Assembly (NCBI GenBank): GCA_017435505.1
Contig: JAFSEZ010000004.1
Location: forward strand, 1 to 64,000
Source: Akkermansia sp.
Lineage (GTDB): Bacteria > Verrucomicrobiota > Verrucomicrobiia > Verrucomicrobiales > Akkermansiaceae
Reading direction: 5' to 3'
DNA: 64,000 nucleotides
The position numbers and the translations under genes were made by a program. Positions 1 through 64,000 of the stretch are shown one piece after another. The notes beneath the pieces were generated by a model. It was not told the origin of the DNA, did not search any database, and worked only from the letters and a program-made list of their open reading frames with translations. Position 1 is the stretch's first letter, and each line of letters starts with the position of its first letter.

Positions 1-2
1 AA

Positions 3-551
3 CTAGTTGATTTGTTTGCAGAATTCCAAGGAAAAGCGAGTTTTTTCTTCCAAGGGAACAATGCAGAAGAGCATCCGGAAATTGTGCGCTATGCATTTTG
101 CTCAGGGGGAGATATTGCCAATCATAGTTATAATCATCCGCACTATGATAAGGTAGGGGCACGAGAGATGGTGCGCCAAATTGCACGGACTAATGCTATC
201 CTGAAAAACATCACAGGCGTACAACCGGCGTTTCTTCGTCCTCCGGGACATCGTTTTACGCAATGGCAGGCATTTGTCATCTGGGCTCGCTTTCACCAAC
301 TGATAGTAGAAGCAAATTTGGCGCCCATGGATTGGAAACACCCGGATGCCGAATCCTTGAGTCAATTTATAGTAGAAAATGTTCAACCCGGAACGATTGT
401 TTGCCTGCATGATGCTTCTCCCATTACGGTTAAGGCTCTTGAAAGGGTTTTACCCATATTATCTGCAGACGGGTACAAATTTCTATCGTTGTCGGAATTG
501 AAGGCAATGGGCAAGTTTTCACCGTATCGCCGCATGTTGGTGAAGTATTGA
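3..551 (+). CDS. polysaccharide deacetylase (NodB-type), 5' end outside window
   Basis: The reading frame is open from the window edge, so the N-terminus is missing; the apparent TTG at 12 is probably internal. The family removes N- or O-acetyl groups from chitin-like polymers, peptidoglycan or other polysaccharides using a divalent metal. Visible motifs are HSYNHP (the two metal-binding His), RPPGHR (motif 3) and LHDAS (final motif). The first motif, with the catalytic Asp, would lie upstream of the window. Substrate and location cannot be told from this fragment. A tail of basic and aromatic residues follows the last motif. I am confident of the family, not of the substrate. Confidence 0.85.
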   Translation, partial: LVDLFAEFQGKASFFFQGNNAEEHPEIVRYAFCSGGDIANHSYNHPHYDKVGAREMVRQIARTNAILKNITGVQPAFLRPPGHRFTQWQAFVIWARFHQLIVEANLAPMDWKHPDAESLSQFIVENVQPGTIVCLHDASPITVKALERVLPILSADGYKFLSLSELKAMGKFSPYRRMLVKY

Positions 552-625
552 AAATTGTGTCTGCTGCAAGCACGTATCGCTTCAAAAAACAGCTCCGTCA
601 TCTCATTGTAATTTTGCATGAATGA

Positions 626-654
626 TTGACAGGGTATGTATATTGTGCTAATCT
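626..654 (+). promoter_or_regulatory. sigma70-like promoter for the secreted protein at 681
   Basis: TTGACA (626-631), 17-base spacer, TAATCT (649-654). The predicted transcript start near 661 leaves a leader of about 20 bases. It rules out the upstream in-frame ATG at 636. Confidence 0.55.
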
Positions 655-680
655 CACATCGGAACAAAGTTTTTGTATAT

Positions 681-1244
681 ATGCGCGTTTTTTCTGTACT
701 TCTGACCCCTCTTGTGCTCGCAGCTGTTGCTCTTTCCGGTATGGCTGTGGCGCAGGATGATGCCGGCAATAATAACAAGAAAGGTAAAAAAGAGACTCGC
801 GCCCAAAAAGCGGCCAGAAAAAAAGCAGTGAGAGATGCGAAGAAAAGCGGTGTTAAGATGACGGATGAGGAACGCGCTGCAATCGAAGCACGCGCTGCTG
901 AAGACGCTTTGCTTGAGGAATATAAAGCCGGCAAGCAACATAATTATGACCGCGAGTTTGAGGCGTTGAATGAAGCCGCTGCTATTTTGGCAGAACTCCC
1001 GCCTGATGATGAGAAAGCTGCTGAAAAAGCAGCCAAGAAAATAGGTACCCTTTTCCATTCACTTCCTATTCCCTTGGGGGCAACTGAGAAAGAGCTGGAG
1101 ATGTGGGCCACATACATGAATAAAGTTAATTTTCAAATGGAGCGTCTCATGAATAAGCCTTATTTTGTATCCTCCGGTTTGCAGGAGGCATGGAGCTACG
1201 CTACGGATCCGTACTCCCGCCGCCGAGCAGATAAGACCAGGTAA
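681..1244 (+). CDS. small secreted Lys/Ala-rich protein, unknown function
   Basis: 187 residues. A hydrophobic signal peptide (about residues 1-22, ending near GMAVAQ) is followed by a highly charged Lys/Arg/Ala/Glu-rich stretch (about 25-75) likely to be helical or coiled, then a more ordinary C-terminal half. I recognise no domain. The start at 681 is chosen because the promoter at 626-654 places transcription downstream of the in-frame ATG at 636. There is no Shine-Dalgarno sequence. A clear terminator follows, so it is probably transcribed alone. Probable periplasmic or envelope-associated protein; function unknown. Confidence 0.7.
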   Translation: MRVFSVLLTPLVLAAVALSGMAVAQDDAGNNNKKGKKETRAQKAARKKAVRDAKKSGVKMTDEERAAIEARAAEDALLEEYKAGKQHNYDREFEALNEAAAILAELPPDDEKAAEKAAKKIGTLFHSLPIPLGATEKELEMWATYMNKVNFQMERLMNKPYFVSSGLQEAWSYATDPYSRRRADKTR

Positions 1245-1263
1245 GTTTAAAAACCATATCAGC

Positions 1264-1294
1264 AAAAAAGCACCCTGAACCGGGTGCTTTTTTG
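1264..1294 (+). terminator. intrinsic terminator
   Basis: A-run plus GCACCC (1264-1275), 6-base loop, GGGTGC plus T-run (1282-1293). The perfect 12-bp stem ends in Ts and closes the gene at 681-1244. Because the stem starts with As, it could also stop transcription from the other side. Confidence 0.85.
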
Positions 1295-1317
1295 TTGATT
1301 GGTTGGGTTGTGGCTGT

Positions 1318-1743
1318 TTAATCTGCCAAATCTTCTGCGGGAGCAGCACATTTGTACCAATCTTCCGGTATGCGGCAGGGGCGCCCCTTGGGCATTTGTA
1401 CGAGGGCTAAACGCTGCCGGACGGAGACACAGAGTTTGTTGTTTTCTTTTCGCCGTACTTCAAAGCGGCACCAGAAGCTGGATTTTTCTACGCTTTCTAC
1501 CCAGCCCAGCACCTTGATTTCATCTGCCATGAAGGCAGGTGAGTGGTAGTTGACCTCGTGGCGCACGATGACGAGATGACAGTCTTGGCGAGCGAGTGTC
1601 ACATAGTCAATACCGATGGCCGGTGCCATTTTTGTGCGGCATTCTTCTACCCAGCGCATGTAGGCCAAGTTGTGTACCACGCCACCACAATCTGTATCGT
1701 AGTACATGACGGAGTAATCAAGGGTAAATTGAGGGTTTTTCAT
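1318..1743 (-). CDS. acyl-CoA thioesterase, hot-dog fold (YbgC/FadM type)
   Basis: 141 residues, the usual size for a single hot-dog-fold thioesterase of the 4-hydroxybenzoyl-CoA thioesterase group. The N-terminal motif YYDTDCGGVVHN (about residues 14-25) is the family signature, with the catalytic Asp at 16 or 18. These cytosolic enzymes hydrolyse acyl-CoA or acyl-ACP thioesters; in many bacteria the ybgC gene sits with tol-pal, which is not the case here. It lies downstream of the aminotransferase on the same strand, about 90 bases apart. The substrate cannot be predicted. Confidence 0.85.
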   Translation of the reverse strand: MKNPQFTLDYSVMYYDTDCGGVVHNLAYMRWVEECRTKMAPAIGIDYVTLARQDCHLVIVRHEVNYHSPAFMADEIKVLGWVESVEKSSFWCRFEVRRKENNKLCVSVRQRLALVQMPKGRPCRIPEDWYKCAAPAEDLAD

Positions 1744-1831
1744 GATGATTCTTCAGAAGTGAAAGGCGGGAGGAAGCTATCAACTTCGTCCCGCCCGGTA
1801 GTTAAAGAGTTACTGCCGATAAACGGCGGGG

Positions 1832-2923
1832 TTATTTAAGCTTGAGCACATCTACAATGGCAGAGGTGATTTCCTTCATGTCATCCATGCAGAGTTCGCC
1901 CATGTGTGCAATGCGGAAGGTCTTGTCCTTGAGACCACCATAGCCGTTGCCCAGTTGCATGTTGCGCTCGGACAATGCCTTGTTGAGCTCTGGGATGGAA
2001 ATCATTTCGTCGCATCCCTTGGGGTGAGAATCAATGACGGTGAGGGTCTTGGAGAGGTACTTGCGGTTGGGGTATACGCGGAAGTATTCGTCTGCCCAAG
2101 CGCGCACATATTCGGCCATTTGCTCGTGGCGAGCAAAGCGATTTTCAATGCCTTCTACCTCTACAATCTTCTGCAGCTGCTTGTCCAGCGCATACATGAG
2201 AGAAAGGCAGGGGGTAGAGGTGTACTGGTAATTTTTCTTATCAATGAAATCCCAGATGGTGCGCAGGTCAAAGTACAAGCCACGGTTCTTCACCTCTGCC
2301 GTGCGGTCGTAGGCTTTGCGGCTCATGGCGCAAATGGCCAAACCGGGAGGAAGAGCCAATGCTTTTTGGGTAGAGGTGATGAGTACGTCAATTCCCAGCT
2401 TGTCGGTTTCAATCTTGGAGCCGGCGGCAGAAGAAACGGCATCCACACACCACACAACGTCCGGATACTTCTTCATCACCTCAGCAATTTCTTCTACGGG
2501 GTTTTGAATGCCGGAGGACGTTTCGTTGTGCGTGACGGTGATGAGGTCATACTTACCGGTGGCAAGTGCTTGGTCTACCATTTCGGCGGTGGTGGGCTCG
2601 CCCATGGTGCTGGAAAACTTGTCTGCCGGGATTCCGTTGGTTTCTGCCATTTTGAACCACTTGTCACCGAATGCGCCGATGGAGAATACTGCTGCTCGTT
2701 TGGCAGTGCAGGAGCGGATGGCACCTTCCATCAAGCCCGAACCGGAGGAGGTGGAGAGCAGGATGCGGTTCTCGGTGAAAAGCACTTTTTGCATGTTGTC
2801 TGAGATGCGCTTTTGGATTTCGGATGCCTTTTTGGAGCGGTGCCCAATCATCGGCAGACTCATTTCCTGCAGAATATCATCCGACACAACGGTCGGTCCC
2901 GGTATGAACAATTTGATAGCCAT
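1832..2923 (-). CDS. class V PLP aminotransferase (alanine/serine-glyoxylate type)
   Basis: 363 residues. Fold-type I, class V aminotransferase resembling alanine-glyoxylate, serine-pyruvate and 2-aminoethylphosphonate transaminases. The PLP-binding Lys is at 187 in STQKALALPPG, and the ring-nitrogen Asp at 161 in CVDAVSS. The N-terminus FIPGPTVVSDDI is typical of the family (the 'PGP' start). It would be cytosolic and transfer an amino group between a small amino acid and a 2-oxo acid; specificity is not readable from the sequence. The start follows a TATACA-like -10 box, but I found no good -35. Confidence 0.85.
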   Translation of the reverse strand: MAIKLFIPGPTVVSDDILQEMSLPMIGHRSKKASEIQKRISDNMQKVLFTENRILLSTSSGSGLMEGAIRSCTAKRAAVFSIGAFGDKWFKMAETNGIPADKFSSTMGEPTTAEMVDQALATGKYDLITVTHNETSSGIQNPVEEIAEVMKKYPDVVWCVDAVSSAAGSKIETDKLGIDVLITSTQKALALPPGLAICAMSRKAYDRTAEVKNRGLYFDLRTIWDFIDKKNYQYTSTPCLSLMYALDKQLQKIVEVEGIENRFARHEQMAEYVRAWADEYFRVYPNRKYLSKTLTVIDSHPKGCDEMISIPELNKALSERNMQLGNGYGGLKDKTFRIAHMGELCMDDMKEITSAIVDVLKLK

Positions 2924-3011
2924 GGTAGGGTGTGTTTTGTATACTCTGACAGTCTAGCACAATTTTACCCTGAAATGCCAGCACAAAGTTTGAATGTGAC
3001 AAAGAAGAATG

Positions 3012-3040
3012 TTGCAAAGGATGGGGTAAATCGGTAATAT
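3012..3040 (+). promoter_or_regulatory. promoter giving a near-leaderless mRNA (SurA-like gene)
   Basis: TTGCAA (3012-3017), 17 bases, TAATAT (3035-3040). Only 8 bases separate the -10 box from the ATG at 3049, so transcription should begin at or next to the start codon. Confidence 0.6.
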
Positions 3041-3048
3041 AGGCGCGT

Positions 3049-4074
3049 ATGAATCTTTTCTGTCGCTTAGCTCCTTTGGCTTTGGTGGTGGCACCCTGCA
3101 TTTTGCCGCCGGAAGCGGACGCACAAGAGGCTGCTGCATCTAAGCCTAATCGCATTGTAAACCGCGTAGCTGCGACGGTGAATGGTCGCCCCATCACCTC
3201 CAGCGAGGTGCGTGCGCGCCTTACGCCTTACATTCGCGAGCTGATGATGCTTTATCCCCGCCAAGGCCCCCGTTTTTCTGCAGAATTGATTAAGGCGAAA
3301 AAAGCAGTCATGCAGGAGCTTATCGAGCGCGAGTTGGTGCTGAGCGAATTTGAAACGAAGGGCTACCAGATGCCGGATTCTGTCATTGATGAAGAAATCA
3401 GTCGCCGTGTTCTGATACAGCACAATGGTGACCGCGATGATTTGCTGGACAACCTCCGCAAGAGCGGCATGACATATAGCGAGTTCCGTGAGTCCGTGCG
3501 CAAGGAGACAACGGTGGCAGCCATGCGCAGTAGTCGCTATGACCGCGGTATCCCCCCCACTCCGGATGAAATTCGCGCGGAGTATAATGCCACGAAGCAT
3601 GAGTATCGCGATATTTCGCAGGACTCTATCCGCTACGAGAAAATTTTTATCCCGGCCATGGCGGATGATCCCAACATTTCTCCCGAGCAACAGTACGACT
3701 TGGCGAATGAATTGAAAGCGCGTCTGGATCGTAAGGAACTCTCCTTTGCAGATGCGGCTCGCGAGTATTCTCGTGATATGCATGCACAGGATGGTGGGGT
3801 GTGGCCCAGCCTCAAGCGCTGCGATTTGGCGGTAGACTTTGCCAACATTGTGTTCAGCGTAGAGCCGGGCAAGATTGTGGGTCCCCTGCTGGATCCCGCA
3901 GGTTTTACGATTGTGCGAGTCAAGAGCAAGAAACTTGCTCCTGCTCCCTCTCTCAGCAAGCCTGAAATCAAGGAACAGGTGGATGATGCAGTGCGCCGCA
4001 AGCAAAGCGAGGCTCGTTACCGCCAATGGGTAGAGCGGCTGCGGGATAAGGCCATTATACGCACCTATATTTGA
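3049..4074 (+). CDS. SurA-like periplasmic chaperone / parvulin peptidyl-prolyl isomerase
   Basis: 341 residues. Signal peptide at 1-25, a SurA-type N-terminal segment beginning NRVAATVNGRPITSSEV (about 33-50), an extended helical chaperone region, then one parvulin (PpiC) domain at about 190-300 containing FADAAREYSRDMHAQDGG and a C-terminal VRVKS strand. E. coli SurA has two parvulin domains; this has one. The family escorts unfolded outer-membrane proteins through the periplasm and isomerises prolyl bonds. The barrels at 31968 and 56068 would be plausible clients (inference). Transcribed alone between its own promoter and terminator. Confidence 0.85.
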   Translation: MNLFCRLAPLALVVAPCILPPEADAQEAAASKPNRIVNRVAATVNGRPITSSEVRARLTPYIRELMMLYPRQGPRFSAELIKAKKAVMQELIERELVLSEFETKGYQMPDSVIDEEISRRVLIQHNGDRDDLLDNLRKSGMTYSEFRESVRKETTVAAMRSSRYDRGIPPTPDEIRAEYNATKHEYRDISQDSIRYEKIFIPAMADDPNISPEQQYDLANELKARLDRKELSFADAAREYSRDMHAQDGGVWPSLKRCDLAVDFANIVFSVEPGKIVGPLLDPAGFTIVRVKSKKLAPAPSLSKPEIKEQVDDAVRRKQSEARYRQWVERLRDKAIIRTYI

Positions 4075-4098
4075 TGCTCATTTGATAGTATGTTTCAC

Positions 4099-4133
4099 AA
4101 CCGCCGCTCCGTATATGGTTCGGCGGTTTTTTC
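4099..4133 (+). terminator. intrinsic terminator of the SurA-like gene
   Basis: AACCGCCG (4099-4106) pairs with CGGCGGTT (4121-4128), followed by a T-run. Confidence 0.85.
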
Positions 4134-4135
4134 GC

Positions 4136-4168
4136 AAAAAACGCTCTACCCGGAGTTGGTAGAGCGTT
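4136..4168 (-). terminator. intrinsic terminator of the flavodoxin-fold reductase
   Basis: On the minus strand, ACGCTCTACC pairs with GGTAGAGCGT (stem arms 4158-4167 and 4141-4150), followed by a T-run (the As at 4136-4141). Back-to-back with the plus-strand terminator. Confidence 0.8.
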
Positions 4169-4199
4169 AGGAAGTGGGATGGTTCCTATACCCGGTGAA

Positions 4200-4733
4200 T
4201 CAGAGCTTGGAGATGAGTTCCACTGCGCGTCGGGCGTGTTCTTCTGCTTTGCCGAGTATCGTTTCCATCTGTCCCGGTTCGTGGCGCATAGAGTATGATA
4301 CGGCTCCCGTGCTGATGCTTCCTGCATATTCCATGCCGCAGAATCCGCAGGCTGTTTTCAGGGAGAGGAAAAAGGCATCAAAATCAAGAGCCTCCAAGGG
4401 AGCCCCGGTGGTGTAGGAAAGGACGAGTTTCTTGCCGCGCAGCTTGTTGCCGTCGGAGCCATGGGAGAAGCCATGCAGGAAGGTGTCTTCCATCCAACGG
4501 TGCATCAACGAAGGCATAGAAAACCAGAAGACCGGAAATTGCAGCACAATAATATCAGCCCACATGAGTTTTTCTTGTTCTGCTTTGGCATCAATTTTGA
4601 AATCCGGGTACAATTGGTCTAGGTAAACGGCCTTGCTTTCGGGAAGCAGCTCTGCGAGTTTTCCCATGATGGCTTTGTTTGCAACAGAATCATCCATGTC
4701 CGTGTGTCCTGAGATGATGAGAATGTTTTTCAT
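4200..4733 (-). CDS. flavodoxin-fold NAD(P)H:quinone oxidoreductase (MdaB/KefF type)
   Basis: 177 residues, cytosolic Flavodoxin_2-family reductase. The N-terminus MKNILIISGHTD is the phosphate-binding strand-loop. LQFPVFWFSMPSLMHRW (about 64-80) and LVLSYTTGAP (about 103-112) are the FMN-binding segments expected of MdaB, WrbA-like and KefF reductases. The family reduces quinones by two electrons using NAD(P)H and is often linked to oxidative stress. It has its own promoter and terminator. The enzyme class is secure; the physiological acceptor is not. Confidence 0.85.
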   Translation of the reverse strand: MKNILIISGHTDMDDSVANKAIMGKLAELLPESKAVYLDQLYPDFKIDAKAEQEKLMWADIIVLQFPVFWFSMPSLMHRWMEDTFLHGFSHGSDGNKLRGKKLVLSYTTGAPLEALDFDAFFLSLKTACGFCGMEYAGSISTGAVSYSMRHEPGQMETILGKAEEHARRAVELISKL

Positions 4734-4760
4734 GATGTGATGAGGGGTGAGTTTGCCGGG

Positions 4761-4790
4761 AGTTTAGCACGCAAATCACCGCTTTGGCAA
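4761..4790 (-). promoter_or_regulatory. promoter of the flavodoxin-fold reductase
   Basis: Minus strand: TTGCCA (4790-4785), 18-base spacer, TAAACT (4766-4761). Leader about 20 bases to the ATG at 4733. Confidence 0.5.
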
Positions 4791-4810
4791 GATGTCATTT
4801 CGTAAGCCGT

Positions 4811-4840
4811 AAAAAAATGCGGTACGCCACAGCGTACCGC
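4811..4840 (-). terminator. intrinsic terminator of the lipoprotein gene
   Basis: Minus strand: GCGGTACGC (4840-4832) pairs with GCGTACCGC (4827-4819) around a short loop, followed by a run of seven Ts. Confidence 0.85.
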
Positions 4841-4870
4841 TCGGAAGAAATGGGGGCTGGATAACGGGGG

Positions 4871-6199
4871 TCAGCGGCGTTTGCGACCTGCTGCTTTTTT
4901 TGGCTCTGCCGGTGCCATGTTGATTTTGAATGCCTTATCGGGTGTTTCTTTCCAGGCAGCACAGGTCATAACACCATTAATCTTGCCATCGGCTGTCAAG
5001 GAGAGCTCAAGCATGCCGTCCTTAGCATCGTATACTTCGGCCGTGGGTTGATCCGGGTCGTATTGTCCATCATAGATGGTTATGTTGATGCGGGATGTCC
5101 CATCTTCGTTCTTTTCAAAGGAGCAGCGACCGTCAATATCCAAGCATGCTTCGGGCAGTTTTGTGTCGTACAGACGCCCAATAAACTGTACCGAGTCTTC
5201 GAACTTGACTGTCGTGTCAATTTGGATGGAGAGGGAGCCGAAGTGGTCTCCGCGAGTCCATTCGCCGGAGAATAGCTTGCCCTCCGCAATAGCTGCTACG
5301 CAGTGGTTAATCCATGCTTCTTTTTCAGCGGCCGCTGCGCGAGCTTGTTCCTCTGCCTTGCGGGTTTCTTCCTCTCGGCGCGCCTGGGCTTCTACCATGC
5401 GAGTCCTCGCTGCATCTTCGCGTCCTTTGATGTAGGGGGTTGCCTCGGCGTTGAATGCTGCTATTTTTTCGCTGATAAGATTTTTGCGGTTTTGTTCAAA
5501 GTCGGCAGTCATCACCGCGGCACCTTCCGGCAGAGCTGATTCGGGGGTGCAGGGGGCTAATTCCAGCAGAGCTGCGGTATCGAGTACAATATCGCTGATT
5601 TCCCAGTTGCCTTCGTTCAGCTTGGCTTTGAGTGAGCCGGTAACATTGATGGTTGTGCCGGCCTGCGTGGTAACCACGTATACGGCAGATTCCGAAAGAT
5701 CTTTGAGCTCGTTGGCCAGATTTTGCAGGTTGGCGGGCAGGGGGGTGGCTGCGCGGTCTGCATCGGTGATAAAATCGGTCGGTGCGCCAACTTGCATCAG
5801 GTAGCTGGCTTCCGGTAGCATGGCCGCTGCTGCGCTTTCGTTGATGGCTTTGCGTTCTTCATTGAAATGCGCCGGCGCATTTTGGCTTGTGAACAAGTTC
5901 TCTTTGACGGTCGTGGGCTGGGTGATAGCTATGGTGAAAGACTCATCCGGATTGGGGGTTATCTGCATGCTCAACTCACCGAGGGCCACGAAGCCGAACT
6001 CAGCCAATTGAGCTTGCACGGCGGGAGCCACTCCTTCCACCGTCGGTTCAATGGGCTTGGGCGGTTCCGGGGCAGGTTGCTCTACCTGCTGTGGTTGCTC
6101 GGCTGGTTTTACTTCGGCAGCTTCCTCTTCGTAGCAGGAGGGCAGCGCCACCAGGGTGGTGGCAAGAAGCAATGCGGACGGTATCAAACGTGTCTTCAT
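4871..6199 (-). CDS. lipoprotein with coiled-coil segment, unknown function
   Basis: 442 residues from the ATG at 6199. The signal peptide ends in the lipobox LPSC, giving a lipidated Cys near residue 22, followed by an acidic and then Pro/Glu/Gln-rich linker typical of tethered lipoproteins. A charged helical stretch rich in RREEETRKAEE-like heptads lies in the middle; the C-terminal third looks like a beta-rich domain with a basic tail (KKAAGRKRR). An in-frame ATG at 6253 is rejected because it overlaps the -10 box. Anchored in the inner or outer membrane; I do not recognise the domains. Confidence 0.75.
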   Translation of the reverse strand: MKTRLIPSALLLATTLVALPSCYEEEAAEVKPAEQPQQVEQPAPEPPKPIEPTVEGVAPAVQAQLAEFGFVALGELSMQITPNPDESFTIAITQPTTVKENLFTSQNAPAHFNEERKAINESAAAAMLPEASYLMQVGAPTDFITDADRAATPLPANLQNLANELKDLSESAVYVVTTQAGTTINVTGSLKAKLNEGNWEISDIVLDTAALLELAPCTPESALPEGAAVMTADFEQNRKNLISEKIAAFNAEATPYIKGREDAARTRMVEAQARREEETRKAEEQARAAAAEKEAWINHCVAAIAEGKLFSGEWTRGDHFGSLSIQIDTTVKFEDSVQFIGRLYDTKLPEACLDIDGRCSFEKNEDGTSRINITIYDGQYDPDQPTAEVYDAKDGMLELSLTADGKINGVMTCAAWKETPDKAFKINMAPAEPKKAAGRKRR

Positions 6200-6251
6200 A
6201 GCGTTGCAGAGTCGCGGCGTGCTCGTGCGCTGAGCATGCCTGTGCGCGCGC

Positions 6252-6281
6252 ATTTTAGCAGCTTTTTGCTGCGCTTGTCAA
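6252..6281 (-). promoter_or_regulatory. strong promoter of the lipoprotein gene
   Basis: Minus strand: perfect TTGACA (6281-6276), 18-base spacer, TAAAAT (6257-6252). Leader of about 45 bases to the ATG at 6199. Confidence 0.65.
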
Positions 6282-6366
6282 GCTTTCAGCTCGTGTTGGC
6301 GTGCAAAATCAGCGATTTGCCAGTCGGTGAAGCCGAGGTGTACCGCGAAAAGCGGGGTGTAGGCGG

Positions 6367-7272
6367 TTATTCCGCGTTCTTGTCCTTATTTTGAAGCTTG
6401 ATGAAGCTCCACTCTGACACACTGGGGAAAGAGGGGAGCGCAACCGTACCCAAGCGCGCACGCAGCAGGAACCAGAGCTTGCGAAAGTTATTGACACTGT
6501 ATCGGCGTTCGTAGATTCGGTATTCATCATCCCGCATCTTTTCCAAGATGGTGTGGTAGATAAGGCTCATGGCTTGTGCGGGGATAAGCGCGTTGCGATC
6601 TTCTACCGAGAGAGCTTGGTAGTATTCATCTGCCTCTCCGAAGAATTTTTCAGCCAGAGCTGCTTCATATGCCAAAAGCTGGCGCAAGCGGTAGTTGTAT
6701 TTCTGTTCGCGGATATCCGCGCAGGTTACGCCAAAAAGTTTCATGTCTTCTGCCGGTAGGTAGAAGCGTCCGTACTTGCGGCAATCCTCCGCTACATCTC
6801 GCAGGATATTGACGAGCTGCAGGGCATATCCAAGCGCAATGGCATAGTTCTTTGCCTCTGGAGAAGCTCCCATCACATGAGCACTGGTGATGCCTACGCA
6901 TGCGGCTACCTTGTATGCGTAGGCCAGTAATTCTTCTCGCGTTTCCGGCTGCCGGGGTTCTATGTCACTGCGACAACCGGCTATTAGCTCAAGCATGGGC
7001 TTGATATCCGGCTGAACTTCCTCCACCAGCTTTTGCACTTCTTCTTCAATGCCGGGTGTGGGTTCAACTCGCATGGAGATGACCTCTTCCCATCTGTTGA
7101 GTGCGGTGTGGCGTTCTTCCGGGCTCATGCCGGGTTCATCCACAATATCATCAACGATGCGGCAGAATGCGTAAAATTGAGCCATGTGGACGCGCTTTTC
7201 CACAGGCAAATCCATGAGAGTGAATGCGAGGTTTGATTTGGCGTTGCGGGTGATGGTGTCGGATTCAGCCAT
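6367..7272 (-). CDS. squalene/phytoene synthase family (trans-isoprenyl diphosphate synthase)
   Basis: 301 residues. Two aspartate-rich motifs bind the Mg-diphosphates: DDIVDE (41-46) and DVAED (159-163), the latter followed by YGRFYLP, all typical of head-to-head prenyl synthases such as squalene, presqualene-diphosphate (HpnD) and phytoene synthases. Substrate would be farnesyl or geranylgeranyl diphosphate, possibly supplied by the prenyl synthase at 62884-63768. No hopanoid or carotenoid partner genes are adjacent, so the product is open. It follows lepB by 21 bases and is probably co-transcribed with it. Confidence 0.85.
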   Translation of the reverse strand: MAESDTITRNAKSNLAFTLMDLPVEKRVHMAQFYAFCRIVDDIVDEPGMSPEERHTALNRWEEVISMRVEPTPGIEEEVQKLVEEVQPDIKPMLELIAGCRSDIEPRQPETREELLAYAYKVAACVGITSAHVMGASPEAKNYAIALGYALQLVNILRDVAEDCRKYGRFYLPAEDMKLFGVTCADIREQKYNYRLRQLLAYEAALAEKFFGEADEYYQALSVEDRNALIPAQAMSLIYHTILEKMRDDEYRIYERRYSVNNFRKLWFLLRARLGTVALPSFPSVSEWSFIKLQNKDKNAE

Positions 7273-7293
7273 GAGAGTATGTGTAAGAGAAGG

Positions 7294-8520
7294 TTAGTGG
7301 ATGCTGCCCCAGTGTGCGGTGAATGGCCACAAGGTGAAAGAGGCCGGTCCAAGGATGTTGAACTGGCGGACGGGCCCCCAGTAGCGGGAGTCAAGGGAGT
7401 TGTCGGTATTGTCTCCCAGCGCAATATACTCACGCAGGTTGGGAGTATCTTGTGCTGCGCGGAGGATGATGCTGCGTCCCGCCGTGAGGTATGCATGGGG
7501 ATACAAGTGGGAATCGAGAGCCTTATATCCGCCGGGGTTGAATGGTTGCTTGCCTGCGGCCACTATGCCCATGCTGTTCTCCTTGGCGGGGATGCCATTA
7601 ATAAGCACGTGCGGGTTAGAGATGCAGATGGTATCTCCCGGCAATCCGCACAAGCGTTTGATATAATGCGTGCCGCTGCTTTGGTCTTCTATGCTGCGGG
7701 TGGTTTTGCCGCTGGTGTTGATACCGCGGGTGTCGAAGACAAACGTTTCGCCGCGTTCCGGCTTGCGGAAGTGGTAGGCCATGCGGTTGACGATGACCAT
7801 ATCGCCGGCATCCACTCGCGCTTTCATGATAGTTTCGCCGGCACGGTATGGTAAAAATTGAAGACCCAGCGGGGTATCTATCATTTTGCCTTGCTCACGC
7901 AGGTACTGCATAATTGTGCCTTGAGCGGCGGGAATGGTGAGGGTGCTGCGGTCATCAAAAGAAAGTACCGTCTCCGTAAAAAGAAGCCACTTCTGTTGCT
8001 GGTGCATGCCGACGATGCGCTTATCCGTATCTGCCACTTCATCAATATACGAGCTGCCCAGCGTGAGAGTGTGCCACCAACGGGTGGGTGCAGATGGAAT
8101 TTCTTCGATGGGGTGGACGATGATGCCGTTGAGCGTGGGTTGCATGGACCCGGTGGGAATGCGGAAGGGTTGTGCATAGTATGTGCGGATTCCCAAGAAA
8201 ACCACCATGATGATGAAGAAAGACTCCACCATTTCTACCAAGCCGTTGCGTTTGAAGCCCGGCATGGGCTCGCAAACGGTATGAATAGCCAGTATAAGAT
8301 TCTGAACTTCCTCTTTTTTCCACGATGCAAGAGCTTGGCGCAACTTGTTTTGCATCGTGCTGAGTTCTTCCAGTTTGTCTTCTTTGATGCCGGGGCGGAA
8401 ATGGTTGAGATAACGTCTCAGTGCGGCGGCTGTTTCATGCCCGTTGCGCCGCCAGCTTGGGGTAAACCAAGCAAAGCAAGAATCAACAATGACGTTCAGG
8501 ACTGGAAGAAGATGGCGCAT
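7294..8520 (-). CDS. lepB: signal peptidase I with a long insertion
   Basis: 408 residues. A TM helix at about 97-115 is followed by box B, PTGSMQPTL, with the catalytic Ser125; the general-base Lys288 lies in HYIKRLCGLPGD, and box E is GDNTDNSLDSRYWG. It cleaves signal peptides from exported proteins on the outer face of the inner membrane. Two oddities: a cytosolic-looking N-terminal extension of about 95 residues, and roughly 100 extra residues between Ser125 and the conserved AGDMVIVNRM strand (about 238), a gap that is usually 10-20 residues. All catalytic residues remain, so it should be active. Confidence 0.93.
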   Translation of the reverse strand: MRHLLPVLNVIVDSCFAWFTPSWRRNGHETAAALRRYLNHFRPGIKEDKLEELSTMQNKLRQALASWKKEEVQNLILAIHTVCEPMPGFKRNGLVEMVESFFIIMVVFLGIRTYYAQPFRIPTGSMQPTLNGIIVHPIEEIPSAPTRWWHTLTLGSSYIDEVADTDKRIVGMHQQQKWLLFTETVLSFDDRSTLTIPAAQGTIMQYLREQGKMIDTPLGLQFLPYRAGETIMKARVDAGDMVIVNRMAYHFRKPERGETFVFDTRGINTSGKTTRSIEDQSSGTHYIKRLCGLPGDTICISNPHVLINGIPAKENSMGIVAAGKQPFNPGGYKALDSHLYPHAYLTAGRSIILRAAQDTPNLREYIALGDNTDNSLDSRYWGPVRQFNILGPASFTLWPFTAHWGSIH

Positions 8521-8581
8521 ACGTGTTGATGCTATTGTACTTTATTTATACGACTTGAAAAGGCAAAAATGCAGTGGAGGG

Positions 8582-9475
8582 TTATTCTTCTCCGGTCGGG
8601 GCAGCTGCTACCGGTGTTTCCGATGCGGGCGGCTCCGGTGTTTCATTGTCGCTTATGCGCAGCCCGTGCCAAATGAAGAACACCATGACAATGGCGGCGG
8701 CTATGCGATACCACCCAAAGATGGAAAGCCCATGCTTGTTGAGGTATCCTACCATCCACTTGACGGCAATGATGGAGCTGAGCCACGCCGTAAATGTCCC
8801 CACCAGCATGGGAGCCCACCCAATGACGGCCACCATTTCCGACCCATGTTTAATCGCATCATGGCAGGTGGCGCCGCCCAATGTCACCAAGCCCAGCAAA
8901 AAACTGAACTCTACTGCGGCCGATACGCTTAACCCTGATACCAAGCCTCCCAGCATCGTCATCAGACTTCGGCTCACACCGGGACACATGGCTATGCACT
9001 GCATGAGCCCGACTTTCAGTGCTCCTTTCCATGTCAGTTCTTCCAGCGGTTTGCCGCCGAATCCCTTGCCGCTTTTCTCGCGAGCGCGGCTGTAAAGTAA
9101 AATCACAATGCCGCCGAGAGCCCACGTGATGGTGACGGTTGTTTCATTGAAGAGAAGACTTTTGATGTAGCTTTCGCACAGCAGCCCCAGTACTACGGCC
9201 GGCAATACCCCGACAAACATATTGATGATAAGGGGTACACCAGTCTTGTTGCGCCCCATCACTCCATCCCACATCTCCTGCACACGCTGGAAATACAGTC
9301 CCAACACCGCCAAAATGGCTCCGCTTTGGATGCAGATATCAAACGCATTGAGGGCATCCGACGAGCCTAGCCCCAATATGTAACGAGTAATGATGAGGTG
9401 CCCGGTGGAACTCACCGGGAGGTATTCTGTAAGCCCTTCGACAATGCCGAGTATGATAGATTGCAAAATAGTCAT
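8582..9475 (-). CDS. uppP: undecaprenyl-diphosphatase UppP (BacA)
   Basis: 297 residues with about eight TM helices. Motifs EGLTEYLPVSSTGHL (about 13-27) and PGVSRS form the active site of this integral membrane phosphatase. It recycles undecaprenyl diphosphate to the monophosphate carrier used for peptidoglycan and other surface glycans. The start at 9475 is preferred over 9565: a promoter ends 9 bases upstream, inside the longer frame. The C-terminus carries a Pro/Ala/Glu tail beyond the last helix. Confidence 0.93.
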   Translation of the reverse strand: MTILQSIILGIVEGLTEYLPVSSTGHLIITRYILGLGSSDALNAFDICIQSGAILAVLGLYFQRVQEMWDGVMGRNKTGVPLIINMFVGVLPAVVLGLLCESYIKSLLFNETTVTITWALGGIVILLYSRAREKSGKGFGGKPLEELTWKGALKVGLMQCIAMCPGVSRSLMTMLGGLVSGLSVSAAVEFSFLLGLVTLGGATCHDAIKHGSEMVAVIGWAPMLVGTFTAWLSSIIAVKWMVGYLNKHGLSIFGWYRIAAAIVMVFFIWHGLRISDNETPEPPASETPVAAAPTGEE

Positions 9476-9484
9476 GTGCGAACC

Positions 9485-9513
9485 AGTATACCTTATTTCA
9501 AGCGGAATCTCAA
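9485..9513 (-). promoter_or_regulatory. promoter giving a near-leaderless uppP mRNA
   Basis: Minus strand: TTGAGA (9513-9508), 17 bases, TATACT (9490-9485), then 9 bases to the ATG at 9475. Confidence 0.6.
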
Positions 9514-9606
9514 TCCTAAAAGGTGGCTGTGGAAGACGCAAGATGCTTTTTGTAGGGCAATTCAATAAAAATTGAGCAGAATACCGCTTGGAAGCGGAAA
9601 AAAAGA

Positions 9607-9635
9607 TTGAAGCACCGTGCCAAACATGCTATAGA
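9607..9635 (+). promoter_or_regulatory. promoter of the pseudopilin cluster
   Basis: TTGAAG (9607-9612), 17 bases, TATAGA (9630-9635). Leader of about 30 bases to the ATG at 9673. Confidence 0.5.
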
Positions 9636-9672
9636 TAGTGTCGGGCTTGTCCCGATTCTGTTCGTACGTGCT

Positions 9673-10413
9673 ATGAAAAGCTTTCGCAGGAAATTAGGTA
9701 AAGGGTTCACTTTAGTAGAATTGTTGGTTGTGGTGGCCATCATCGGTATCATGATGACCATGGCGGCGAGTGTGCTGCGCGATGCCGGTCGTGGTCGCGG
9801 CCTGGAATCCGGCGTGGATATGCTGGAATCTCTTGTGCGAGAAGCGCGTGCTACAGCTCAGGGTAATGACACGTACACGCGCCTGATTATTGCCAGCGAT
9901 CCCAAGGATAAGAGCAAGGATTCCCGCCACTTGCGCTACATGACGGTGCAGATGTTCCGCAAGGATGAGAATCATAGCGGTAACTATGATGGTACATCCG
10001 TCACTCAAACCGGTCGTTGGGTTTCCACTTCCTCCGGTACAACGTTGCCTCCCGGCGTGTTTTTCAGCCCCACATACAGCAAGGCGTTGGGGTGGGCAGA
10101 GGGGGCTCCCGGTGAAATGATTGGTCAAGAAGTGACTCGCCTCTCCGGCAAGGGACAGACACGTATTTACTACATTGAGTTTGATGAAAAAGGGCGTTTT
10201 GTAGCACCCATGGCCGATCCGCTTAATCCTACGCGTCCGCAGCGTTTGGTGCTCATGAATGCGCGCATAGGCTCCGGTCGCAATGCAAAAGATGGTATTG
10301 TGCCATTGGTGACGGATTCTTTGCGTCGGCCTGTTGGTGCCCGTGGTATCGTGGTGTGGCCCAATGGTGACACCAGCTTACTGCGCACGGATGAACAAGT
10401 TTTTGAAAAATAA
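9673..10413 (+). CDS. type II/IV pseudopilin, first of three
   Basis: 246 residues. A basic leader MKSFRRKLGKG precedes the prepilin-peptidase motif GFTLVELLVVVAIIGI with Glu at mature position 5 and the hydrophobic N-terminal helix, so it should be cleaved, N-methylated and assembled in the inner membrane. The globular part is not like a major pilin. The arrangement of several prepilin-like proteins resembles the 'Verru_Chthon cassette' described in Verrucomicrobia; assignment to that cassette (type D most likely) is inference. First of three tandem genes with 19- and 24-base gaps. Confidence 0.85.
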   Translation: MKSFRRKLGKGFTLVELLVVVAIIGIMMTMAASVLRDAGRGRGLESGVDMLESLVREARATAQGNDTYTRLIIASDPKDKSKDSRHLRYMTVQMFRKDENHSGNYDGTSVTQTGRWVSTSSGTTLPPGVFFSPTYSKALGWAEGAPGEMIGQEVTRLSGKGQTRIYYIEFDEKGRFVAPMADPLNPTRPQRLVLMNARIGSGRNAKDGIVPLVTDSLRRPVGARGIVVWPNGDTSLLRTDEQVFEK

Positions 10414-10432
10414 ACAAAGAGTCTGATTATAT

Positions 10433-11179
10433 ATGAAGAAGAACCTTATGAAAGGTCGCCTCGGTGGTTTTACACTCATGGAAACCCTGTTGGCTGTGGC
10501 GTTGGTTGGTTTGCTTGTTTCCATTTTCCTGACAGTTTTTGTGCCGGCACGCGGCATGGTGCAACAGGCTCTCACCAAGCAGGAATCCGAGCGTATCACC
10601 GGTATTCTTCGCGCTGAGTTGGCTACGCTACACCCGCATGAACAAGCCAACGCCGGTGATAAGCGCTCCTCCGCCAACAAGTACTTGTCTACTTTTGACA
10701 AAGGCTTCTACTGGTTGCTTAAATCCAAGCGCCCCAGTTCTTCTATCGTCATCTTTTCCTACCGAGCAGATACGGCCAAGCCCCCGCGCCAGGATGGCTC
10801 CTATCCTCCTGTGCCAGCCAATCGCGCCGTACCCGGTAAGAACAGCCAGTTGGTGACGGTGGCATGCCCTATGAACGATCCCATACATAAGAATGATATC
10901 AAGGATGCTGTGGGGCCGGTCTTTATCGCCAAGATGACCCAGTTACTGCCTGCTAAAAATGGTGAATATGAGCTCGCCGGGCAGCCCGGCGTTATCAAGG
11001 GTGCTTCTTCGCCGGAGAATTACTTCTCGGAGCGCGAGAATGATTCATGGGGCGGCGCCATTTTTTACCGCGCGGATTTTTACCTGATGTCTCCTCCCAA
11101 TCCTGCGCGATATCGTTCCCGCTCGTGGGCCAAGATGGGGCGTCCGCTCTTTTCGTCCAACCTTTCTTTCCGTCGCTGA
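10433..11179 (+). CDS. pseudopilin-like protein, second of three
   Basis: 248 residues (an ATG at 10448 is also possible). Leader MKKNLMKGRLG precedes GFTLMETLLAVALVGLLV, a prepilin cleavage site with Glu at +5 and a membrane helix. The C-terminal domain has no obvious relatives I can name; it contains many Pro and Gly residues and ends with a strand FSSNLSFRR. It lies 19 bases after the first pseudopilin on the same strand. Likely a minor component of a secretion or surface-fibre system whose motor and secretin are not in this window. Confidence 0.8.
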   Translation: MKKNLMKGRLGGFTLMETLLAVALVGLLVSIFLTVFVPARGMVQQALTKQESERITGILRAELATLHPHEQANAGDKRSSANKYLSTFDKGFYWLLKSKRPSSSIVIFSYRADTAKPPRQDGSYPPVPANRAVPGKNSQLVTVACPMNDPIHKNDIKDAVGPVFIAKMTQLLPAKNGEYELAGQPGVIKGASSPENYFSERENDSWGGAIFYRADFYLMSPPNPARYRSRSWAKMGRPLFSSNLSFRR

Positions 11180-11203
11180 TTTAATTTTTCTTTGTTCAGT
11201 TCT

Positions 11204-12187
11204 ATGAAAACACGGGTTTCCATACTTCGCCGCGGTTTCACTCTGGTGGAACTTATTACGGCCATGGCCATTACCAGTATTTTGGTGTTGGCAATCATGC
11301 AACTTACCAACCAAGGCATTGCGCTGTGGAAGATAGTGCAGCAAGACGTGAGCACCGCAGCAAGTTCGCGAGTTGCGTTGCAAATTATGAGCCGCGATAT
11401 GGAGTCGTTCCAGATGGCCGGTGGTAACAATAAGTACCAGTGGATGTATGCCAAGATTAATTCTGATACGTCCGGTGCTCCTAAATCTCTGCCTATTCCC
11501 AAATCAGCCCAGTGTGTGTTCTTTGCATGTGCTCCTGATCGGAATCCTTCGGTAAGCAGTAGTTCGTCTCTGCGCAGCAACTATCGCGATGCTCGCGCTC
11601 ATAATATGGAGACGCAGGGTGATGTCAACACAATTGGCTACCGCCTGATGTACCGCGACCAAATTCTCAATCTCCCCGGCAGGGAGGGAGATGAAACAAC
11701 GTTCCCCTTGTTCTCTCTCTATCGCCAAGTGATTTCTCCGCGCGAAACATACGAGCAGTTGTTGGGTAAAGAGAATATGGAGCAAGCCTACGTGCCATAC
11801 GAGGAGAAAGAAGAAGAAAATTTCCTCTGCGAAAATATCGTGGAATTGAGCATTATTTTCACCATTCAGTACCCGAAAGGTGATGCTGATGCCAAGACCG
11901 GCCGCGCTTCATACGAGACGGTGACAGTGCCGGTCATCTCATCCCGCAAGGGAGGCTCCGGCCGCCACTTAGCTGTATACGGAGATCGCATTGAGGCCAA
12001 TGGTCAAGTGTACGAGAACGCGCGTATCCAGTCGGCAAATCTGGCCATTACCGTGCTGACGGAAGAGGGCGTGGCGCTTGCTGAGCAAGTGCGCCGAGGG
12101 CGTCGCCGCGCTCCCAAGCCCGCAGATTTCTTTGCGCGCTACACACGCTCTTTCTCTCGCTTGGTGGCGCTTCCCCAGCCTCTTTGA
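11204..12187 (+). CDS. pseudopilin-like protein, third of three
   Basis: 327 residues. Leader MKTRVSILRRG precedes FTLVELITAMAITSILV, again with Glu at +5. The long globular domain has GspJ/'Verru_Chthon C'-like size. The ATG at 11204 gives a normal short leader; the upstream TTG at 11192 in frame is less likely. The set of three, with increasing size and no major pilin, fits the minor-pilin tip of a type II-like secretion pseudopilus (known role of GspH/I/J in other systems); the link is by analogy only. Confidence 0.8.
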   Translation: MKTRVSILRRGFTLVELITAMAITSILVLAIMQLTNQGIALWKIVQQDVSTAASSRVALQIMSRDMESFQMAGGNNKYQWMYAKINSDTSGAPKSLPIPKSAQCVFFACAPDRNPSVSSSSSLRSNYRDARAHNMETQGDVNTIGYRLMYRDQILNLPGREGDETTFPLFSLYRQVISPRETYEQLLGKENMEQAYVPYEEKEEENFLCENIVELSIIFTIQYPKGDADAKTGRASYETVTVPVISSRKGGSGRHLAVYGDRIEANGQVYENARIQSANLAITVLTEEGVALAEQVRRGRRRAPKPADFFARYTRSFSRLVALPQPL

Positions 12188-12213
12188 TGCTTTAATTCTT
12201 TATTTGCGGGACC

Positions 12214-12948
12214 ATGTTTACTACGTTGGCGGCGGAAGAATGCGTTACGTTGCAAAAGCTTTATTTGTGGCGCGACCCTGTCCTTCGTACCGGTTATGAG
12301 AACATGGCGGCAGATGAGCTTCTCTCTCGCAGAGGGGAGGCATGGTTGCGCTTCTATGGCTGGGCCAAGCCTGCGGTGAGTTTTGGCTATTTTGATACCT
12401 CGGCAGAGGCTCGCAGTATCTTTCCGGGAGATGACATTGAGTATATACGGCGCTGGACAGGGGGCGGTATTGTAGATCACCGCATAGGCTATACCTACAC
12501 TCTCACACTGCCGGCTATCCCCGATTACATGTATCCTACGAGCGCCAGTCTGTACAAGTGGATTCACGGAGCCTTGGCCGTAGCCCTGGCTGAGAGTGGA
12601 GTGCAATGTACGTTGTTGGTGGCCGATGCCCCGGATGGTGGCCGCGCTTGCTGGGCCAGCCCGGTGGCCAGCGATATTGTGGATGCGGCCGGCCAAAAGC
12701 TGGCAGGTGCAGGCCAGCGGCGTTACAAAGGTGCGGTGCTGCACCAAGGACTCATCCAACAATGTGAACCGGCAGAGGGGTGGCAGCATATTTTGGCTTC
12801 TCAATTGGCTCCGCTGGTTGAGGAGGTGCATGGCGCAGAGCCTTATCCGGGTTTTGATGCCGAACTTGCTCGACTTTGCAGCGAAAAGTACCGGACGGCC
12901 GAGTGGAATGATGAAAGTCATGGCCGCCGCAAAACTTCCCATACATGA
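12214..12948 (+). CDS. lipoate-protein ligase A family (BPL/LPL)
   Basis: 244 residues. The motif RRWTGGGIVDH (79-89) is the RRxTGGGxVxH lipoate-binding loop, and the segment GQKLAGAGQRRYKGAVLHQG carries the conserved Lys of lipoate/octanoate transferases. The family attaches lipoate or octanoate to E2 and GcvH domains in the cytosol. It is shorter than E. coli LplA and has no C-terminal accessory domain, so octanoyltransferase (LipM-like) activity is equally possible. Its stop overlaps the start of the NUDIX gene by 4 bases (translational coupling). Confidence 0.8.
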   Translation: MFTTLAAEECVTLQKLYLWRDPVLRTGYENMAADELLSRRGEAWLRFYGWAKPAVSFGYFDTSAEARSIFPGDDIEYIRRWTGGGIVDHRIGYTYTLTLPAIPDYMYPTSASLYKWIHGALAVALAESGVQCTLLVADAPDGGRACWASPVASDIVDAAGQKLAGAGQRRYKGAVLHQGLIQQCEPAEGWQHILASQLAPLVEEVHGAEPYPGFDAELARLCSEKYRTAEWNDESHGRRKTSHT

Positions 12949-14084
12949 GCGATTTTCTGCCTGAACAATGGCGACAAAATGTTGCTGCGGTTATTCTGGA
13001 TGCCGCAGATAACGTGTTGCTTGGAACGACATCGGGGAAAAGTCCTTATTGGCATTTTCCGCAGGGGGGAGTGGGCAAGGATGAAAGTCTGCGAGATGCT
13101 GTCTTACGCGAAGTGTGGGAGGAAGTTGGCATCCCGCCGGAAAAATGTACCATCTTGGCTTCATACGGCGGCCTTCGCTACACCTACCGCCACAAAAATA
13201 AGAAAAGCGAGCGTTGGGTAGGACAGGAGCAAACATATTTTATCATCCGCTGTGCCGGGGTGCAACCAGTAGCATCCGTCAAAGCTCAGTCGGATGAATT
13301 TGCGGAGTTGCGTTGGGTGCCATGGCGCCAATTGACGGCAGACATGTTTGTGCCATTCAAACGAGAAGCCATTATACCTGCTTTGGAGGCATTTTTCCCG
13401 CGAGGCTGTACAGATTTAAGCGATATCTCAAGTCGCTTGTCGCCCTTGCGTTATGTGTATGCTGCGGCAAACTCCCTGTCACAATATCCCAGTGCTGATA
13501 AGTCGCTTTTCGGTGGAGGAAAAGCAGAAATGGTGGCTCAGATGGCTGACTTGGCGCGCCGCATCAACAGAGCCCAGAGACATACGTACACCGGACGTCT
13601 GATGGTATTGCTGGTGGGCTTGGCCGGTGCCGGGCTTACCAATGCCCTGCGCCATTTAGCTCGTAGCATGGATCCACTGCACACGCATGCCGTACAACCC
13701 CGTAGCTCTTGCGAAGTCACACTCCCTGCTGAGGGGGAATGCACCCTGCTGAATGTGACACCGCATGCTCATTTTATAGCCGCTACTTCGGAAACGGAGG
13801 ACGCAGACTTGCAGACTGTTCTTGCACAAGAACATAAATGGAAAGAACAGGGTGTGAGTGTGCTAAAAATCTTTTTGCATGTTTCGTACGCCGAACATTG
13901 TAAGCGAGCGGAGCTTCCCCTTTCCCCGAAGCAATGGCAAGTACAACTCAGCCGTGCCGAGACAATGTTGAGTGCTTCTTCCTCATCCGCCGAACCATGG
14001 TATATCATACCTTCCGACTGCCGTTGGTATCGTGATTATGTGGTGGCTTCTCTCGTAGCGCATGTGCTGGAAAATCAGGCATGA
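12945..14084 (+). CDS. NUDIX hydrolase (RppH-like) fused to a degenerate PPK2-like domain
   Basis: 379 residues, two domains. Residues 8-155 are a NUDIX hydrolase: FPQGGVGKDE begins the box, which continues to REVWEEVG (41-62) with all Glu metal ligands; FPQGG is typical of RppH/Ap4A hydrolases. Residues about 205-375 resemble polyphosphate kinase 2: a P-loop-like segment VGLAGAGLT (224-232), the FLHVSYAEHCKR element (310-321) and the C-terminal PWYIIPSDCRWYRDYVVA. The P-loop Lys is Leu231 and the preceding Asp is Ala227, so the second domain should not phosphorylate. It may sense or bind nucleotides (inference). The start overlaps the ligase gene. Confidence 0.75.
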   Translation: MSDFLPEQWRQNVAAVILDAADNVLLGTTSGKSPYWHFPQGGVGKDESLRDAVLREVWEEVGIPPEKCTILASYGGLRYTYRHKNKKSERWVGQEQTYFIIRCAGVQPVASVKAQSDEFAELRWVPWRQLTADMFVPFKREAIIPALEAFFPRGCTDLSDISSRLSPLRYVYAAANSLSQYPSADKSLFGGGKAEMVAQMADLARRINRAQRHTYTGRLMVLLVGLAGAGLTNALRHLARSMDPLHTHAVQPRSSCEVTLPAEGECTLLNVTPHAHFIAATSETEDADLQTVLAQEHKWKEQGVSVLKIFLHVSYAEHCKRAELPLSPKQWQVQLSRAETMLSASSSSAEPWYIIPSDCRWYRDYVVASLVAHVLENQA

Positions 14085-14142
14085 TGTTGAGCTGATTGGG
14101 TGCAAATTGTTTGCTGTAATGTTGAATTGACGCATTCTGCGC

Positions 14143-14170
14143 TTGCATGTTGAGCAAAAATGACTATAAT
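14143..14170 (+). promoter_or_regulatory. promoter of the malic enzyme gene, short leader
   Basis: TTGCAT (14143-14148), 16 bases, perfect TATAAT (14165-14170). The predicted start near 14177 excludes the ATG at 14160 and supports 14184. Confidence 0.6.
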
Positions 14171-14183
14171 CTGCGCGCTTACC

Positions 14184-15497
14184 ATGAAAGACGAATTAGC
14201 TCAAAACGCGCTTCATTACCACGAGACACCCCGCCCCGGCAAGCTGGAGGTGCTGCCCTGCAAGTCTTGTTTCACGATTGATGACCTGACTCTGGCATAT
14301 TCCCCCGGGGTGGCTGTGCCCTGCATGGAAATTGCCCAAGACCCCACCGCTTCTTCCCGCTATACCGGGCGTAGCAACTTGGTCGGCGTTATCAGCAATG
14401 GCACGGCTGTTTTGGGATTGGGAAACATTGGTGCGCATGCTGCCAAGCCCGTGATGGAAGGTAAGGGCTTGCTCTTCAAAATTTATGCGGATGTAGATGT
14501 CTTTGATATCGAGTTGGATATCAAGAAGCCTGAAACGCTTATCGAGGTTATCAAGACCATGGAGCCGACTTTTGGAGCCATCAATTTGGAGGATATCAAA
14601 GCCCCCGAATGCTTCATTGTTGAGCAGCGTTTGCGAGAGGAAATGAATATCCCGGTCTTCCATGATGACCAGCATGGTACGGCTGTTATCTCCGGTGCGG
14701 CATTGCTCAACGCCGCTCACCTGACGGGGCGTCTGTTGCAGGATATGAAGTGTGTGGTGAGTGGTGCCGGTGCTGCCGGTATTGCCTGCGCTAAGTTCTA
14801 CATGGCTCTCGGCATACGCCGCGAGAACATTTACATGTTTGATTCCAAGGGGTTGATTCACACCGGGCGTTTGGATTTGCACCCCACCAAGGCTATGTTT
14901 GCCCAGAGCGAGGACTGCACCCTGGAAGTGGCTTTGCAAGGTGCAGATATTTTCCTTGGCCTTTCCAAGAAAGGTCTCCTCAAGCCGGAGATGGTCAAGA
15001 GTATGGCCCCCAATCCCATCATTTTCGCCTGTGCTAACCCCGACCCCGAAATCACCTATGAGGAAGCCAAGGCAGCCCGCCCGGATTGTATCATGGGTTC
15101 CGGCCGTAGCGACTGGCCCAACCAGGTGAACAACGTGAGCTGTTTCCCCTACATGTTCCGCGCGGCCTTGGATATGCAGGCCACCACCATCAATGAGGCA
15201 ATGAAGATTGCCGCATCCCGCGCTTTGGCAGATTTGGCTCGCCAGGAAGTGCCTGCTGAAGTGGTGGTTTCCAATGGCGGCGTGCCGCTGCAATTTGGTC
15301 GGGATTATGTGATTCCCAAGCCCTTCGATCCCCGCATGATTGAGTACCTGTGCCCCGCGATTGCTGAAGCAGCCGTCATTTCCGGTGTGGCCCGCAGACC
15401 TATGCCGGATAAGGAGGCATACAAGGCTGAGCTCAAAGCTCGCGTGGCCAAAGTACACGAGCGAACTCATACTCTGGTGGAAAGTTACAACAACTAA
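14184..15497 (+). CDS. NAD(P)-dependent malic enzyme (malate dehydrogenase, decarboxylating)
   Basis: 437 residues; short MaeB-like form without the C-terminal phosphotransacetylase domain. Converts malate to pyruvate and CO2 with reduction of NAD(P), in the cytosol. Motifs: LAYSPGVAVPC near the N-terminus, VFHDDQHGTAVISGAALLNA (metal/substrate), VVSGAGAAGIACAKF (dinucleotide-binding loop) and FACANPDPEI. The promoter at 14143-14170 selects this start. Cofactor preference is not decidable by eye. A weak hairpin follows at 15518-15546. Confidence 0.93.
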   Translation: MKDELAQNALHYHETPRPGKLEVLPCKSCFTIDDLTLAYSPGVAVPCMEIAQDPTASSRYTGRSNLVGVISNGTAVLGLGNIGAHAAKPVMEGKGLLFKIYADVDVFDIELDIKKPETLIEVIKTMEPTFGAINLEDIKAPECFIVEQRLREEMNIPVFHDDQHGTAVISGAALLNAAHLTGRLLQDMKCVVSGAGAAGIACAKFYMALGIRRENIYMFDSKGLIHTGRLDLHPTKAMFAQSEDCTLEVALQGADIFLGLSKKGLLKPEMVKSMAPNPIIFACANPDPEITYEEAKAARPDCIMGSGRSDWPNQVNNVSCFPYMFRAALDMQATTINEAMKIAASRALADLARQEVPAEVVVSNGGVPLQFGRDYVIPKPFDPRMIEYLCPAIAEAAVISGVARRPMPDKEAYKAELKARVAKVHERTHTLVESYNN

Positions 15498-15517
15498 GCA
15501 CCATCGTGCACCTTTTA

Positions 15518-15546
15518 CCCCCGTAGTTCATCTCCAACTGCGGGGG
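15518..15546 (+). terminator. possible terminator after malic enzyme
   Basis: CCCCCGTAGTT (15518-15528) pairs with AACTGCGGGGG (15536-15546) with one wobble; only a short A/T stretch follows, so termination efficiency is doubtful. Confidence 0.45.
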
Positions 15547-15579
15547 AAATTTTGATTCTCGAGTTTCTTTAATCTCGCC

Positions 15580-15897
15580 ATGCCTACTCCGCGAAAGATT
15601 GTACGAGGCAATCAAGAGCCGCTGGTTTATGTTGAAGAATCGCGCTCGTATGCCGGTTCTTTCTTCTTTTGGTTTCTGATACTTGCATTGTGCGCATGCG
15701 GATACTGGTACTACCAACACATGGAAACTCAAAATGAAGCACGGCGGCACAGGCAAGCCACCAAAGCTGCCGAAAAAACGAACGCTCATCAACGAGCCCA
15801 GTCCGAGCCGCATTCACAGCAGTGGCGGGCGCCTCATCCTCAAAAAAGCCAAATGGGACACCAAGGTGCCGGGATGGGGAGTAAAAAACAACTGTAA
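15580..15897 (+). CDS. small TM-anchored protein, unknown function
   Basis: 105 residues. A basic N-terminus (MPTPRKIVRG) leads to an aromatic-rich TM helix (about 27-46, SFFFWFLILALCACGYWYY), then a charged, Gln/His-rich tail with no domain. It resembles the first 80 residues of the next gene (15930) in layout and sequence: basic PRKI/PRRKI start, V-Y/F-V-E acidic patch, W-x-L TM helix ending in YWYY/YLYY, then ME-A-R. It therefore looks like a shortened paralogue lacking the thioredoxin-like domain. Probably co-transcribed with it. Confidence 0.65.
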   Translation: MPTPRKIVRGNQEPLVYVEESRSYAGSFFFWFLILALCACGYWYYQHMETQNEARRHRQATKAAEKTNAHQRAQSEPHSQQWRAPHPQKSQMGHQGAGMGSKKQL

Positions 15898-15929
15898 CGT
15901 TGCCACCCCCTTGCCTTAAAGTACTGACC

Positions 15930-16832
15930 ATGAATCCTCGCCGAAAAATACGCTCCGCTGCAAAAGTTGCCCCGATTCCGTTCGTGGAGGATAAGGCATC
16001 TGTTAGCTCCGGTTCATCTTCCATGCTCTTTTGGCTTCTACTGGCATTGCTGTGTTTGGGGGGCTATCTCTATTACGAGTACGCTCAGGAGCGTAATATG
16101 GAAGCCCGATGCGAGCAAAGAAAACGCGTTCAGGAAAATAAGCAAATAAGAGAGGCCAATCAAAACAATGCGCAGCAAAGGCGCGAGAAAGAAAAACAAC
16201 GTGCTCTGGAAATAGAGCAGAAACGCCGCGAGTATGATGAAATTGCTGCGCGAGAGGCCAAAGAACGAGAAGTTCTTTTGGCTGCTGAGGAATTGAATCA
16301 ATTGCGGGAAATGGCTGACCGGGAGGAAATGCTCAATCCCTACCGCGATGAAGAACCTGAATCTCTCCCGGAAGAATCATCGCGTCCCGTGAAAAATGCA
16401 GTTGTTTCAGCATTGGAACAATATGATGTTTTTAATGCCAAACCGAAGGAAAATGCGGAGTATTACATTTATCTGTGTTCTGCCGGTTGGTGCGGAAAGT
16501 GTGTTGCTGAGTTGAAATCTACCGTCGCGCGTGAATATGGAAAGATCAGTAAAACCCCCAATGTGGAGCTTATTCTTATCTCTTACGATAGGAGTTTGGA
16601 GGAGGCTCGCGCTCTCCCCCAAAAATGTAAGCTCACATGCCCCACGCTCTGGGTGGAAGATGTGAGAAAAAAAGTATTCCAGCGATTGCCCGGATTTGCG
16701 GACATGGGGAACGCTGTTCCTCTTGCTTTCATCGTTGACAAAGATGGCTTGGTGATTATACACGGGCATGGTTCTCTTCTCAACGATTGGAAACAAATTG
16801 TTGATGATGTTGAAAAGCTTTCTCGGCAATAG
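15930..16832 (+). CDS. membrane-anchored thioredoxin-like protein
   Basis: 300 residues. Basic N-terminus, one TM helix (about 39-55), a long charged coiled-coil segment (about 60-135, many Glu/Arg/Gln heptads), then a thioredoxin-like domain (about 170-295) with WCGKC (Cys188 and Cys191) and a cis-Pro-like AVPLAFIVD strand typical of TlpA/DsbE-like proteins. If the domain faces the periplasm it would reduce or isomerise disulfides; the orientation cannot be proved. Start at 15930 chosen over 15900 because the upstream extension is Pro/Cys-rich and overlaps poorly with the paralogue at 15580. Confidence 0.75.
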   Translation: MNPRRKIRSAAKVAPIPFVEDKASVSSGSSSMLFWLLLALLCLGGYLYYEYAQERNMEARCEQRKRVQENKQIREANQNNAQQRREKEKQRALEIEQKRREYDEIAAREAKEREVLLAAEELNQLREMADREEMLNPYRDEEPESLPEESSRPVKNAVVSALEQYDVFNAKPKENAEYYIYLCSAGWCGKCVAELKSTVAREYGKISKTPNVELILISYDRSLEEARALPQKCKLTCPTLWVEDVRKKVFQRLPGFADMGNAVPLAFIVDKDGLVIIHGHGSLLNDWKQIVDDVEKLSRQ

Positions 16833-16928
16833 AGGAAAGCATTTTATTCTAAAAGTTGTTTCGTTGGCAATTCTTCAGATTTCATGCTTGACATTGAGTC
16901 GACATAGGCGTACATGATAGGTATGTCT

Positions 16929-19127
16929 ATGAAAACAGGCATTTTAGCAATTGGAACACTTTCATTAAGCTTCTTAGCGGTTGCTCCGTCGGTCGTGGCA
17001 GAAAGTGTCGAGACAGAAAAGGCTGTTTCCCCTCAGCCTGTCAGTAAAGAACAAGCCATAGAGCAGGGGAACTATGCGGCTGCGTATGCAGTCTTGATAC
17101 AGGAATTAAATAAACGCACCATTTCCCCCGCCGATGCGGAAAGCTTGCGTCTTGCAACCTTGCTGGAGCTTATCCGCGTGACCGGGGCAGATGTCATGAC
17201 TGAGTATGCGGCAGATGCTGATAAACGAGCCTTTTTGACGGCGTTTGCCAACGACACAGCGTGGCAGGAATTGTACTTGGGCTGCGGCTTGGTTCCATAC
17301 CGAACCACGGTGGGTATTGATGTGCTTTATCGCATCTGGAAATCGGAAAAGGGCAATGTGAAGAACAAGCCTTTGGCTGTGGCACTGGCATCCGTATGGG
17401 GGGGCGGCGAAACCGCACCCAATCCTCCGATTCTCAAGCGTGACCCATCGCGCTACAATCCTGTTTGGCGCTATCATTTCTTTCAGGCTCAGGAGGCCAA
17501 GGGGAAGATGCATCCTAACTATAAAAATTTAAAACCGTGGGAACTGCGTTTCGTGGTGGGTATCCCCTATCAGGATTGGGATGATGGTTCCTATGCATAC
17601 GCCGCAGAGAATATCAACATCCCGTGGGATCAATATGGCCAAGCCTGTTGGTCTGCCATATATACCGGAACCTCACGCTTTGGTGATTCTGTGCAAGGGG
17701 GCTTGTACAACTTGCCCTATTCCATGGAGAGTGTGGGTGAAACAACCCACCGCAATGGTGGTGTATGCGGCGCTATGTCTCACTTGGGAGCTGTGGCCGC
17801 TATGGCTCACGGCATACCGGCCTTTACCGTGGGGCAGCCCGGGCACTGCGCTTATGGTGTGCGCCCGGAACGCGGTAAGTGGGTAGGCGGTTTTGGCGGC
17901 CCGGATGGCGGCGGTCAGAATTATATTTTCATTCAGAAATACCCGACCGGTTACCTGCTTATGGAATCGGTGTTTGGGCAAGATGCTAAGGTGGAACAAG
18001 CATACAAATTGAGCATGTGTGCGCGCGCGCTGGAAGCTGTTGGTAAGCCTGCCGAGGCATCTGCCATGTGGCGTGACGCGCTGAATCTATCTCCCCTGCA
18101 TCCGTTTTTCCGCAAGGAATTACATCGTCTGATGCTTGCCGGCGGTATGACTCCGGATGACTGTTTCCGTTACCTCGTGGATACTATACCGCTCTACGTG
18201 GGGAATGGTTTTGCCGCAGTTGCGATGGCAGAGGATTTGTCTCCTGTGATTGCCCGCATGACAAGCGAGCAGAAACTGACCGTCTATGGCAAGATGCACG
18301 CTTTGATTGCCGACACGCAAAGCTCTTGGGCAACAACATGCGGTGAGTTGTTAAACAAGCAATTTGCAACGCTTGCCGGCGAGGCTGCGCGAGAAGCATA
18401 CCTCTTCATGGCATTGAGTGCTCATGTCAACGCCGGTGATGGTACCACTTTCGGGCAAGTGCTTGAGTGGGCTGTTCAAACCTTTGTACAAGGAGGGAAG
18501 GCCGAAGTATTCGGTAAGGCGTTTGCAAAGGCGGCAGATTCTGCGCCCTCCTCCGGTGCTGCAGATAAAGATAAAGCCAAAAAGATGCAGGCTGCGTATT
18601 CCAAAGCTATTGTGGCTGCTGAGCAGGCACGCTCTGCTCCGGCATTCAAGACCTTGGTCGCTGCGGCGATAAAAGCCGCCGCTCCCATTGTTCCAGCCGG
18701 TAAGCTGACGATGGCAGATACCCCCGGTGGTGCGCCTGCCGCCGCAGCATTGTTCCGCTCATCTTCTTCCTGCCAGTGGGATACCGCTGCGGCCCATGCC
18801 TCGCTCATGACTCCGGCCGGCGGTAAGTGCCACTCCGACAAGGAAAAAATGCCCTTTTTCATTGTTGAACTTGAAAAATCCGGAGAGTTGACCGGATGCA
18901 TCATCCGCAAGAGTGATGGAAATGAAGATCGCATGAAACGTGCGACGGTCTACACTAGTGCAGATGGTGCCACGTGGATGAAGAAAGAAAGCGTGCAGGA
19001 CATGCCCAAGGAATGGTGCGTCAAATTCCCGGCCGGAACCCAGGGTAAGTGGGTGAAGGTTGAGTTCGATAATGGTGATGAGTCCCAGTTTGCTCATCTC
19101 TCTCACTTCGTTGTCTATACCAAATAA
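16929..19127 (+). CDS. secreted protein with transglutaminase-like core and C-terminal discoidin-like domain
   Basis: 732 residues. Signal peptide at 1-25; helical N-terminal region to about 200; a core with GGVCGAMSHLGAVAA (Cys280) and VGQPGHCAYG (His306), spaced as in transglutaminase-like cysteine hydrolases, followed by Gly-rich GGFGGPDGGGQNYIF; a helical repeat-like middle; and a C-terminal beta-sandwich (about 610-732) with TVYTSADGATWM, as in F5/8-type discoidin domains that bind glycans. Predicted exported or surface enzyme or binder. Three in-frame ATGs exist; 16929 begins the best signal peptide. Forms a pair with the next gene, 17 bases on. Confidence 0.7.
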   Translation: MKTGILAIGTLSLSFLAVAPSVVAESVETEKAVSPQPVSKEQAIEQGNYAAAYAVLIQELNKRTISPADAESLRLATLLELIRVTGADVMTEYAADADKRAFLTAFANDTAWQELYLGCGLVPYRTTVGIDVLYRIWKSEKGNVKNKPLAVALASVWGGGETAPNPPILKRDPSRYNPVWRYHFFQAQEAKGKMHPNYKNLKPWELRFVVGIPYQDWDDGSYAYAAENINIPWDQYGQACWSAIYTGTSRFGDSVQGGLYNLPYSMESVGETTHRNGGVCGAMSHLGAVAAMAHGIPAFTVGQPGHCAYGVRPERGKWVGGFGGPDGGGQNYIFIQKYPTGYLLMESVFGQDAKVEQAYKLSMCARALEAVGKPAEASAMWRDALNLSPLHPFFRKELHRLMLAGGMTPDDCFRYLVDTIPLYVGNGFAAVAMAEDLSPVIARMTSEQKLTVYGKMHALIADTQSSWATTCGELLNKQFATLAGEAAREAYLFMALSAHVNAGDGTTFGQVLEWAVQTFVQGGKAEVFGKAFAKAADSAPSSGAADKDKAKKMQAAYSKAIVAAEQARSAPAFKTLVAAAIKAAAPIVPAGKLTMADTPGGAPAAAALFRSSSSCQWDTAAAHASLMTPAGGKCHSDKEKMPFFIVELEKSGELTGCIIRKSDGNEDRMKRATVYTSADGATWMKKESVQDMPKEWCVKFPAGTQGKWVKVEFDNGDESQFAHLSHFVVYTK

Positions 19128-19144
19128 TTTCAACTTGTTATACC

Positions 19145-20401
19145 ATGAAAACATCACTTTTGACTCTTGCTTTCCTCTTTTCGGCGGCTTTGCCGGGGAT
19201 GTCAGCTACCGTCCCGTTCCCGGAGGTGCCGGCAGCCTTGCAACAAGCCAAGGCAGAAGGAAAACCGGCGCTTATTCTTTGGTATGGTTCCGATTGGGTA
19301 TACCGGGTTGAGGATCTTTGCCAAGACTGGGTTGCTTTATCTGCGAGTGGTATGCCGGTCGTATTCGGTCAATTCGATGAGAAGACGGGTTTGCCCGGAG
19401 ACGTACGCAAAAAGACTTTGCCTTTGGAGCGCTACAACATCCCCACGGCTGTGCTGCTCGCGCCGGATGGTTCATTCATGGCGACATTCCCGCCGAGTGT
19501 TACGCGTGATACGAATACTCTGAAAAAGCAAGTTCTTGAAATCGCCGCTCAAGCACCTGAGTTCATGAAATTGGCTGCTATTGCACGCAGTTCTACCGGT
19601 GTTGCAGCCGCTAAGGCGGCCGGGCAGGCATTGGAGCTCTTGCGTGTTTCGGATGCTTTGCATTGTTATGATTTGCGCAAAATCATCAACAATCAGGATC
19701 CTGATGATTCCACCGGTTACCGCGCTTTGTATGGTATGGACCACCTTGATATGTATGCCAAGATGAATATCATCCTCAAGGGTGGTGCCGATGGAGAATT
19801 GCAGGGAAAAAATCGGGACTTTGCTGCGGCAGAGGCTTTCGTGCGCAAGGCTCTTGGCAACAGTAAGCTCAAAGGTGAGCGACGTCAGCAGTGGCTTGCC
19901 GGGCTCTATTATGTACAGCGTTTGCAGATGGAGAACTCTGCTAAGAAAGACCGCTCTGTCATGCTTGCCACTTTGCAACAGATAGTGGAGGTTGACCCTG
20001 AAAGTGAATACGGAAAGGGCGCTGCCAAGTTCCGTCACTATTGGGATCCGAAATCCGTACACGTTATCACCCGCGGATATTTTGATACAGGCGAACAAAC
20101 CTTGGGTTTTGAGAAAGATTGGCATGTGGATGTGAGTGATTCTGTATCCTCCCCAGGTGTGTACCGCTTTACGCTCCGACAAATGGACGGAGGGAAGCTG
20201 ATTAGCCGAAACTTCCGCCTTGCGGTGAATGGGCAAGTGGTGGGCAGTGCGCCTATCGACCCCAAAACTGACACCAAGAGTGTAGAGTTGACTGTACCGG
20301 CGGGCATCCCCGCAGGCGCCAAGGTAGAGGTGTGGCTCACCGCTGAGTGCCGCGATGGCTGGATGGGCTGCTCCGGTTTTATTGAGATGAAGAAAAAGTA
20401 A
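19145..20401 (+). CDS. secreted thioredoxin-fold protein without a CxxC motif
   Basis: 418 residues. Signal peptide at 1-20, then a thioredoxin-like region (about 25-130): ALILWYGSDWVYRVEDLCQDW is where WCxxC would be, but only one Cys remains; NIPTAVLLAPDGSF supplies the cis-Pro strand. A helical middle and a C-terminal beta-rich domain (about 300-418) follow. Redox catalysis is unlikely; a structural or binding role is more likely. It lies 17 bases after the transglutaminase-like gene and ends at a strong terminator, so the two probably form an operon for one extracytoplasmic process. Confidence 0.7.
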   Translation: MKTSLLTLAFLFSAALPGMSATVPFPEVPAALQQAKAEGKPALILWYGSDWVYRVEDLCQDWVALSASGMPVVFGQFDEKTGLPGDVRKKTLPLERYNIPTAVLLAPDGSFMATFPPSVTRDTNTLKKQVLEIAAQAPEFMKLAAIARSSTGVAAAKAAGQALELLRVSDALHCYDLRKIINNQDPDDSTGYRALYGMDHLDMYAKMNIILKGGADGELQGKNRDFAAAEAFVRKALGNSKLKGERRQQWLAGLYYVQRLQMENSAKKDRSVMLATLQQIVEVDPESEYGKGAAKFRHYWDPKSVHVITRGYFDTGEQTLGFEKDWHVDVSDSVSSPGVYRFTLRQMDGGKLISRNFRLAVNGQVVGSAPIDPKTDTKSVELTVPAGIPAGAKVEVWLTAECRDGWMGCSGFIEMKKK

Positions 20402-20421
20402 GTTCTTTTTCGACCAAGTGT

Positions 20422-20462
20422 GGCTCGCCGTTTCTCCGGGAAACGGCGAGCCGCTTTTTTAT
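20422..20462 (+). terminator. strong intrinsic terminator
   Basis: GGCTCGCCGTTTC (20422-20434) pairs perfectly with GAAACGGCGAGCC (20440-20452), followed by GC and a T-run. Confidence 0.92.
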
Positions 20463-20475
20463 TTCACAATGTTGC

Positions 20476-20504
20476 TTGACGCAAAAACATGCGACTGGTA
20501 AGAT
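20476..20504 (+). promoter_or_regulatory. promoter giving a leaderless ppa mRNA
   Basis: TTGACG (20476-20481), 17 bases, TAAGAT (20499-20504). The ATG at 20512 is only 7 bases after the -10 box. Confidence 0.65.
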
Positions 20505-20511
20505 ATCACCC

Positions 20512-21003
20512 ATGAGAGTGGTAGAGGCAAGAATCGAAATCCCTATGGGGAGTCGCAATAAGTACGAAGTTGATTTAGAGACCGGGCATATCAAACTGGA
20601 CCGTGTGCTCTATTCATCTGTGTACTATCCTGCAGAATATGGTTTTGTGGAAAATACCCGCTATCTGGATGGCGACCCGCTTGACATTCTCGTTTTCACC
20701 TCTGCCCCCACATTCCCCGGCTGCTATGTGGATTGTCGTATCATCGGCGGTATGGATATGATTGATTGCGGGGAGCCGGATGTGAAAATTTTGGCTGTCA
20801 ATCAAGGAGACCCCCGATATGACCACGTGTTCACCTTGCAGGATTTGCCGCCACATTATTTGGAGGAGATACAGAATTTCTTCCGCACTTACAAAACATT
20901 GCAAAATAAAAAGACGGAAGTAGGTGAATTTTTCGATGCAGAAAAAGCCTGTACCATTTTAGATGAGTCTCTGGCGCGTTTCCAGGATGAAGCAAAGAGG
21001 TGA
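20512..21003 (+). CDS. ppa: inorganic pyrophosphatase, family I
   Basis: 163 residues, normal for the soluble hexameric bacterial enzyme. Signature DGDPLDILVF plus IPMGSRNKYEVD, YPAEYGFVENT and the C-terminal YKTLQNKKTEVGEF identify it. It hydrolyses pyrophosphate to drive biosynthetic reactions in the cytosol, using Mg. The in-frame ATG at 20476 lies inside the -35 box and is excluded. Confidence 0.95.
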   Translation: MRVVEARIEIPMGSRNKYEVDLETGHIKLDRVLYSSVYYPAEYGFVENTRYLDGDPLDILVFTSAPTFPGCYVDCRIIGGMDMIDCGEPDVKILAVNQGDPRYDHVFTLQDLPPHYLEEIQNFFRTYKTLQNKKTEVGEFFDAEKACTILDESLARFQDEAKR

Positions 21004-21071
21004 ATGGGGAAAATAGATTTATGTTCCTTCGGTAGCCCGCTTCAGTTAAATGAGTTCGTCTGCAGTTGTTG

Positions 21072-22658
21072 TCATTCAGATGGTGTGAGAGGCTGCTGAA
21101 TGATAGTGTTTACCCTGTAGCTTCTTGCCGCAATCATGTTTGGGTAATCTTCTGGTCTGTCATGCAGCCCCATTGACCCAATAAGTCCCAATTTATCTTG
21201 AGGGGGCACATTGTACAGTGGGGGGAGAATGATGTCTGTTGCGCCATCAGATAATTGCTTGTGGATGTGTGCGAATCGCAGCTTTTCAAATTTCTTATAT
21301 TGGGCAGCTTCGATTATAGACGGAGCAATGGTGAACACCGAAACACACGTTACTCCGGCTATTACTATGCAGCGTGCGGCTTGTCCAATTCTGTATTGTA
21401 AACGAGTGTATAAGTATGAGCAACTTGTGAGTAGAATAAAAGATGGGGGAAGAAAACTCATATCAGAAGGTATGCATGAATACAAGTAAGAGCAAGCGTT
21501 CACAACTGAAAAAATGGCGATGCTCCCACCTATGATAAGGGTATGCTTGTGTTGCTTCTTGTAACAAATGAAGTGTACAGCCATTAACCCTAAAAATACA
21601 ACAAAGGCAGGTTCACAACAATTGTAAAAGTGGTTGATTAATTCTGGGACATAACACACATGCAATATTAATGGGATTCCATCCAGTAAATATGCAACAG
21701 TGCTTGCTCTCAGCAGTTCCATATTTTCCGGTGTTTGGTGTGTTACAAAATGCAGCATTTGCTCCCAGTTGTATTCACTTGGATTGAAAGGTCTGGAGGC
21801 AAACTCAGCCGCAGCTCGTCTGGATAATGCAGGAGTTGACACCAAAAAGAATGCTCCCAGAAGCGCACCAACAAATCCACTAGCACATTGAAGTGGAATA
21901 TGTTTTTTTCGTAATAACCGAAACAGTGTCCAAACGCATATTCCGGGAATCAGGAAAAGAGTAACACATTCTAAAGACCATGCGCTGTATAACCCGAACA
22001 CAAATCCGGTTACGATTGCGATTTTCTTATGACTGATTGCCCTGCGGTCCGTGCGAAAGAAAGAAAGAAAGGTACATATGATGGGCAAGGGCCATATGTA
22101 GTTGACAGATGCTGCGAAACACCAGAAGTTGCGCCATGGTGTGAGCGAAACGGAAATGGGGAGAATAGCAGTGAAGAATAAAATGAATCCTGCTCCACGA
22201 AGTGAAAAAATACTTTGATTGATTGGGGCAATCAATCTATGCATGGCAAATGGTATGGCAAGAATGAAGCAAGGCGTTATAAAAACTTGTTCCCACCTGT
22301 TTTCAGATAAGCCGATGAGGGTTCCAAGTATATCGCCAAATCGGCCATTGCTGTTCGGATAGCGGCCAGCTATGATTTTTAATTTTTCCCATAAGGAAAT
22401 ATCCTGGTGGAAAAAAAAGATGTAGTCGTCTCCTTTAAGCCATGCGGTAGAAATACAGAACGCCAAAACTGAATACAAAATGACCACCTCACATGTAACA
22501 ATGCATACCCATATTTTTGATATATTATAACTGTGTGTTTTCGGTGCCAAATCGCCGGTTCTATTATATTTGCGATATATCAGACAGAAGATGACAGCGA
22601 CTATAAGAGTCAGCAAAAATAGTGAAGCGTACCGTATCATATGTTTATGATGATGCAA
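21072..22658 (-). CDS. polytopic membrane protein, DUF6056/GT-C-like
   Basis: 528 residues, about 11-12 TM helices, with an extracytoplasmic loop after the second helix containing LKGDDYIFFF and PNSNGRFGD. This acidic motif followed by NGRF is seen in DUF6056-type and GT-C-like lipid-linked sugar transferases; the assignment is from pattern memory. A short extracytoplasmic C-terminal domain (about 455-528) follows the last helix. Base composition is clearly more AT-rich than the neighbours, with many AAA, ATA and TTT codons, suggesting acquisition by transfer. It stands alone, with no surface-polysaccharide cluster near it. Confidence 0.6.
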   Translation of the reverse strand: MHHHKHMIRYASLFLLTLIVAVIFCLIYRKYNRTGDLAPKTHSYNISKIWVCIVTCEVVILYSVLAFCISTAWLKGDDYIFFFHQDISLWEKLKIIAGRYPNSNGRFGDILGTLIGLSENRWEQVFITPCFILAIPFAMHRLIAPINQSIFSLRGAGFILFFTAILPISVSLTPWRNFWCFAASVNYIWPLPIICTFLSFFRTDRRAISHKKIAIVTGFVFGLYSAWSLECVTLFLIPGICVWTLFRLLRKKHIPLQCASGFVGALLGAFFLVSTPALSRRAAAEFASRPFNPSEYNWEQMLHFVTHQTPENMELLRASTVAYLLDGIPLILHVCYVPELINHFYNCCEPAFVVFLGLMAVHFICYKKQHKHTLIIGGSIAIFSVVNACSYLYSCIPSDMSFLPPSFILLTSCSYLYTRLQYRIGQAARCIVIAGVTCVSVFTIAPSIIEAAQYKKFEKLRFAHIHKQLSDGATDIILPPLYNVPPQDKLGLIGSMGLHDRPEDYPNMIAARSYRVNTIIQQPLTPSE

Positions 22659-22830
22659 GAGAAGCTACCGACAGTTTGACAGAATTTCTATTACATGCAA
22701 GCTTTTTTATTTGGCGGAAGTCCGCTGGTTGCTGAGCGTTTTACAATCCAATGCATGTATCCTTTTGTGTAGGTAATGTACGTTGTACTCGAACTTACTC
22801 AGAGAAATTCGCTTCTTGTGAGTGGGGTAA

Positions 22831-22873
22831 AAAAGTAGAGCTCTCCATCGAAGATTCGTTCGGAGAACTCTAC
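22831..22873 (-). terminator. terminator downstream of rsfS
   Basis: Minus strand: GTAGAGTTCTCC (22873-22862) pairs with GGAGAGCTCTAC (22846-22835) with one mismatch, followed by a T-run. The rest of the gap 22659-22830 holds nothing I recognise. Confidence 0.75.
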
Positions 22874-22907
22874 TTTGTGAAGATCAATCAAAAATAATAT
22901 CTTCTTC

Positions 22908-23261
22908 TTATTCGCCGGGTGTCCACTCTATGCGGTTCTCCGGCTTCCAGAAGTTTTCCAGTCCGTAGAACTCACGAACTTCTTCGGCCATGACGTGCAG
23001 CATCACGTCAATGTAATCCAACACACACCATAAGGCGTTGGGGGTGCGTTCGGCATATACGGGATTCATCTCGTACTTTTCATACAAGTCTTTGTCCACG
23101 TTGCCGAGAATGGCTTTGAGGTGCGGGGCAGACGTAGCTGTACACACGATGGCGAAATCGGTGATGGAGGAAGTGCCACGCAGGTCGTAGATGGCGATAT
23201 CGGTAGCCTTGGCGTCATCTGCGGCTTTGGCGCAAGCGAATGCGAGTTCCTGACTGGTCAT
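22908..23261 (-). CDS. rsfS: ribosomal silencing factor RsfS (Iojap family)
   Basis: 117 residues, standard length. DLRGTSSITDFAIVCTATSAPHLKAI is the family core, with VLDYIDVMLHVMAEEVREFYGLENFW toward the C-terminus. RsfS binds uL14 on the large ribosomal subunit and blocks subunit joining when nutrients are low. It lies 33 bases downstream of ftsH on the same strand and ends at a terminator, so it is probably the last gene of an ftsH-rsfS transcript. Confidence 0.93.
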   Translation of the reverse strand: MTSQELAFACAKAADDAKATDIAIYDLRGTSSITDFAIVCTATSAPHLKAILGNVDKDLYEKYEMNPVYAERTPNALWCVLDYIDVMLHVMAEEVREFYGLENFWKPENRIEWTPGE

Positions 23262-23294
23262 GACGGTAAGTGTTGTAAGTTGTTGGTATGAATT

Positions 23295-25619
23295 TTAAGA
23301 GAAGGGATTTGAATTGGAGTTTTGCGGTATCTCACCGGATTGAACTTCCGGGGCAGGCGGTTCATCATCGGGTGTTTGCAAATCGGTGGGTGCATCTTCT
23401 GCAGGGGGGATGGCCGGTGGCAGCTCTCGCACGGGGGGAGAGCTCATTTCTCCTTTGTCCACCAGCTCTGCAATTTGTTCACCGCTCAGCGTTTCGTATT
23501 CCATGAGCTTATCTGCAACCAGCAAGAGCGCGTCCTTATTGTCGCGCAGAATGTTCAGGGCACGAGTGTAGTTTTCCTCTACGATGCGGCGGATTTCTTC
23601 GTCGATAATCTGCGCCGTATGCTCGGAGAAGTTGCGGGTTGTTTGTGTCAAGTCGCGGGCGAGGAATACCTCACCGTGGCTGGAGCCATATTCCACCGGA
23701 CCAAGCTTTTCGCTCATGCCGTATACGCATACCATCTTGCGGGCAATGGCGGTGGCTTGCTGAATATCGCCGCGTGCACCGCCGGATATGTCATTGAAAA
23801 CCACTTCCTCTGCGCAGCGCCCACCCATGGCCATGACGATGTAGTCCAACAGTTCCTTTTTGTACTCGCTGTGCTTGTCCTCATCCGGCAACATCATGGT
23901 GACACCCAATGCCGGCCCGCGGGGGATAATGGTGACTTTGTGAAGAGGGAGCGTCTTTGCCAATTCTGTCTTGAGTAGGCAAAGAGCGTGGCCGGCTTCA
24001 TGTACGGCGGTCATGTACTTCTCCCTGTCGGAGATTTCCAAGGAGCGGCGCTCGCGTCCCCAGCGTACCTTTTCGCGGGCTTCTTCCAGATCCTGTTGGG
24101 AGACAGCGGAGGCATTCTTACGGGCTGCAATGAGAGCTGCTTCATTGACAAGATTGGCGAGCTCAGCACCGGAGAATCCGGTTGTGGCGCGGGCAATCGG
24201 CCCCAAATCAACCGAGGGAGAAAGTTTTACCTTGCGCACGTGCACGCGCAAAATCTGCTCTCGGCCGGCGGCATCCGGCAGGTTGACAACGACCTGGCGG
24301 TCAAAACGACCGGGACGCAGCAGGGCAGGATCAAGCACGTCCACCCGGTTGGTGGCGGCAATGACAATCACGTTTTCGTTGGCCGTGAAGCCGTCCATCT
24401 CCACCAATAAAGCGTTGAGCGTTTGCTCTCGTTCATCGTGCCCGCCGCCGACACCATGACCACGGTGGCGTCCCACTGCATCAATTTCATCAATGAAGAT
24501 GAGACAGGGAGAATGTTTTTTTGCCTCGGCAAACATATCACGCACACGGCTGGCTCCCACGCCTACAAACATTTCCACGAAGTCTGACCCTGAGATGGTG
24601 TAGAATGGTACATCTGCTTCACCTGCAATAGCCTTGGCGAGCAGGGTCTTGCCGGTGCCGGGAGGGCCTACCATGAGCACACCCTTGGGAATAGTGCCGC
24701 CCAGATTGCGGAATTTTTGGGGATTGCGCAGGAATTCCACAATTTCCCACACTTCTTCTTTGGCTTCGGAGATGCCGGCAACGTCCTTGAAAGTAATGTT
24801 GTTGCTACCGGGGTCCAGCAGTCGGGCTCGGCTGCGGGCAAATTTCATTGCTCCGCTGGGGCCGCCGCTTTGAGCACGGAAGAACAGAATCAAAATCACG
24901 AGGATGAGGATGACAGGTAAGCAGTTGATGAGGATGAGTTCCCAAGTGTTGTCTTCTACCTTGTATATGGCATGGTTGCCCAGCAAATCACGCACCTTGT
25001 CACCTTGGAATACGGGGCTGAAATCCACCACCACCAGTTCAATGTCCTTGCGGTTGATGGTTCCGGTGGGATTTTTGCGGTAGGAACCGACGATGACACC
25101 CTGCCCATTGTTTTCATAGATAGTAGGGCTGTCTTTAAGGATGATGCGGCCTTCCTCCCCCAGCTTGCGGAAATCATCCGTGGACCACACACGATCCGCT
25201 GCTTCGGGGGCGGGTGTTGGGGCATTGACTTGGGTTGCCGTGATACCGTATCGGTTGCAGAGTGCTTTAATTTCCTCACTGCTGGTAAAAGGCATGTAAA
25301 ACTTTCCGATTTCGTACTTGGGAGCCACGCGGTACTTGTAGGCAGAAATGGTGCCTTGGCTACCGCTGCTGCTCGTCACGACCTCAATAGGGTATTCGCG
25401 GGATTGAGTCAGTACGATGAGGCCTTCGCGGTAATCTTTTTGGAACTCGTCAAGCTTGATAGAGCGAGCAGAGCCGCCCATGCTGCCGTCAAACATGAAT
25501 GCGAGCAAAAGAATGCCGGAAATGACCGCCATCAGAATCCACAGCCCCCAATTGGGCTGTTGGTTGGAAGGTTGCATCGGGGGAATACCATTGGGCTTGT
25601 TGTTTTGGGGATCCGGCAT
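23295..25619 (-). CDS. ftsH: ATP-dependent zinc metalloprotease FtsH
   Basis: 774 residues. Cytosolic Pro/Asn/Gln-rich N-terminus, TM helix 1 (about 25-43), extracytoplasmic domain (about 50-225), TM helix 2 (about 228-247), AAA module with Walker A GPPGTGKT (318-325), Walker B IFIDEID and GRFDR arginine-finger region, then the M41 protease with HEAGH (540-544). It degrades membrane and regulatory proteins. The extracytoplasmic domain, about 175 residues, is more than twice the E. coli size. The C-terminus is a Pro/Glu-rich tail. All catalytic motifs are intact. Confidence 0.96.
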
Positions 25620-25704
25620 GAGCTGAAAGTGTAATTTTGCTTATTCTATGCCAAGTTAGCATAGAGGGAAACGACATTTCAAGACATACCCCGCAAAAAG
25701 AATG

Positions 25705-27558
25705 TCATTGCGCTTGAAATTTTCGGTTAATTTCGTTGGCTGTGAAAGGCAGCATCGTGGGTTTGCCTGCGGGTGTGCAGTATGGAATCTCGCAGCGCAT
25801 TAAATCTGCAATGAGGGCAGAGGCCGAACGCAACCAGGATTGCATGTCTTCTTGGTGGGCGTATTGTTTGGCTAGTTGGCAGGCAAAGGGTTCGAACGGG
25901 CTGCGTGCGCGGCGGTTTTTTTGTTCACCGCATGTATATTGTTGAATAAGCTCTTGCAGGAAATCTGCCACACGAGAGAGCGGCAGCATGGCCGGCACAG
26001 CCTCAATGCGCATGGTGCTACGCCCAAATTGCTCTAATCGAAATCCTGCCTGCTCCAGCAGAGGTTTTACTTCCAAGATTGTACCAAGTTCACGTACATC
26101 AAACTCCAGCAGTTCGGGGGCGAGCAGACGTTGTGCCAGTATGGGGCGCTTGTGGCTCTCCATCAATCGCTCGAAGATGATTCGCTCTCGTGCAGCTCGT
26201 GGAGAGAGAAGCACCAAGCTTTCCTTGTTTTCAAAGATGGCGTAGTGTTCTCTAAATAATCCTATGTAGCGGAACTGCGGATGGGTATCCGGTGTGTGTT
26301 GCTGCACAGGGGAGGGGGGAGGGGGCACCTGCGATTGTACTTGAGACGTTGCTGCGGGCTCGGCTGCTTGCTTCTTGTTGGTGCAGAGATTGAGCTGGCG
26401 CTGCTGAGGCTCCAGTACAGGGCGCAATGTGAACGGTAATGCCGCACCGGAGGAGATGGGCGCAGAAGGTTGGGGCTTTTGCTCCGGTTTCGGTTCAGGT
26501 GTTTGTGAGGGGGGCGTAGGAAAGGGGGCAGGGGGTACACTTTCCTCGCCGCGAGCATGAGCCCGCAAGGTGCTGTTGATGGCATCCAGAATAGCCGTTG
26601 TGACTTCCGATGGCCTTCGGAAGCGAACCTCTCGTTTGGCGGGGTGCACATTCACATCCACAAGAGCCGGTTCCACCTCCAGATACAGGAAAAAGGCCGG
26701 GTGCAATCCCGTTGGGAAGCCGCCGTAGCCATCGCGAATGGCGCGAGCCACAATTTTGTCTTCAATGGGGCGGTTATTGAGGAATACGAATTGCATGCGG
26801 CGGTTGCGGCGCGCAGCTTCAAGCGGCATCAGGTAGCCTTCCACCCGCACTCCGACTGTGTGGGTGGGTTTGATGCGAAGAAGGCTCGCTGCCAGTTCTC
26901 GCCCATAAAAAGCTGCAATGCGGTGTCGCATGTCGTGGGTGGCCGGGGCATCAAACACAACTTGTCCATCTTTTACGAAGCAGAACCGCACATCGGGGAA
27001 AGCGAGAGCATGCAAGCGCAGTTGGTGTTCAATGTGACCGGCTTCTGTCTCCTCGCTTTTCAGGAATTTGCGGCGCACCGGGATGTTGTAAAAGATGTTT
27101 GCCACGCTGATTTCCGTGCCGGGGGCACAGCCTGTATGCATGGTGGGTGCCATGTCTCCCCCTATGCAGCTTACCAGTGTGCCTTCCACATCCTGTGCTC
27201 TCCGTGTGGTAATTTTTAATTCCGACACAGAGGCAATGCTAGGCAATGCTTCGCCGCGAAATCCCAACTGGCGTATTTCAAACAAATCCTCAAAGCATTT
27301 CAGTTTGCTCGTGGCGTGGCGCTGCAAACACAATTCTGCATCAATTCGGCTCATGCCGCAGCCATCATCCGTCACCTTGATGAGAGAGATGCCACCCCGC
27401 CGGATTTCTACTCGTATGCTGCGCGCTCCGGCATCAATGCTATTCTCTACCAGTTCCTTAATGACAGAAGAAGGACGCTCCACCACCTCGCCGGCTGCCA
27501 CCTGGCTGGCCAGAACGGAATCCATCAGGTGGATGCTTTGCTGCGCTTCTTCTGCCAT
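25705..27558 (-). CDS. mutL: DNA mismatch repair protein MutL lacking the endonuclease motif
   Basis: 617 residues. The N-terminal GHKL ATPase has all motifs: KELVENSIDAGA, DDGCGMS and LGFRGEALPSI. A Pro/Gln-rich linker (about 335-430) leads to the C-terminal dimerisation domain. Where endonuclease MutLs carry DQHAxxE, this one reads LLSPRAARERIIFERLM, and the later CPHGRP motif is also absent, so it should not nick DNA by itself. The start at 27558 is fixed by a promoter lying across the longer frame (ATG 27597). Divergent from the ROK gene, sharing a short intergenic region. Confidence 0.93.
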   Translation of the reverse strand: MAEEAQQSIHLMDSVLASQVAAGEVVERPSSVIKELVENSIDAGARSIRVEIRRGGISLIKVTDDGCGMSRIDAELCLQRHATSKLKCFEDLFEIRQLGFRGEALPSIASVSELKITTRRAQDVEGTLVSCIGGDMAPTMHTGCAPGTEISVANIFYNIPVRRKFLKSEETEAGHIEHQLRLHALAFPDVRFCFVKDGQVVFDAPATHDMRHRIAAFYGRELAASLLRIKPTHTVGVRVEGYLMPLEAARRNRRMQFVFLNNRPIEDKIVARAIRDGYGGFPTGLHPAFFLYLEVEPALVDVNVHPAKREVRFRRPSEVTTAILDAINSTLRAHARGEESVPPAPFPTPPSQTPEPKPEQKPQPSAPISSGAALPFTLRPVLEPQQRQLNLCTNKKQAAEPAATSQVQSQVPPPPSPVQQHTPDTHPQFRYIGLFREHYAIFENKESLVLLSPRAARERIIFERLMESHKRPILAQRLLAPELLEFDVRELGTILEVKPLLEQAGFRLEQFGRSTMRIEAVPAMLPLSRVADFLQELIQQYTCGEQKNRRARSPFEPFACQLAKQYAHQEDMQSWLRSASALIADLMRCEIPYCTPAGKPTMLPFTANEINRKFQAQ

Positions 27559-27568
27559 AACTCCGCAG

Positions 27569-27597
27569 AGTTTACCATGCACATTTCTTATCGTCAA
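27569..27597 (-). promoter_or_regulatory. promoter giving a near-leaderless mutL mRNA
   Basis: Minus strand: TTGACG (27597-27592), 17 bases, TAAACT (27574-27569), then 10 bases to the ATG at 27558. Confidence 0.6.
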
Positions 27598-27632
27598 TCT
27601 TTCAGCTCGCCTGCATCTTGCATTTTTATGCT

Positions 27633-27661
27633 TTGCATTGCAGAATCAAATGTGGTAGCAT
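27633..27661 (+). promoter_or_regulatory. promoter giving a near-leaderless ROK-kinase mRNA
   Basis: TTGCAT (27633-27638), 17 bases, TAGCAT (27656-27661), then 8 bases to the ATG at 27670. Divergent from the mutL promoter. Confidence 0.6.
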
Positions 27662-27669
27662 ACCTGCGT

Positions 27670-28614
27670 ATGAGTTGCGATGAGCTTTCTATCGGTGTGG
27701 ACATGGGCGGAACCTCCATCAAATTTGCTGTGGTGAGTGGTACTGATATAGTATACAAGGGCGAGCCTATTGCCACCCAGGAGTACCCCACCCCTGAAGC
27801 GATTGTGCAGGAAATTGGCAATCGCTTGCATGTCATCCAAGAGCTATACCCCTCTGCATGTGCTGTGGGAATGGGGCTCCCCGGCTTTGTGGATCACCGC
27901 GCAGGTACTGTGGATTCTCTTACCAATGTGCCGGGCTGGTATAATATCCATATCCGCGATATCCTGACAGAACTTACCGGCTTGCCGGCTGCGGTGGATA
28001 ACGATGCCAACTGCATGGCCTATGCCGAGTGGAAGCTGGGAGCAGGGCGCGGCATGAATGATTTGGTGTGCCTCACGTTGGGTACAGGCATAGGATCAGG
28101 CATCATTGCCAATGGTCAATTCCTGCGTGGACACCTTGGCGCCGCCGGTGAACTCGGCCAGATGACCATTGATTACAAGGGGCGTATTGGTTACTACGGT
28201 AACCGTGGCGCGATTGAAGATTACATCGGCAATCGAGAAATTGCCTCCGAGGCACAAATGCTCTATGCTGCTGCCGGTATTTCCCGCAGCGAGGATGAAT
28301 GCACGCCCATTGATTTGGAAAATGCCGCCAAGGCCGGTTGCCCTGTGGCCGCTTTTGTGTGGGATGACATTGCCTGCAAGCTGGCCAGCTGCCTCATGAA
28401 TTGCCACTATATCCTCAACCCTGAGGCGTTCATTATCGGTGGCGGTATCTCCAAGGCCGGCGATTTGCTCTTTGCGCCGCTGCGCAAGTATCTGCGCGCC
28501 CAGCTCTATGGCCCGCACTACGAAAAAATCAAGATTTTGCCCGCCCAGTTTGCCAATGATGCTGGTATCATCGGTGCTGCACGCTTGGCTTATAACGAGG
28601 CAAAAGGCCTGTGA
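27670..28614 (+). CDS. ROK-family sugar kinase (glucokinase-like)
   Basis: 314 residues. ATP-binding DMGGTSIKFAVV (about 10-21), sugar-binding DNDANCMAYAEW with its catalytic Asp, and GTGIGSGIIANG. Phosphorylates a hexose or N-acyl-hexosamine at C6 in the cytosol; in this mucin-sugar context glucose or an amino sugar is plausible. The usual ROK zinc motif (CxCGxxGCxE) is replaced by a segment reading RIGYYGNRGAIEDYI with no Cys, so it is a zinc-less ROK. Its stop overlaps the next gene's ATG (TGATG), implying coupling. The long upstream open frame overlaps mutL and is not used. Confidence 0.88.
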   Translation: MSCDELSIGVDMGGTSIKFAVVSGTDIVYKGEPIATQEYPTPEAIVQEIGNRLHVIQELYPSACAVGMGLPGFVDHRAGTVDSLTNVPGWYNIHIRDILTELTGLPAAVDNDANCMAYAEWKLGAGRGMNDLVCLTLGTGIGSGIIANGQFLRGHLGAAGELGQMTIDYKGRIGYYGNRGAIEDYIGNREIASEAQMLYAAAGISRSEDECTPIDLENAAKAGCPVAAFVWDDIACKLASCLMNCHYILNPEAFIIGGGISKAGDLLFAPLRKYLRAQLYGPHYEKIKILPAQFANDAGIIGAARLAYNEAKGL

Positions 28615-29516
28615 TGATGCCCGAATCTCCCAGCCATGCGGAACTGCGCCTTTGCAAGCGCTTACAACTTAGCGATGCTTCTGCGGCATCGCTCATAGCA
28701 GCCATGCGGGCCGGGGCATCTTCTCGACAGGCGGTGGTTCTTACCCCGCTTGCTCCGCAGGACTATGTACCGCCATTTGCATGTGTTGATACAACTGCGT
28801 GGGGCTGGCTTCCCCCGGCTGTCTTTGTGCCGGTGGAGGGTGAAAAACCTACTGCCCATGCTGATTACCGCGAAAAGGGGTATTACTACTCGCTGGATTT
28901 GTCTTCCTGTTGGGAATCTGCGGCATTGGCCGTGGTGCCGCAGCCCGGCAGCAGTTTGGATATGTGTGCTGCACCGGGCGGTAAAACCATGCTCATGGCT
29001 GCGCGCCATTTGCCCCAACATCATGTCGCCAATGAGGTGAGCCCCTCTCGCCGGGGAATCCTGCGCCAGAATTTGGAGCATTGCGGTGTACCCAATACGG
29101 AAGTGACCGGTCTGCGCCCGGACCAATGGGGGGCTGCCGGGCAGGTGTTTGATTTATTGCTGGTTGATGCACCATGCAGTGGGCAATCTTTGCTTGCCAA
29201 GGGAATTCGCAATCCCGGTTGTTTGGGCGCATCGATGGTGAATGGCAACGCCAAGCGCCAAAAAGGCATCTTGCTGGCGGCTGTGCGCTGTGTGGCTCCC
29301 GGTGGGCATTTGCTCTATACCACCTGCACCTACGACCCGGACGAAAACGAAAAAGTCATTGCATACATTCTCAAACGCATGCCAAGTTGGCGCGCGGTGG
29401 AGGTGCCTGAGCTGGCTCCGTTTCGTTCTGCGTTGGTGGATTTTCCTGCCTACCGCTTGCTGCCCGAACATGGTTTTGGGGCAGGTGGGTTCTGCTGTCT
29501 GTTGAAAAATACTTAA
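28614..29516 (+). CDS. RsmB/NSUN-type RNA (cytosine-5) methyltransferase
   Basis: 300 residues. SAM-binding SLDMCAAPGGKTMLMA, motif IV LLVDAPCSGQS and motif VI LLYTTCTYDPDENE, carrying the two Cys needed for catalysis and release. Methylates cytosine C5 in rRNA or tRNA. It lacks the N-terminal NusB-like domain of RsmB, so it is closer to RsmF/YebU-type or NSUN-type enzymes. ATG choices at 28614 and 28617 are equivalent; both overlap or abut the ROK stop. The target base is unknown. Confidence 0.87.
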   Translation: MMPESPSHAELRLCKRLQLSDASAASLIAAMRAGASSRQAVVLTPLAPQDYVPPFACVDTTAWGWLPPAVFVPVEGEKPTAHADYREKGYYYSLDLSSCWESAALAVVPQPGSSLDMCAAPGGKTMLMAARHLPQHHVANEVSPSRRGILRQNLEHCGVPNTEVTGLRPDQWGAAGQVFDLLLVDAPCSGQSLLAKGIRNPGCLGASMVNGNAKRQKGILLAAVRCVAPGGHLLYTTCTYDPDENEKVIAYILKRMPSWRAVEVPELAPFRSALVDFPAYRLLPEHGFGAGGFCCLLKNT

Positions 29517-29568
29517 AAAAAGATAATTTTTTTAAACGGATGGGGCAAGTGCTGTGTCATACACCTAC

Positions 29569-30042
29569 ATGAAGAAAAGCATTTTATCACTTATTGCCGC
29601 TGCATGCGCTGCAGTAGCCTCCGCAGGGGAGTCCGAGCTTCTTGCCCGCAATACCGTATTGGCAGTGTATGAAAATACCGTGGAACAGCCCTGCCGCTTC
29701 ATGACGGCCGATTGCCCGGATCGCTGCGACCACGCCACGCGAGCCGCCATTTTCCGCGTACTCAAGAATGAGGATTATGCAAAACCCGGTCAGTACGGGG
29801 ATGATAAGATGGAGGAAGGTGCTCATGTATACATCAACATCCGCAAGGATGAACCCGGCCAAGCTCCGGAGGTCCGTAAACTCATTTCCGAACTTAAACC
29901 CGGTGATCAAGTGCGCATGACGGTGCACCACAACTACATCAAGGACGAATCAGCTCATTATCCCGCCCGCCCCGTGGTGCAGATGGAGAGAATCCCTGCT
30001 GCGTCAGACGGCAGTGATGTCAAACACGTTCAGCAACCGTAA
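29569..30042 (+). CDS. small secreted protein, unknown function
   Basis: 157 residues. Signal peptide at 1-18 (MKKSILSLIAAACAAVASAG), then four Cys clustered in CRFMTADCPDRCDHA plus a beta-rich region ending VVQMERIP. The clustered Cys and Asp suggest disulfides or metal binding after export. The domain, with KPGDQVRMTVHHNYI, looks like a small OB- or NTF2-like beta fold, but I do not recognise it. Its 3' end overlaps a convergent small ORF on the other strand by 39 bases. Confidence 0.65.
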   Translation: MKKSILSLIAAACAAVASAGESELLARNTVLAVYENTVEQPCRFMTADCPDRCDHATRAAIFRVLKNEDYAKPGQYGDDKMEEGAHVYINIRKDEPGQAPEVRKLISELKPGDQVRMTVHHNYIKDESAHYPARPVVQMERIPAASDGSDVKHVQQP

Positions 30043-30207
30043 AAGCCAAGAGCACAAAGCGATAAGGGCGCACAAATGCCACAGGATGATGGAGCCCTCG
30101 CTCACGCAGCGACGCTGGGTATTCACGGGAGTTCCGGTGCTTGTCTTGACCAAGAGCTCCTGGCGGACTCGTATCAAGTCCTCGTTTTTGCTCATCTCTT
30201 CTCGCAT
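30004..30207 (-). CDS. candidate 67-residue small membrane protein (or structured RNA)
   Basis: 67 residues from the ATG at 30207. Charged N-terminus (MREEMSKNEDLIRVRQELL), then a hydrophobic helix (about 40-62, IILWHLCALIALCSWLL) and a short tail. Support: a good promoter at 30222-30250 puts transcription about 8 bases upstream of the ATG, as for other genes here, and by my count about 73% of third codon positions are G or C. Against: no homologue I know, overlap with the convergent gene, and several nested complementary arms (see findings) that would suit a structured RNA instead. Confidence 0.35.
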   Translation of the reverse strand: MREEMSKNEDLIRVRQELLVKTSTGTPVNTQRRCVSEGSIILWHLCALIALCSWLLRLLNVFDITAV

Positions 30208-30221
30208 AATCCTGCGACCAT

Positions 30222-30250
30222 ACTTTAACATACCAAACACCTTGCTGCAA
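30222..30250 (-). promoter_or_regulatory. promoter for the small ORF/RNA at 30004-30207
   Basis: Minus strand: TTGCAG (30250-30245), 17 bases, TAAAGT (30227-30222). Next to, but outside, the left end of the insertion sequence. Confidence 0.5.
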
Positions 30251-30282
30251 CTCTAATTCTGCATTCCCCGAAAAATTGCAGG

Positions 30283-30290
30283 GGAGAGGC
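30283..30290. repeat. left copy of probable target-site duplication
   Basis: GGAGAGGC immediately left of the element; matched by GGAGAGGT at 31741-31748 on the right (7 of 8 identical). Confidence 0.55.
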
Positions 30291-30318
30291 GCATTGCCTC
30301 AAAAAAACAGTCACCGAA
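30291..30318 (+). repeat. left terminal inverted repeat of the IS
   Basis: Matches the complement of 31712-31740 with one base change and one A-run length difference. Confidence 0.85.
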
Positions 30319-30391
30319 CTGACACTTCCCACGAGTTTGGCTGACACGTGAAAAGCTGGATGCCTCATAAATTAGGCACTAACATATACAC

Positions 30392-31557
30392 ATGTCACTC
30401 AAAATGAGCAAACAAGCGACAATAGAGTTACTGAATTCCAACGCAGCAAAGTATCGAAAGACTCACTCTCGCAAAGCTAAGGGAGGACTCCTGAAGCAAC
30501 TAATGGAACTCACTGGTTACAAGTCACCTAAAAGCATTATTCGATGCTTTTCGCGCACACGAAGACGCAAGCGGATGGAGAAGAGAGGGCGTCTGCCCAA
30601 ATTGCAATCCTGCGACATCGCGCTCATAAAGTCAATTTGGTTGAAATCTGACCAACCATGCGGTAAACGGCTCCATCCCATGCTGCCAACATGGCTGCAG
30701 GCTTACTCAAAACGACAAGAAATTGATGAGGTGTCTCAAAGACGTATCCTGAGTGTATCACCTGCCACTCTGGACAGAGTGTTGCGTGATTGCAAAGTGG
30801 ATGACCTCCATAAAGCCAATAAGCAAACTATCAGCGCATTGAAGCAATCCATACCCATTATAGACACATCGCGCAAGATTGATGTTACCGGGCATCTATA
30901 TGCCGATACTGTAGCTCATTGCGGGGATAGTATCCGCGGCAATTTCGTTTGGACGTTAACAGTAACGGATGATTTGACCTTATGGACACTCAACCGAGCA
31001 ATATGGAATAAATGTCAGGATACCACATGAACGGCCTTTCTATATCTGCTACGCGAGATGCCGTTCATGGTTACAGCATCAACACAGACAATGGGGCAGA
31101 GTTTATCAATCACCATTTGCAAAGGCTGCTTAAAGAAAAGTACAAGAGGTGTAAACTTACCCGCTCCCGACCTTACAAAAAAAATGACAACGCCCGTGCA
31201 GAAGAACGCAATCGTCACAAAGTAAGAGAATTAATAGGCTATGAGAGAATAGATAATGAGCAATGCGTATTTCTGCTCAACCAGGTATATCGATATCATA
31301 ACCTGCTCACTAATTTTTTCGTAGCCAGTACACGGTTAGTATCAAAGCAACGTAATCCGGTCACCGGCAAAACGAGAAAGAAATACGACAAAGCCCGAAC
31401 CCCATATGAAAGAGTTATGGAACAAATGAAAGACGGGGCAAGGAAAAGAAACCTTGTAGCCCTGAGGGAATCTCTCGACCCCATCGAATTGCAGGAAAAT
31501 ATCCAAAAATCCCTCAAAAGGCTCATCAATCACATGAAACCCGAGAGCATTTTATGA
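30392..31557 (+). pseudogene. integrase-core (DDE) transposase, interrupted
   Basis: Reads as one protein of about 390 residues broken in the middle. N-terminal helix-turn-helix-like region (LKQLMELTGYKSPKSIIRCF), first Asp in HLYADTVAHCGDS, second Asp in INTDNGAEF, Glu in ARAEERNRHKVRE, then KKNDNARAEE-type context typical of integrase-core transposases. Frame 1 stops at TGA 31028-31030 but keeps family-like coding (FLYLLREMPF) until about 31065, where the similarity moves to the frame that continues VHGYSINTDNG. So at least one nonsense change and one indel are present; this does not look like programmed frameshifting. Confidence 0.8.
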
Positions 31558-31711
31558 ACCTCTCTCACCCCTTCCGGCGAATTTTTCTGCCCCAAAATGC
31601 CGACTCGCTACGCTCGCTGTCATTTTGGGACAGAAAAATGGTGGATTTGCCTTGTTTTTGAGTCAATTATCCGTTAAAGTTTCGGTGACCGCATTTTTGA
31701 GGCATCCACTT

Positions 31712-31740
31712 TTCGGTGACTGTTTTTTTTGAGGCAATAC
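31712..31740 (-). repeat. right terminal inverted repeat of the IS
   Basis: Begins TTCGGTGACTG, T-run of 8, ends GAGGCAATAC; partner of 30291-30318. Confidence 0.85.
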
Positions 31741-31748
31741 GGAGAGGT
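31741..31748. repeat. right copy of probable target-site duplication
   Basis: GGAGAGGT directly after the right end of the element. Confidence 0.55.
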
Positions 31749-31929
31749 GAATGATAAAACAGTACATGGTCGCGCATTAGGTGAGGCTGAACTTAAATCT
31801 CCTCAAACGCTCAAAAGTGAATTTTGAATTTTACGAACATTTTTATTCTTCAGTGATGTATAGCAGGGCATTTAACACAAGGTATGGTGTTGATATCTCG
31901 ATTTGCCCTGGATTTGCCCCTTGCCGGTC

Positions 31930-31958
31930 TTGCAAAAAAAAATTACATGTGATAGACT
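31930..31958 (+). promoter_or_regulatory. promoter giving a near-leaderless barrel-protein mRNA
   Basis: TTGCAA (31930-31935), 17 bases, TAGACT (31953-31958), then 9 bases to the ATG at 31968. Confidence 0.6.
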
Positions 31959-31967
31959 CTACCCAGC

Positions 31968-32864
31968 ATGAAAAGGATTTTGTTTGCAGTAATGTGCTTA
32001 TCATCAGTTTCTGTAGCTGAAGAAGACTCAACGTGGCAATACCATTTGCCGGATACGGGGGTGGCACCCAGCTATGCCGCAGCAACCGTCATTTCGCAGA
32101 TGGGGGAGCGTCATGGAGGCTCCAAGCTTGGTATGCAGACATTTGAACTTACGCTCCCCTTATCGGACCCACGCAGAACGTCCTACGGGAACTGGTACAT
32201 CAACGCGCAGTTAGACTTGCGCCTCTCCTTGCTCCAGGCAGAGGGGAATCTTTATCTGGAGCATGATGAAATGTATAGCGGCTCACTTCCTATTACGATG
32301 ATTCGCAACTTTGCGTCCGGTAATCGTCTGTCCGTAACTGTGGCACCGGCCGTAGCATCGGACTTTGGCGGTACCAATCATTTCTTTGATGTAGTGGGGG
32401 GCTCCACTTATACCGTAAAGCATAGCGACTCATTTTCATACTCCGTTGGTGTGGGTGTTTCCCCTCGTTTTGCCACGCATGCTGTGGTGCCGATGTTTGG
32501 TTTTTCCTGGCAGCCCAATGAAATGTGGGATGTGAGTCTGCGTTTCTATAAGCTGAGCGCAATGTATAAGGTGAATGAGCGCTTGGCCGTAGGCCCTTTC
32601 CTGAGTGGTTACAATCATTCGTGGATGGTCAATACGGAGCGTGGAGACAAAATCTTTCGCTTCCGCTCCCTTGTAGCCGGCGTGACGGGTGAATACGATT
32701 TTTCCCGTGCAGGGCAGCGCAAGCGCATCATTACAGCCTCTGTGGGGTCTGCTGTTGCCACAACGGCGCAGTTTTGTAACCGCACGGCGGATAAAGATGC
32801 CGTTGAATCTCATCACTATAAGCCGGGCATCTACCTGTCTGTCGGGGTGGATTTTCGCTTCTGA
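31968..32864 (+). CDS. outer-membrane beta-barrel protein, DUF6268-like
   Basis: 298 residues. Signal peptide at 1-17 (MKRILFAVMCLSSVSVA), then alternating amphipathic strands and a C-terminal Phe (SVGVDFRF), the usual signal for outer-membrane barrel assembly. It is a paralogue of 56068-57084: SRF/SRL-type strands, VNERLAVGPF against ASERFQWGPF, and matching ends HYKPGIYLSVGVDFRF and HPGLYARLGIQVQF. DUF6268 assignment is from memory of the family. Function unknown; it could be a porin or a structural barrel. Confidence 0.7.
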   Translation: MKRILFAVMCLSSVSVAEEDSTWQYHLPDTGVAPSYAAATVISQMGERHGGSKLGMQTFELTLPLSDPRRTSYGNWYINAQLDLRLSLLQAEGNLYLEHDEMYSGSLPITMIRNFASGNRLSVTVAPAVASDFGGTNHFFDVVGGSTYTVKHSDSFSYSVGVGVSPRFATHAVVPMFGFSWQPNEMWDVSLRFYKLSAMYKVNERLAVGPFLSGYNHSWMVNTERGDKIFRFRSLVAGVTGEYDFSRAGQRKRIITASVGSAVATTAQFCNRTADKDAVESHHYKPGIYLSVGVDFRF

Positions 32865-32929
32865 TTTCGCAGTGTGACAGCGTTTCTGCTGTTGACTTTT
32901 AGCGGGAATCTGGCAGAATAAACGCAGCG

Positions 32930-34849
32930 ATGAGCACATACGGATATTATCGATTTGCCGCAGCTTCGCCCCAAGTGCGCGTAGCTGATGTGGAGTTCAA
33001 TGTCACCGCTATGGTGAAAGCCGCCCGCGAAGCTGCCGGGAAGGGGGCACAGGTGGTGCTTTTCCCGGAGCTGGGTATCACAGGTTGTAGCTGTGCAGAT
33101 TTGTTTTTTCAACCGGCTCTGATGCTGGCTGCTCGCAAGGGACTGGGGCGTTTTGTGGCAGAGACATCGCGTCTTAAGTCCGTGTGTATCGTTTCCTTGC
33201 CACTAGTGGTGCAGGATGCCCTTTACATCATGGCCGCCGTGGTGAAAGATGGACATGTGCTGGGCTTGGTACCCAAGTCTGTGTTGCCCAACTACCGCGA
33301 GTTTTACGAGAAACGCCATTTCTGTGCCGCTGCACAACTACCGGTCAAGAGTATCGAGTTGCCGGGGTGCGGCGAAGTACCCGTGGGCACGGATTTGCTT
33401 TTTGCCGATGATGATGAGTTGAGTTTCGGCGTGGAAATCGGCGCAGATCTGTGGAGTGTCATCCCTCCTTCCGGCAACTTGGCGTTGCAGGGTGCGCGTG
33501 TGATTTTCAATCCCTGTGCATGTGATGAGCTGGCCGGTAGCGCCGCCTATCGACGTATGCTTGTTGCTCAGCAGAGTGCCCGCTGCGTGGCGGCTTATGT
33601 GTTGGCAGGTGCCGGCGTGGGCGAAAGTTCGCAGGATGTGGTGTATGGTGGGCATTGCCTCATAGCGGATAACGGCCGCATGGCGGCAGAGAGTAAGCGC
33701 TTCTCGCGCGATACGGAAATTATCTATGCAGATGTAGACCTCACTCGTTTGGCTGCTGCCCGCATGAGCGAGAGCACTTTCCACGATAGCCGGGCCTTAG
33801 CTGCGGAATCTTCCGTGCGCCGGGTCATGGTGGGAAGCGTAGCATCTTCCAGCGACTTGGCATACGCCCACATCCCGCCGCGTCCCTTTGTGCCCGCTCC
33901 CGGAGAATCTGCCACACGCTGTGAGGAAATCCTCAACATTCAGGCATGTGGTTTGGTGAAGCGTATGGAGCACTCACGCGCGCGCAGCATGGTGCTGGGT
34001 GTATCCGGTGGTTTGGACAGCTCTCTGGCTTTGTTGGTGTGCGAGCGCGCTTGCAAGATGATGGGTATCCCCACTTCCAGCATCTTGGCTGTGACGATGC
34101 CGGGCTTTGGTACGACCGGTCGCACCTACAATAATGCAGTAGCTCTTATTCGCCACATCGGCGCGGATTTCCGAGAAATCAACATCCGCGAAGCTTGTCT
34201 GCTGCACTTCAAGGATTTGGATTACGACCCCTCTTTGCGCACCAATACGTACGAAAATGTACAGGCTCGCGAGCGTACCAAGATTCTCATGAATTTAGCC
34301 AACAAGACGGGTGGTATGGTTATCGGCACGGGGGATTTATCCGAAATTGCACTGGGCTGGTCTACCTACAATGGCGATCACATGAGCATGTATTCGGTGA
34401 ATTGCTCCATCCCCAAGACTCTCATCCGCTGTCTGATCGAACATGTGGCGGCACAAAGCCCCGCAGAAATGGCAGCCACCCTGCGGGATATCAACGACAC
34501 TCCCGTGAGCCCCGAACTTCTGCCCCCGGCAGACGATGGAACGGTGGATCAGAAGACTGAAGACATCCTTGGCCCCTACGATATTCACGATTTCTTCCTG
34601 TACCACTTCATCAAATACGGAGCCACACCTGCCAAATTGCAAGCCTTGGCTTTGCTGGCCTTTGCGGGAGAATACAGTCAGGATTTGATTGAGCGAACCT
34701 TGCAAACATTTATTCGCCGTTTCTTCACCCAGCAATTCAAGCGCACCTGCGTGCCGGACGGGCCCAAGGTAGGCACCATTGCGCTTTCGCCGCGTGGCGA
34801 TTGGCGCATGCCCACAGATGCGTGCAGTGCTGTGTGGAATATGCGCTGA
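32930..34849 (+). CDS. nadE: NAD+ synthase with degenerate glutaminase domain
   Basis: 639 residues. N-terminal nitrilase-type domain (1-290) and C-terminal NAD synthetase (about 330-639) with the ATP pyrophosphatase loop LGVSGGLDSSLALL and GTGDLSEIALGWSTYNGDHMS. It makes NAD from nicotinate adenine dinucleotide. In glutamine-dependent enzymes the N-terminal domain supplies ammonia through Glu-Lys-Cys. Here Glu46 (FPELGITG) and Lys115 (PKSVLPNYREFYEKR) are kept, but the Cys position reads VEIGADLW instead of the usual EICEDLW (Gly170). The enzyme may therefore need free ammonia. Start follows TTGACT and a weak -10 by 10 bases. Confidence 0.92.
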   Translation: MSTYGYYRFAAASPQVRVADVEFNVTAMVKAAREAAGKGAQVVLFPELGITGCSCADLFFQPALMLAARKGLGRFVAETSRLKSVCIVSLPLVVQDALYIMAAVVKDGHVLGLVPKSVLPNYREFYEKRHFCAAAQLPVKSIELPGCGEVPVGTDLLFADDDELSFGVEIGADLWSVIPPSGNLALQGARVIFNPCACDELAGSAAYRRMLVAQQSARCVAAYVLAGAGVGESSQDVVYGGHCLIADNGRMAAESKRFSRDTEIIYADVDLTRLAAARMSESTFHDSRALAAESSVRRVMVGSVASSSDLAYAHIPPRPFVPAPGESATRCEEILNIQACGLVKRMEHSRARSMVLGVSGGLDSSLALLVCERACKMMGIPTSSILAVTMPGFGTTGRTYNNAVALIRHIGADFREINIREACLLHFKDLDYDPSLRTNTYENVQARERTKILMNLANKTGGMVIGTGDLSEIALGWSTYNGDHMSMYSVNCSIPKTLIRCLIEHVAAQSPAEMAATLRDINDTPVSPELLPPADDGTVDQKTEDILGPYDIHDFFLYHFIKYGATPAKLQALALLAFAGEYSQDLIERTLQTFIRRFFTQQFKRTCVPDGPKVGTIALSPRGDWRMPTDACSAVWNMR

Positions 34850-34922
34850 TGCATTTTTCTACGCAATATGAATCTGAGAACTTGTCAAAAAAGCCATTTC
34901 GTGGCAAACTAGACCGGAACAC

Positions 34923-35393
34923 ATGGATACATCCACCGATTTATACCGCCCCAATGCAGCCATCATCTACCGCCGTTCGGATGGTACGGTGTTGGTGTGT
35001 GAGCGAGTCAAGCCCGCCGGCGCTTGGCAATTCCCCCAAGGCGGCATCAAAAAAGGCGAATCGCCCATGCACGCAGCCTGCCGTGAGGGTATGGAAGAAA
35101 CGGGTTTCCGCCCCAATGAGTACGAAGTGGTGCAGGAACACGGCCCTTATCGCTACGATTACCCGCCCAAGGAACGTGAACGCGTTTTCCGCAAACGAGG
35201 TATTCCATACGCCGGCCAAGAGCAGTTCTATTTTCTTTGCCAAATGCACAGCGATACAGCTGAACCTTGGTTGGATAACAAGGAATTCCGATCCTACCGC
35301 TGGGTGCAACCCGCAGACTTTGATTTGGATAGTCTCCCCTCTTTCAAGCGGGGGGTCTATGAACAGGTGTTGCGAGACTTTTTTGGGGTATGA
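34923..35393 (+). CDS. rppH: NUDIX hydrolase, RppH-like RNA pyrophosphohydrolase
   Basis: 156 residues, close to E. coli RppH. NUDIX box GGIKKGESPMHAACREGMEETGF (roughly 41-63) with the REx2EE core; WQFPQGG-type entry and YDYPPKERERVF. Removes pyrophosphate from mRNA 5' ends to start decay, or acts on dinucleoside polyphosphates. It overlaps trmO by 4 bases (ATGA), and trmO overlaps the serine hydrolase the same way, giving a tightly coupled three-gene operon. Confidence 0.85.
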   Translation: MDTSTDLYRPNAAIIYRRSDGTVLVCERVKPAGAWQFPQGGIKKGESPMHAACREGMEETGFRPNEYEVVQEHGPYRYDYPPKERERVFRKRGIPYAGQEQFYFLCQMHSDTAEPWLDNKEFRSYRWVQPADFDLDSLPSFKRGVYEQVLRDFFGV

Positions 35394-36058
35394 ATTTGCA
35401 GCCCATAGCCTATCTGCGCTCGCCTTTTGCAGATAAGTTCGGCGTGCCTAGGCAGGGGAATCTTGCCCCCCATGTCATCAGCGATATTGTGTTCGAACCG
35501 GCCTATTCCCAAGCGGAGTGCCTGCGCGGTATAGAGCAATTCAGCCACCTGTGGTTGATATGGGGCTTTCATTGCAATGAGGAAGGGCAGTGGCACCCCA
35601 CCGTGCGACCACCCCGATTAGGCGGCAATGAACGAGTGGGGGTATTTGCCACCCGCTCACCCTTTCGGCCCAATCCTCTTGGCTTGTCCGTGGTTCGCAT
35701 AGCATCGGTAGACCCCGGTGTGCGTATACGCGTGTCCGGTGCGGACATGGTCGATGGCACTCCCATCTACGACATCAAACCCTACATCCCATACGCCGAT
35801 GCTGTTCCTGATGCCGCTGCCGGATTTACCGCGCAGCCTTGGAATCCGCTGCAAGTACGCATTCGAGCTCACTTGCCTGCCGGGGTTACCCCTGAATGGG
35901 TGGAGGGCTTGCGCGAGGTGCTGACCCAGGACCCGCGCCCGGCCTACCAGAATACCCCTGACCGCTTGTACCATATCGTCTACCTTCCGTATGAGGTGAG
36001 CTTCCGCGTGGAAGACGGAGTGGCCAATGTCCTTTCTTTTACTCCCGCTCTACCATGA
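35390..36058 (+). CDS. trmO: tRNA (N6-threonylcarbamoyladenosine-N6) methyltransferase TrmO
   Basis: 222 residues. TsaA/YaeB-family beta-barrel. PIAYLRSPFADKFGVPRQ at the N-terminus, GVFATRSPFRPNPLGLSVV (SAM-binding signature) and DGTPIYDIKPYIPYAD are strongly diagnostic. It methylates t6A37 in tRNA in the cytosol. Middle gene of an operon with 4-base ATGA overlaps on both sides. Confidence 0.92.
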   Translation: MNLQPIAYLRSPFADKFGVPRQGNLAPHVISDIVFEPAYSQAECLRGIEQFSHLWLIWGFHCNEEGQWHPTVRPPRLGGNERVGVFATRSPFRPNPLGLSVVRIASVDPGVRIRVSGADMVDGTPIYDIKPYIPYADAVPDAAAGFTAQPWNPLQVRIRAHLPAGVTPEWVEGLREVLTQDPRPAYQNTPDRLYHIVYLPYEVSFRVEDGVANVLSFTPALP

Positions 36059-37143
36059 AACACCTGCGCCAAGCCTTTGAGGCAAACCTGCGAGACGGGT
36101 TGGAAAATGGTGGCTCTGTCTCGGTATGGCAACAGGGACGAGAGCTCATCACCCTGTGCGGAGGCGAGGCTCGCCCCGATACCCCTTGGCTGCCGGATAC
36201 CTTGGTGCCTGTGTATTCTGCCACCAAAGCCGCCTCTGCCGCATGTTTGCTGCAAGCTCTGTACAACTGCTGCCGGGGGCCGGAGACGGAAGTGGGGGAT
36301 GTGTGGCCGCAATTTCCGCTACCGCATTGTACTATGGCGCAGTTGTTGTCGCACCAAGTCGGCTTGGCAGCCTTGGCTGAGCCTGCCCCATTGGGAGATT
36401 TGGATGCCTGCCGCCGCATTATCGAAAAAAGCCACCCCCTATGGCTACCGCCGCAGCATGGCTACCACCCCCAGACCTTTGGACCCATGGTGGATATCCT
36501 TATGCTGGAGCTTACCGGTATGCGTGTGGGAGATTTTTGGGAGCAATACGTGCGTACTCCGCTTGAGCTGGAGTTCTACATAGGACATTTGCCGCAGGAT
36601 GCCTATCCCCGCGTAGCCCACCTGCGCACCGCCCGCATGCTGGGCAGCATGCCGCGCACCCCCTTTTACCGCGAGTTTTTTGATGAATCAAGCGCTGTTC
36701 ACCGCGCCTTTCATAGCATCGTCGGCTTCGGCTCTGCCCGCGAAATGAATACCCCGGATGCTTGGCAATCCGCATCCCCGGCCAAGGGCGGCGTGGCCTC
36801 AGCCCGTGGCCTTGCCCGCTTTTACCAAGCGCTGCTCGGCCATGTGCCTGCATCTCCCTTTGCCCCCGATGTTTGCGAATGGATGAGCACCCCGCAATGC
36901 AGCGGTATGGATTTGACTCTGTTGGAGCCCACCAGCTTCACCTGCGGAGCCATGTGCGAGCCTGCTCGCTTTTTCCCGCACGGTGGTTTTGGACATGCCG
37001 GGGCAGGCGGCTCCTTGGGCATGGCTATTCCGTCCATCGGGCTCTCCTTCGCCTACGTCATGCGCGGTATGGAGCTCGGCAACCTCCCCGGTGAGCGCGT
37101 CTGCCGCCTGCTCGATGCCTTGGAGAGGGATATCTCCCTCTGA
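36055..37143 (+). CDS. beta-lactamase-family serine hydrolase
   Basis: 362 residues, class C/esterase-like fold. SxxK motif SATK (Ser55, Lys58) in VPVYSATKAASAA and a late HGGFGHAGAGG in the KTG-like position. The middle Tyr motif (YxN in AmpC) is not obvious; YHPQTFGP (about 140-147) is the likely counterpart. No signal peptide, so probably a cytosolic esterase or peptidase rather than an antibiotic-degrading enzyme. Coupled to trmO by a 4-base overlap. Confidence 0.75.
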   Translation: MKHLRQAFEANLRDGLENGGSVSVWQQGRELITLCGGEARPDTPWLPDTLVPVYSATKAASAACLLQALYNCCRGPETEVGDVWPQFPLPHCTMAQLLSHQVGLAALAEPAPLGDLDACRRIIEKSHPLWLPPQHGYHPQTFGPMVDILMLELTGMRVGDFWEQYVRTPLELEFYIGHLPQDAYPRVAHLRTARMLGSMPRTPFYREFFDESSAVHRAFHSIVGFGSAREMNTPDAWQSASPAKGGVASARGLARFYQALLGHVPASPFAPDVCEWMSTPQCSGMDLTLLEPTSFTCGAMCEPARFFPHGGFGHAGAGGSLGMAIPSIGLSFAYVMRGMELGNLPGERVCRLLDALERDISL

Positions 37144-37156
37144 TGCAACGTTGTAA

Positions 37157-37960
37157 TCAGCGATTTCGCATGAATTCCACCACGCCTCGGCCGATTGACT
37201 CGGCAAATTGGACGGCATTGGCATGCTTGGAGAGGTATTGGGCGTGTTCCGGGTTGGAGAGGAAGGCTACCTCGGTGATGACAGCGGGCACGTAGGATTC
37301 ATTGCAGGTATTGAGCCAATCTCCTCCACCTTTGCGGCCGTCATTGCGCACCACGACCCCGCAAGGGACGCCGTTGTTGGGCATACCGTGATCCAGCACA
37401 TCGCGGTTCATCACTTGAGCCATGGTATTGGCCAGCTTGACCCCTCGTTCGTTGCAATAGAATGCACCTTTGTTGGACACGAGCCACTTGGCAGAGTTGC
37501 TGTTGTGGTGCAGAAAGACCACAGCACCGGGGCGTTGGTCCAGGGCAAAGTCGGCGCTGAGCATGCCTACCGCTACGCGGTTGGGGTGGTGTTTGGAGCG
37601 ATAGATGGCTGTGGGGATAGGGGAGTTGATGTGTACGACTCCGCATTTCTTGGCAGCTGCTGCCAACTTGGCATCTGTAGGCATGGAGCCGCGGTTGCAG
37701 ATGATGCAGGTGTAGCCCGCTTTTTCGATGACATTTTTCACGTAGCCGGCGTAGCGGTACCAGAACTCTGTTTCCTCGATGACACCGTATTTGGCATCGG
37801 GGGTGCGTGCACCCTGGCCTCCTCGCTGCGGGTGGTAGTAGTGGCCGATATCCAACACTACGGTGTTGGAGGTGTTGGCCTGTCGTTGCATTTGCTGCTG
37901 CACACAACCGCTCAACATCATGCAGATGCCGAGTACGAGTGAAAGGAAGATGTGTTTCAT
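37157..37960 (-). CDS. N-acetylmuramoyl-L-alanine amidase (Amidase_3), lipoprotein
   Basis: 267 residues. Signal peptide with lipobox LSGC (lipidated Cys near residue 19). The zinc amidase domain spans about 33-265: DIGHYYHP (first His), EETEFW (Glu), VFLHHNS (second His) and ITEVAFLSN (catalytic Glu). It cuts the bond between N-acetylmuramic acid and the stem peptide in the periplasm, for daughter-cell separation or turnover. It has no AMIN localisation domain. Starts 8 bases after ruvB on the same strand, so co-transcribed with it. Confidence 0.88.
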   Translation of the reverse strand: MKHIFLSLVLGICMMLSGCVQQQMQRQANTSNTVVLDIGHYYHPQRGGQGARTPDAKYGVIEETEFWYRYAGYVKNVIEKAGYTCIICNRGSMPTDAKLAAAAKKCGVVHINSPIPTAIYRSKHHPNRVAVGMLSADFALDQRPGAVVFLHHNSNSAKWLVSNKGAFYCNERGVKLANTMAQVMNRDVLDHGMPNNGVPCGVVVRNDGRKGGGDWLNTCNESYVPAVITEVAFLSNPEHAQYLSKHANAVQFAESIGRGVVEFMRNR

Positions 37961-37968
37961 GCGGGAAA

Positions 37969-38988
37969 TCAGAGCGGGAGTTCTGCTTGGCCGGAGGCGG
38001 GGATAGCACCAATCTTCCGGTAGGCTGCGGGCATGGCTTCGCGCCCGCGGGGCGTGCGCTTGATGTAGCCTTGCATGATGAGGAAGGGCTCGTGCACGTC
38101 CTCGATGGTAGATTCATCTTCCCCTACGGCTACGGCAAGCGAGGCCAATCCCACGGGGCCTCCGTTGAACTTGTATATCATCGTTTCCAGCAGGCGTTTG
38201 TCCATTTCATCCAGCCCGTCTTCATCAATGTCAATCATCCCCAGCGCGGCTTCTGCTACGCTGTCAGTGATGCGTCCATCTGCTTTCACTTGGGCGTAGT
38301 CTCGCACCCAGCGCAGCAGGGCATTGGCCACACGGGGTGTACCGCGGGAGCGCCTCGCTATGCCTACGGCTCCGCCGTGTTCCAGCTCAATATCCAGCAA
38401 ACCGGCAGAACGGTGCAAAATCTGGCATAATTCATCCACCGAGTAATAATCCAGGCGGTTGACCAGCCCAAAGCGTGAACGCAGCGGCCCGGTGAGCATG
38501 CCGGCGCGGGTTGTGGCACCCACCAGCGTGAATTTGGGTAGATTCAGTTGGATAGAGCGGGCGTTGGGGCCTTGGTCAATGATGATATCCAGGCGGAAAT
38601 CCTCCATGGCGGGGTAGAGGTACTCCTCGATGGCGGGGTGCAGGCGGTGTATTTCATCGATGAAGAGCACATCTCCTTTCTCGACATTTGTCAGAATACC
38701 AGCCAAATCACCGGCTTTTTCAATTTGCGGGCCGGAGGTGGTATGCAGACGATGCCCCACGGCGTTGGCGATGATGTTGGCAAGGGTGGTTTTGCCCAAC
38801 CCGGGCGGGCCGCTGAGCAGCACGTGGTCAAGAACGTCACCGCGCATCTTGGCAGCCTCCACCATCAGCAGCAAGCGCTCTTTCACCTTCTCCTGCCCGC
38901 AAAACTCGCTGAATGCCGGCGGGCGCAGCGATAAATCATAACTCGTGACGGGGGTGTCCGCCATTCTGGTGTAAAGAGATTCTGCCAT
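37969..38988 (-). CDS. ruvB: Holliday junction branch migration helicase RuvB
   Basis: 339 residues. Walker [10 protein letters not shown], Walker [10 protein letters not shown], sensor [18 protein letters not shown] and the C-terminal winged helix with [15 protein letters not shown]. Ring ATPase that drives Holliday junctions with RuvA and RuvC; those genes are not in the window. The start at 38988 is used because its promoter occupies 39008-39036; an in-frame ATG at 39036 lies inside it. Confidence 0.96.
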
Positions 38989-39007
38989 GGTGCTTTTCTT
39001 ACGAAGA

Positions 39008-39036
39008 AATCTACCACACGCCCACGCACGCGTCAA
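39008..39036 (-). promoter_or_regulatory. promoter of ruvB-amidase
   Basis: Minus strand: TTGACG (39036-39031), 17 bases, TAGATT (39013-39008). Leader about 13 bases. Confidence 0.55.
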
Positions 39037-39062
39037 GAGCGGCGTGCTGCATAAACAGCGTG

Positions 39063-40193
39063 TTATCTTTCGTTTGCCGGCAAGAGGTGAATGAGCGTAA
39101 TTTCTGCGGGAGTGAATAGACGCAGGGGGAAGCCGGACCAGAGGGATGTGCCGTTGGAGACGTAGACTTGGGTATTGCCGATGCGGTAGAGTTCACGTGC
39201 GAGCCCCCCGTTGAACATGGCGATGAGTTGGCGCAAGCCGGGGGCGTGGCCTCCGTGCGTGTGGCCGGAAAGTTGCAGGCTCACTCCGGCTTGTGCAGCT
39301 TGGTGTGCTAACTTGGGTTGGTGGCAGAGCAGGATAATCGGTTTGTTGACAGGAGCTCCGGCGAGGGCTTGATGGATGTTGGGTGGCGGGCAGTTATCGC
39401 GTTCTGCAGCAGGATCCGTCACCCCGGCCAAGACGATGTGACCCGCCCCCGGCAGTACATGTTCATTGTTCAGAAAGCGAATTCCCAGCCCGGATAGGTA
39501 ACGCTGCCATGCCTCGTGGCCCGAAAAATAATCATGGTTGCCATCTACAGCAAAAGTGCCCCAGCGGGAGCGCAAATCGCGCAGCGGGAGCAGGGCGGGG
39601 GCTAATTCGTTCACTGTGCCATCTTCAAAATCTCCGGTGATGACGATGGCATCTGCCTGCAATGCGTTGGTGCGCGCCACTATTTCTCGGAAAAAGGGTG
39701 CTTGCTTGTGGCGGTCTGCATGCAAATCGGTGAGCATGGCCAGGCGCACAGGCTGCTGTAGCTCCGGCAGATGAATACACACTTCTCGCACTTGGGGCTG
39801 AGCAAAAGCTTGGTGCATGCCCCATGCAATCAGGGTCGGCACCCCCAGCAGGAAAATTAGGTTGAACCCATTGTGAAAACGACGTAGCGTCCCCCTTTGC
39901 TTGCGGCAGATGAACCACAAGGGCAAGCAAAGTATTTCCCACACCAAAAGCCACGCAGCAAGAAGCATCAGGCTCATGTACAACCAGTTACTCCCCAGCT
40001 CCAACCACATAGGGACTGCCGGCCGGAAGAAATGCCCGCCCCATATCCCATACAATACTTGGAATTTGAATGCGACCAAGCCCACCGGGATGCAGAGCAG
40101 CATTTTCCACCACCAGCGCGTGCGCAGCGGTAAAATCATGCTGCTCCCTATGATAAGAAATAGCAAACTGCCCAGCAGGATGGTTCCTTTCAT
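39063..40193 (-). CDS. membrane-anchored metallophosphoesterase (YkuE-like)
   Basis: 376 residues. About four N-terminal TM helices (to about 125), then a calcineurin-like phosphoesterase: [28 protein letters not shown] and SGHTHGGH are the five metal-binding motifs. Relatives include YkuE and UDP-2,3-diacylglucosamine hydrolases; the domain likely acts at the membrane on a lipid or nucleotide diphosphate. Start set at 40193 (ATG at 40199 also possible) because longer starts overlap the Sel1 gene, which lies upstream with an 17-base gap. Confidence 0.83.
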
Positions 40194-40210
40194 GAACATA
40201 GGCTTGAAAA

Positions 40211-41716
40211 TCAGGGATGAGGCTCCCACTTGCCTTCGGCCATGAGCTTATCGTATAGCTGCTGGGCCTTGTCTCCCATATCCAAGGATGCCATGCGCAC
40301 GTAACTTTCTGCCAGTTTAGGATTTGCTGCTAAATTGGTGCCGCCTTTGGCGGTGATGAAAGCCAGGTATACGTATGCCTCCGGTGTTTTCATGACGGCG
40401 GCATCATTCAGATACTCTGCTGCTTTCGATGCATCAGGCGAGCCATCGAACCCGGCGTATTCTGCATGGGCTTTGAGCACACAGGCGTGGCCGTAGCCGG
40501 CATTGGCTGCGATGTTCAGCAATGTGGTGCCGCGAACCAAATCTTGTTTCACGCCTTCACCCTTCAGCAGCAGGTAACCCTCTGCCGCAGTACCGGCAAT
40601 GTTGCGGGCTCGGCGTGCGGCCGCATAGTGGCGGTATGCTTTTTCCGGATTCTTCTCCAGCCCGAACGTGCCATCGTGGTAGGCATGTCCCAGAGCCATG
40701 TTGGATTGGGAATTACCAATCATGGAAGCCAAGCGAACCAAGTGAATACCCGCCTTTTCATCTTTTTGGATGCCGGCTTCTTTGGTGAATACATTGTTCG
40801 GATCGGGGTCTGCCAAGGCTGTGCCCAACACGAACATAGCGGCCGGGCTGTGCAGTTTCACGGCCTCTTGCAGCAATACATAACTATCCTTCGGCTTGAT
40901 GCGCGAGGAGAGGGAAGATAGGGTGAAAAGGGCTTCTGCATTGCCTTTTTCTGCCGCCTTGCGCAGCCATTCTACCTGTGTGGGGGAATCCGGTGCAAAA
41001 GCGCTCAAATAGTATATGATGTGGTGGTTGCCTCGCTCCATCTCGGCTTTAACTTCGGGGCGTTCCTTGTCATCGAACTTGGTGAGACGTCCGGCAAGCT
41101 GGAGCCATTTGAAACGTGTTTCAAAACTGCCTCCCTTGCAAGCATCCAGCAGTTGCTTGTTGGATGCGGCCTCGTTTTTCGTTGTGCCGATACCGTGTTT
41201 CAGGCAAATACTCACATCCACCCCGGCAGGGTCGAATCCTTTGTCTGCGGCAGATTTTGCCATTTTGTACGCTGCAATCGTGGCGGGATCCTGCAACTTG
41301 TCTCCGGGTACGTTGCTCAGAACACGTCCTGCTACGTAGCTGAGGGCCGCAGCGTTCCCTTCACTGGCGGCGCGCTGCATCCAAGCCTCTGCCGCCCACT
41401 CGTCTCCCGTGGCTTCCAACACAATTTGCAGCGCCGGGCAGTAATCCAGACTGTCTGTTTTGACCTGCTCATCCAAGCGTTCCACGAAAAGTTTGTATTT
41501 TTCTTCCTGTTCGGGAGTCAGTGTCAATACCGGTGCGGGAACCTGCAATTTTTCTGCGGTCGCAGGTGCCTTGAGCTTGGATTGGCCTCGTTTCTTGGCG
41601 GTGCTACGCTGAGTCTTGGCTTTTCGACTCGTTTTTTTTGCCGTTGCAGCCATGGCAAGGGGGGCAATAAGCAGGGCGGAAACAAGCCCCAAGGCTATTG
41701 TGGGAAGAATTCTCAT
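40211..41716 (-). CDS. secreted Sel1-repeat (SLR) protein
   Basis: 501 residues. Signal peptide (1-23), a Lys/Arg/Thr-rich basic segment (about 24-55, RKAKTQRSTAKKRGQSK), then about ten Sel1-like helical repeats with the GNAxALxxLxxxY and AGxxHLxxLA types. These repeats form solenoid scaffolds for protein binding. The basic segment might bind peptidoglycan or lipid heads (inference). Co-transcribed with the metallophosphoesterase. Confidence 0.8.
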   Translation of the reverse strand: MRILPTIALGLVSALLIAPLAMAATAKKTSRKAKTQRSTAKKRGQSKLKAPATAEKLQVPAPVLTLTPEQEEKYKLFVERLDEQVKTDSLDYCPALQIVLEATGDEWAAEAWMQRAASEGNAAALSYVAGRVLSNVPGDKLQDPATIAAYKMAKSAADKGFDPAGVDVSICLKHGIGTTKNEAASNKQLLDACKGGSFETRFKWLQLAGRLTKFDDKERPEVKAEMERGNHHIIYYLSAFAPDSPTQVEWLRKAAEKGNAEALFTLSSLSSRIKPKDSYVLLQEAVKLHSPAAMFVLGTALADPDPNNVFTKEAGIQKDEKAGIHLVRLASMIGNSQSNMALGHAYHDGTFGLEKNPEKAYRHYAAARRARNIAGTAAEGYLLLKGEGVKQDLVRGTTLLNIAANAGYGHACVLKAHAEYAGFDGSPDASKAAEYLNDAAVMKTPEAYVYLAFITAKGGTNLAANPKLAESYVRMASLDMGDKAQQLYDKLMAEGKWEPHP

Positions 41717-41754
41717 AATTCTAATGTGTGTGTGGTAAAATCTACTCTGCCTCT

Positions 41755-41782
41755 ATTCTATCTATCTTCGAGCTTCGTTCAA
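41755..41782 (-). promoter_or_regulatory. promoter of the Sel1-metallophosphoesterase operon
   Basis: Minus strand: TTGAAC (41782-41777), 16 bases, TAGAAT (41760-41755). Leader about 30 bases. Confidence 0.5.
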
Positions 41783-41818
41783 GCGGTAATTTTGTCACAG
41801 ATGGTAAGAGTGTGTGCA

Positions 41819-42916
41819 TCACATGAAGCCCAGCACAATTTCATCTGCAAGCAAGCGACCTCGGCGGGTGAGAGTCAGCCCTTCTTCTGTACTATAGGTT
41901 GCCAACCCTTCGAGGCAGAGCTCTTGGATATAGGGGAAATCCTGCGAGCGAAGGAAGGATGAGGGCAGGGGGATATCGGTGCGGAGCCAGAGCCCAAGGC
42001 GCTCAGTGCGTTTATCCGCATGAGAGAGGTGTTCTGTGCTGTGGGGCGGGAGATGACCGGCCGCAAGCGCATGGATGTAGTCCGGCGTGTTTTCGGCGTT
42101 GGCGTAGCGGGTGTGGCCAAGGGTAGCGCAGGCTCCGGGGCCAAGACCATAGTAATCTTCTCCTTGCCAGCATGCAAGGTTGTGAAGGGAAAGACAGCCG
42201 GGGCGGGCGTAGTTGGAGACTTCATAGTGGCGGAATCCCGCAGTTGTGAGCAGTTCGTCCGTGAGGTTGAACATGGCTTCATCCGTTTCCTCATCTACCA
42301 TTTGTTGGCCGAATTGTTGGTAAAAGGGGGTGCCTTCTTCGTAGGTCAGGTTATAGGTGGAGATGTGATTCGGAGCCAGTGCAAGGGTGTCTTCCAGCGT
42401 GCGTTGCCATAGGTCAATTGTTTGGCCGGGCAGACTGAACATGAGGTCGATGTTTACTTGGGGGATGCCCACCTCTCGCAGGATTTGCACACTTTGGATC
42501 ACTTGTTCGGGGGTGTGCTCGCGCCCGAGCATACGCAGAGTGGCGGCATCCATGCTCTGCACACCGAGAGAAACGCGCGTGATACCCAGTCGCAGCCATT
42601 GCTCCACCTTGGCGTGTGTGAATGTGGCCGGATTGGCTTCGAAGCTCCATTCCTCCAAGTGCGATAAATCTGCTACCCGACGCAGCCCCTCCACGAGGTT
42701 TTCCAGATGGGTGGGTGACAACATGCTGGGGGTGCCGCCTCCAAAGTATAACGTGCGGGGCGCAAAGCCTACAGGCAACCGCAGTTGAGCTTCCTTTGCC
42801 ACAGCACGCACAAAACCCCGCATATCCGTATCGCTCGGCGTGTGCTTAAAAAAGGCACAGTAGGGGCAGATGCGGTGGCAGAAGGGAATGTGGATGTAGA
42901 GGTGGCGCGAGGACAT
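41819..42916 (-). CDS. hemW: radical SAM protein HemW (heme chaperone)
   Basis: 365 residues. CHRICPYCAF (CxxxCxxC, about 12-21) binds the 4Fe-4S cluster; FGGGTPSML, EANPATFT and GVQSMDAATLRMLGR match HemW. It resembles HemN but lacks the HemN N-terminal extension; HemW hands heme to respiratory proteins rather than oxidising coproporphyrinogen. Start at 42916: the longer frame overlaps nagB's terminator and 3' end. The C-terminal winged-helix-like region includes LTRRGRLLADEI. Confidence 0.88.
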   Translation of the reverse strand: MSSRHLYIHIPFCHRICPYCAFFKHTPSDTDMRGFVRAVAKEAQLRLPVGFAPRTLYFGGGTPSMLSPTHLENLVEGLRRVADLSHLEEWSFEANPATFTHAKVEQWLRLGITRVSLGVQSMDAATLRMLGREHTPEQVIQSVQILREVGIPQVNIDLMFSLPGQTIDLWQRTLEDTLALAPNHISTYNLTYEEGTPFYQQFGQQMVDEETDEAMFNLTDELLTTAGFRHYEVSNYARPGCLSLHNLACWQGEDYYGLGPGACATLGHTRYANAENTPDYIHALAAGHLPPHSTEHLSHADKRTERLGLWLRTDIPLPSSFLRSQDFPYIQELCLEGLATYSTEEGLTLTRRGRLLADEIVLGFM

Positions 42917-42936
42917 AATCTGCACGTTGGGAGGAT

Positions 42937-42968
42937 GAAAAAGGAGCCGGGTGTGGCACCCCGGCTCC
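42937..42968 (-). terminator. intrinsic terminator of nagB
   Basis: Minus strand: GGAGCCGG (42968-42961) pairs with CCGGCTCC (42950-42943) around an extended GTG/CAC stem, then Ts. Confidence 0.88.
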
Positions 42969-43013
42969 CAGATAGATACAACCAGTATTTGCCTCCTGGT
43001 GCTGTAGTTGGCT

Positions 43014-43757
43014 TTACAGCTCAGCAGCGGCCGGCTTATCCAAGAAGTACTTGGCATCGGCGTGCTTCTGCAGGTAGGAAGCGGCTACATCAATGGTGAC
43101 GGGGCCGTTGATAGCCTTGTTCACGATGGAAGCTTTCTTCTCGCCCCAAGCCATAAGACGCACCTTCTTAGCACCCATGATGGTGGCTACACCCATGGTG
43201 ATGGCGGTCTTGGGCACGTTGTCGAAACCACCGAAAGCGGGAGCAGCATCGGTCTTGGTGAGGTCATCGAGAGTCACCTGGCGAGTGATGGTGGTGTCAT
43301 CGGAGCCGGGTTCGTTGAAGCCGATGTGACCGGTGCGGCCGATGCCGAGAATCTGGAGATCCAGGCCACCACATGCCTTAATCTTGTCCTCGTATGCCTG
43401 GCAGTGAGCGGGAATCTCCTCGGGAGCGAGGGTGCCGCAGGGCAGGTTGATGTTTTCGGCGGGGATGTCGATGTGGTTGAAGAGGTTGGTGTGCATGAAG
43501 TACCAGTAGGACTCCACGTGCTCGTGAGGGAGCCCGGTGTATTCATCGAGGTTGAACGTGGTGACGTTCTTGAAGGACAGGCCCTCTTCCTTGTGGAGAC
43601 GAATCAGCTCAGCGTAGAAAGGCAGAGGGGTAGCACCCGTGGCCAGACCAAGAACAACGCCCTTGCCCTCAGCGGCACGGCTGCGAATGAGCTCTGCAAC
43701 TTCTGCGGCCAGTTTCTTGGCGGCAGCTTCCTTCGTTTCGAAAACTTCGTATGTCAT
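43014..43757 (-). CDS. nagB: glucosamine-6-phosphate deaminase
   Basis: 247 residues. Converts glucosamine-6-P to fructose-6-P and ammonia, feeding amino sugars from mucin into glycolysis. LGLATGATPLPFY, FNLDEYTGL (catalytic base Asp) and GIGRTGHIGFNEPGSD (catalytic His and Glu). The residue before GHI is Thr, not Asp as in E. coli; I recall the RTGHIGFNEPGS form from Bacteroidetes NagB, so it is probably normal. Divergent from fucO. The PFK product of the operon at 50.5 kb would be the next glycolytic step. Confidence 0.93.
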   Translation of the reverse strand: MTYEVFETKEAAAKKLAAEVAELIRSRAAEGKGVVLGLATGATPLPFYAELIRLHKEEGLSFKNVTTFNLDEYTGLPHEHVESYWYFMHTNLFNHIDIPAENINLPCGTLAPEEIPAHCQAYEDKIKACGGLDLQILGIGRTGHIGFNEPGSDDTTITRQVTLDDLTKTDAAPAFGGFDNVPKTAITMGVATIMGAKKVRLMAWGEKKASIVNKAINGPVTIDVAASYLQKHADAKYFLDKPAAAEL

Positions 43758-43766
43758 AGCGCACTT

Positions 43767-43794
43767 ATTCTATACATTCCAACATCAATTTCAA
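43767..43794 (-). promoter_or_regulatory. promoter giving a near-leaderless nagB mRNA
   Basis: Minus strand: TTGAAA (43794-43789), 16 bases, TAGAAT (43772-43767), then 9 bases to the ATG at 43757. Confidence 0.55.
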
Positions 43795-43847
43795 CCCTAA
43801 AATAGACTGATTGCCGAAAAAAAGATGCTTTCTCCATCAGTTTTCTG

Positions 43848-43876
43848 TTGCATTGGGTGCAAAATCAAGGTAGGAT
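43848..43876 (+). promoter_or_regulatory. promoter giving a leaderless fucO mRNA
   Basis: TTGCAT (43848-43853), 17 bases, TAGGAT (43871-43876), then 6 bases to the ATG at 43883. Confidence 0.6.
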
Positions 43877-43882
43877 GCGGCT

Positions 43883-45052
43883 ATGTCCGCAAAACGCTTT
43901 ATTTTGAATGAGACGAGCTACCACGGCGCCGGCGCCGTGCGTGAGATTGTGACTGAGGTGAAGAACCGTGGCTTTCAGAAAGCTTTGGTGGTGACTGATG
44001 CCGATTTGGTGCGCTTTGGCGTGGTGGCAAAAGTGACTTCCTTGCTGGATGAAGCAGGTTGCGCCTATGAGGTTTATGACCAAGTGAAGGCCAATCCCAG
44101 CGTAGCAGTGGTAGAAGCCGGTGTGGCTGCTTTCAAGTCAGCCGGAGCCGATTATATGATTGCCATTGGCGGTGGTTCCCCGCAGGATACAGCCAAGGCT
44201 ATCGGCATCATCATCAACAACCCTGAGTTCTCTGATGTGGTGTCCCTGGAAGGTTTGGCTCCCACCAAGAACAAGGCTGTGCCGATGATTGCCGTGGCTA
44301 CGACCGCAGGCACGGCGGCCGAGACAACCATCAATTACGTCATCACCGATGAAGCTAATCGCCGCAAATTTGTGTGCGTAGACCCCCACGATATCCCCGT
44401 GGTGGCTGTGGTAGATCCGGAGATGATGTCCTCCATGCCCAAGGGGCTGACCGCAGCTACCGGTATGGATGCTCTGACTCACGCTATCGAAGGGTACACG
44501 ACCCTGGCTGCTTGGGAACTGGCAGATACGCTCAACATCAAGGCTGTGGAACTGATTGCCAAGAATCTGCGCCAGGCTGTGGAAAATGACCCGGCCGGCC
44601 GCGAGGGTATGGCACTGGGTCAGTACATGACCGGCATGGCATTCTCCAACGTGGGGCTTGGTGTGGTGCACGGTATGGCTCACCCGCTGAGTGCGTTCTA
44701 CAACACGCCTCACGGCGTGGCCAACGCTGTGCTTCTCCCCTATGTCATGGAGTATAATGCAGCTTACACAGGTGACAAGTTCCGTGAAATCGCCCGCGTC
44801 ATGGGCGTGCAGGGGGTTGATGCCATGAGCCAGGAAGAATACCGCAAAGCTGCCATTGAGGCTGTGTGCCAGCTTTCTAAGGATGTGAACATCCCGCAGA
44901 CACTGGCTGAAATCGGTGTCAAGGAAGAAGACCTGGAGGCTCTTACTGATGCAGCCATGGCCGATGTATGCACCGGCGGCAATCCCCGCCCCTGCGCGCG
45001 CGAGGAGATTCTTGCCCTCTACCGCACAGCTTACACCGGGTGGGCCAAGTAA
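43883..45052 (+). CDS. fucO: lactaldehyde reductase (L-1,2-propanediol oxidoreductase)
   Basis: 389 residues, matching E. coli FucO along its whole length. Iron-dependent group III alcohol dehydrogenase: GGGSPQDTAKAIGI binds NAD; DALTHAIEGY and the two His of HGMAHPL and PHGVANA are the metal ligands. It reduces L-lactaldehyde from fucose or rhamnose breakdown to 1,2-propanediol, regenerating NAD anaerobically. The rest of the fucose pathway is not in the window. With nagB it forms a divergent pair of mucin-sugar genes. Confidence 0.92.
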   Translation: MSAKRFILNETSYHGAGAVREIVTEVKNRGFQKALVVTDADLVRFGVVAKVTSLLDEAGCAYEVYDQVKANPSVAVVEAGVAAFKSAGADYMIAIGGGSPQDTAKAIGIIINNPEFSDVVSLEGLAPTKNKAVPMIAVATTAGTAAETTINYVITDEANRRKFVCVDPHDIPVVAVVDPEMMSSMPKGLTAATGMDALTHAIEGYTTLAAWELADTLNIKAVELIAKNLRQAVENDPAGREGMALGQYMTGMAFSNVGLGVVHGMAHPLSAFYNTPHGVANAVLLPYVMEYNAAYTGDKFREIARVMGVQGVDAMSQEEYRKAAIEAVCQLSKDVNIPQTLAEIGVKEEDLEALTDAAMADVCTGGNPRPCAREEILALYRTAYTGWAK

Positions 45053-45084
45053 AGCACGGCCTCAACGTTCAACCTATAATCTTG

Positions 45085-45109
45085 CCGCACGGGGGATTCC
45101 CCCGTGCGG
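45085..45109 (+). other. strong hairpin between fucO and coaD
   Basis: CCGCACGGGGG (45085-45095) pairs perfectly with CCCCCGTGCGG (45099-45109) around ATT. There is no T-run, so it may be a processing or stability element, or, since a TATAAT lies at 45075-45080, the 5' end of the coaD transcript. Confidence 0.6.
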
Positions 45110-45123
45110 TGTGCTCAATCAAG

Positions 45124-45615
45124 ATGAAACGCACAGCTGTATACGCCGGGAGTTTTGACCCGCCTACGAACGGCCATCTGTGGATGATTCGCCAAGGTTC
45201 TGCCTTGTTTGATGAATTGGTGGTGGCGCTTGCCGTGAACCCGGATAAACCCGGTTTTTTCAGCCGGGAGGAGCGTTTGGCAGTGTTGCGGGAAATGGTG
45301 GCAGAGCTCCCGGAAAATGTGCGAGTGGAGGCCGTGAACCACGGCTTTTTGGTGGATTTTGCACGCGAAGTGGGCGCCACCTATCTACTGCGTGGTATGC
45401 GCAATACCATTGATTTTGAGTATGAAAAACCTATGGCACGCATGAATGCCCGCATGGAACCGGAGATACACTCCGTTTTCCTGATGCCGCCCAGCGAGCT
45501 GGAGGAGGTGTCATCTTCTTTTGTGCGTGGTTTTGTAGGCGTGCCGGGTTGGGAGCGCTGGGTAAAGGCATGTGTGCCACCCTGCGTCTACCGTTTGATA
45601 GAAGCTCGCTCCTGA
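45124..45615 (+). CDS. coaD: phosphopantetheine adenylyltransferase
   Basis: 163 residues, normal size. TxxH-type nucleotidyltransferase: YAGSFDPPTNGHLWMI, YLLRGMRNTIDFEYE and VSSSFVR are family signatures. Makes dephospho-CoA from phosphopantetheine and ATP in the cytosol. The start at 45124 gives the canonical MKRTAVYAGSFDP; a longer frame overlaps fucO. Confidence 0.95.
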   Translation: MKRTAVYAGSFDPPTNGHLWMIRQGSALFDELVVALAVNPDKPGFFSREERLAVLREMVAELPENVRVEAVNHGFLVDFAREVGATYLLRGMRNTIDFEYEKPMARMNARMEPEIHSVFLMPPSELEEVSSSFVRGFVGVPGWERWVKACVPPCVYRLIEARS

Positions 45616-45624
45616 GCGCGGCTT

Positions 45625-46239
45625 TTAACAAATGTATAGGGCAGGCGCGGGCTCACGATGTTGCTCCGTATGCAGCCAGCCGTGTTGTAGCATGCTCCAG
45701 AATGCGTAGTGGGGGCTTTTTTGCTCTGCCATCATTCGCTCCGGCACCATGCGGAAAGGGTATATTTGCACGGGTATACTCTCTTGCCCCGCCAAGAAAG
45801 CCTCGTGTACAAGGGTGTAGATTTCTTCAATGCCGGCATCTGTCATGGCAAAGCAGCCGGAGGAAGTTACGCCTCCATGAACCATGATGTAGGAGCCCGT
45901 GCGGCCTTGGGCGCGGTCGTAGGCATTGGGGTAGCCAATATTGAAAGAGAGATGATATTTGCTGCGGGGATTGAGCGCCTGCGGCGTGACGGAATAGAAT
46001 CCCTCCGGCGCTTGGCGATCCCCCTCGGCTACTTTGGGCCCCAACGTTCCGCTCATTCCGGCAATGGGGTAGGACTTTAGTACGCGCCATTTGCCACCTT
46101 GCTGTACCCACAGCTCAAGCTGCAAATCTTCCTTGATGATGCGGATGAAAACCGGAGAACCAAAATACGCCCCCAGGGAATCTATGGTGTTTTGCCGAGC
46201 GCAAAGCGTACGGGTAGTGCCGGACTCCGGTAGATTCAT
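45625..46239 (-). CDS. L,D-transpeptidase (YafK/YkuD type)
   Basis: 204 residues. YkuD-like domain with MVHGGVTSSGCFAMTD, where His and Cys are the catalytic pair; the GMSGTLGPKVAEGDRQAPEGFY strand is typical of YafK. The family cross-links or removes peptidoglycan and lipoprotein attachments through meso-DAP. No signal peptide is visible from this start, which is odd for a periplasmic enzyme; a start upstream within the next gene is possible but not obvious. Co-transcribed with the membrane protein 23 bases upstream. Confidence 0.82.
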   Translation of the reverse strand: MNLPESGTTRTLCARQNTIDSLGAYFGSPVFIRIIKEDLQLELWVQQGGKWRVLKSYPIAGMSGTLGPKVAEGDRQAPEGFYSVTPQALNPRSKYHLSFNIGYPNAYDRAQGRTGSYIMVHGGVTSSGCFAMTDAGIEEIYTLVHEAFLAGQESIPVQIYPFRMVPERMMAEQKSPHYAFWSMLQHGWLHTEQHREPAPALYIC

Positions 46240-46262
46240 AGCGGCACAGAACGGAGAATGGC

Positions 46263-47189
46263 TTATTTTGCAGCCGGTTTCGTTTCCTCTTTGGGCGTCT
46301 TTGCCTCCGTTTCAGACTTGGCTGCGGTAGCAGCTGTTTTGAGCACCGGTTTGGCGGCAGACTTGGGCTTGGTCTTGTTGATGGGCTTGGGCAGTGTGGG
46401 AACAGGCAACTGGGTAGCAGGTTTTTCTGTCTTTTTGGCGGGAGCGGATTCGGCTTTTGGCTTTTCCGAAGCTTTAGGGGCTTCTTGTTGCTCCTGAACG
46501 GTTGCTGCCTGTTTTTTCTCTTTCTTTTCTTGCTTCTTTAGCAAGGCTCTGGGAATCAACGCCTCAAAGATGGAGAGGAAGAAAGTGTAGAGGAACATGA
46601 AAAGACCGGGCAGAATGGCTGTGCTCCAGCGCATGGTTTTGAACTGTGCCAGCAGCTCCGGCTTGTATGGCTCTTGCATCGTTTCCCATTGCTGAGCCAA
46701 AGCATGGCAGGCGTAAGAGAACAGTAACCAGATGATGAAATTGATGCAGCATGCTGCAGTGATGCTGCGGAATGCGTTGGTGCTTACCGTGCCCAGCAGC
46801 CATGTAATGGGCACAATGTACATGGTAACCGGGTATTTTGCGGGGATTTGAGTCAATATCTCTGCTCCGGGAATGCTCCACAAAGCTGTGGGTAAAATAG
46901 CCCCGCCTATGCCCACCAACAGCACAATTTCCAGTAATAGAAGTATCGTAGCGCAGCAGTAGATTGCGTTCCACACCAATGTCATCCCTCGCACAAACAC
47001 TAACAACAGCAATACTCCTGCCGCTATCAGGAAATCCGGGTCTCCCAGTACATCCATGATGCGCCCGCTTGCCGCATTCATGAAGTCCGCGATACTGATA
47101 CCGGGCCTGCTGATTGTATACAGCACCACAATGTAGAGAACAGGCAGAATACAAAGGTATCGGAGCAGGTGTCGCGGAAGCCACTTCAT
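46263..47189 (-). CDS. multi-spanning membrane protein with Lys/Ala/Pro-rich tail, unknown
   Basis: 308 residues. About six TM helices (12-215) followed by a long cytosolic-type tail of Lys, Ala, Glu and Pro repeats (220-308), a low-complexity, highly basic and acidic mix. It may be Yip1-like, but I am not sure. The ATG at 47198 overlaps the -10 box, so 47189 is used. It precedes the L,D-transpeptidase, so a cell-envelope role is plausible. Confidence 0.65.
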   Translation of the reverse strand: MKWLPRHLLRYLCILPVLYIVVLYTISRPGISIADFMNAASGRIMDVLGDPDFLIAAGVLLLLVFVRGMTLVWNAIYCCATILLLLEIVLLVGIGGAILPTALWSIPGAEILTQIPAKYPVTMYIVPITWLLGTVSTNAFRSITAACCINFIIWLLFSYACHALAQQWETMQEPYKPELLAQFKTMRWSTAILPGLFMFLYTFFLSIFEALIPRALLKKQEKKEKKQAATVQEQQEAPKASEKPKAESAPAKKTEKPATQLPVPTLPKPINKTKPKSAAKPVLKTAATAAKSETEAKTPKEETKPAAK

Positions 47190-47196
47190 GGGGCTC

Positions 47197-47226
47197 ATTC
47201 TACGTGAGCAAGAAGCCTTCTGTCAA
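47197..47226 (-). promoter_or_regulatory. promoter giving a near-leaderless membrane-protein mRNA
   Basis: Minus strand: TTGACA (47226-47221), 18 bases, TAGAAT (47202-47197), then 7 bases to the ATG at 47189. Confidence 0.65.
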
Positions 47227-47328
47227 GGCAAAACTCATGTGATTTTGCAGGATGAAGAATGGATATGGCATGCCGCACGACGCCGATGAATTTATTTCAA
47301 TTCAGGGCATAAGTGGCAAACGTAGGGC

Positions 47329-47357
47329 TTGCGGAGCAGGGGGCGATGTGGTATACT
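47329..47357 (+). promoter_or_regulatory. promoter giving a near-leaderless terC mRNA
   Basis: TTGCGG (47329-47334), 17 bases, TATACT (47352-47357), then 7 bases to the ATG at 47365. Confidence 0.6.
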
Positions 47358-47364
47358 CCGCGCC

Positions 47365-48231
47365 ATGCCTATTTCAGAATTTCAAATGGCTGTTGATTTG
47401 GTTTCCCAGAACTGGGGGGCGTTCATTTCTGCCAGCCTAATGGTGATTGCCAGTTTGGTGTTGATTGAGGGCTTGCTCTCAGTTGATAATGCGCTCGGTA
47501 TTGCAGCGATGGCATCACATTTGCCCAAACACCAACAAAAAGCCGCCCTGCGCTGGGGGCTTATCGGAGCCTATCTTTTCCGTGGTGTTGCTCTGGCGTT
47601 GGTTGCGTGGCTTATGCACAATGCTTGGGTGAAGTGGTTTGGCGCATTGTATTTGATTTATCTGGCATGTGATCACCTGAAGTTCACCTATGTTGAAGCC
47701 CACGAAAGCGCGGGTTCTGCAACGCTCAAGACGGCCGGTAAGGGATTTTTGGCCACCGTTTGCAGCATTGAGTTGATGGACCTCTCCTTGTCATTGGACA
47801 ATGTGGTAGCCGCAGTTGGTGTGGTGCAGGGTTCCAAGGATATCCCTGAGTATTTCCACATCTGGGTGGTATGCTTGGGCGTATTCATCGGTATCGCCGC
47901 TCTTCGAATTGTGGCCGGTTGGTGCATTGATATTATTGCTCGGCATCCCATCTTGGGCTATACCGCTTTCATTCTTGTAGGCTTTGTGGGCTTGGTTATG
48001 ACGGTTTCCAATGCGTTGGAAACGTTCTGGGGGATTCATTACCACATGGAAGTGCTACCCAAGTTCTGCATCATCATCTTCATTGTGGCTCTGAGTATTT
48101 GCTACGAGAAATTCAGGGCGTTGCACCGTTTCCTGCAGCCGGCTGTTTACGTGTTTCGTCTGCTGTGTTCCGGGTTTGCGTGGATCGTAGAGACTATTTG
48201 CATGCCTTGGCGCCGTTTTAGTAAAAATTAA
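47365..48231 (+). CDS. TerC-family integral membrane protein
   Basis: 288 residues, about eight TM helices. Two inverted motifs with acidic residues in helices, EGLLSVDNALGIAAMA and SIELMDLSLSLDNVVAAVGV, are typical of TerC/Alx/YkoY proteins, which export Mn or other metals or load them onto exported enzymes. Followed 15 bases later by the Mrp-type ATPase, so the two are probably co-transcribed. Confidence 0.85.
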   Translation: MPISEFQMAVDLVSQNWGAFISASLMVIASLVLIEGLLSVDNALGIAAMASHLPKHQQKAALRWGLIGAYLFRGVALALVAWLMHNAWVKWFGALYLIYLACDHLKFTYVEAHESAGSATLKTAGKGFLATVCSIELMDLSLSLDNVVAAVGVVQGSKDIPEYFHIWVVCLGVFIGIAALRIVAGWCIDIIARHPILGYTAFILVGFVGLVMTVSNALETFWGIHYHMEVLPKFCIIIFIVALSICYEKFRALHRFLQPAVYVFRLLCSGFAWIVETICMPWRRFSKN

Positions 48232-48246
48232 CTTAACTTCCCACTT

Positions 48247-49326
48247 ATGTCTGAAACTCACATTAATCTCACTCCTGAGCTCATTCGTGCAGCTCTTACG
48301 ACGGTAAAATATCCCGGATTCAGTCGCGATATTGTTTCGTTCGGTCTGGTAAAAAACATCGAAGTAAACGACGGCGGTGCCGTGGTTGTGGACCTGATTG
48401 TTGAAAGCAAAAACGCCGATGTACCCCGCTATATCTATGAAAATGTGATGGGGGTGGTCAAGGAGCTTCCCGGCGTGAAAAAGCTGGATGTCAATATTGA
48501 ACATCATGCACCCAAATCCAAGAAGGCTTCTGCCAATGATGACCCTGCCGACTGGAAATCCAGCGTGCCGGGCGTGAAGCATGTGATTGCCGTGGCTTCC
48601 GGTAAGGGGGGCGTGGGCAAGAGCACCGTTTCTGCTAACTTGGCTGTGGCACTTTCCAAGCTGGGCTACCGCACAGGTTTGTTGGATTTGGATATCTACG
48701 GCCCCTCCATGGCGCTGATGTTCGGCACCAAAGAGCGTCCCGGTTGCTCGGAGAAGGAGCAATTCCTGCCCGTTGAGGTTCACGGTATCAAGTTGCTCTC
48801 CATGGGTCTGATGGTGGATGAAGCTGCTCCTGTGGCTGTGCGAGGCCCGCTCGCTACCCGTTACGTGCAGCAGTTTCTGCGAGATGTTGATTGGGGTGGT
48901 TTGGATTTCTTGGTGCTTGATATGCCTCCCGGTACGGGGGATATTCAGCTCACTATTGTGCAGACTGTAGATTTGGCGGGGGCCGTCATCGTGACGACAC
49001 CGCAAGAGGTAGCACTCATTGATGCTCGCAAGGCTGTGGGGCTCTTCCAGCGTGTGAATACCCCCATCCTTGGCATCATTGAAAATATGAGCTACTTTGT
49101 GTGCCCGAGCGATGGCTTGGTGTACAACATCTTCGGTGAAGGCGGCGGAGAGCGCGAAGCTCAGAAGCTCGGCGTGCCCTTGCTGGGTCGTATTCCCTTG
49201 GATATCCGCACCCGAACCTGTGGTGATGAGGGGCACCCTGTGGCTCTGGAAGATCCGGGGCAAAGCATGGTTGCCGCCGCATTTGAGGGCGTGGCCAGCA
49301 TGCTTTCAAGTGTTCTGGGTGAGTAA
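48247..49326 (+). CDS. Mrp/ApbC-type P-loop ATPase (Fe-S cluster carrier)
   Basis: 359 residues. N-terminal DUF59/MIP18 domain (about 8-85), then the deviant Walker A SGKGGVGKST (about 120-129), LLDLDIYGPSM and DMPPGTGD. These cytosolic carriers bind and deliver 4Fe-4S clusters. The usual CxxC in the C-terminal half reads VCPSDG, with the second Cys missing, as in some other bacteria. Starts without a Shine-Dalgarno sequence. Confidence 0.9.
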   Translation: MSETHINLTPELIRAALTTVKYPGFSRDIVSFGLVKNIEVNDGGAVVVDLIVESKNADVPRYIYENVMGVVKELPGVKKLDVNIEHHAPKSKKASANDDPADWKSSVPGVKHVIAVASGKGGVGKSTVSANLAVALSKLGYRTGLLDLDIYGPSMALMFGTKERPGCSEKEQFLPVEVHGIKLLSMGLMVDEAAPVAVRGPLATRYVQQFLRDVDWGGLDFLVLDMPPGTGDIQLTIVQTVDLAGAVIVTTPQEVALIDARKAVGLFQRVNTPILGIIENMSYFVCPSDGLVYNIFGEGGGEREAQKLGVPLLGRIPLDIRTRTCGDEGHPVALEDPGQSMVAAAFEGVASMLSSVLGE

Positions 49327-49360
49327 AGCTTCGTCACAACAAATCAGCTGCATCTGACAG

Positions 49361-50350
49361 ATGGGGAGCATCGTTCTCAATTCCTTTCTTGCGACGATTC
49401 CGGTCTACGTCTTCTTTGCGATAGGCTTTTGGTTGCGCCGTAAGAAGGCGATAGAGGCGCATCACGATGCTCCTATCATGCAGTTGGCTATGGATGTGGG
49501 CTATCCTTGCCTCATTTTCCACAGCATCATGAAATACATGGTGGTGGAGGCGCACCCCACTATCTCTACTGTGGCGTTCTCCTTGCAGGCGATTGCCTGC
49601 GGTTTTATGGAGCTGCTTGTTGGTGTGCTGGCAGCGTGGCTGGTGGCACGTTTGCTGCGACTGCGCATCGGCACGGGCCTGCGCACTTTCACTCTTACCG
49701 CCGGTGTGCAGAATTACGCATTCTTCGTCATCCCCATTATCCAGATGCTCTTTTCTGCCCAGGGAGACCCCACCATGGGGGTGCTCTTCATCCACAACAT
49801 GGGATGTGAGATTTTTGTGTGGAGCTTGGGGGTCATCCTCATGTGCGGTGGCGCGAAAGACTTGCGTCTTTCCATATTGTTGCGCGGGCCGCTCTTGGCG
49901 GTGTGCGTCTCGTTGGCCATTGCGTGGTCCGGCGTGGGGGAATATGTGGCGCTGCCTCCCATCATGAAAACAGCGGAGATGATAGGCTCTGTTGCCACGC
50001 CTATTTGTCTTATTCTCTTTGGCTGCTCCATGTATGATCTCACCCGCAATTTCACATGGCAGCCCAAGATGCTTTCCGCCGGGCTAATCGCACGCTTGGC
50101 TTTGGCTCCCGCATTCATCATCCTGCTGGCATGGGCTCTGCCGGTCGATCCCCTTATCAAGCGCATCATGGTCATTCAAAGTGCCATTCCCAGTGCGGTC
50201 ATCCCGGTCATCCTTGCCAAGCGTTTCGGGGGGATTCCTGAGTTGGGGACTCAAATTCTCCTTTCCACCACGGTGTGCTCTTTTCTCACGCTCCCCATTT
50301 GGTTGGCCATTGGCAATGCCGTTGTGGTACCCCTCTTGCCAAGGTTCTGA
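49361..50350 (+). CDS. AEC-family (auxin efflux carrier) transporter
   Basis: 329 residues, ten TM helices in two five-helix repeats (AEC fold). Segments such as DVGYPCLIFHSI, GVQNYAFFVIPIIQ and QSAIPSAVIPVILA are typical of bacterial members such as malate/malonate permeases. The substrate is probably a small carboxylate, but this cannot be read from the sequence. Runs convergently to the pfk operon, with a hairpin between. Confidence 0.83.
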   Translation: MGSIVLNSFLATIPVYVFFAIGFWLRRKKAIEAHHDAPIMQLAMDVGYPCLIFHSIMKYMVVEAHPTISTVAFSLQAIACGFMELLVGVLAAWLVARLLRLRIGTGLRTFTLTAGVQNYAFFVIPIIQMLFSAQGDPTMGVLFIHNMGCEIFVWSLGVILMCGGAKDLRLSILLRGPLLAVCVSLAIAWSGVGEYVALPPIMKTAEMIGSVATPICLILFGCSMYDLTRNFTWQPKMLSAGLIARLALAPAFIILLAWALPVDPLIKRIMVIQSAIPSAVIPVILAKRFGGIPELGTQILLSTTVCSFLTLPIWLAIGNAVVVPLLPRF

Positions 50351-50390
50351 TGAAGCAATATAGAGAATAAGATTATTTTACAGAAAGACA

Positions 50391-50420
50391 ACAACGGCGG
50401 GAAGCAATTCCCGCCGTTGT
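50391..50420. terminator. hairpin between convergent AEC transporter and pfk operon
   Basis: ACAACGGCGGGAA (50391-50403) pairs perfectly with TTCCCGCCGTTGT (50408-50420). No T-run of note in either direction, but its position suggests a shared terminator. Confidence 0.7.
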
Positions 50421-50455
50421 TGTTCAATGAGATGTGGTAGCTCTACTCTGTGGCT

Positions 50456-51544
50456 TTATTGACTGTCGTCACCAAAGGAGATACCGATTTCCTTGGCCGC
50501 TTCAATGAGCTGGCTCTTGCTGTCTACCAAGTGCAGGGAGCGCACGGCTTCCTCAATGGGCATGGAAACCATATCGTTGCGGTGCAGGGCTACTGTTTCG
50601 CCGAACTTGCCTTCCTCAATGAGGTCGATTGCCTTGGCGCCGCAGCGCACACCCAACACGCGGTCGTAGGGAATGGGAGAGCCACCACGCTGAATGTGCC
50701 CCAGCACGCAGTAGCGAGTTTCTATGCCGGTGATGGTTTCCAGTTTGGTGGAGAGGAAGGAGGCAATGCCGCCCAAACGTACCTCGCCCTTTGTTTCTTC
50801 ATCGAGGGTGAGGAGTTTGCCGCCAATCTTGGCACCTTCTGAGACAACCACGATGATTTCGCGCTGGCCGAGAGCTTTGAGAAGCTCGACCTTGCGGACG
50901 ATGTCTTCAAGCTTGAACTCAATTTCGGGCAGCAGAATCACATCTGCACCGCCGGCGATGCCGCCGTACAGGGCAATCCAGCCGGCGTGGCGCCCCATGA
51001 CTTCTACCACCATCATGCGCTGGTGGGAATCTGCCGTTGTGCGCAGGCGATCCAGATTGTTACTCACAACGGAAACTGCCGTCCAGAACCCGAAGGTGTA
51101 GTCTGTGGCACCCAAATCATTATCAATCGTCTTGGGTACACCGACGATGGGGAGACCAATCTTGCGGAGTTCCTGCCCAATGGTCTGTGAACCATCGCCA
51201 CCCACAACGATGAGCGCTTCGAGGTTGAGGCGTTTTACCGTTTCCTGGCTGCGTTGCAAGACTTCGGGGGCAATCTCCATGCGACCGCCCACACCGCTTT
51301 TAACGGTGAAGTTGCCTTTGTTGACGGTTCCCAAGATGGTACCGCCCGTGGAGCGGATGTTGTGGCAGTTTTGCGGGGTAAGAATTTTCCAGCGCTCGTT
51401 GTCGGGAGTGGAAAGAAGCCCCTCGAAGCCATCGTAGAAGCCATAGACGGTCCAACCGCGTGCAGCGGCGGCACCTACTGCACCTTCAATCACGGCGTTG
51501 AGTCCGGGGCAGTCGCCACCGGCGTTGAGAATACCTATATTCAT
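50456..51544 (-). CDS. pfkA: 6-phosphofructokinase, probably ATP-dependent
   Basis: 362 residues. Phosphorylates fructose-6-P. NAGGDCPGLN (about 7-16), GGDGS (115-119; Mg-binding Asp117), PKTIDND (137-143; catalytic base Asp141), SHQRMMVVEVMGR and IQRGGSPIPYDR are intact. Gly118 with Lys138 is a combination known in ATP-using members; PPi-dependent enzymes have Asp at 118. Last gene of the nanA operon, 6 bases after dac. Supplies the committed glycolytic step for the sugar phosphates made by upstream genes and NagB. Confidence 0.92.
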   Translation of the reverse strand: MNIGILNAGGDCPGLNAVIEGAVGAAAARGWTVYGFYDGFEGLLSTPDNERWKILTPQNCHNIRSTGGTILGTVNKGNFTVKSGVGGRMEIAPEVLQRSQETVKRLNLEALIVVGGDGSQTIGQELRKIGLPIVGVPKTIDNDLGATDYTFGFWTAVSVVSNNLDRLRTTADSHQRMMVVEVMGRHAGWIALYGGIAGGADVILLPEIEFKLEDIVRKVELLKALGQREIIVVVSEGAKIGGKLLTLDEETKGEVRLGGIASFLSTKLETITGIETRYCVLGHIQRGGSPIPYDRVLGVRCGAKAIDLIEEGKFGETVALHRNDMVSMPIEEAVRSLHLVDSKSQLIEAAKEIGISFGDDSQ

Positions 51545-51550
51545 GAGAGT

Positions 51551-52507
51551 TTAGTGTGGAAGGATGATAAATTTGTTGTGGTCTTTGAAGTCATTTGTTT
51601 TTTGCCAGTCTTCCCAAGCGCCCCAGCCATCGCGCAGAAGTCCTGCTGCAAGACTGTATCGTTTTTGGGAGGATGGCATGCCCAACACAACGACAAGGAG
51701 GCGCTGTGCATAGGTAGACTGTTTATTCAGGTTCGGATTATAGAGCTTGACGGAGGCTCGCTTGGCGGAGGCAATGAGACATGCCCCGGCTGATTTGGAG
51801 CGAGCCGCCTTAACGCCATCTATGCCGGAGGAAGAAAGCATGCTGTTGGAGTTCGTAATCCGCTGTTGGCGCGTACCGTTGATGGTGGCCACATATGAAC
51901 GCTGGGAGCATATGGATTGGAAGCCGGGATTCTCAATGGCATACATGCCCAAGAGCGCCATGTCGCGAGCACAGGAGTATGAGACAACGGCTCCGTTGTT
52001 GCCCTTGAAGCGTGTGTTGGACATGCCAATGGTGCGAGCCATTTGGTTGAGCTGTGCCAAGAATGCATCATCCGGGTCTGAGGGGCTGATATCGCGCCCG
52101 CAGGCTCTCGCAATTGTGGCAGCGCAGGCGCTATCGTCCCACATGATGGTGGAGTGCAGGGCATCTCGCAGAGAGATGCGATCCCCCGGACGCAGTTTGA
52201 GCAGATTGGTGCGTGGCCATTGGATGACGGTTTCCGGTACTGTCAACATGGTATCCATGTTGACGCGGCGGCTTTTTACCCAGTCCAGCACCATCAATCC
52301 GGTAGCCACATTGGACAACATGCCGATGGGGCGCTTGATGTTTGCGTTGGATGCGTAAAGAATACGCCCGGAGTTCGTTTCCATGGCTACATAGCTGGGC
52401 AGTTCGCGAGATCCCCCGCCGGACATCTCCTCTATGCTTGCGCAGTTGCTCAGCAGCAGGGAGCCTGCTGCCACAACCAGTGCGGATATGGTCGATTTAA
52501 TACTCAT
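51551..52507 (-). CDS. degenerate D-alanyl-D-alanine carboxypeptidase homologue (S11), lipoprotein
   Basis: 318 residues. Signal peptide with lipobox LSNC (lipidated Cys22), then a recognisable S11 penicillin-binding fold: YVAMETNSGRILYASNA, CARDMALLGMYAIENPGF and SSSGIDGVKAARSKSAG align with DacA. All three catalytic motifs are lost: SxxK (SLTK in DacA) reads GMLSN (62-66); SGN in SGNDAC reads WDD in WDDSAC (123-128); KTG reads KAA (233-235). It should bind peptidoglycan or a partner but not hydrolyse D-Ala-D-Ala. Start overlaps the pfk2 stop by 4 bases, so it is coupled to it. Confidence 0.8.
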   Translation of the reverse strand: MSIKSTISALVVAAGSLLLSNCASIEEMSGGGSRELPSYVAMETNSGRILYASNANIKRPIGMLSNVATGLMVLDWVKSRRVNMDTMLTVPETVIQWPRTNLLKLRPGDRISLRDALHSTIMWDDSACAATIARACGRDISPSDPDDAFLAQLNQMARTIGMSNTRFKGNNGAVVSYSCARDMALLGMYAIENPGFQSICSQRSYVATINGTRQQRITNSNSMLSSSGIDGVKAARSKSAGACLIASAKRASVKLYNPNLNKQSTYAQRLLVVVLGMPSSQKRYSLAAGLLRDGWGAWEDWQKTNDFKDHNKFIILPH

Positions 52508-53691
52508 GCTTTTTTCTTGCACGTCTTGCGAGGCATCTTGCTGTCTTGGCTCTCCGGGACGTCGGTTACTTCTGCTTGCTTTTTGTGGCCATACAGTTCT
52601 TCAGGAGGCAAATCACCGAAGATGACACCAAGTTCACGAGCAGTACGCACAATTTGGCTGTCTGCACGCACCATGCGCGGCTCGGCAATAGCTTCCTTGA
52701 TGGGTACATGCCCCACATTGAGCCCATTGAGCACCACAGTCACACCAAAGGTGTTTTGTTCGATGAGCTTGACGGCCTCTACACCGAAACGAATACCCAA
52801 GATGCGGTCGAAAGGACAGGGGCTGCCCCCGCGTTGGGTGTGCCCCAGCACGCAGTAGCGAGCTTCAATGCCCGTTTCTTCTTCCAGATTGTGGGAAATT
52901 TTGTTGCCAATACCACCCAAGCGTTCATCGCCGTTGTCCTTGTTGCGTACGGTGACGAGATTGCCGTTGAGGCGGGAGCCTTCTGCCACAACAACGATGA
53001 TTTCGCGCTGGCCTTGGGCTTTGCGAGCCTTCACGCAGTCAATCACGTTTTGCATATCGAAGGGAATCTCCGGGATGAGCACAACATCTGCTGCGGTGGA
53101 GATGCCACTATGTAGTGCAATCCAGCCGGAGAGGTCGCCCATCACTTCTATGACCATGATGCGTTGGTGGGAGTTTGCCGTGGTGCGAATGCGGTCAATT
53201 GATTCGGTAACAACGGAGACCGCACTTTGGAAACCGAAGGTGAAGTCGGAGGCGGGGCAGAGGTCGTTGTTGATGGTTTTGGGAATGGAAATGACCGGTA
53301 GCCCTTCCTCTGAGAGAAGACTGGCTGTGCGGGCAGAGCCGTTGCCACCGATGACAGCCAGTGCTTGCAAACCAAGTGCGGTAATGGTCTTGCGCGCTTT
53401 ATCCATGACGGCCGGTTCCACGGAGGCGTGTCCCAGCTTGTTGACTCGCACATTGAAATTGCCTGTGTTGGTGGTACCCAAGATGGTGCCACCCTTGGAG
53501 CGAATTTTGTGTGCTTTGATGGGGGTCAGGATTTCGTAGCGGCGTCCACTCACCATGGGGAGTAGGCCTTCAAAGCCGTCATGGAAACCAATCACTCGCC
53601 AGCCGCGGCTGTATGCCGCAGAGACAAAGCCTTCAATGACTGCGTTGATGCCGGGGCAGTCACCACCGGAGTTGAGTATGCCAATAATCAT
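52504..53691 (-). CDS. 6-phosphofructokinase paralogue, predicted inactive
   Basis: 395 residues; aligns end to end with the functional copy at 50456. NSGGDCPG, SHQRIMVIEVMG and TQRGGSPCPFDR are retained, but the Mg-binding Asp of GGDGS is Asn117 (GGNGS) and the catalytic base of TIDND is Asn141 (TINND). A C-terminal basic/acidic extension (about 360-395) ends in RKTCKKKA. It likely binds ligands or forms mixed oligomers with the active PFK, like non-catalytic PFK subunits in other organisms (inference). Follows the AGE epimerase by 32 bases. Confidence 0.85.
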   Translation of the reverse strand: MIIGILNSGGDCPGINAVIEGFVSAAYSRGWRVIGFHDGFEGLLPMVSGRRYEILTPIKAHKIRSKGGTILGTTNTGNFNVRVNKLGHASVEPAVMDKARKTITALGLQALAVIGGNGSARTASLLSEEGLPVISIPKTINNDLCPASDFTFGFQSAVSVVTESIDRIRTTANSHQRIMVIEVMGDLSGWIALHSGISTAADVVLIPEIPFDMQNVIDCVKARKAQGQREIIVVVAEGSRLNGNLVTVRNKDNGDERLGGIGNKISHNLEEETGIEARYCVLGHTQRGGSPCPFDRILGIRFGVEAVKLIEQNTFGVTVVLNGLNVGHVPIKEAIAEPRMVRADSQIVRTARELGVIFGDLPPEELYGHKKQAEVTDVPESQDSKMPRKTCKKKA

Positions 53692-53723
53692 AGAAATTTA
53701 TGATAGTAAGTGAAGAGTCTGTA

Positions 53724-54914
53724 TTATTTTGCGGTAGTGGGTGCAGGAATGGCGCCAAAGTAGTGGGCACAGCACCAAAGAGCTCGCGGATGGTGGAAGA
53801 AGGATTTCCACATGGAGCCTTTGAGCCCATTGGTGGTAGAGCCATCCTGATTGCAATAGCCGAACCACTCGCCGTGCTCTTTGTCTTGCAGATGCTCGAA
53901 TGCCCAGTCGTGAATGCGCTGGTGCCATTCGGCGTATTTTGCATCACCTGTCATGACGTAGGCTAAGCAAGTGCCAATGAGTGCTTCATCGTGCGGCCAC
54001 CAGAATTTCATGTTGTGCCAGTATTCCTGCACGGGTTTGTTGTACACGTCAGTATAGTACAGCAGGCCTCCGTACTTTTTGTCCCAGCCTCGGGCGAGTG
54101 CCCAGTCTATCATCTTGCAGCCTATTTCTATCAGCTTTTTATCACCCCCGCGGTAGCGTGCTTCTTCCAGCACGAACCAGCCACCTTCAATGTCGTGACC
54201 GGGGTTGAGAATGCGCTCATCGAAGTGGTCGATGACGGAGCCATCCGGTGCTACGTTTTCCAGTACGGCCTTGATGTCTTCGTGCAGGAAAAGACGTTGC
54301 AAGTCATCTATGCAGCGGTCTATCCAAGCCGTGTAGAAGCCGTCTGCATCTCCGAGATAGCGGCGCAGTTCTTGCGCGGTGACAATCATAATCATGCGAC
54401 ACCCCAAATTTTCGCCGGGACGATTGCCGGTACTCTTGGGGAGCATCTTGCCGGGTGTGAAGAAGATGTCTGCGTAGATGTTGAACCAATGGCGAGCGCG
54501 CTCAGCACTATGCGGGTCGCCGGTGGCACCGTAGTGCGCGGCCCAAGCAATAGCGGCAAAGCATTCGCTGTATGCGTAGCGACGCTTGCGGATGGGGGTG
54601 CCATCGGCCGTCATGTGGAAGTACATTCTCCCATCTGTGGGATCAACGCACTTTTCCTCAAGAAACTTGAGGGCGCTCTCTGCATACTGCATCCATTCCG
54701 GGCGCTTTTCGATGCTGTTGTAGCAGGTGAGGAGCATCCAAGCCATACGGCCTTGTGCCCATACGTTCTTGTCCGTGTCTACCAACGTGCCATCTGCGGC
54801 ACAGCAATGGTAGAGACCCCCGTTCACTGTGTCCAGTGAACGGGGAAACCAGAACGGCTCAACCTCATTGAGCAGCTTGTCTTTGTAAAATTCGCCAAGT
54901 GCTTTGGTGTCCAT
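53724..54914 (-). CDS. N-acylglucosamine 2-epimerase (AGE/RnBP family)
   Basis: 396 residues, (alpha/alpha)6-barrel. Motifs include WAQGRMAWML, YAYSECFAAIAWAAHYGATGD, NPGHDIEGGWFVLEEA and MKFWWPHDEALIGTCLAYVMTGD. It interconverts N-acetylmannosamine and N-acetylglucosamine, the step after NanA in AGE-type sialic-acid catabolism (as described in Bacteroides), making GlcNAc that can be phosphorylated and enter via NagA/NagB. Follows nanA by 21 bases on the same strand. Confidence 0.88.
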   Translation of the reverse strand: MDTKALGEFYKDKLLNEVEPFWFPRSLDTVNGGLYHCCAADGTLVDTDKNVWAQGRMAWMLLTCYNSIEKRPEWMQYAESALKFLEEKCVDPTDGRMYFHMTADGTPIRKRRYAYSECFAAIAWAAHYGATGDPHSAERARHWFNIYADIFFTPGKMLPKSTGNRPGENLGCRMIMIVTAQELRRYLGDADGFYTAWIDRCIDDLQRLFLHEDIKAVLENVAPDGSVIDHFDERILNPGHDIEGGWFVLEEARYRGGDKKLIEIGCKMIDWALARGWDKKYGGLLYYTDVYNKPVQEYWHNMKFWWPHDEALIGTCLAYVMTGDAKYAEWHQRIHDWAFEHLQDKEHGEWFGYCNQDGSTTNGLKGSMWKSFFHHPRALWCCAHYFGAIPAPTTAK

Positions 54915-54935
54915 GAGGAAGCGGGGGTAAATTCT

Positions 54936-55862
54936 TTATTTGTAGATAGCCCAATCGTAGAATCCGATGGCTTTCAGTTCGCTCTTGAGCGCATCCAAAG
55001 TGGCCTTGTCCTGCTTGCCCATGGGCAGACGAGCCGGGCCGAAGTCCACGCCGGTCCATTCGCTCATGAGGTACTTGCAGCAACCCATGTAACCCTTGCC
55101 GGCAATGATGTTAATCATGGTGACGGAAAGTTGCTGCAGGCGACGTGCCTCTGCCAAGTCACCGGCATCTACGGCTTTCATGATGTCATTATACAGCTTG
55201 GGAGCATAGTTGAAAGAGGAACCGACACCGCCTTTGGCACCCGTGGCATAAGCGCCCAAGAACCATTCATCTACGCCCCAGGGAATGTCGTACTTGCCAC
55301 CTTCGTAGTTGAGTGCATCCATATACAGAGCGAGATCCGGGTTCGTGAACTTGACACCCACAAAGTTCGGAATCTTCTTGGCACAAGCCTCAATGACTTT
55401 GCAGGGGTTGAAACCTACGTGAGTCAGCACGGGGATGTCGTAGAAGTAGTAAGGGAGATCCGGAGCACCGGATGCTTCAACGGCCAAGCTGTCCACCAGC
55501 AAATCAATGTTGCCGGGCTTAAAGTAGCAGGGGGCGTTGCTGGCAGTTGCCGTAGCCCCGCATTTAGCCGCATATGCAGCCAATTCGCGTCCGTCGTACA
55601 CGCAGTTGCCACCGGTGTGCACCACAACATCGATGCCATATTTCTTGCCGGCTTCGCCCCATGCGGCCATGTTTTCCTTGCGCTCAGTCAGCTGCATGTG
55701 AGCAGATTCACCTGTGGAGCCGGTGATGAAAACTGACTTGATACCTTGGCTGGCCAAGAATTTCGCCTGAGCATCTACTGCATTGGGGTTGCAGGAGCCA
55801 TCTGCGTTCATGGGAGTGTGCGTTGCGGCACAAAGTCCGTGGATTTTGAATGTTGTTTCCAT
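54936..55862 (-). CDS. nanA: N-acetylneuraminate lyase
   Basis: 308 residues, DHDPS-family TIM barrel. FITGSTGESAHM (substrate carboxylate), YYFYDIPVLTHV (catalytic Tyr) and VGVKFTNPDL (Schiff-base Lys) are diagnostic. Splits sialic acid into pyruvate and N-acetylmannosamine. First gene of the operon nanA-AGE-pfk2-dac-pfk1; its promoter lies at 55896-55924. Confidence 0.93.
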   Translation of the reverse strand: METTFKIHGLCAATHTPMNADGSCNPNAVDAQAKFLASQGIKSVFITGSTGESAHMQLTERKENMAAWGEAGKKYGIDVVVHTGGNCVYDGRELAAYAAKCGATATASNAPCYFKPGNIDLLVDSLAVEASGAPDLPYYFYDIPVLTHVGFNPCKVIEACAKKIPNFVGVKFTNPDLALYMDALNYEGGKYDIPWGVDEWFLGAYATGAKGGVGSSFNYAPKLYNDIMKAVDAGDLAEARRLQQLSVTMINIIAGKGYMGCCKYLMSEWTGVDFGPARLPMGKQDKATLDALKSELKAIGFYDWAIYK

Positions 55863-55895
55863 AGTTAGAGTGCGGGATGTTTTCTCCCTGCCACC

Positions 55896-55924
55896 TTTTT
55901 AGCCCATCTCTTGCTTGTTTTCAA
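55896..55924 (-). promoter_or_regulatory. promoter of the nanA operon
   Basis: Minus strand: TTGAAA (55924-55919), 17 bases, TAAAAA (55901-55896), leader of about 27 bases to the ATG at 55862. No operator-like palindrome was seen. Confidence 0.5.
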
Positions 55925-56067
55925 GTCAATTCTTTCAGTATTCCCGCTTTTTTTCGCGCATGAGTTGCTCTCTCTCGCGCTTCTTCTTGTCTTGATATGT
56001 CAAATATATCAGGGGGAGGACAACATTTAAGCTTTCCTTATTAAATGCAATATGGCAACATAGAGGC

Positions 56068-57084
56068 ATGAAGACATGCCAACTGCTCATGAGTGTATTG
56101 ATGGTGTGTGGCGGGATGGTTTCTGCCGCATGGGATGACGGAGGGTACTCAGCATATTCTGAAGAGATGTCGGGTGCCGGCTCAGAGGAGGTTTTGATTT
56201 TTGACGAGCCGGCAGGTATAGACCCCATGTATTCGACACCCAGTATCAACTCATCTGCCTCTTATGCCGGGCAGCACGCTTTTGTGCCCAACGACTTTTA
56301 TTTTGAGTATTTGGGTAAGATGTCCGTTAGTGGGCCGGCCGGTGGCTCATTGCGGGTGACAAATGCGTTTATCACGATGCCGTTCACGAATCCGAAGACG
56401 GCGGTGTGGCGCGGGTGGCATTTGGATGCTAAGCTTTCTGCTCGTCTCACACATATTCATTCCAGCGGATCAACCGTGGTGGATGAAGACAGGTTGTACA
56501 CCCTGGGGTTGAATGTTGCCGTATCGCATGCCGTAGGACAGCACGCGCAGATTCAGTTTGGTTTTACCCCGCAGCTTTCGACTGATTTTGATGTCATGTC
56601 GAGCCACAATTTCTTCTGGGGTGGCTATGTGGCATACTCTGCGAAAGTCAATGAGCGTTTTCACTACACGGTAGGGTTGGCGTTTATGCCGGATTACTAC
56701 GAGTACTATGTATTCCCGGTGCTCAATATGCGCTGGCGCTATGCACCCACGTGGGAGATGCGTATACAGGCATCCCGACTCTCAGCTGTTAATGTGGCTT
56801 CGGAGCGTTTTCAATGGGGACCCTTCTTTCAATGGAACGCGGGGGTGTGGACAGTGCACCGCGGGGGCGAGACTCAGCAATTTCGCATGACGAATTGCAT
56901 CATGGGTATGGGGGCAGAATACAACATGACTCCCGGTACCACGAAAGTTTTGCTGATGGGGGATTTGGGAATGACTTTCAACAACACATTCCGCGTGCGC
57001 GACAAGCACGGAGATGATACGTTGGAAAAGTATCGCACGCATCCCGGTCTTTATGCTCGGTTGGGAATTCAGGTTCAATTCTGA
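56068..57084 (+). CDS. outer-membrane beta-barrel protein, DUF6268-like (second copy)
   Basis: 338 residues. Signal peptide (1-20), a Ser/Glu-rich acidic N-terminal segment, then barrel strands ending in the OM-targeting Phe (GIQVQF). Paralogue of 31968-32864; shares the WHLDAKLSARL/WYINAQLDLRL, NFFWGGYVAYSAKV and SERFQWGPF-type segments. Upstream (55925-56067) I see AT-rich sequence but no convincing promoter. Function unknown. Confidence 0.7.
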   Translation: MKTCQLLMSVLMVCGGMVSAAWDDGGYSAYSEEMSGAGSEEVLIFDEPAGIDPMYSTPSINSSASYAGQHAFVPNDFYFEYLGKMSVSGPAGGSLRVTNAFITMPFTNPKTAVWRGWHLDAKLSARLTHIHSSGSTVVDEDRLYTLGLNVAVSHAVGQHAQIQFGFTPQLSTDFDVMSSHNFFWGGYVAYSAKVNERFHYTVGLAFMPDYYEYYVFPVLNMRWRYAPTWEMRIQASRLSAVNVASERFQWGPFFQWNAGVWTVHRGGETQQFRMTNCIMGMGAEYNMTPGTTKVLLMGDLGMTFNNTFRVRDKHGDDTLEKYRTHPGLYARLGIQVQF

Positions 57085-57171
57085 TTTTTATAGGGGACTG
57101 GCGCATTTTTGACTCGCTTTTTGAGTCTAATCGTGGCAGAGTATCCGGGAACAAACATATTCTGCTTGCGC

Positions 57172-57903
57172 ATGAGTACCCAATCAACCCCGCCTTATAA
57201 ACGTATCCTGCTCAAATTGAGTGGGGAAGCACTTCGTGTGCCAGGTAGCCGCGATAATATCTCTCCGGAAATTGTGGCTCGCATCGCTCGTGAAATTGCA
57301 GAGGCCCAGCAAAAGGGTAATTTGCAGATTGCTATCGTGGTGGGTGGCGGTAATATCTGGCGTGGTGCAAAGGCCAGTGTGCGCGGTATGGATCGCCCCA
57401 CGGCAGACTATGTTGGTATGCTGGCCACGGTGATGAATGCTCTTTCTATATGTTCAGCGGTGCAGGAAGCCGGTGTGCGTTGCCATGTGATGAGCGCTAT
57501 AGAAATGAAGAACGTTGCAGAGCCGTATGTGCGCAATGATGCGCGTGAGATGCTGCGGGGTGGCCAGGTAGTTGTCTTTGCCGCCGGCACAGGCAATCCT
57601 TTCTTCAGTACCGATACGGCGGCTGCGTTGCGCGCTTGTGAAATCAATGCAGAAGTGGTGATGAAGGCCACCTCTGTAGACGGTGTGTATACTGCTGACC
57701 CGAAGAAAGACCCCACCGCTACGCGATTTGATGCTATTTCTTATGAGGAGTGCATCACCCGCGAACTGCAGGTTATGGATCAGACTGCGTTTACGCTTTG
57801 TAAGGACAACCACAAGCCCATTATGGTGTTTGATATGCACCAACCGGGCAACATCACCCGTGCCTTGCTTGGTGAAAAGATTGGCACTGTGATTTCCGAT
57901 TGA
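57172..57903 (+). CDS. pyrH: UMP kinase
   Basis: 243 residues. Amino-acid-kinase fold: KRILLKLSGEAL, VVVGGGNIWRG, DYVGMLATVMNAL, AAGTGNPFFSTDTAAALRA and KATSVDGVYTADP. Phosphorylates UMP to UDP; bacterial hexamer regulated by GTP and UTP. Start 57172 gives the usual short N-terminus; the longer frame from 57109 is rejected. Followed 31 bases later by frr, a common bacterial pair. Confidence 0.96.
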   Translation: MSTQSTPPYKRILLKLSGEALRVPGSRDNISPEIVARIAREIAEAQQKGNLQIAIVVGGGNIWRGAKASVRGMDRPTADYVGMLATVMNALSICSAVQEAGVRCHVMSAIEMKNVAEPYVRNDAREMLRGGQVVVFAAGTGNPFFSTDTAAALRACEINAEVVMKATSVDGVYTADPKKDPTATRFDAISYEECITRELQVMDQTAFTLCKDNHKPIMVFDMHQPGNITRALLGEKIGTVISD

Positions 57904-57934
57904 TTTTTATTCAACTACAACACACATCATTATC

Positions 57935-58501
57935 ATGGACGAAGAAACTCTCATGTTTGAGACAGAAACCTCGATGGAAGAGGCCGTAGAACGCATGACC
58001 GCTGATTTTGCCGGCGTGCGCACAGGCAAGGCTTCACCTTCTCTCGTGGACAATATGGACATTTTTGTGGCTTCCTACGGCACCAGCATGAAGCTCAAGA
58101 GCTTGGCTGTGGTGTCTACGCCGGATGCCCGCTCCATCCTCATCCAACCGTTTGATCCCAGCACGCTCAATGACATCAAGAAAGCACTTGCTGAGAGCCG
58201 TCTCAACATTACCCCCATCATTGATGCTCGTTCCGTGCGCCTTCCCATTCCCGAACTTTCCGGCGAGCGCCGCAAGGAGCTTTGCAAGTATGTGAAGAGC
58301 TTGGCAGAGGATACTCGCGTTCGTGTTCGCGGTGCACGCAAGGCCGGGATGGATGGCATCAAGAAGCTCAAGGCCGACAACATTCTCACGGAGGACGGTG
58401 TGCGCCTGGCAGAAGATAAGGTGCAGAAGCTTACCGACAAGTTCGTCAAAAAGATTGAGGAGCTTGTTGTGGCCAAGGAAAAAGAAATCATGACCGTTTA
58501 A
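57935..58501 (+). CDS. frr: ribosome recycling factor
   Basis: 188 residues, typical. Helical hairpin domain around RTGKASPSLVDN and the C-terminal long helices with RRKELCKYVKSLAEDTRVRVR. Splits ribosomes after termination with EF-G. Co-transcribed with pyrH and the bactofilin downstream (22-base gap). Confidence 0.96.
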   Translation: MDEETLMFETETSMEEAVERMTADFAGVRTGKASPSLVDNMDIFVASYGTSMKLKSLAVVSTPDARSILIQPFDPSTLNDIKKALAESRLNITPIIDARSVRLPIPELSGERRKELCKYVKSLAEDTRVRVRGARKAGMDGIKKLKADNILTEDGVRLAEDKVQKLTDKFVKKIEELVVAKEKEIMTV

Positions 58502-58523
58502 TTTACCCCCCCCTATCACACTC

Positions 58524-58844
58524 ATGAGCAACAATACTACCAATGTTCTGGCTTCCGGTATTGAAATTATCGGTTCCATTCGCTTCCAGAACGATATGCA
58601 CATTGACGGCAAAATCGACGGTGAAATCCAGTCCGAATCCGGCAAGGTGACTATCGGAGAAATGGCTGACATCAAGGGCAACATCGAAGCCGGCGAGGTA
58701 CACATCTATGGCCACGTTATCGGCAATGTGCGCAGCAATCGCTGCCACCTCAATGAGCGCGCTGTCATCAACGGTGACATTACAACCCGCGCTCTTTCCA
58801 TGGATGAGGGTGCTCGCCTGAGCGGTCGTGCCGAAATCGGTTAA
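58524..58844 (+). CDS. bactofilin (polymer-forming cytoskeletal protein)
   Basis: 106 residues. Short, with GSIRFQNDMHIDGKIDGEI and repeated GDIxxGxVxIxGxVxGN-type turns of a right-handed beta-helix, the bactofilin fold. It polymerises without nucleotides into filaments at the inner membrane, often scaffolding cell-wall enzymes. Tails around the helix are minimal. Terminated by the hairpin at 58875-58906. Confidence 0.9.
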   Translation: MSNNTTNVLASGIEIIGSIRFQNDMHIDGKIDGEIQSESGKVTIGEMADIKGNIEAGEVHIYGHVIGNVRSNRCHLNERAVINGDITTRALSMDEGARLSGRAEIG

Positions 58845-58874
58845 AGTTCGCATTTCCTTATTTACTTTTCAAAG

Positions 58875-58906
58875 TAGCATCTCCTGCATGGGGATGCTGC
58901 TTTTTT
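58875..58906 (+). terminator. intrinsic terminator of the pyrH-frr-bactofilin unit
   Basis: AGCATCTCC (58875-58883) pairs with GGGGATGCT (58890-58898; one wobble), followed by GC and a T-run. Confidence 0.85.
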
Positions 58907-58952
58907 GTATATGCTTCCCGAGGGTGCAGCATGTGCGGCGGTTGAGATATCG

Positions 58953-58981
58953 TTGCGCTACGTGCCTTTTCGTGGTGGAAT
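58953..58981 (+). promoter_or_regulatory. possible promoter of the phage-tail-like gene
   Basis: TTGCGC (58953-58958), 17 bases, TGGAAT (58976-58981), then 7 bases to the ATG at 58989. Weaker than the others. Confidence 0.4.
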
Positions 58982-58988
58982 GTAGTGT

Positions 58989-61487
58989 ATGCAAGAAACA
59001 CCCTACATATCCGGCTTTACTGCGGGTGAGCTCAGCCCTTGGCTGACTACTCGTTTCGATTTACAGGCATACCAGCGCGGAGCGCAACGTATTGAAAATT
59101 TTTGGGTGCAACCCTACGGCGGTCTGCAAAGGCGCAACGGCACGGAGTATGTGGACGAAGTGATGCCTTTGCTGGGGGCAGATGTTCGGCTTGTGCCTTT
59201 TGTCTTTTCTGAAAGCGAGGCATTGATGCTGCTTTTTTACCCGGGTGGCATGAACGTATACCGAGATGGTGAGCGACTCCGAAAAGACGGGCAAACCTAT
59301 GCACCCAGTATGCCTTGGATAACGGCAGATATGCTCAATACTCTCCGAGTTGTTCAGGTGAATGATGTTGTTTATGTCACATGCGCGCAGCTAGCTCCCA
59401 TCAAGCTGATGCGATACGCAGATGATGATTGGCGATGGGAATACATGGACATGACCCCCTATCCGCGAGAAACATACGTGGCACAGGCGCACGGAATGCA
59501 AGTGCTGATGGAACAGGAGGGGCGGTACGCCCTGTTGAAAACAGAGGCGGGTGCACCTGAATTTACAGAGTCCATGGTCGGAAATGAATATGTGCTGGCG
59601 GAATCTCAAATTCCCTCTCAAACACTCTTCATGAACGAAAAGTTTACCGTTACGCCTGTTTCTTTGCCGGATTTGAGCAAAAATGCCGTAGAGCCCAACG
59701 CTGTATACCAAGTCAAAAATGCCTCTACCGGGCTGTATGATTACTACACGTGCATCCGTGCATACGAGCCCGACTCGTACAATGGTAGTAATTCCCCTGC
59801 GGATTATCCCAACTATTTTATTGCCGGAGTGATGCGTTTGGATGAGTCGGGTTTGCCGTACGAGGTGAATGGCGATTGGGAACTCAAAACACATGGGGAG
59901 TGGAACGGGCTGTGGGAATTGTGGCGCAGTTACGATACGACCGATGTGGAGCCTGATTTTAAGTGCTGGAGTTGGACTCGTATCAAAACATTCGGTCAAA
60001 ATGAGTATTCCGAACGACAAAACTGGGCTTTATCCGGCTCGGAAGACACACCTTGTCGCATGGTGCTCGTGTGCAAGTCTTCGTCTTCGTCACAAATGGG
60101 AGCTTATATGTATTTTCGCATTCTTGGGGCGAATCGAGAGTACAAAATGCGTATTGTGCGCTTTGATTCGCCACGCAGGGTTCGAGCCCAGGTGCTCACC
60201 ACCCACTTGGGGCCTAGTAAGAGTTTTTACACGCGGCGTTGGAGCTTCGGCGCATTTGGTTCGCGCAATGGCTTTCCTCGCTTTGTGGCATTTTATCAAG
60301 GTCGCTTGTGGTTTGGCGGGACACAGGGACTGCCCACCACCTTGTTTGCCAGTAGCGTCAATGATTACGAGAACTTTCAGGTGGATTCATCAGACGATTC
60401 GGCATTGCACCTCACCTTAGCCTGCGATGACCAAAGCAGTATTTGCTGGATTTGTGCCTCACGTAGTTTGCTGTTGGGGACAACGGAAGGTGAATGGGTG
60501 CTGAGTTCTCCGGAGGGACAGGCTATTACTGCATCCAATGCGGCATTTACCCGCCAATCTTCAGTAGGAAGTGAGGATGCACCCGCCATCGGCATGGAAA
60601 ATACAGTATTCTTCATCCAACGTGGTGGGCGGCGCTTGCGCGAAATTTCCTACAAGTTGGAGGCAGATGGCTATACCTCTACCGATGTAAGCCTGCTGGC
60701 AGAGCATTTGTTTGCTGCCGGTGTGAAAGAATGGATGGTGCAGCGGGGCACTACTCCGCGCCTGTGGGTGCTGATGAATGATGGAAGTTTTGCGGTGCTC
60801 ACGACCAATGTCGAACAGCAGGTGACAGCCTGGCAGCGTGTGTCCGTCCCCGGACGCAAAGGTGTGCGCATGGCTTCTCTTGTGCAGCCTGATTCGCATG
60901 ATGATGAGGTGTGGCTCGTGTTGCAGAACAAAGCTAACGGCAGCTTATCTGTTGAGCGCATTCGTGATGTGTCCGACGCTCCATGCGTGGATAGTTGTAT
61001 TAAGGTTCCCGTTTACAGGCCGGATGTCGTTTATCCGGGGGCTCATTTGCAAGGGGTAACGTGCCTTGTTTATCCGGATGGGAAAATAGAGGAGGCGGTG
61101 GAATCCGTGTGCGATGAAACGGGCGCTTGCTCCATACCCGGAGCCGTGCCGGGCGAGTCTTACTGTGTAGGAGCTGCTTTTGATTCGTTGCTGCAAACAA
61201 TGCCGTTGGAAAGTGAACTCAGTTTTAATTCAGTGCGCCAAATCGGACGCGTGAAATTGAGGTTGCTCCAAAGCGATCCTCATTTCTCTTATCGCGCAGA
61301 CCATTCCGATCGGTGGGAAACCTATGACCCGGAGCGCGAACTCTTTAGCTATCCCTATACGGGTGCCATTCACCTATCTCACATTCCGTCACCGGGAGAA
61401 GGCCAAGGCTTTTGCCTGCGTGTGCGCACGGCAAAAGAATTCCGGCTCCTCTCTCTCACGGCCGAGGTCGATTACCACGGGAAATAA
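58989..61487 (+). CDS. phage tail-like structural protein, isolated
   Basis: 832 residues. N-terminal ISGFTAGELSPW...RFDLQAYQRGAQRIENF is the hallmark of a family of phage tail/stabilisation proteins in podovirus-like prophages; later FYQGRLWFGGTQGLPTTLFAS and LLLGTTEGEWVLSS match the same family's beta-propeller-like body. No signal peptide. It is full-length and has no phage neighbours: bactofilin ends before it and a convergent nuclease follows 9 bases after. Codon use looks like the host's. It may be a domesticated or stand-alone phage-derived gene. Confidence 0.7.
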   Translation: MQETPYISGFTAGELSPWLTTRFDLQAYQRGAQRIENFWVQPYGGLQRRNGTEYVDEVMPLLGADVRLVPFVFSESEALMLLFYPGGMNVYRDGERLRKDGQTYAPSMPWITADMLNTLRVVQVNDVVYVTCAQLAPIKLMRYADDDWRWEYMDMTPYPRETYVAQAHGMQVLMEQEGRYALLKTEAGAPEFTESMVGNEYVLAESQIPSQTLFMNEKFTVTPVSLPDLSKNAVEPNAVYQVKNASTGLYDYYTCIRAYEPDSYNGSNSPADYPNYFIAGVMRLDESGLPYEVNGDWELKTHGEWNGLWELWRSYDTTDVEPDFKCWSWTRIKTFGQNEYSERQNWALSGSEDTPCRMVLVCKSSSSSQMGAYMYFRILGANREYKMRIVRFDSPRRVRAQVLTTHLGPSKSFYTRRWSFGAFGSRNGFPRFVAFYQGRLWFGGTQGLPTTLFASSVNDYENFQVDSSDDSALHLTLACDDQSSICWICASRSLLLGTTEGEWVLSSPEGQAITASNAAFTRQSSVGSEDAPAIGMENTVFFIQRGGRRLREISYKLEADGYTSTDVSLLAEHLFAAGVKEWMVQRGTTPRLWVLMNDGSFAVLTTNVEQQVTAWQRVSVPGRKGVRMASLVQPDSHDDEVWLVLQNKANGSLSVERIRDVSDAPCVDSCIKVPVYRPDVVYPGAHLQGVTCLVYPDGKIEEAVESVCDETGACSIPGAVPGESYCVGAAFDSLLQTMPLESELSFNSVRQIGRVKLRLLQSDPHFSYRADHSDRWETYDPERELFSYPYTGAIHLSHIPSPGEGQGFCLRVRTAKEFRLLSLTAEVDYHGK

Positions 61488-61496
61488 GCATGTAGC

Positions 61497-62864
61497 TTAA
61501 AGAAGATTGCACACTTGCCCCGGTTGGGGAACCAAAATGTTGCTATCGGGCAGTTTTTCTTCTAATGCGGAGCGCATGCTTTCCTCTGCTTCGGGGTCAC
61601 CGTGTACGAGTACTACGGTGCGGGGCGAGAGTTTGCATGCGTAATCTATAAGCGCATTGCGAGAGGCGTGCCCGGAGAAGTCAAAACTCTCAATTCGGCA
61701 GTTGACTGGATAGGCTTGGCCTCCATTGGGCTTCAGGTGTACCACTTGCCCATGCGGCGTTGCCTTAATTCTCCCGGCGGGGGAGTCGGGATCACTGTAG
61801 CCGACAAAGAGGATGGCATCCTTGGCGCGGGGCAGGACTTGCTTGGCAAGGTTGTAGGAGACGGTGTGTTCGCTCATCATGCCGCTGGAGACCAAGTAGA
61901 TATTGCCGGGAGAAGCTACGAGCGGGGCTTTCCCTTGTTTTGGCAGTCCGTGGGTTTCGATATGCTCTTGCAAACGGTAGCCCGGAACCAGTCTCGGTGT
62001 GCAGTCGGAAAGTTTATCGTAAATCTGTGTGATTTTGGAGCTCAGTCCACCAAAGTAGATGGGTACGTCCGGGATGAGCCCTTGCTCTTTGAAGCGGCCT
62101 AATTCCAACAGCAAACCCTGACTTTTGCCGAGAGCAAACACGGGGATGAGCACGGTGCCGTTGTTTTCCAATACCTCACGTATGGCAGAGGCGAAGCGCA
62201 TGAGCTCGCCCTCGCGGGTGTAGTCGGCCGGGCGCTCAGTGCAGCCATGTGTGCATTCCATGATAAGAACGTCGATGCCTTTTTCGGGCACTTCTGCACC
62301 GGGGATGATGCTTTGCGGTTCGAATTGCAAGTCACCAGTATAAAGAATAGTTGTCCCGTCTTCGGCCTCCAGTTCTACACAGCAGGAACCCAGGATATGC
62401 CCCGCATCATGCAGCGTGGCCAAGATGCTGCCGCTACGTCCCGTGCGGAATGGTTCACCATAAGGACGCGTAATCCATGAGTGTGCTGCGCGTTCTAGCT
62501 CGCCGTGCGTGAAAAAGGGGTATTCAAATATGCCTTCTTGTAAGTGCTTGGCCGTCATCACATTGACTGAGTTGTGCAGCATGGCGGCTCCTACCTCAGC
62601 CGTGCCGTGTGTCATGATTACCTCTGCACCCGGATACTCATCTTGGAATACAGGCAGGGTGCCAATATGGTCCAAGTGAGCGTGGGTGATGAAGATGGTA
62701 TCCGGATCAGCAGCGCCAATCAGCGCAAAATCCGGTTTGGCTGCGTTGCCCTCCTTCTTGGGGTGCATCCCGGAATCCAGCACGATGCGGGAGCCGTGCA
62801 TGTCCAAGATGTAGCAGTTGGAGCCGATTTCGCAAGCTCCGGATATGTTGGTAAAGGTAATCAT
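61497..62864 (-). CDS. MBL-fold / beta-CASP RNA metallo-hydrolase
   Basis: 455 residues. Metallo-beta-lactamase core with THAHLDHIG (HxHxDH), LHDAGHILGSC and YTGDL, followed by the beta-CASP domain, then FDFSGHASRNALIDY and LVHGDPEAEESMR. Relatives are archaeal CPSF-like and bacterial RNase J-distant nucleases that cut RNA. Start 62864 leaves a 19-base gap after the prenyl synthase; the longer frame overlaps it. Part of an apparent asd-ispA-nuclease unit. Confidence 0.9.
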   Translation of the reverse strand: MITFTNISGACEIGSNCYILDMHGSRIVLDSGMHPKKEGNAAKPDFALIGAADPDTIFITHAHLDHIGTLPVFQDEYPGAEVIMTHGTAEVGAAMLHNSVNVMTAKHLQEGIFEYPFFTHGELERAAHSWITRPYGEPFRTGRSGSILATLHDAGHILGSCCVELEAEDGTTILYTGDLQFEPQSIIPGAEVPEKGIDVLIMECTHGCTERPADYTREGELMRFASAIREVLENNGTVLIPVFALGKSQGLLLELGRFKEQGLIPDVPIYFGGLSSKITQIYDKLSDCTPRLVPGYRLQEHIETHGLPKQGKAPLVASPGNIYLVSSGMMSEHTVSYNLAKQVLPRAKDAILFVGYSDPDSPAGRIKATPHGQVVHLKPNGGQAYPVNCRIESFDFSGHASRNALIDYACKLSPRTVVLVHGDPEAEESMRSALEEKLPDSNILVPQPGQVCNLL

Positions 62865-62883
62865 AATTGCGTGCCGGCCACCA

Positions 62884-63768
62884 TCAATAGTCGCGCTTGA
62901 GCAGGTAATCGTTGATGGCAAGCAGGTTTTCCCGGCGCTTGTCGGAGAATACATCCAGCGCAGCACGGGCAGATGCCGTCAGCTCTCGCGCTTCCGCGCG
63001 GGCTTCTTCAATACCCACGAGCGCGGGGTATGTGGCCTTTTGCTCGCGGGCATCTTTGCCGATGCTCTTGCCCAGCACCTCCGGGGTGGAGGTGATGTCC
63101 AAAATATCATCAATAATCTGGAAAGCCAAGCCCAAGCATTTACCATAGGCGGTGAGGGCATCCAGCTGTTCTTGGGTGCACCCCGCAGCCATACCGCCCA
63201 ATCGCAGGGAGGTGGTGATGAGGGCGGTGGTCTTTCCATTGTGGATGGCTCGCAGGTCTTCTGCGGTAAGTTGGCGTCCCTCGCCTTCCAAATCCAGCAC
63301 CTGTCCGCCCACCAAGTTGAGACTCCCCGTCTGGTAGGCCAACTCTGCCACGTAATCGCGCACGTTGTAGCGGTCGTTTTCCGGCACACTGGCCAGCATG
63401 GCAAAGGCCTCGGTGAGCAGTGCATCTCCGGCCAACACGGCTATACCCTCACCAAAGACCTTGTGGTTGGTGGGGCGGCCGCGGCGCAGCTCATCGTCAT
63501 CCATGCAGGGCAGGTCATCATGAATCAACGTGTAGGTGTGCAGTGCTTCCAATGCGCAAGCGGCGTTGAGTGCCACTTCCTCACTGCCTCCGCAGGCTTT
63601 GGCTGCTTCCAGGCAAAGCAGAGGGCGTATGCGCTTACCACCGGCAAAGATGCTGTAGCGCATAGATTTGTGCAGCGTGGTGGGCGGCACATCTTCTGCG
63701 GGCAACAGTTCGTTGAGTCGTTCTTCTACCTTGGCAGCTGATTCTTTGATAAGTGTTTTGATATCCAT
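62884..63768 (-). CDS. polyprenyl synthetase (farnesyl/geranylgeranyl diphosphate synthase)
   Basis: 294 residues. First Asp-rich motif DDLPCMDDD (DDx4D with a GGKRIRP entry) and second DDILD, typical IspA-like. The 4-residue insert in the first motif marks bacterial farnesyl/geranylgeranyl synthases. Makes C15 or C20 diphosphates used for undecaprenyl phosphate, quinones and perhaps for the squalene-synthase-like enzyme at 6367. The start at 63768 follows the asd stop by about 31 bases. Confidence 0.9.
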   Translation of the reverse strand: MDIKTLIKESAAKVEERLNELLPAEDVPPTTLHKSMRYSIFAGGKRIRPLLCLEAAKACGGSEEVALNAACALEALHTYTLIHDDLPCMDDDELRRGRPTNHKVFGEGIAVLAGDALLTEAFAMLASVPENDRYNVRDYVAELAYQTGSLNLVGGQVLDLEGEGRQLTAEDLRAIHNGKTTALITTSLRLGGMAAGCTQEQLDALTAYGKCLGLAFQIIDDILDITSTPEVLGKSIGKDAREQKATYPALVGIEEARAEARELTASARAALDVFSDKRRENLLAINDYLLKRDY

Positions 63769-63799
63769 GGATGAAAAGGGTAGTTGGGGGGGGATAAGT

Positions 63800-64000
63800 T
63801 TAGCGGTTGACGAGAAGTTCTGCAATTTGCACCGCATTGAGTGCGGCACCCTTGCGTACTTGGTCACCTACGACCCAGAGATTCAGGGCATTGTCGATGG
63901 CGATATCCTTGCGGATGCGGCCCACGTAGCAGGTGTCTCCGTTGGTGGAATCCAAGGGGGTGGGCCACACGCCGGCGGCGGGGTCATCCATCAGCGCGAC
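63800..64000 (-). CDS. asd: aspartate-semialdehyde dehydrogenase, C-terminus only (cut by window edge)
   Basis: 66 codons in frame to the window edge. The final residues NLWVVGDQVRKGAALNAVQIAELL match the Asd C-terminus, and DSTNGDTCYVGRIRKD the strand before it. The N-terminal part with the NADP-binding and Cys active site lies beyond base 64000. Reduces aspartyl phosphate toward lysine, threonine, methionine and diaminopimelate. Confidence 0.88.
   Translation of the reverse strand, partial: VALMDDPAAGVWPTPLDSTNGDTCYVGRIRKDIAIDNALNLWVVGDQVRKGAALNAVQIAELLVNR

Follow-up and report, generated by a model that had tools for sequence, protein, structure and literature searches.

A predicted phosphofructokinase pseudoenzyme, maintained beside an intact paralogue in Akkermansia and most likely its partner subunit

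Two phosphofructokinase (PFK) genes are encoded close together on the minus strand of an Akkermansia sp. MAG, within the 64,000 nucleotides analysed here (contig JAFSEZ010000004.1, positions 1 to 64,000; the window). P2 (50456..51544) encodes an intact PFK-A paralogue of 362 aa with the motifs GGDGS and PKTIDND. P1 (52504..53691) encodes a protein of 395 aa from the same family in which these motifs read GGNGS and PKTINND, residues 117 and 141 being Asn. The question raised by the locus is what a PFK changed at these positions does beside one that is not. The catalytic losses, the retained residues, the selection acting on P1 and its conserved operon can all be seen directly in the sequences. 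Together they point to a maintained pseudoenzyme with an F6P pocket, one that most likely serves P2 as a regulatory or structural subunit, a statement that is made, as a whole, with moderate confidence.

Gene order at the locus

The order on the minus strand is a nanA-like lyase, an epimerase, P1, an S11 peptidase and P2, followed by a terminator-like hairpin. The lyase is a DHDPS/NanA-like N-acetylneuraminate lyase candidate (54936..55862) and the epimerase is of the N-acylglucosamine 2-epimerase family (AGE; GlcNAc/ManNAc epimerase-like; 53724..54914). Between P1 and P2 is an S11-family D-Ala-D-Ala carboxypeptidase (51551..52507; the mechanical open reading frame starts at the GTG at 52522), the ATG of which overlaps the P1 stop codon as ATGA. 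This 4 bp overlap of P1 and S11 is found in 38 of the 55 relatives checked. Directly 3' of P2, on the same strand, is an intrinsic-terminator-like hairpin with a 16 bp stem (50388..50423), which is probably the end of a five-gene operon. NanA-AGE-P1-S11-P2 is the commonest arrangement, being exact in 58 loci. The P1 loci have either this order or contig-truncated forms of it, and nearly all of the genomes with P1 have a P2 match next to it.

NagB, the product of which is F6P, is encoded on the minus strand 7 kb away (43011..43742) and NagA is encoded on contig C3 (C3:47069-48193). With both in the genome, it is predicted that sialic acid and GlcNAc can feed F6P. Since sialic-acid use ends in F6P, it would make sense for a nan operon to include a sensor of F6P. 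However, the nan genes also adjoin S11-P2 in genomes without P1, therefore the tie of P1 to sialic-acid use, for which the preliminary description considered a ligand sensor and which comes from gene neighbourhood, is only suggestive. The species distances of NanA and the epimerase (window 53724-55862) covary, with a partial r of 0.76, and the value for the epimerase and P1 is -0.21, hinting that the nan genes differ partly in history from the PFK genes, through recombination or transfer. Elsewhere in the window, right after pyrH-frr-bactofilin, a plus-strand gene (58989-61487) encodes a phage-structural-like protein of 832 aa starting MQETPYISGFTAGELSPWLTTRFDLQAYQRG; this region is a possible prophage edge.

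Catalytic residues lost from P1

Both genes encode full-length PFK-A proteins, which are 54% identical to each other. PF00365 matches P1 at 6.9e-95 and 318 bits (cut-off 30.9) and P2 at 322 bits. AlphaFold models P1 confidently as a PFK (mean pLDDT 87.8, pTM 0.83), and the best PDB match of this model is the bacterial PFK 3pfk (E 7e-32, TMt 0.93).

Residues were numbered against E. coli PfkA, the sequence of which was confirmed to be identical to PDB 1pfk_A, and were counted in 57 distinct P1, 55 P2, 12 single-copy Akkermansia PFKs and 28 outgroup PFKs. In the alignment, P1 residues N117, N141, D143 and D186 correspond to D103, D127, D129 and R171. This confirms the claim of a preliminary description of the locus that both key Asp residues of P2 are Asn in P1. 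The further expectation that the Asn pair would be conserved in orthologues holds for the second position and not for the first. The general base D127 (N141, codon 53269..53271, minus strand) is Asn in 57/57 P1. The Mg-site D103 (N117, codon 53341..53343, minus strand) has been lost in 52/57, with Asn in its place in 32 sequences, Ser in 16 and Gly in 4, and the remaining 5 still have Asp. Two changes go beyond those described before. The transition-state R171 (D186, codon 53134..53136, minus strand) is Asp in 54 and Asn in 3 of the P1 sequences and Arg in 55/55 P2, and an inserted Cys, four residues on from the old base (Cys145, codon 53257..53259, minus strand), is present in 57/57 P1 and absent from the P2, single-copy and outgroup PFKs. 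D129 is retained by P1. D103, D127, D129 and R171 are kept in all 55 P2 and all 12 single-copy Akkermansia PFKs, and the exceptions among the outgroup PFKs are one with Gly at D103 and one with His at R171.

At least three changes have occurred at position 117 within P1, by parsimony on the tree. The base and the Arg were thus lost clade-wide, and loss of the Mg Asp probably came afterwards and more than once.

D127 has been described as essential to catalysis and as highly conserved across PFK-A (PMC11609450). Useful PFK activity in P1 would have to involve another base, and this is judged very improbable. In favour of activity, P1 still has T125, D129, K124, G104 and its F6P site, and five sequences have D103; against this, D127 is conserved throughout the characterised PFK-A enzymes (PMC11609450), R171 has been replaced too, by an acid in 54/57, and the normal residues are supplied next door by P2. 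P1 was also considered as a PPi-dependent PFK and this was rejected, there being no GGDD signature and G104 being present in 57/57.

The third PFK of the genome is of the PPi type (GGND...TIDND) and is on contig C3 (C3:44158-45012), approximately 2 kb from NagA. It has GGND yet keeps TIDND, therefore Asn at the D103 position alone was rejected as proof of inactivity. A PFK-A homologue from another Akkermansiaceae genus (L157, genome G273) is on a very long branch (2.73), with Gly at D103 and the base Asp kept, and is possibly another diverged PFK.

Residues retained by P1

The substrate-binding sequence was described previously as conserved, which is borne out by the F6P contacts R162, M169, E222, R243, H249 and R252 (E. 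coli numbering), each present in 57/57 P1. T125, D129, G104, S105 and K124 are also invariant (57/57). Most of the residues of the E. coli PEP/ADP effector site are missing from both P1 and P2. Two of the six F6P contacts, R162 and R243, act across the subunit interface, as R243 does in bacterial PFK. In bacterial PFK, R162 reaches the F6P of the neighbouring subunit (PMC12203962). The retention of these two residues implies that P1 works as an oligomer through the active-site interface, either with itself or with P2.

At least 98% conservation is seen at 207 of 354 positions in P1 and 241 of 354 in P2. The almost frozen pocket of P1, its own invariant residues (A105, A120, E129, S188, and N84) and the invariant Cys four residues past the old base would fit with P1 being a neofunctionalised enzyme, which carries out a different reaction in the same sugar-phosphate pocket, perhaps with a new role for Cys145 or N141/D143. 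This is thought unlikely. Position 117, beside the old phosphotransfer site, has been free to be Asn, Ser, Gly or Asp, unlike a tuned active site, and it is the phosphoryl-transfer machinery that has been hit, while the F6P contacts have been spared.

Distribution, selection and gene history

P1 is carried by 58 of 76 Akkermansia species genomes, with an open frame in every one. The sources of these assemblies include goat, sheep, cattle, water buffalo, yak, roe deer, horse, rabbit, chicken and others. A sequencing error or strain-specific change, either of which the preliminary description took as grounds for refutation, is ruled out because independent assemblies from several hosts (goat, sheep, cattle, water buffalo, rabbit, horse, and chicken) share P1. 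Outside Akkermansia, the P1 signature PKT[IV]NND had no match among 388 Verrucomicrobiota genomes of 198 genera.

The dN/dS values (Nei-Gojobori) were 0.04-0.16 for P1, 0.03-0.10 for P2, 0.04-0.11 for the epimerase and 0.10-0.36 for S11, with synonymous changes approaching saturation in the distant bins. The range for P1 is similar to those for P2 and the epimerase, and that for S11 is well above it. The loss of three catalytic residues and a long stem branch might be expected of a decaying duplicate with residual drift; however, the low dN/dS of P1, its frozen positions, the open frames in 58/58 and its fixed place in the operon make such decay hardly credible. Given that the base loss is invariant in 57 sequences, that the F6P site is kept, that purifying selection is strong and that the operon position is conserved, P1 is very probably a maintained pseudoenzyme, as had been proposed from the window.

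S11-PFK is an old pair, also present in Chthoniobacter-type and other Akkermansiaceae genomes, and A. glycaniphila-type genomes have NanA-AGE-S11-PFK without P1. P1 is located exactly between AGE and S11. Gene position therefore marks P2 as the copy retained by vertical descent, orthologous and syntenic to the single PFK of other genomes, and P1 as the additional one. In the tree, P1 and P2 are each a clade at 100/100, the P1 stem branch having 1.3 changes per site. The best tree has P1 outside a grouping of the single-copy Akkermansia PFK with P2 (98/87), but the AU test does not reject P1 and P2 as one clade (p = 0.22) or P1 with the single-copy PFK (p = 0.12).

A canonical short PfkA (70-100% identity) was found in 17 of 18 genomes without P1 and in none of the 58 with P1. 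The P1-less genome without it is 76% complete (G024). Short PfkA-type proteins are also present in other Akkermansiaceae genera, which suggests that the canonical PfkA was probably lost in the P1 clade. Phylogenetically the exchange of PfkA for P1 is a single clade event, therefore it counts as one observation. A single-contig 2.7 Mb Akkermansia genome (G005) has the canonical PfkA and a PPi-type PFK, with neither P1 nor a P2-type PFK, unlike the other well-sampled P1-less Akkermansia genomes, which carry a P2-type PFK.

Proposed role of P1

The shared operon, the identity between the proteins, their common fold and the retained interface arginines suggest a possible hetero-oligomer of P1 and P2. 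This agrees with one of the roles put forward in the preliminary description, a regulatory partner of the active PFK, which is the best of the inferences open to the sequence data. In the proposed mechanism, P1 would assemble with its catalytic paralogue into a mixed PFK-type tetramer in which the old active site of P1 is an F6P-family effector site. R162 and R243 of P1 would help to complete the F6P sites of P2, setting its activity, and P1 may be a replacement for the canonical PfkA that is absent from its clade. The P2-P1 pair is of the GGDG/PKT 'mixed' kind of PFK-A and is probably ATP-dependent. There is no obvious loss in P2 itself that would make it depend on P1. Mirror-tree correlations were rejected as evidence of contact between the two, the partial r being higher for P1 and S11 (0.53) than for P1 and P2 (0.40) and therefore not specific to P2.

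Retention of R162 and R243 would be equally expected if P1 formed homo-oligomers only. P1 could then be a stand-alone F6P-binding sensor with a target other than P2, such as another enzyme or amino-sugar gene expression. Its intact F6P site and interface arginines would suit this role, as would nanA and the epimerase upstream, NagB nearby and a C-terminal tail, variable and of low confidence in the model, that P2 does not have. P1 has no extra domain or recognisable DNA-binding part, however, and P2, with which it shares the operon, is also its nearest relative in the genome, so a separate sensor is considered rather unlikely.

The partnership with P2 can be taken further, although tentatively and with some doubt. 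P1-P2 may be a bacterial PFK with separate catalytic and regulatory subunits, a hetero-oligomer in which the dead paralogue provides an F6P-family allosteric site, with an evolutionary origin separate from that of the fused eukaryotic PFK, and taking the place of the canonical PfkA in one clade of Akkermansia. If true, this would bear on glycolytic control in the herbivore and poultry Akkermansia that are without canonical PfkA.

Comparison with known systems

The bacterial ATP-PFKs with solved structures have been described as homotetramers with one effector site for regulation (PMC12203962). P1 is like the PFK-A homotetramers of E. coli and Geobacillus in its fold (TMt 0.93-0.94 across the PFK structures) and in its F6P residues. 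Those enzymes are active, however, and have a PEP/ADP effector site, most residues of which, by comparison with E. coli, P1 and P2 both lack.

The plant PPi-PFK (PFP) has a PPi-dependent partner and longer proteins, and it belongs to another clade than the Akkermansia pair. P1 would resemble its alpha subunit, which is a regulatory paralogue distinct from the catalytic beta subunit (PMC3653104). The AdoMetDC-prozyme of trypanosomes is from an unrelated enzyme family and is a mechanistic analogy only; there, a catalytically dead paralogue activates the live AdoMetDC by complex formation (PMC5201418). The open-access papers searched contained no account of a PFK pseudoenzyme in bacteria or of this Akkermansia gene. 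Regulatory dead PFK paralogues or halves are known from animals, fungi and plants, and what is new is a bacterial one that is unfused and clade-specific.

In animal and fungal PFK-1, the C-terminal half is regulatory and is, like P1, a duplicate of a bacterial-type PFK that differs at D103, D127 and R171 and in which the sugar-phosphate-binding residues persist. In the alignment, the C-terminal half of rabbit muscle PFK has VIGGFEAY, PATVSNN and ETMGGYCG where P1 has VIGGNGSA, PKTINND and EVMGDLSG. The eukaryotic half has lost catalysis and its old active site is the effector site for fructose-2,6-bisphosphate (PMC12203962). P1 differs from it in being a separate, unfused gene of independent origin within Akkermansia and in keeping D129 and the G104/S105 loop. 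No F2,6BP system is known in Akkermansia. If bacteria do have a conserved dead partner subunit, it would amount to an independent repeat of the duplication behind eukaryotic PFK regulation, in this case unfused and with the intermediate losses still visible, the base and the Arg having gone throughout P1 and the Mg Asp apparently later and repeatedly.
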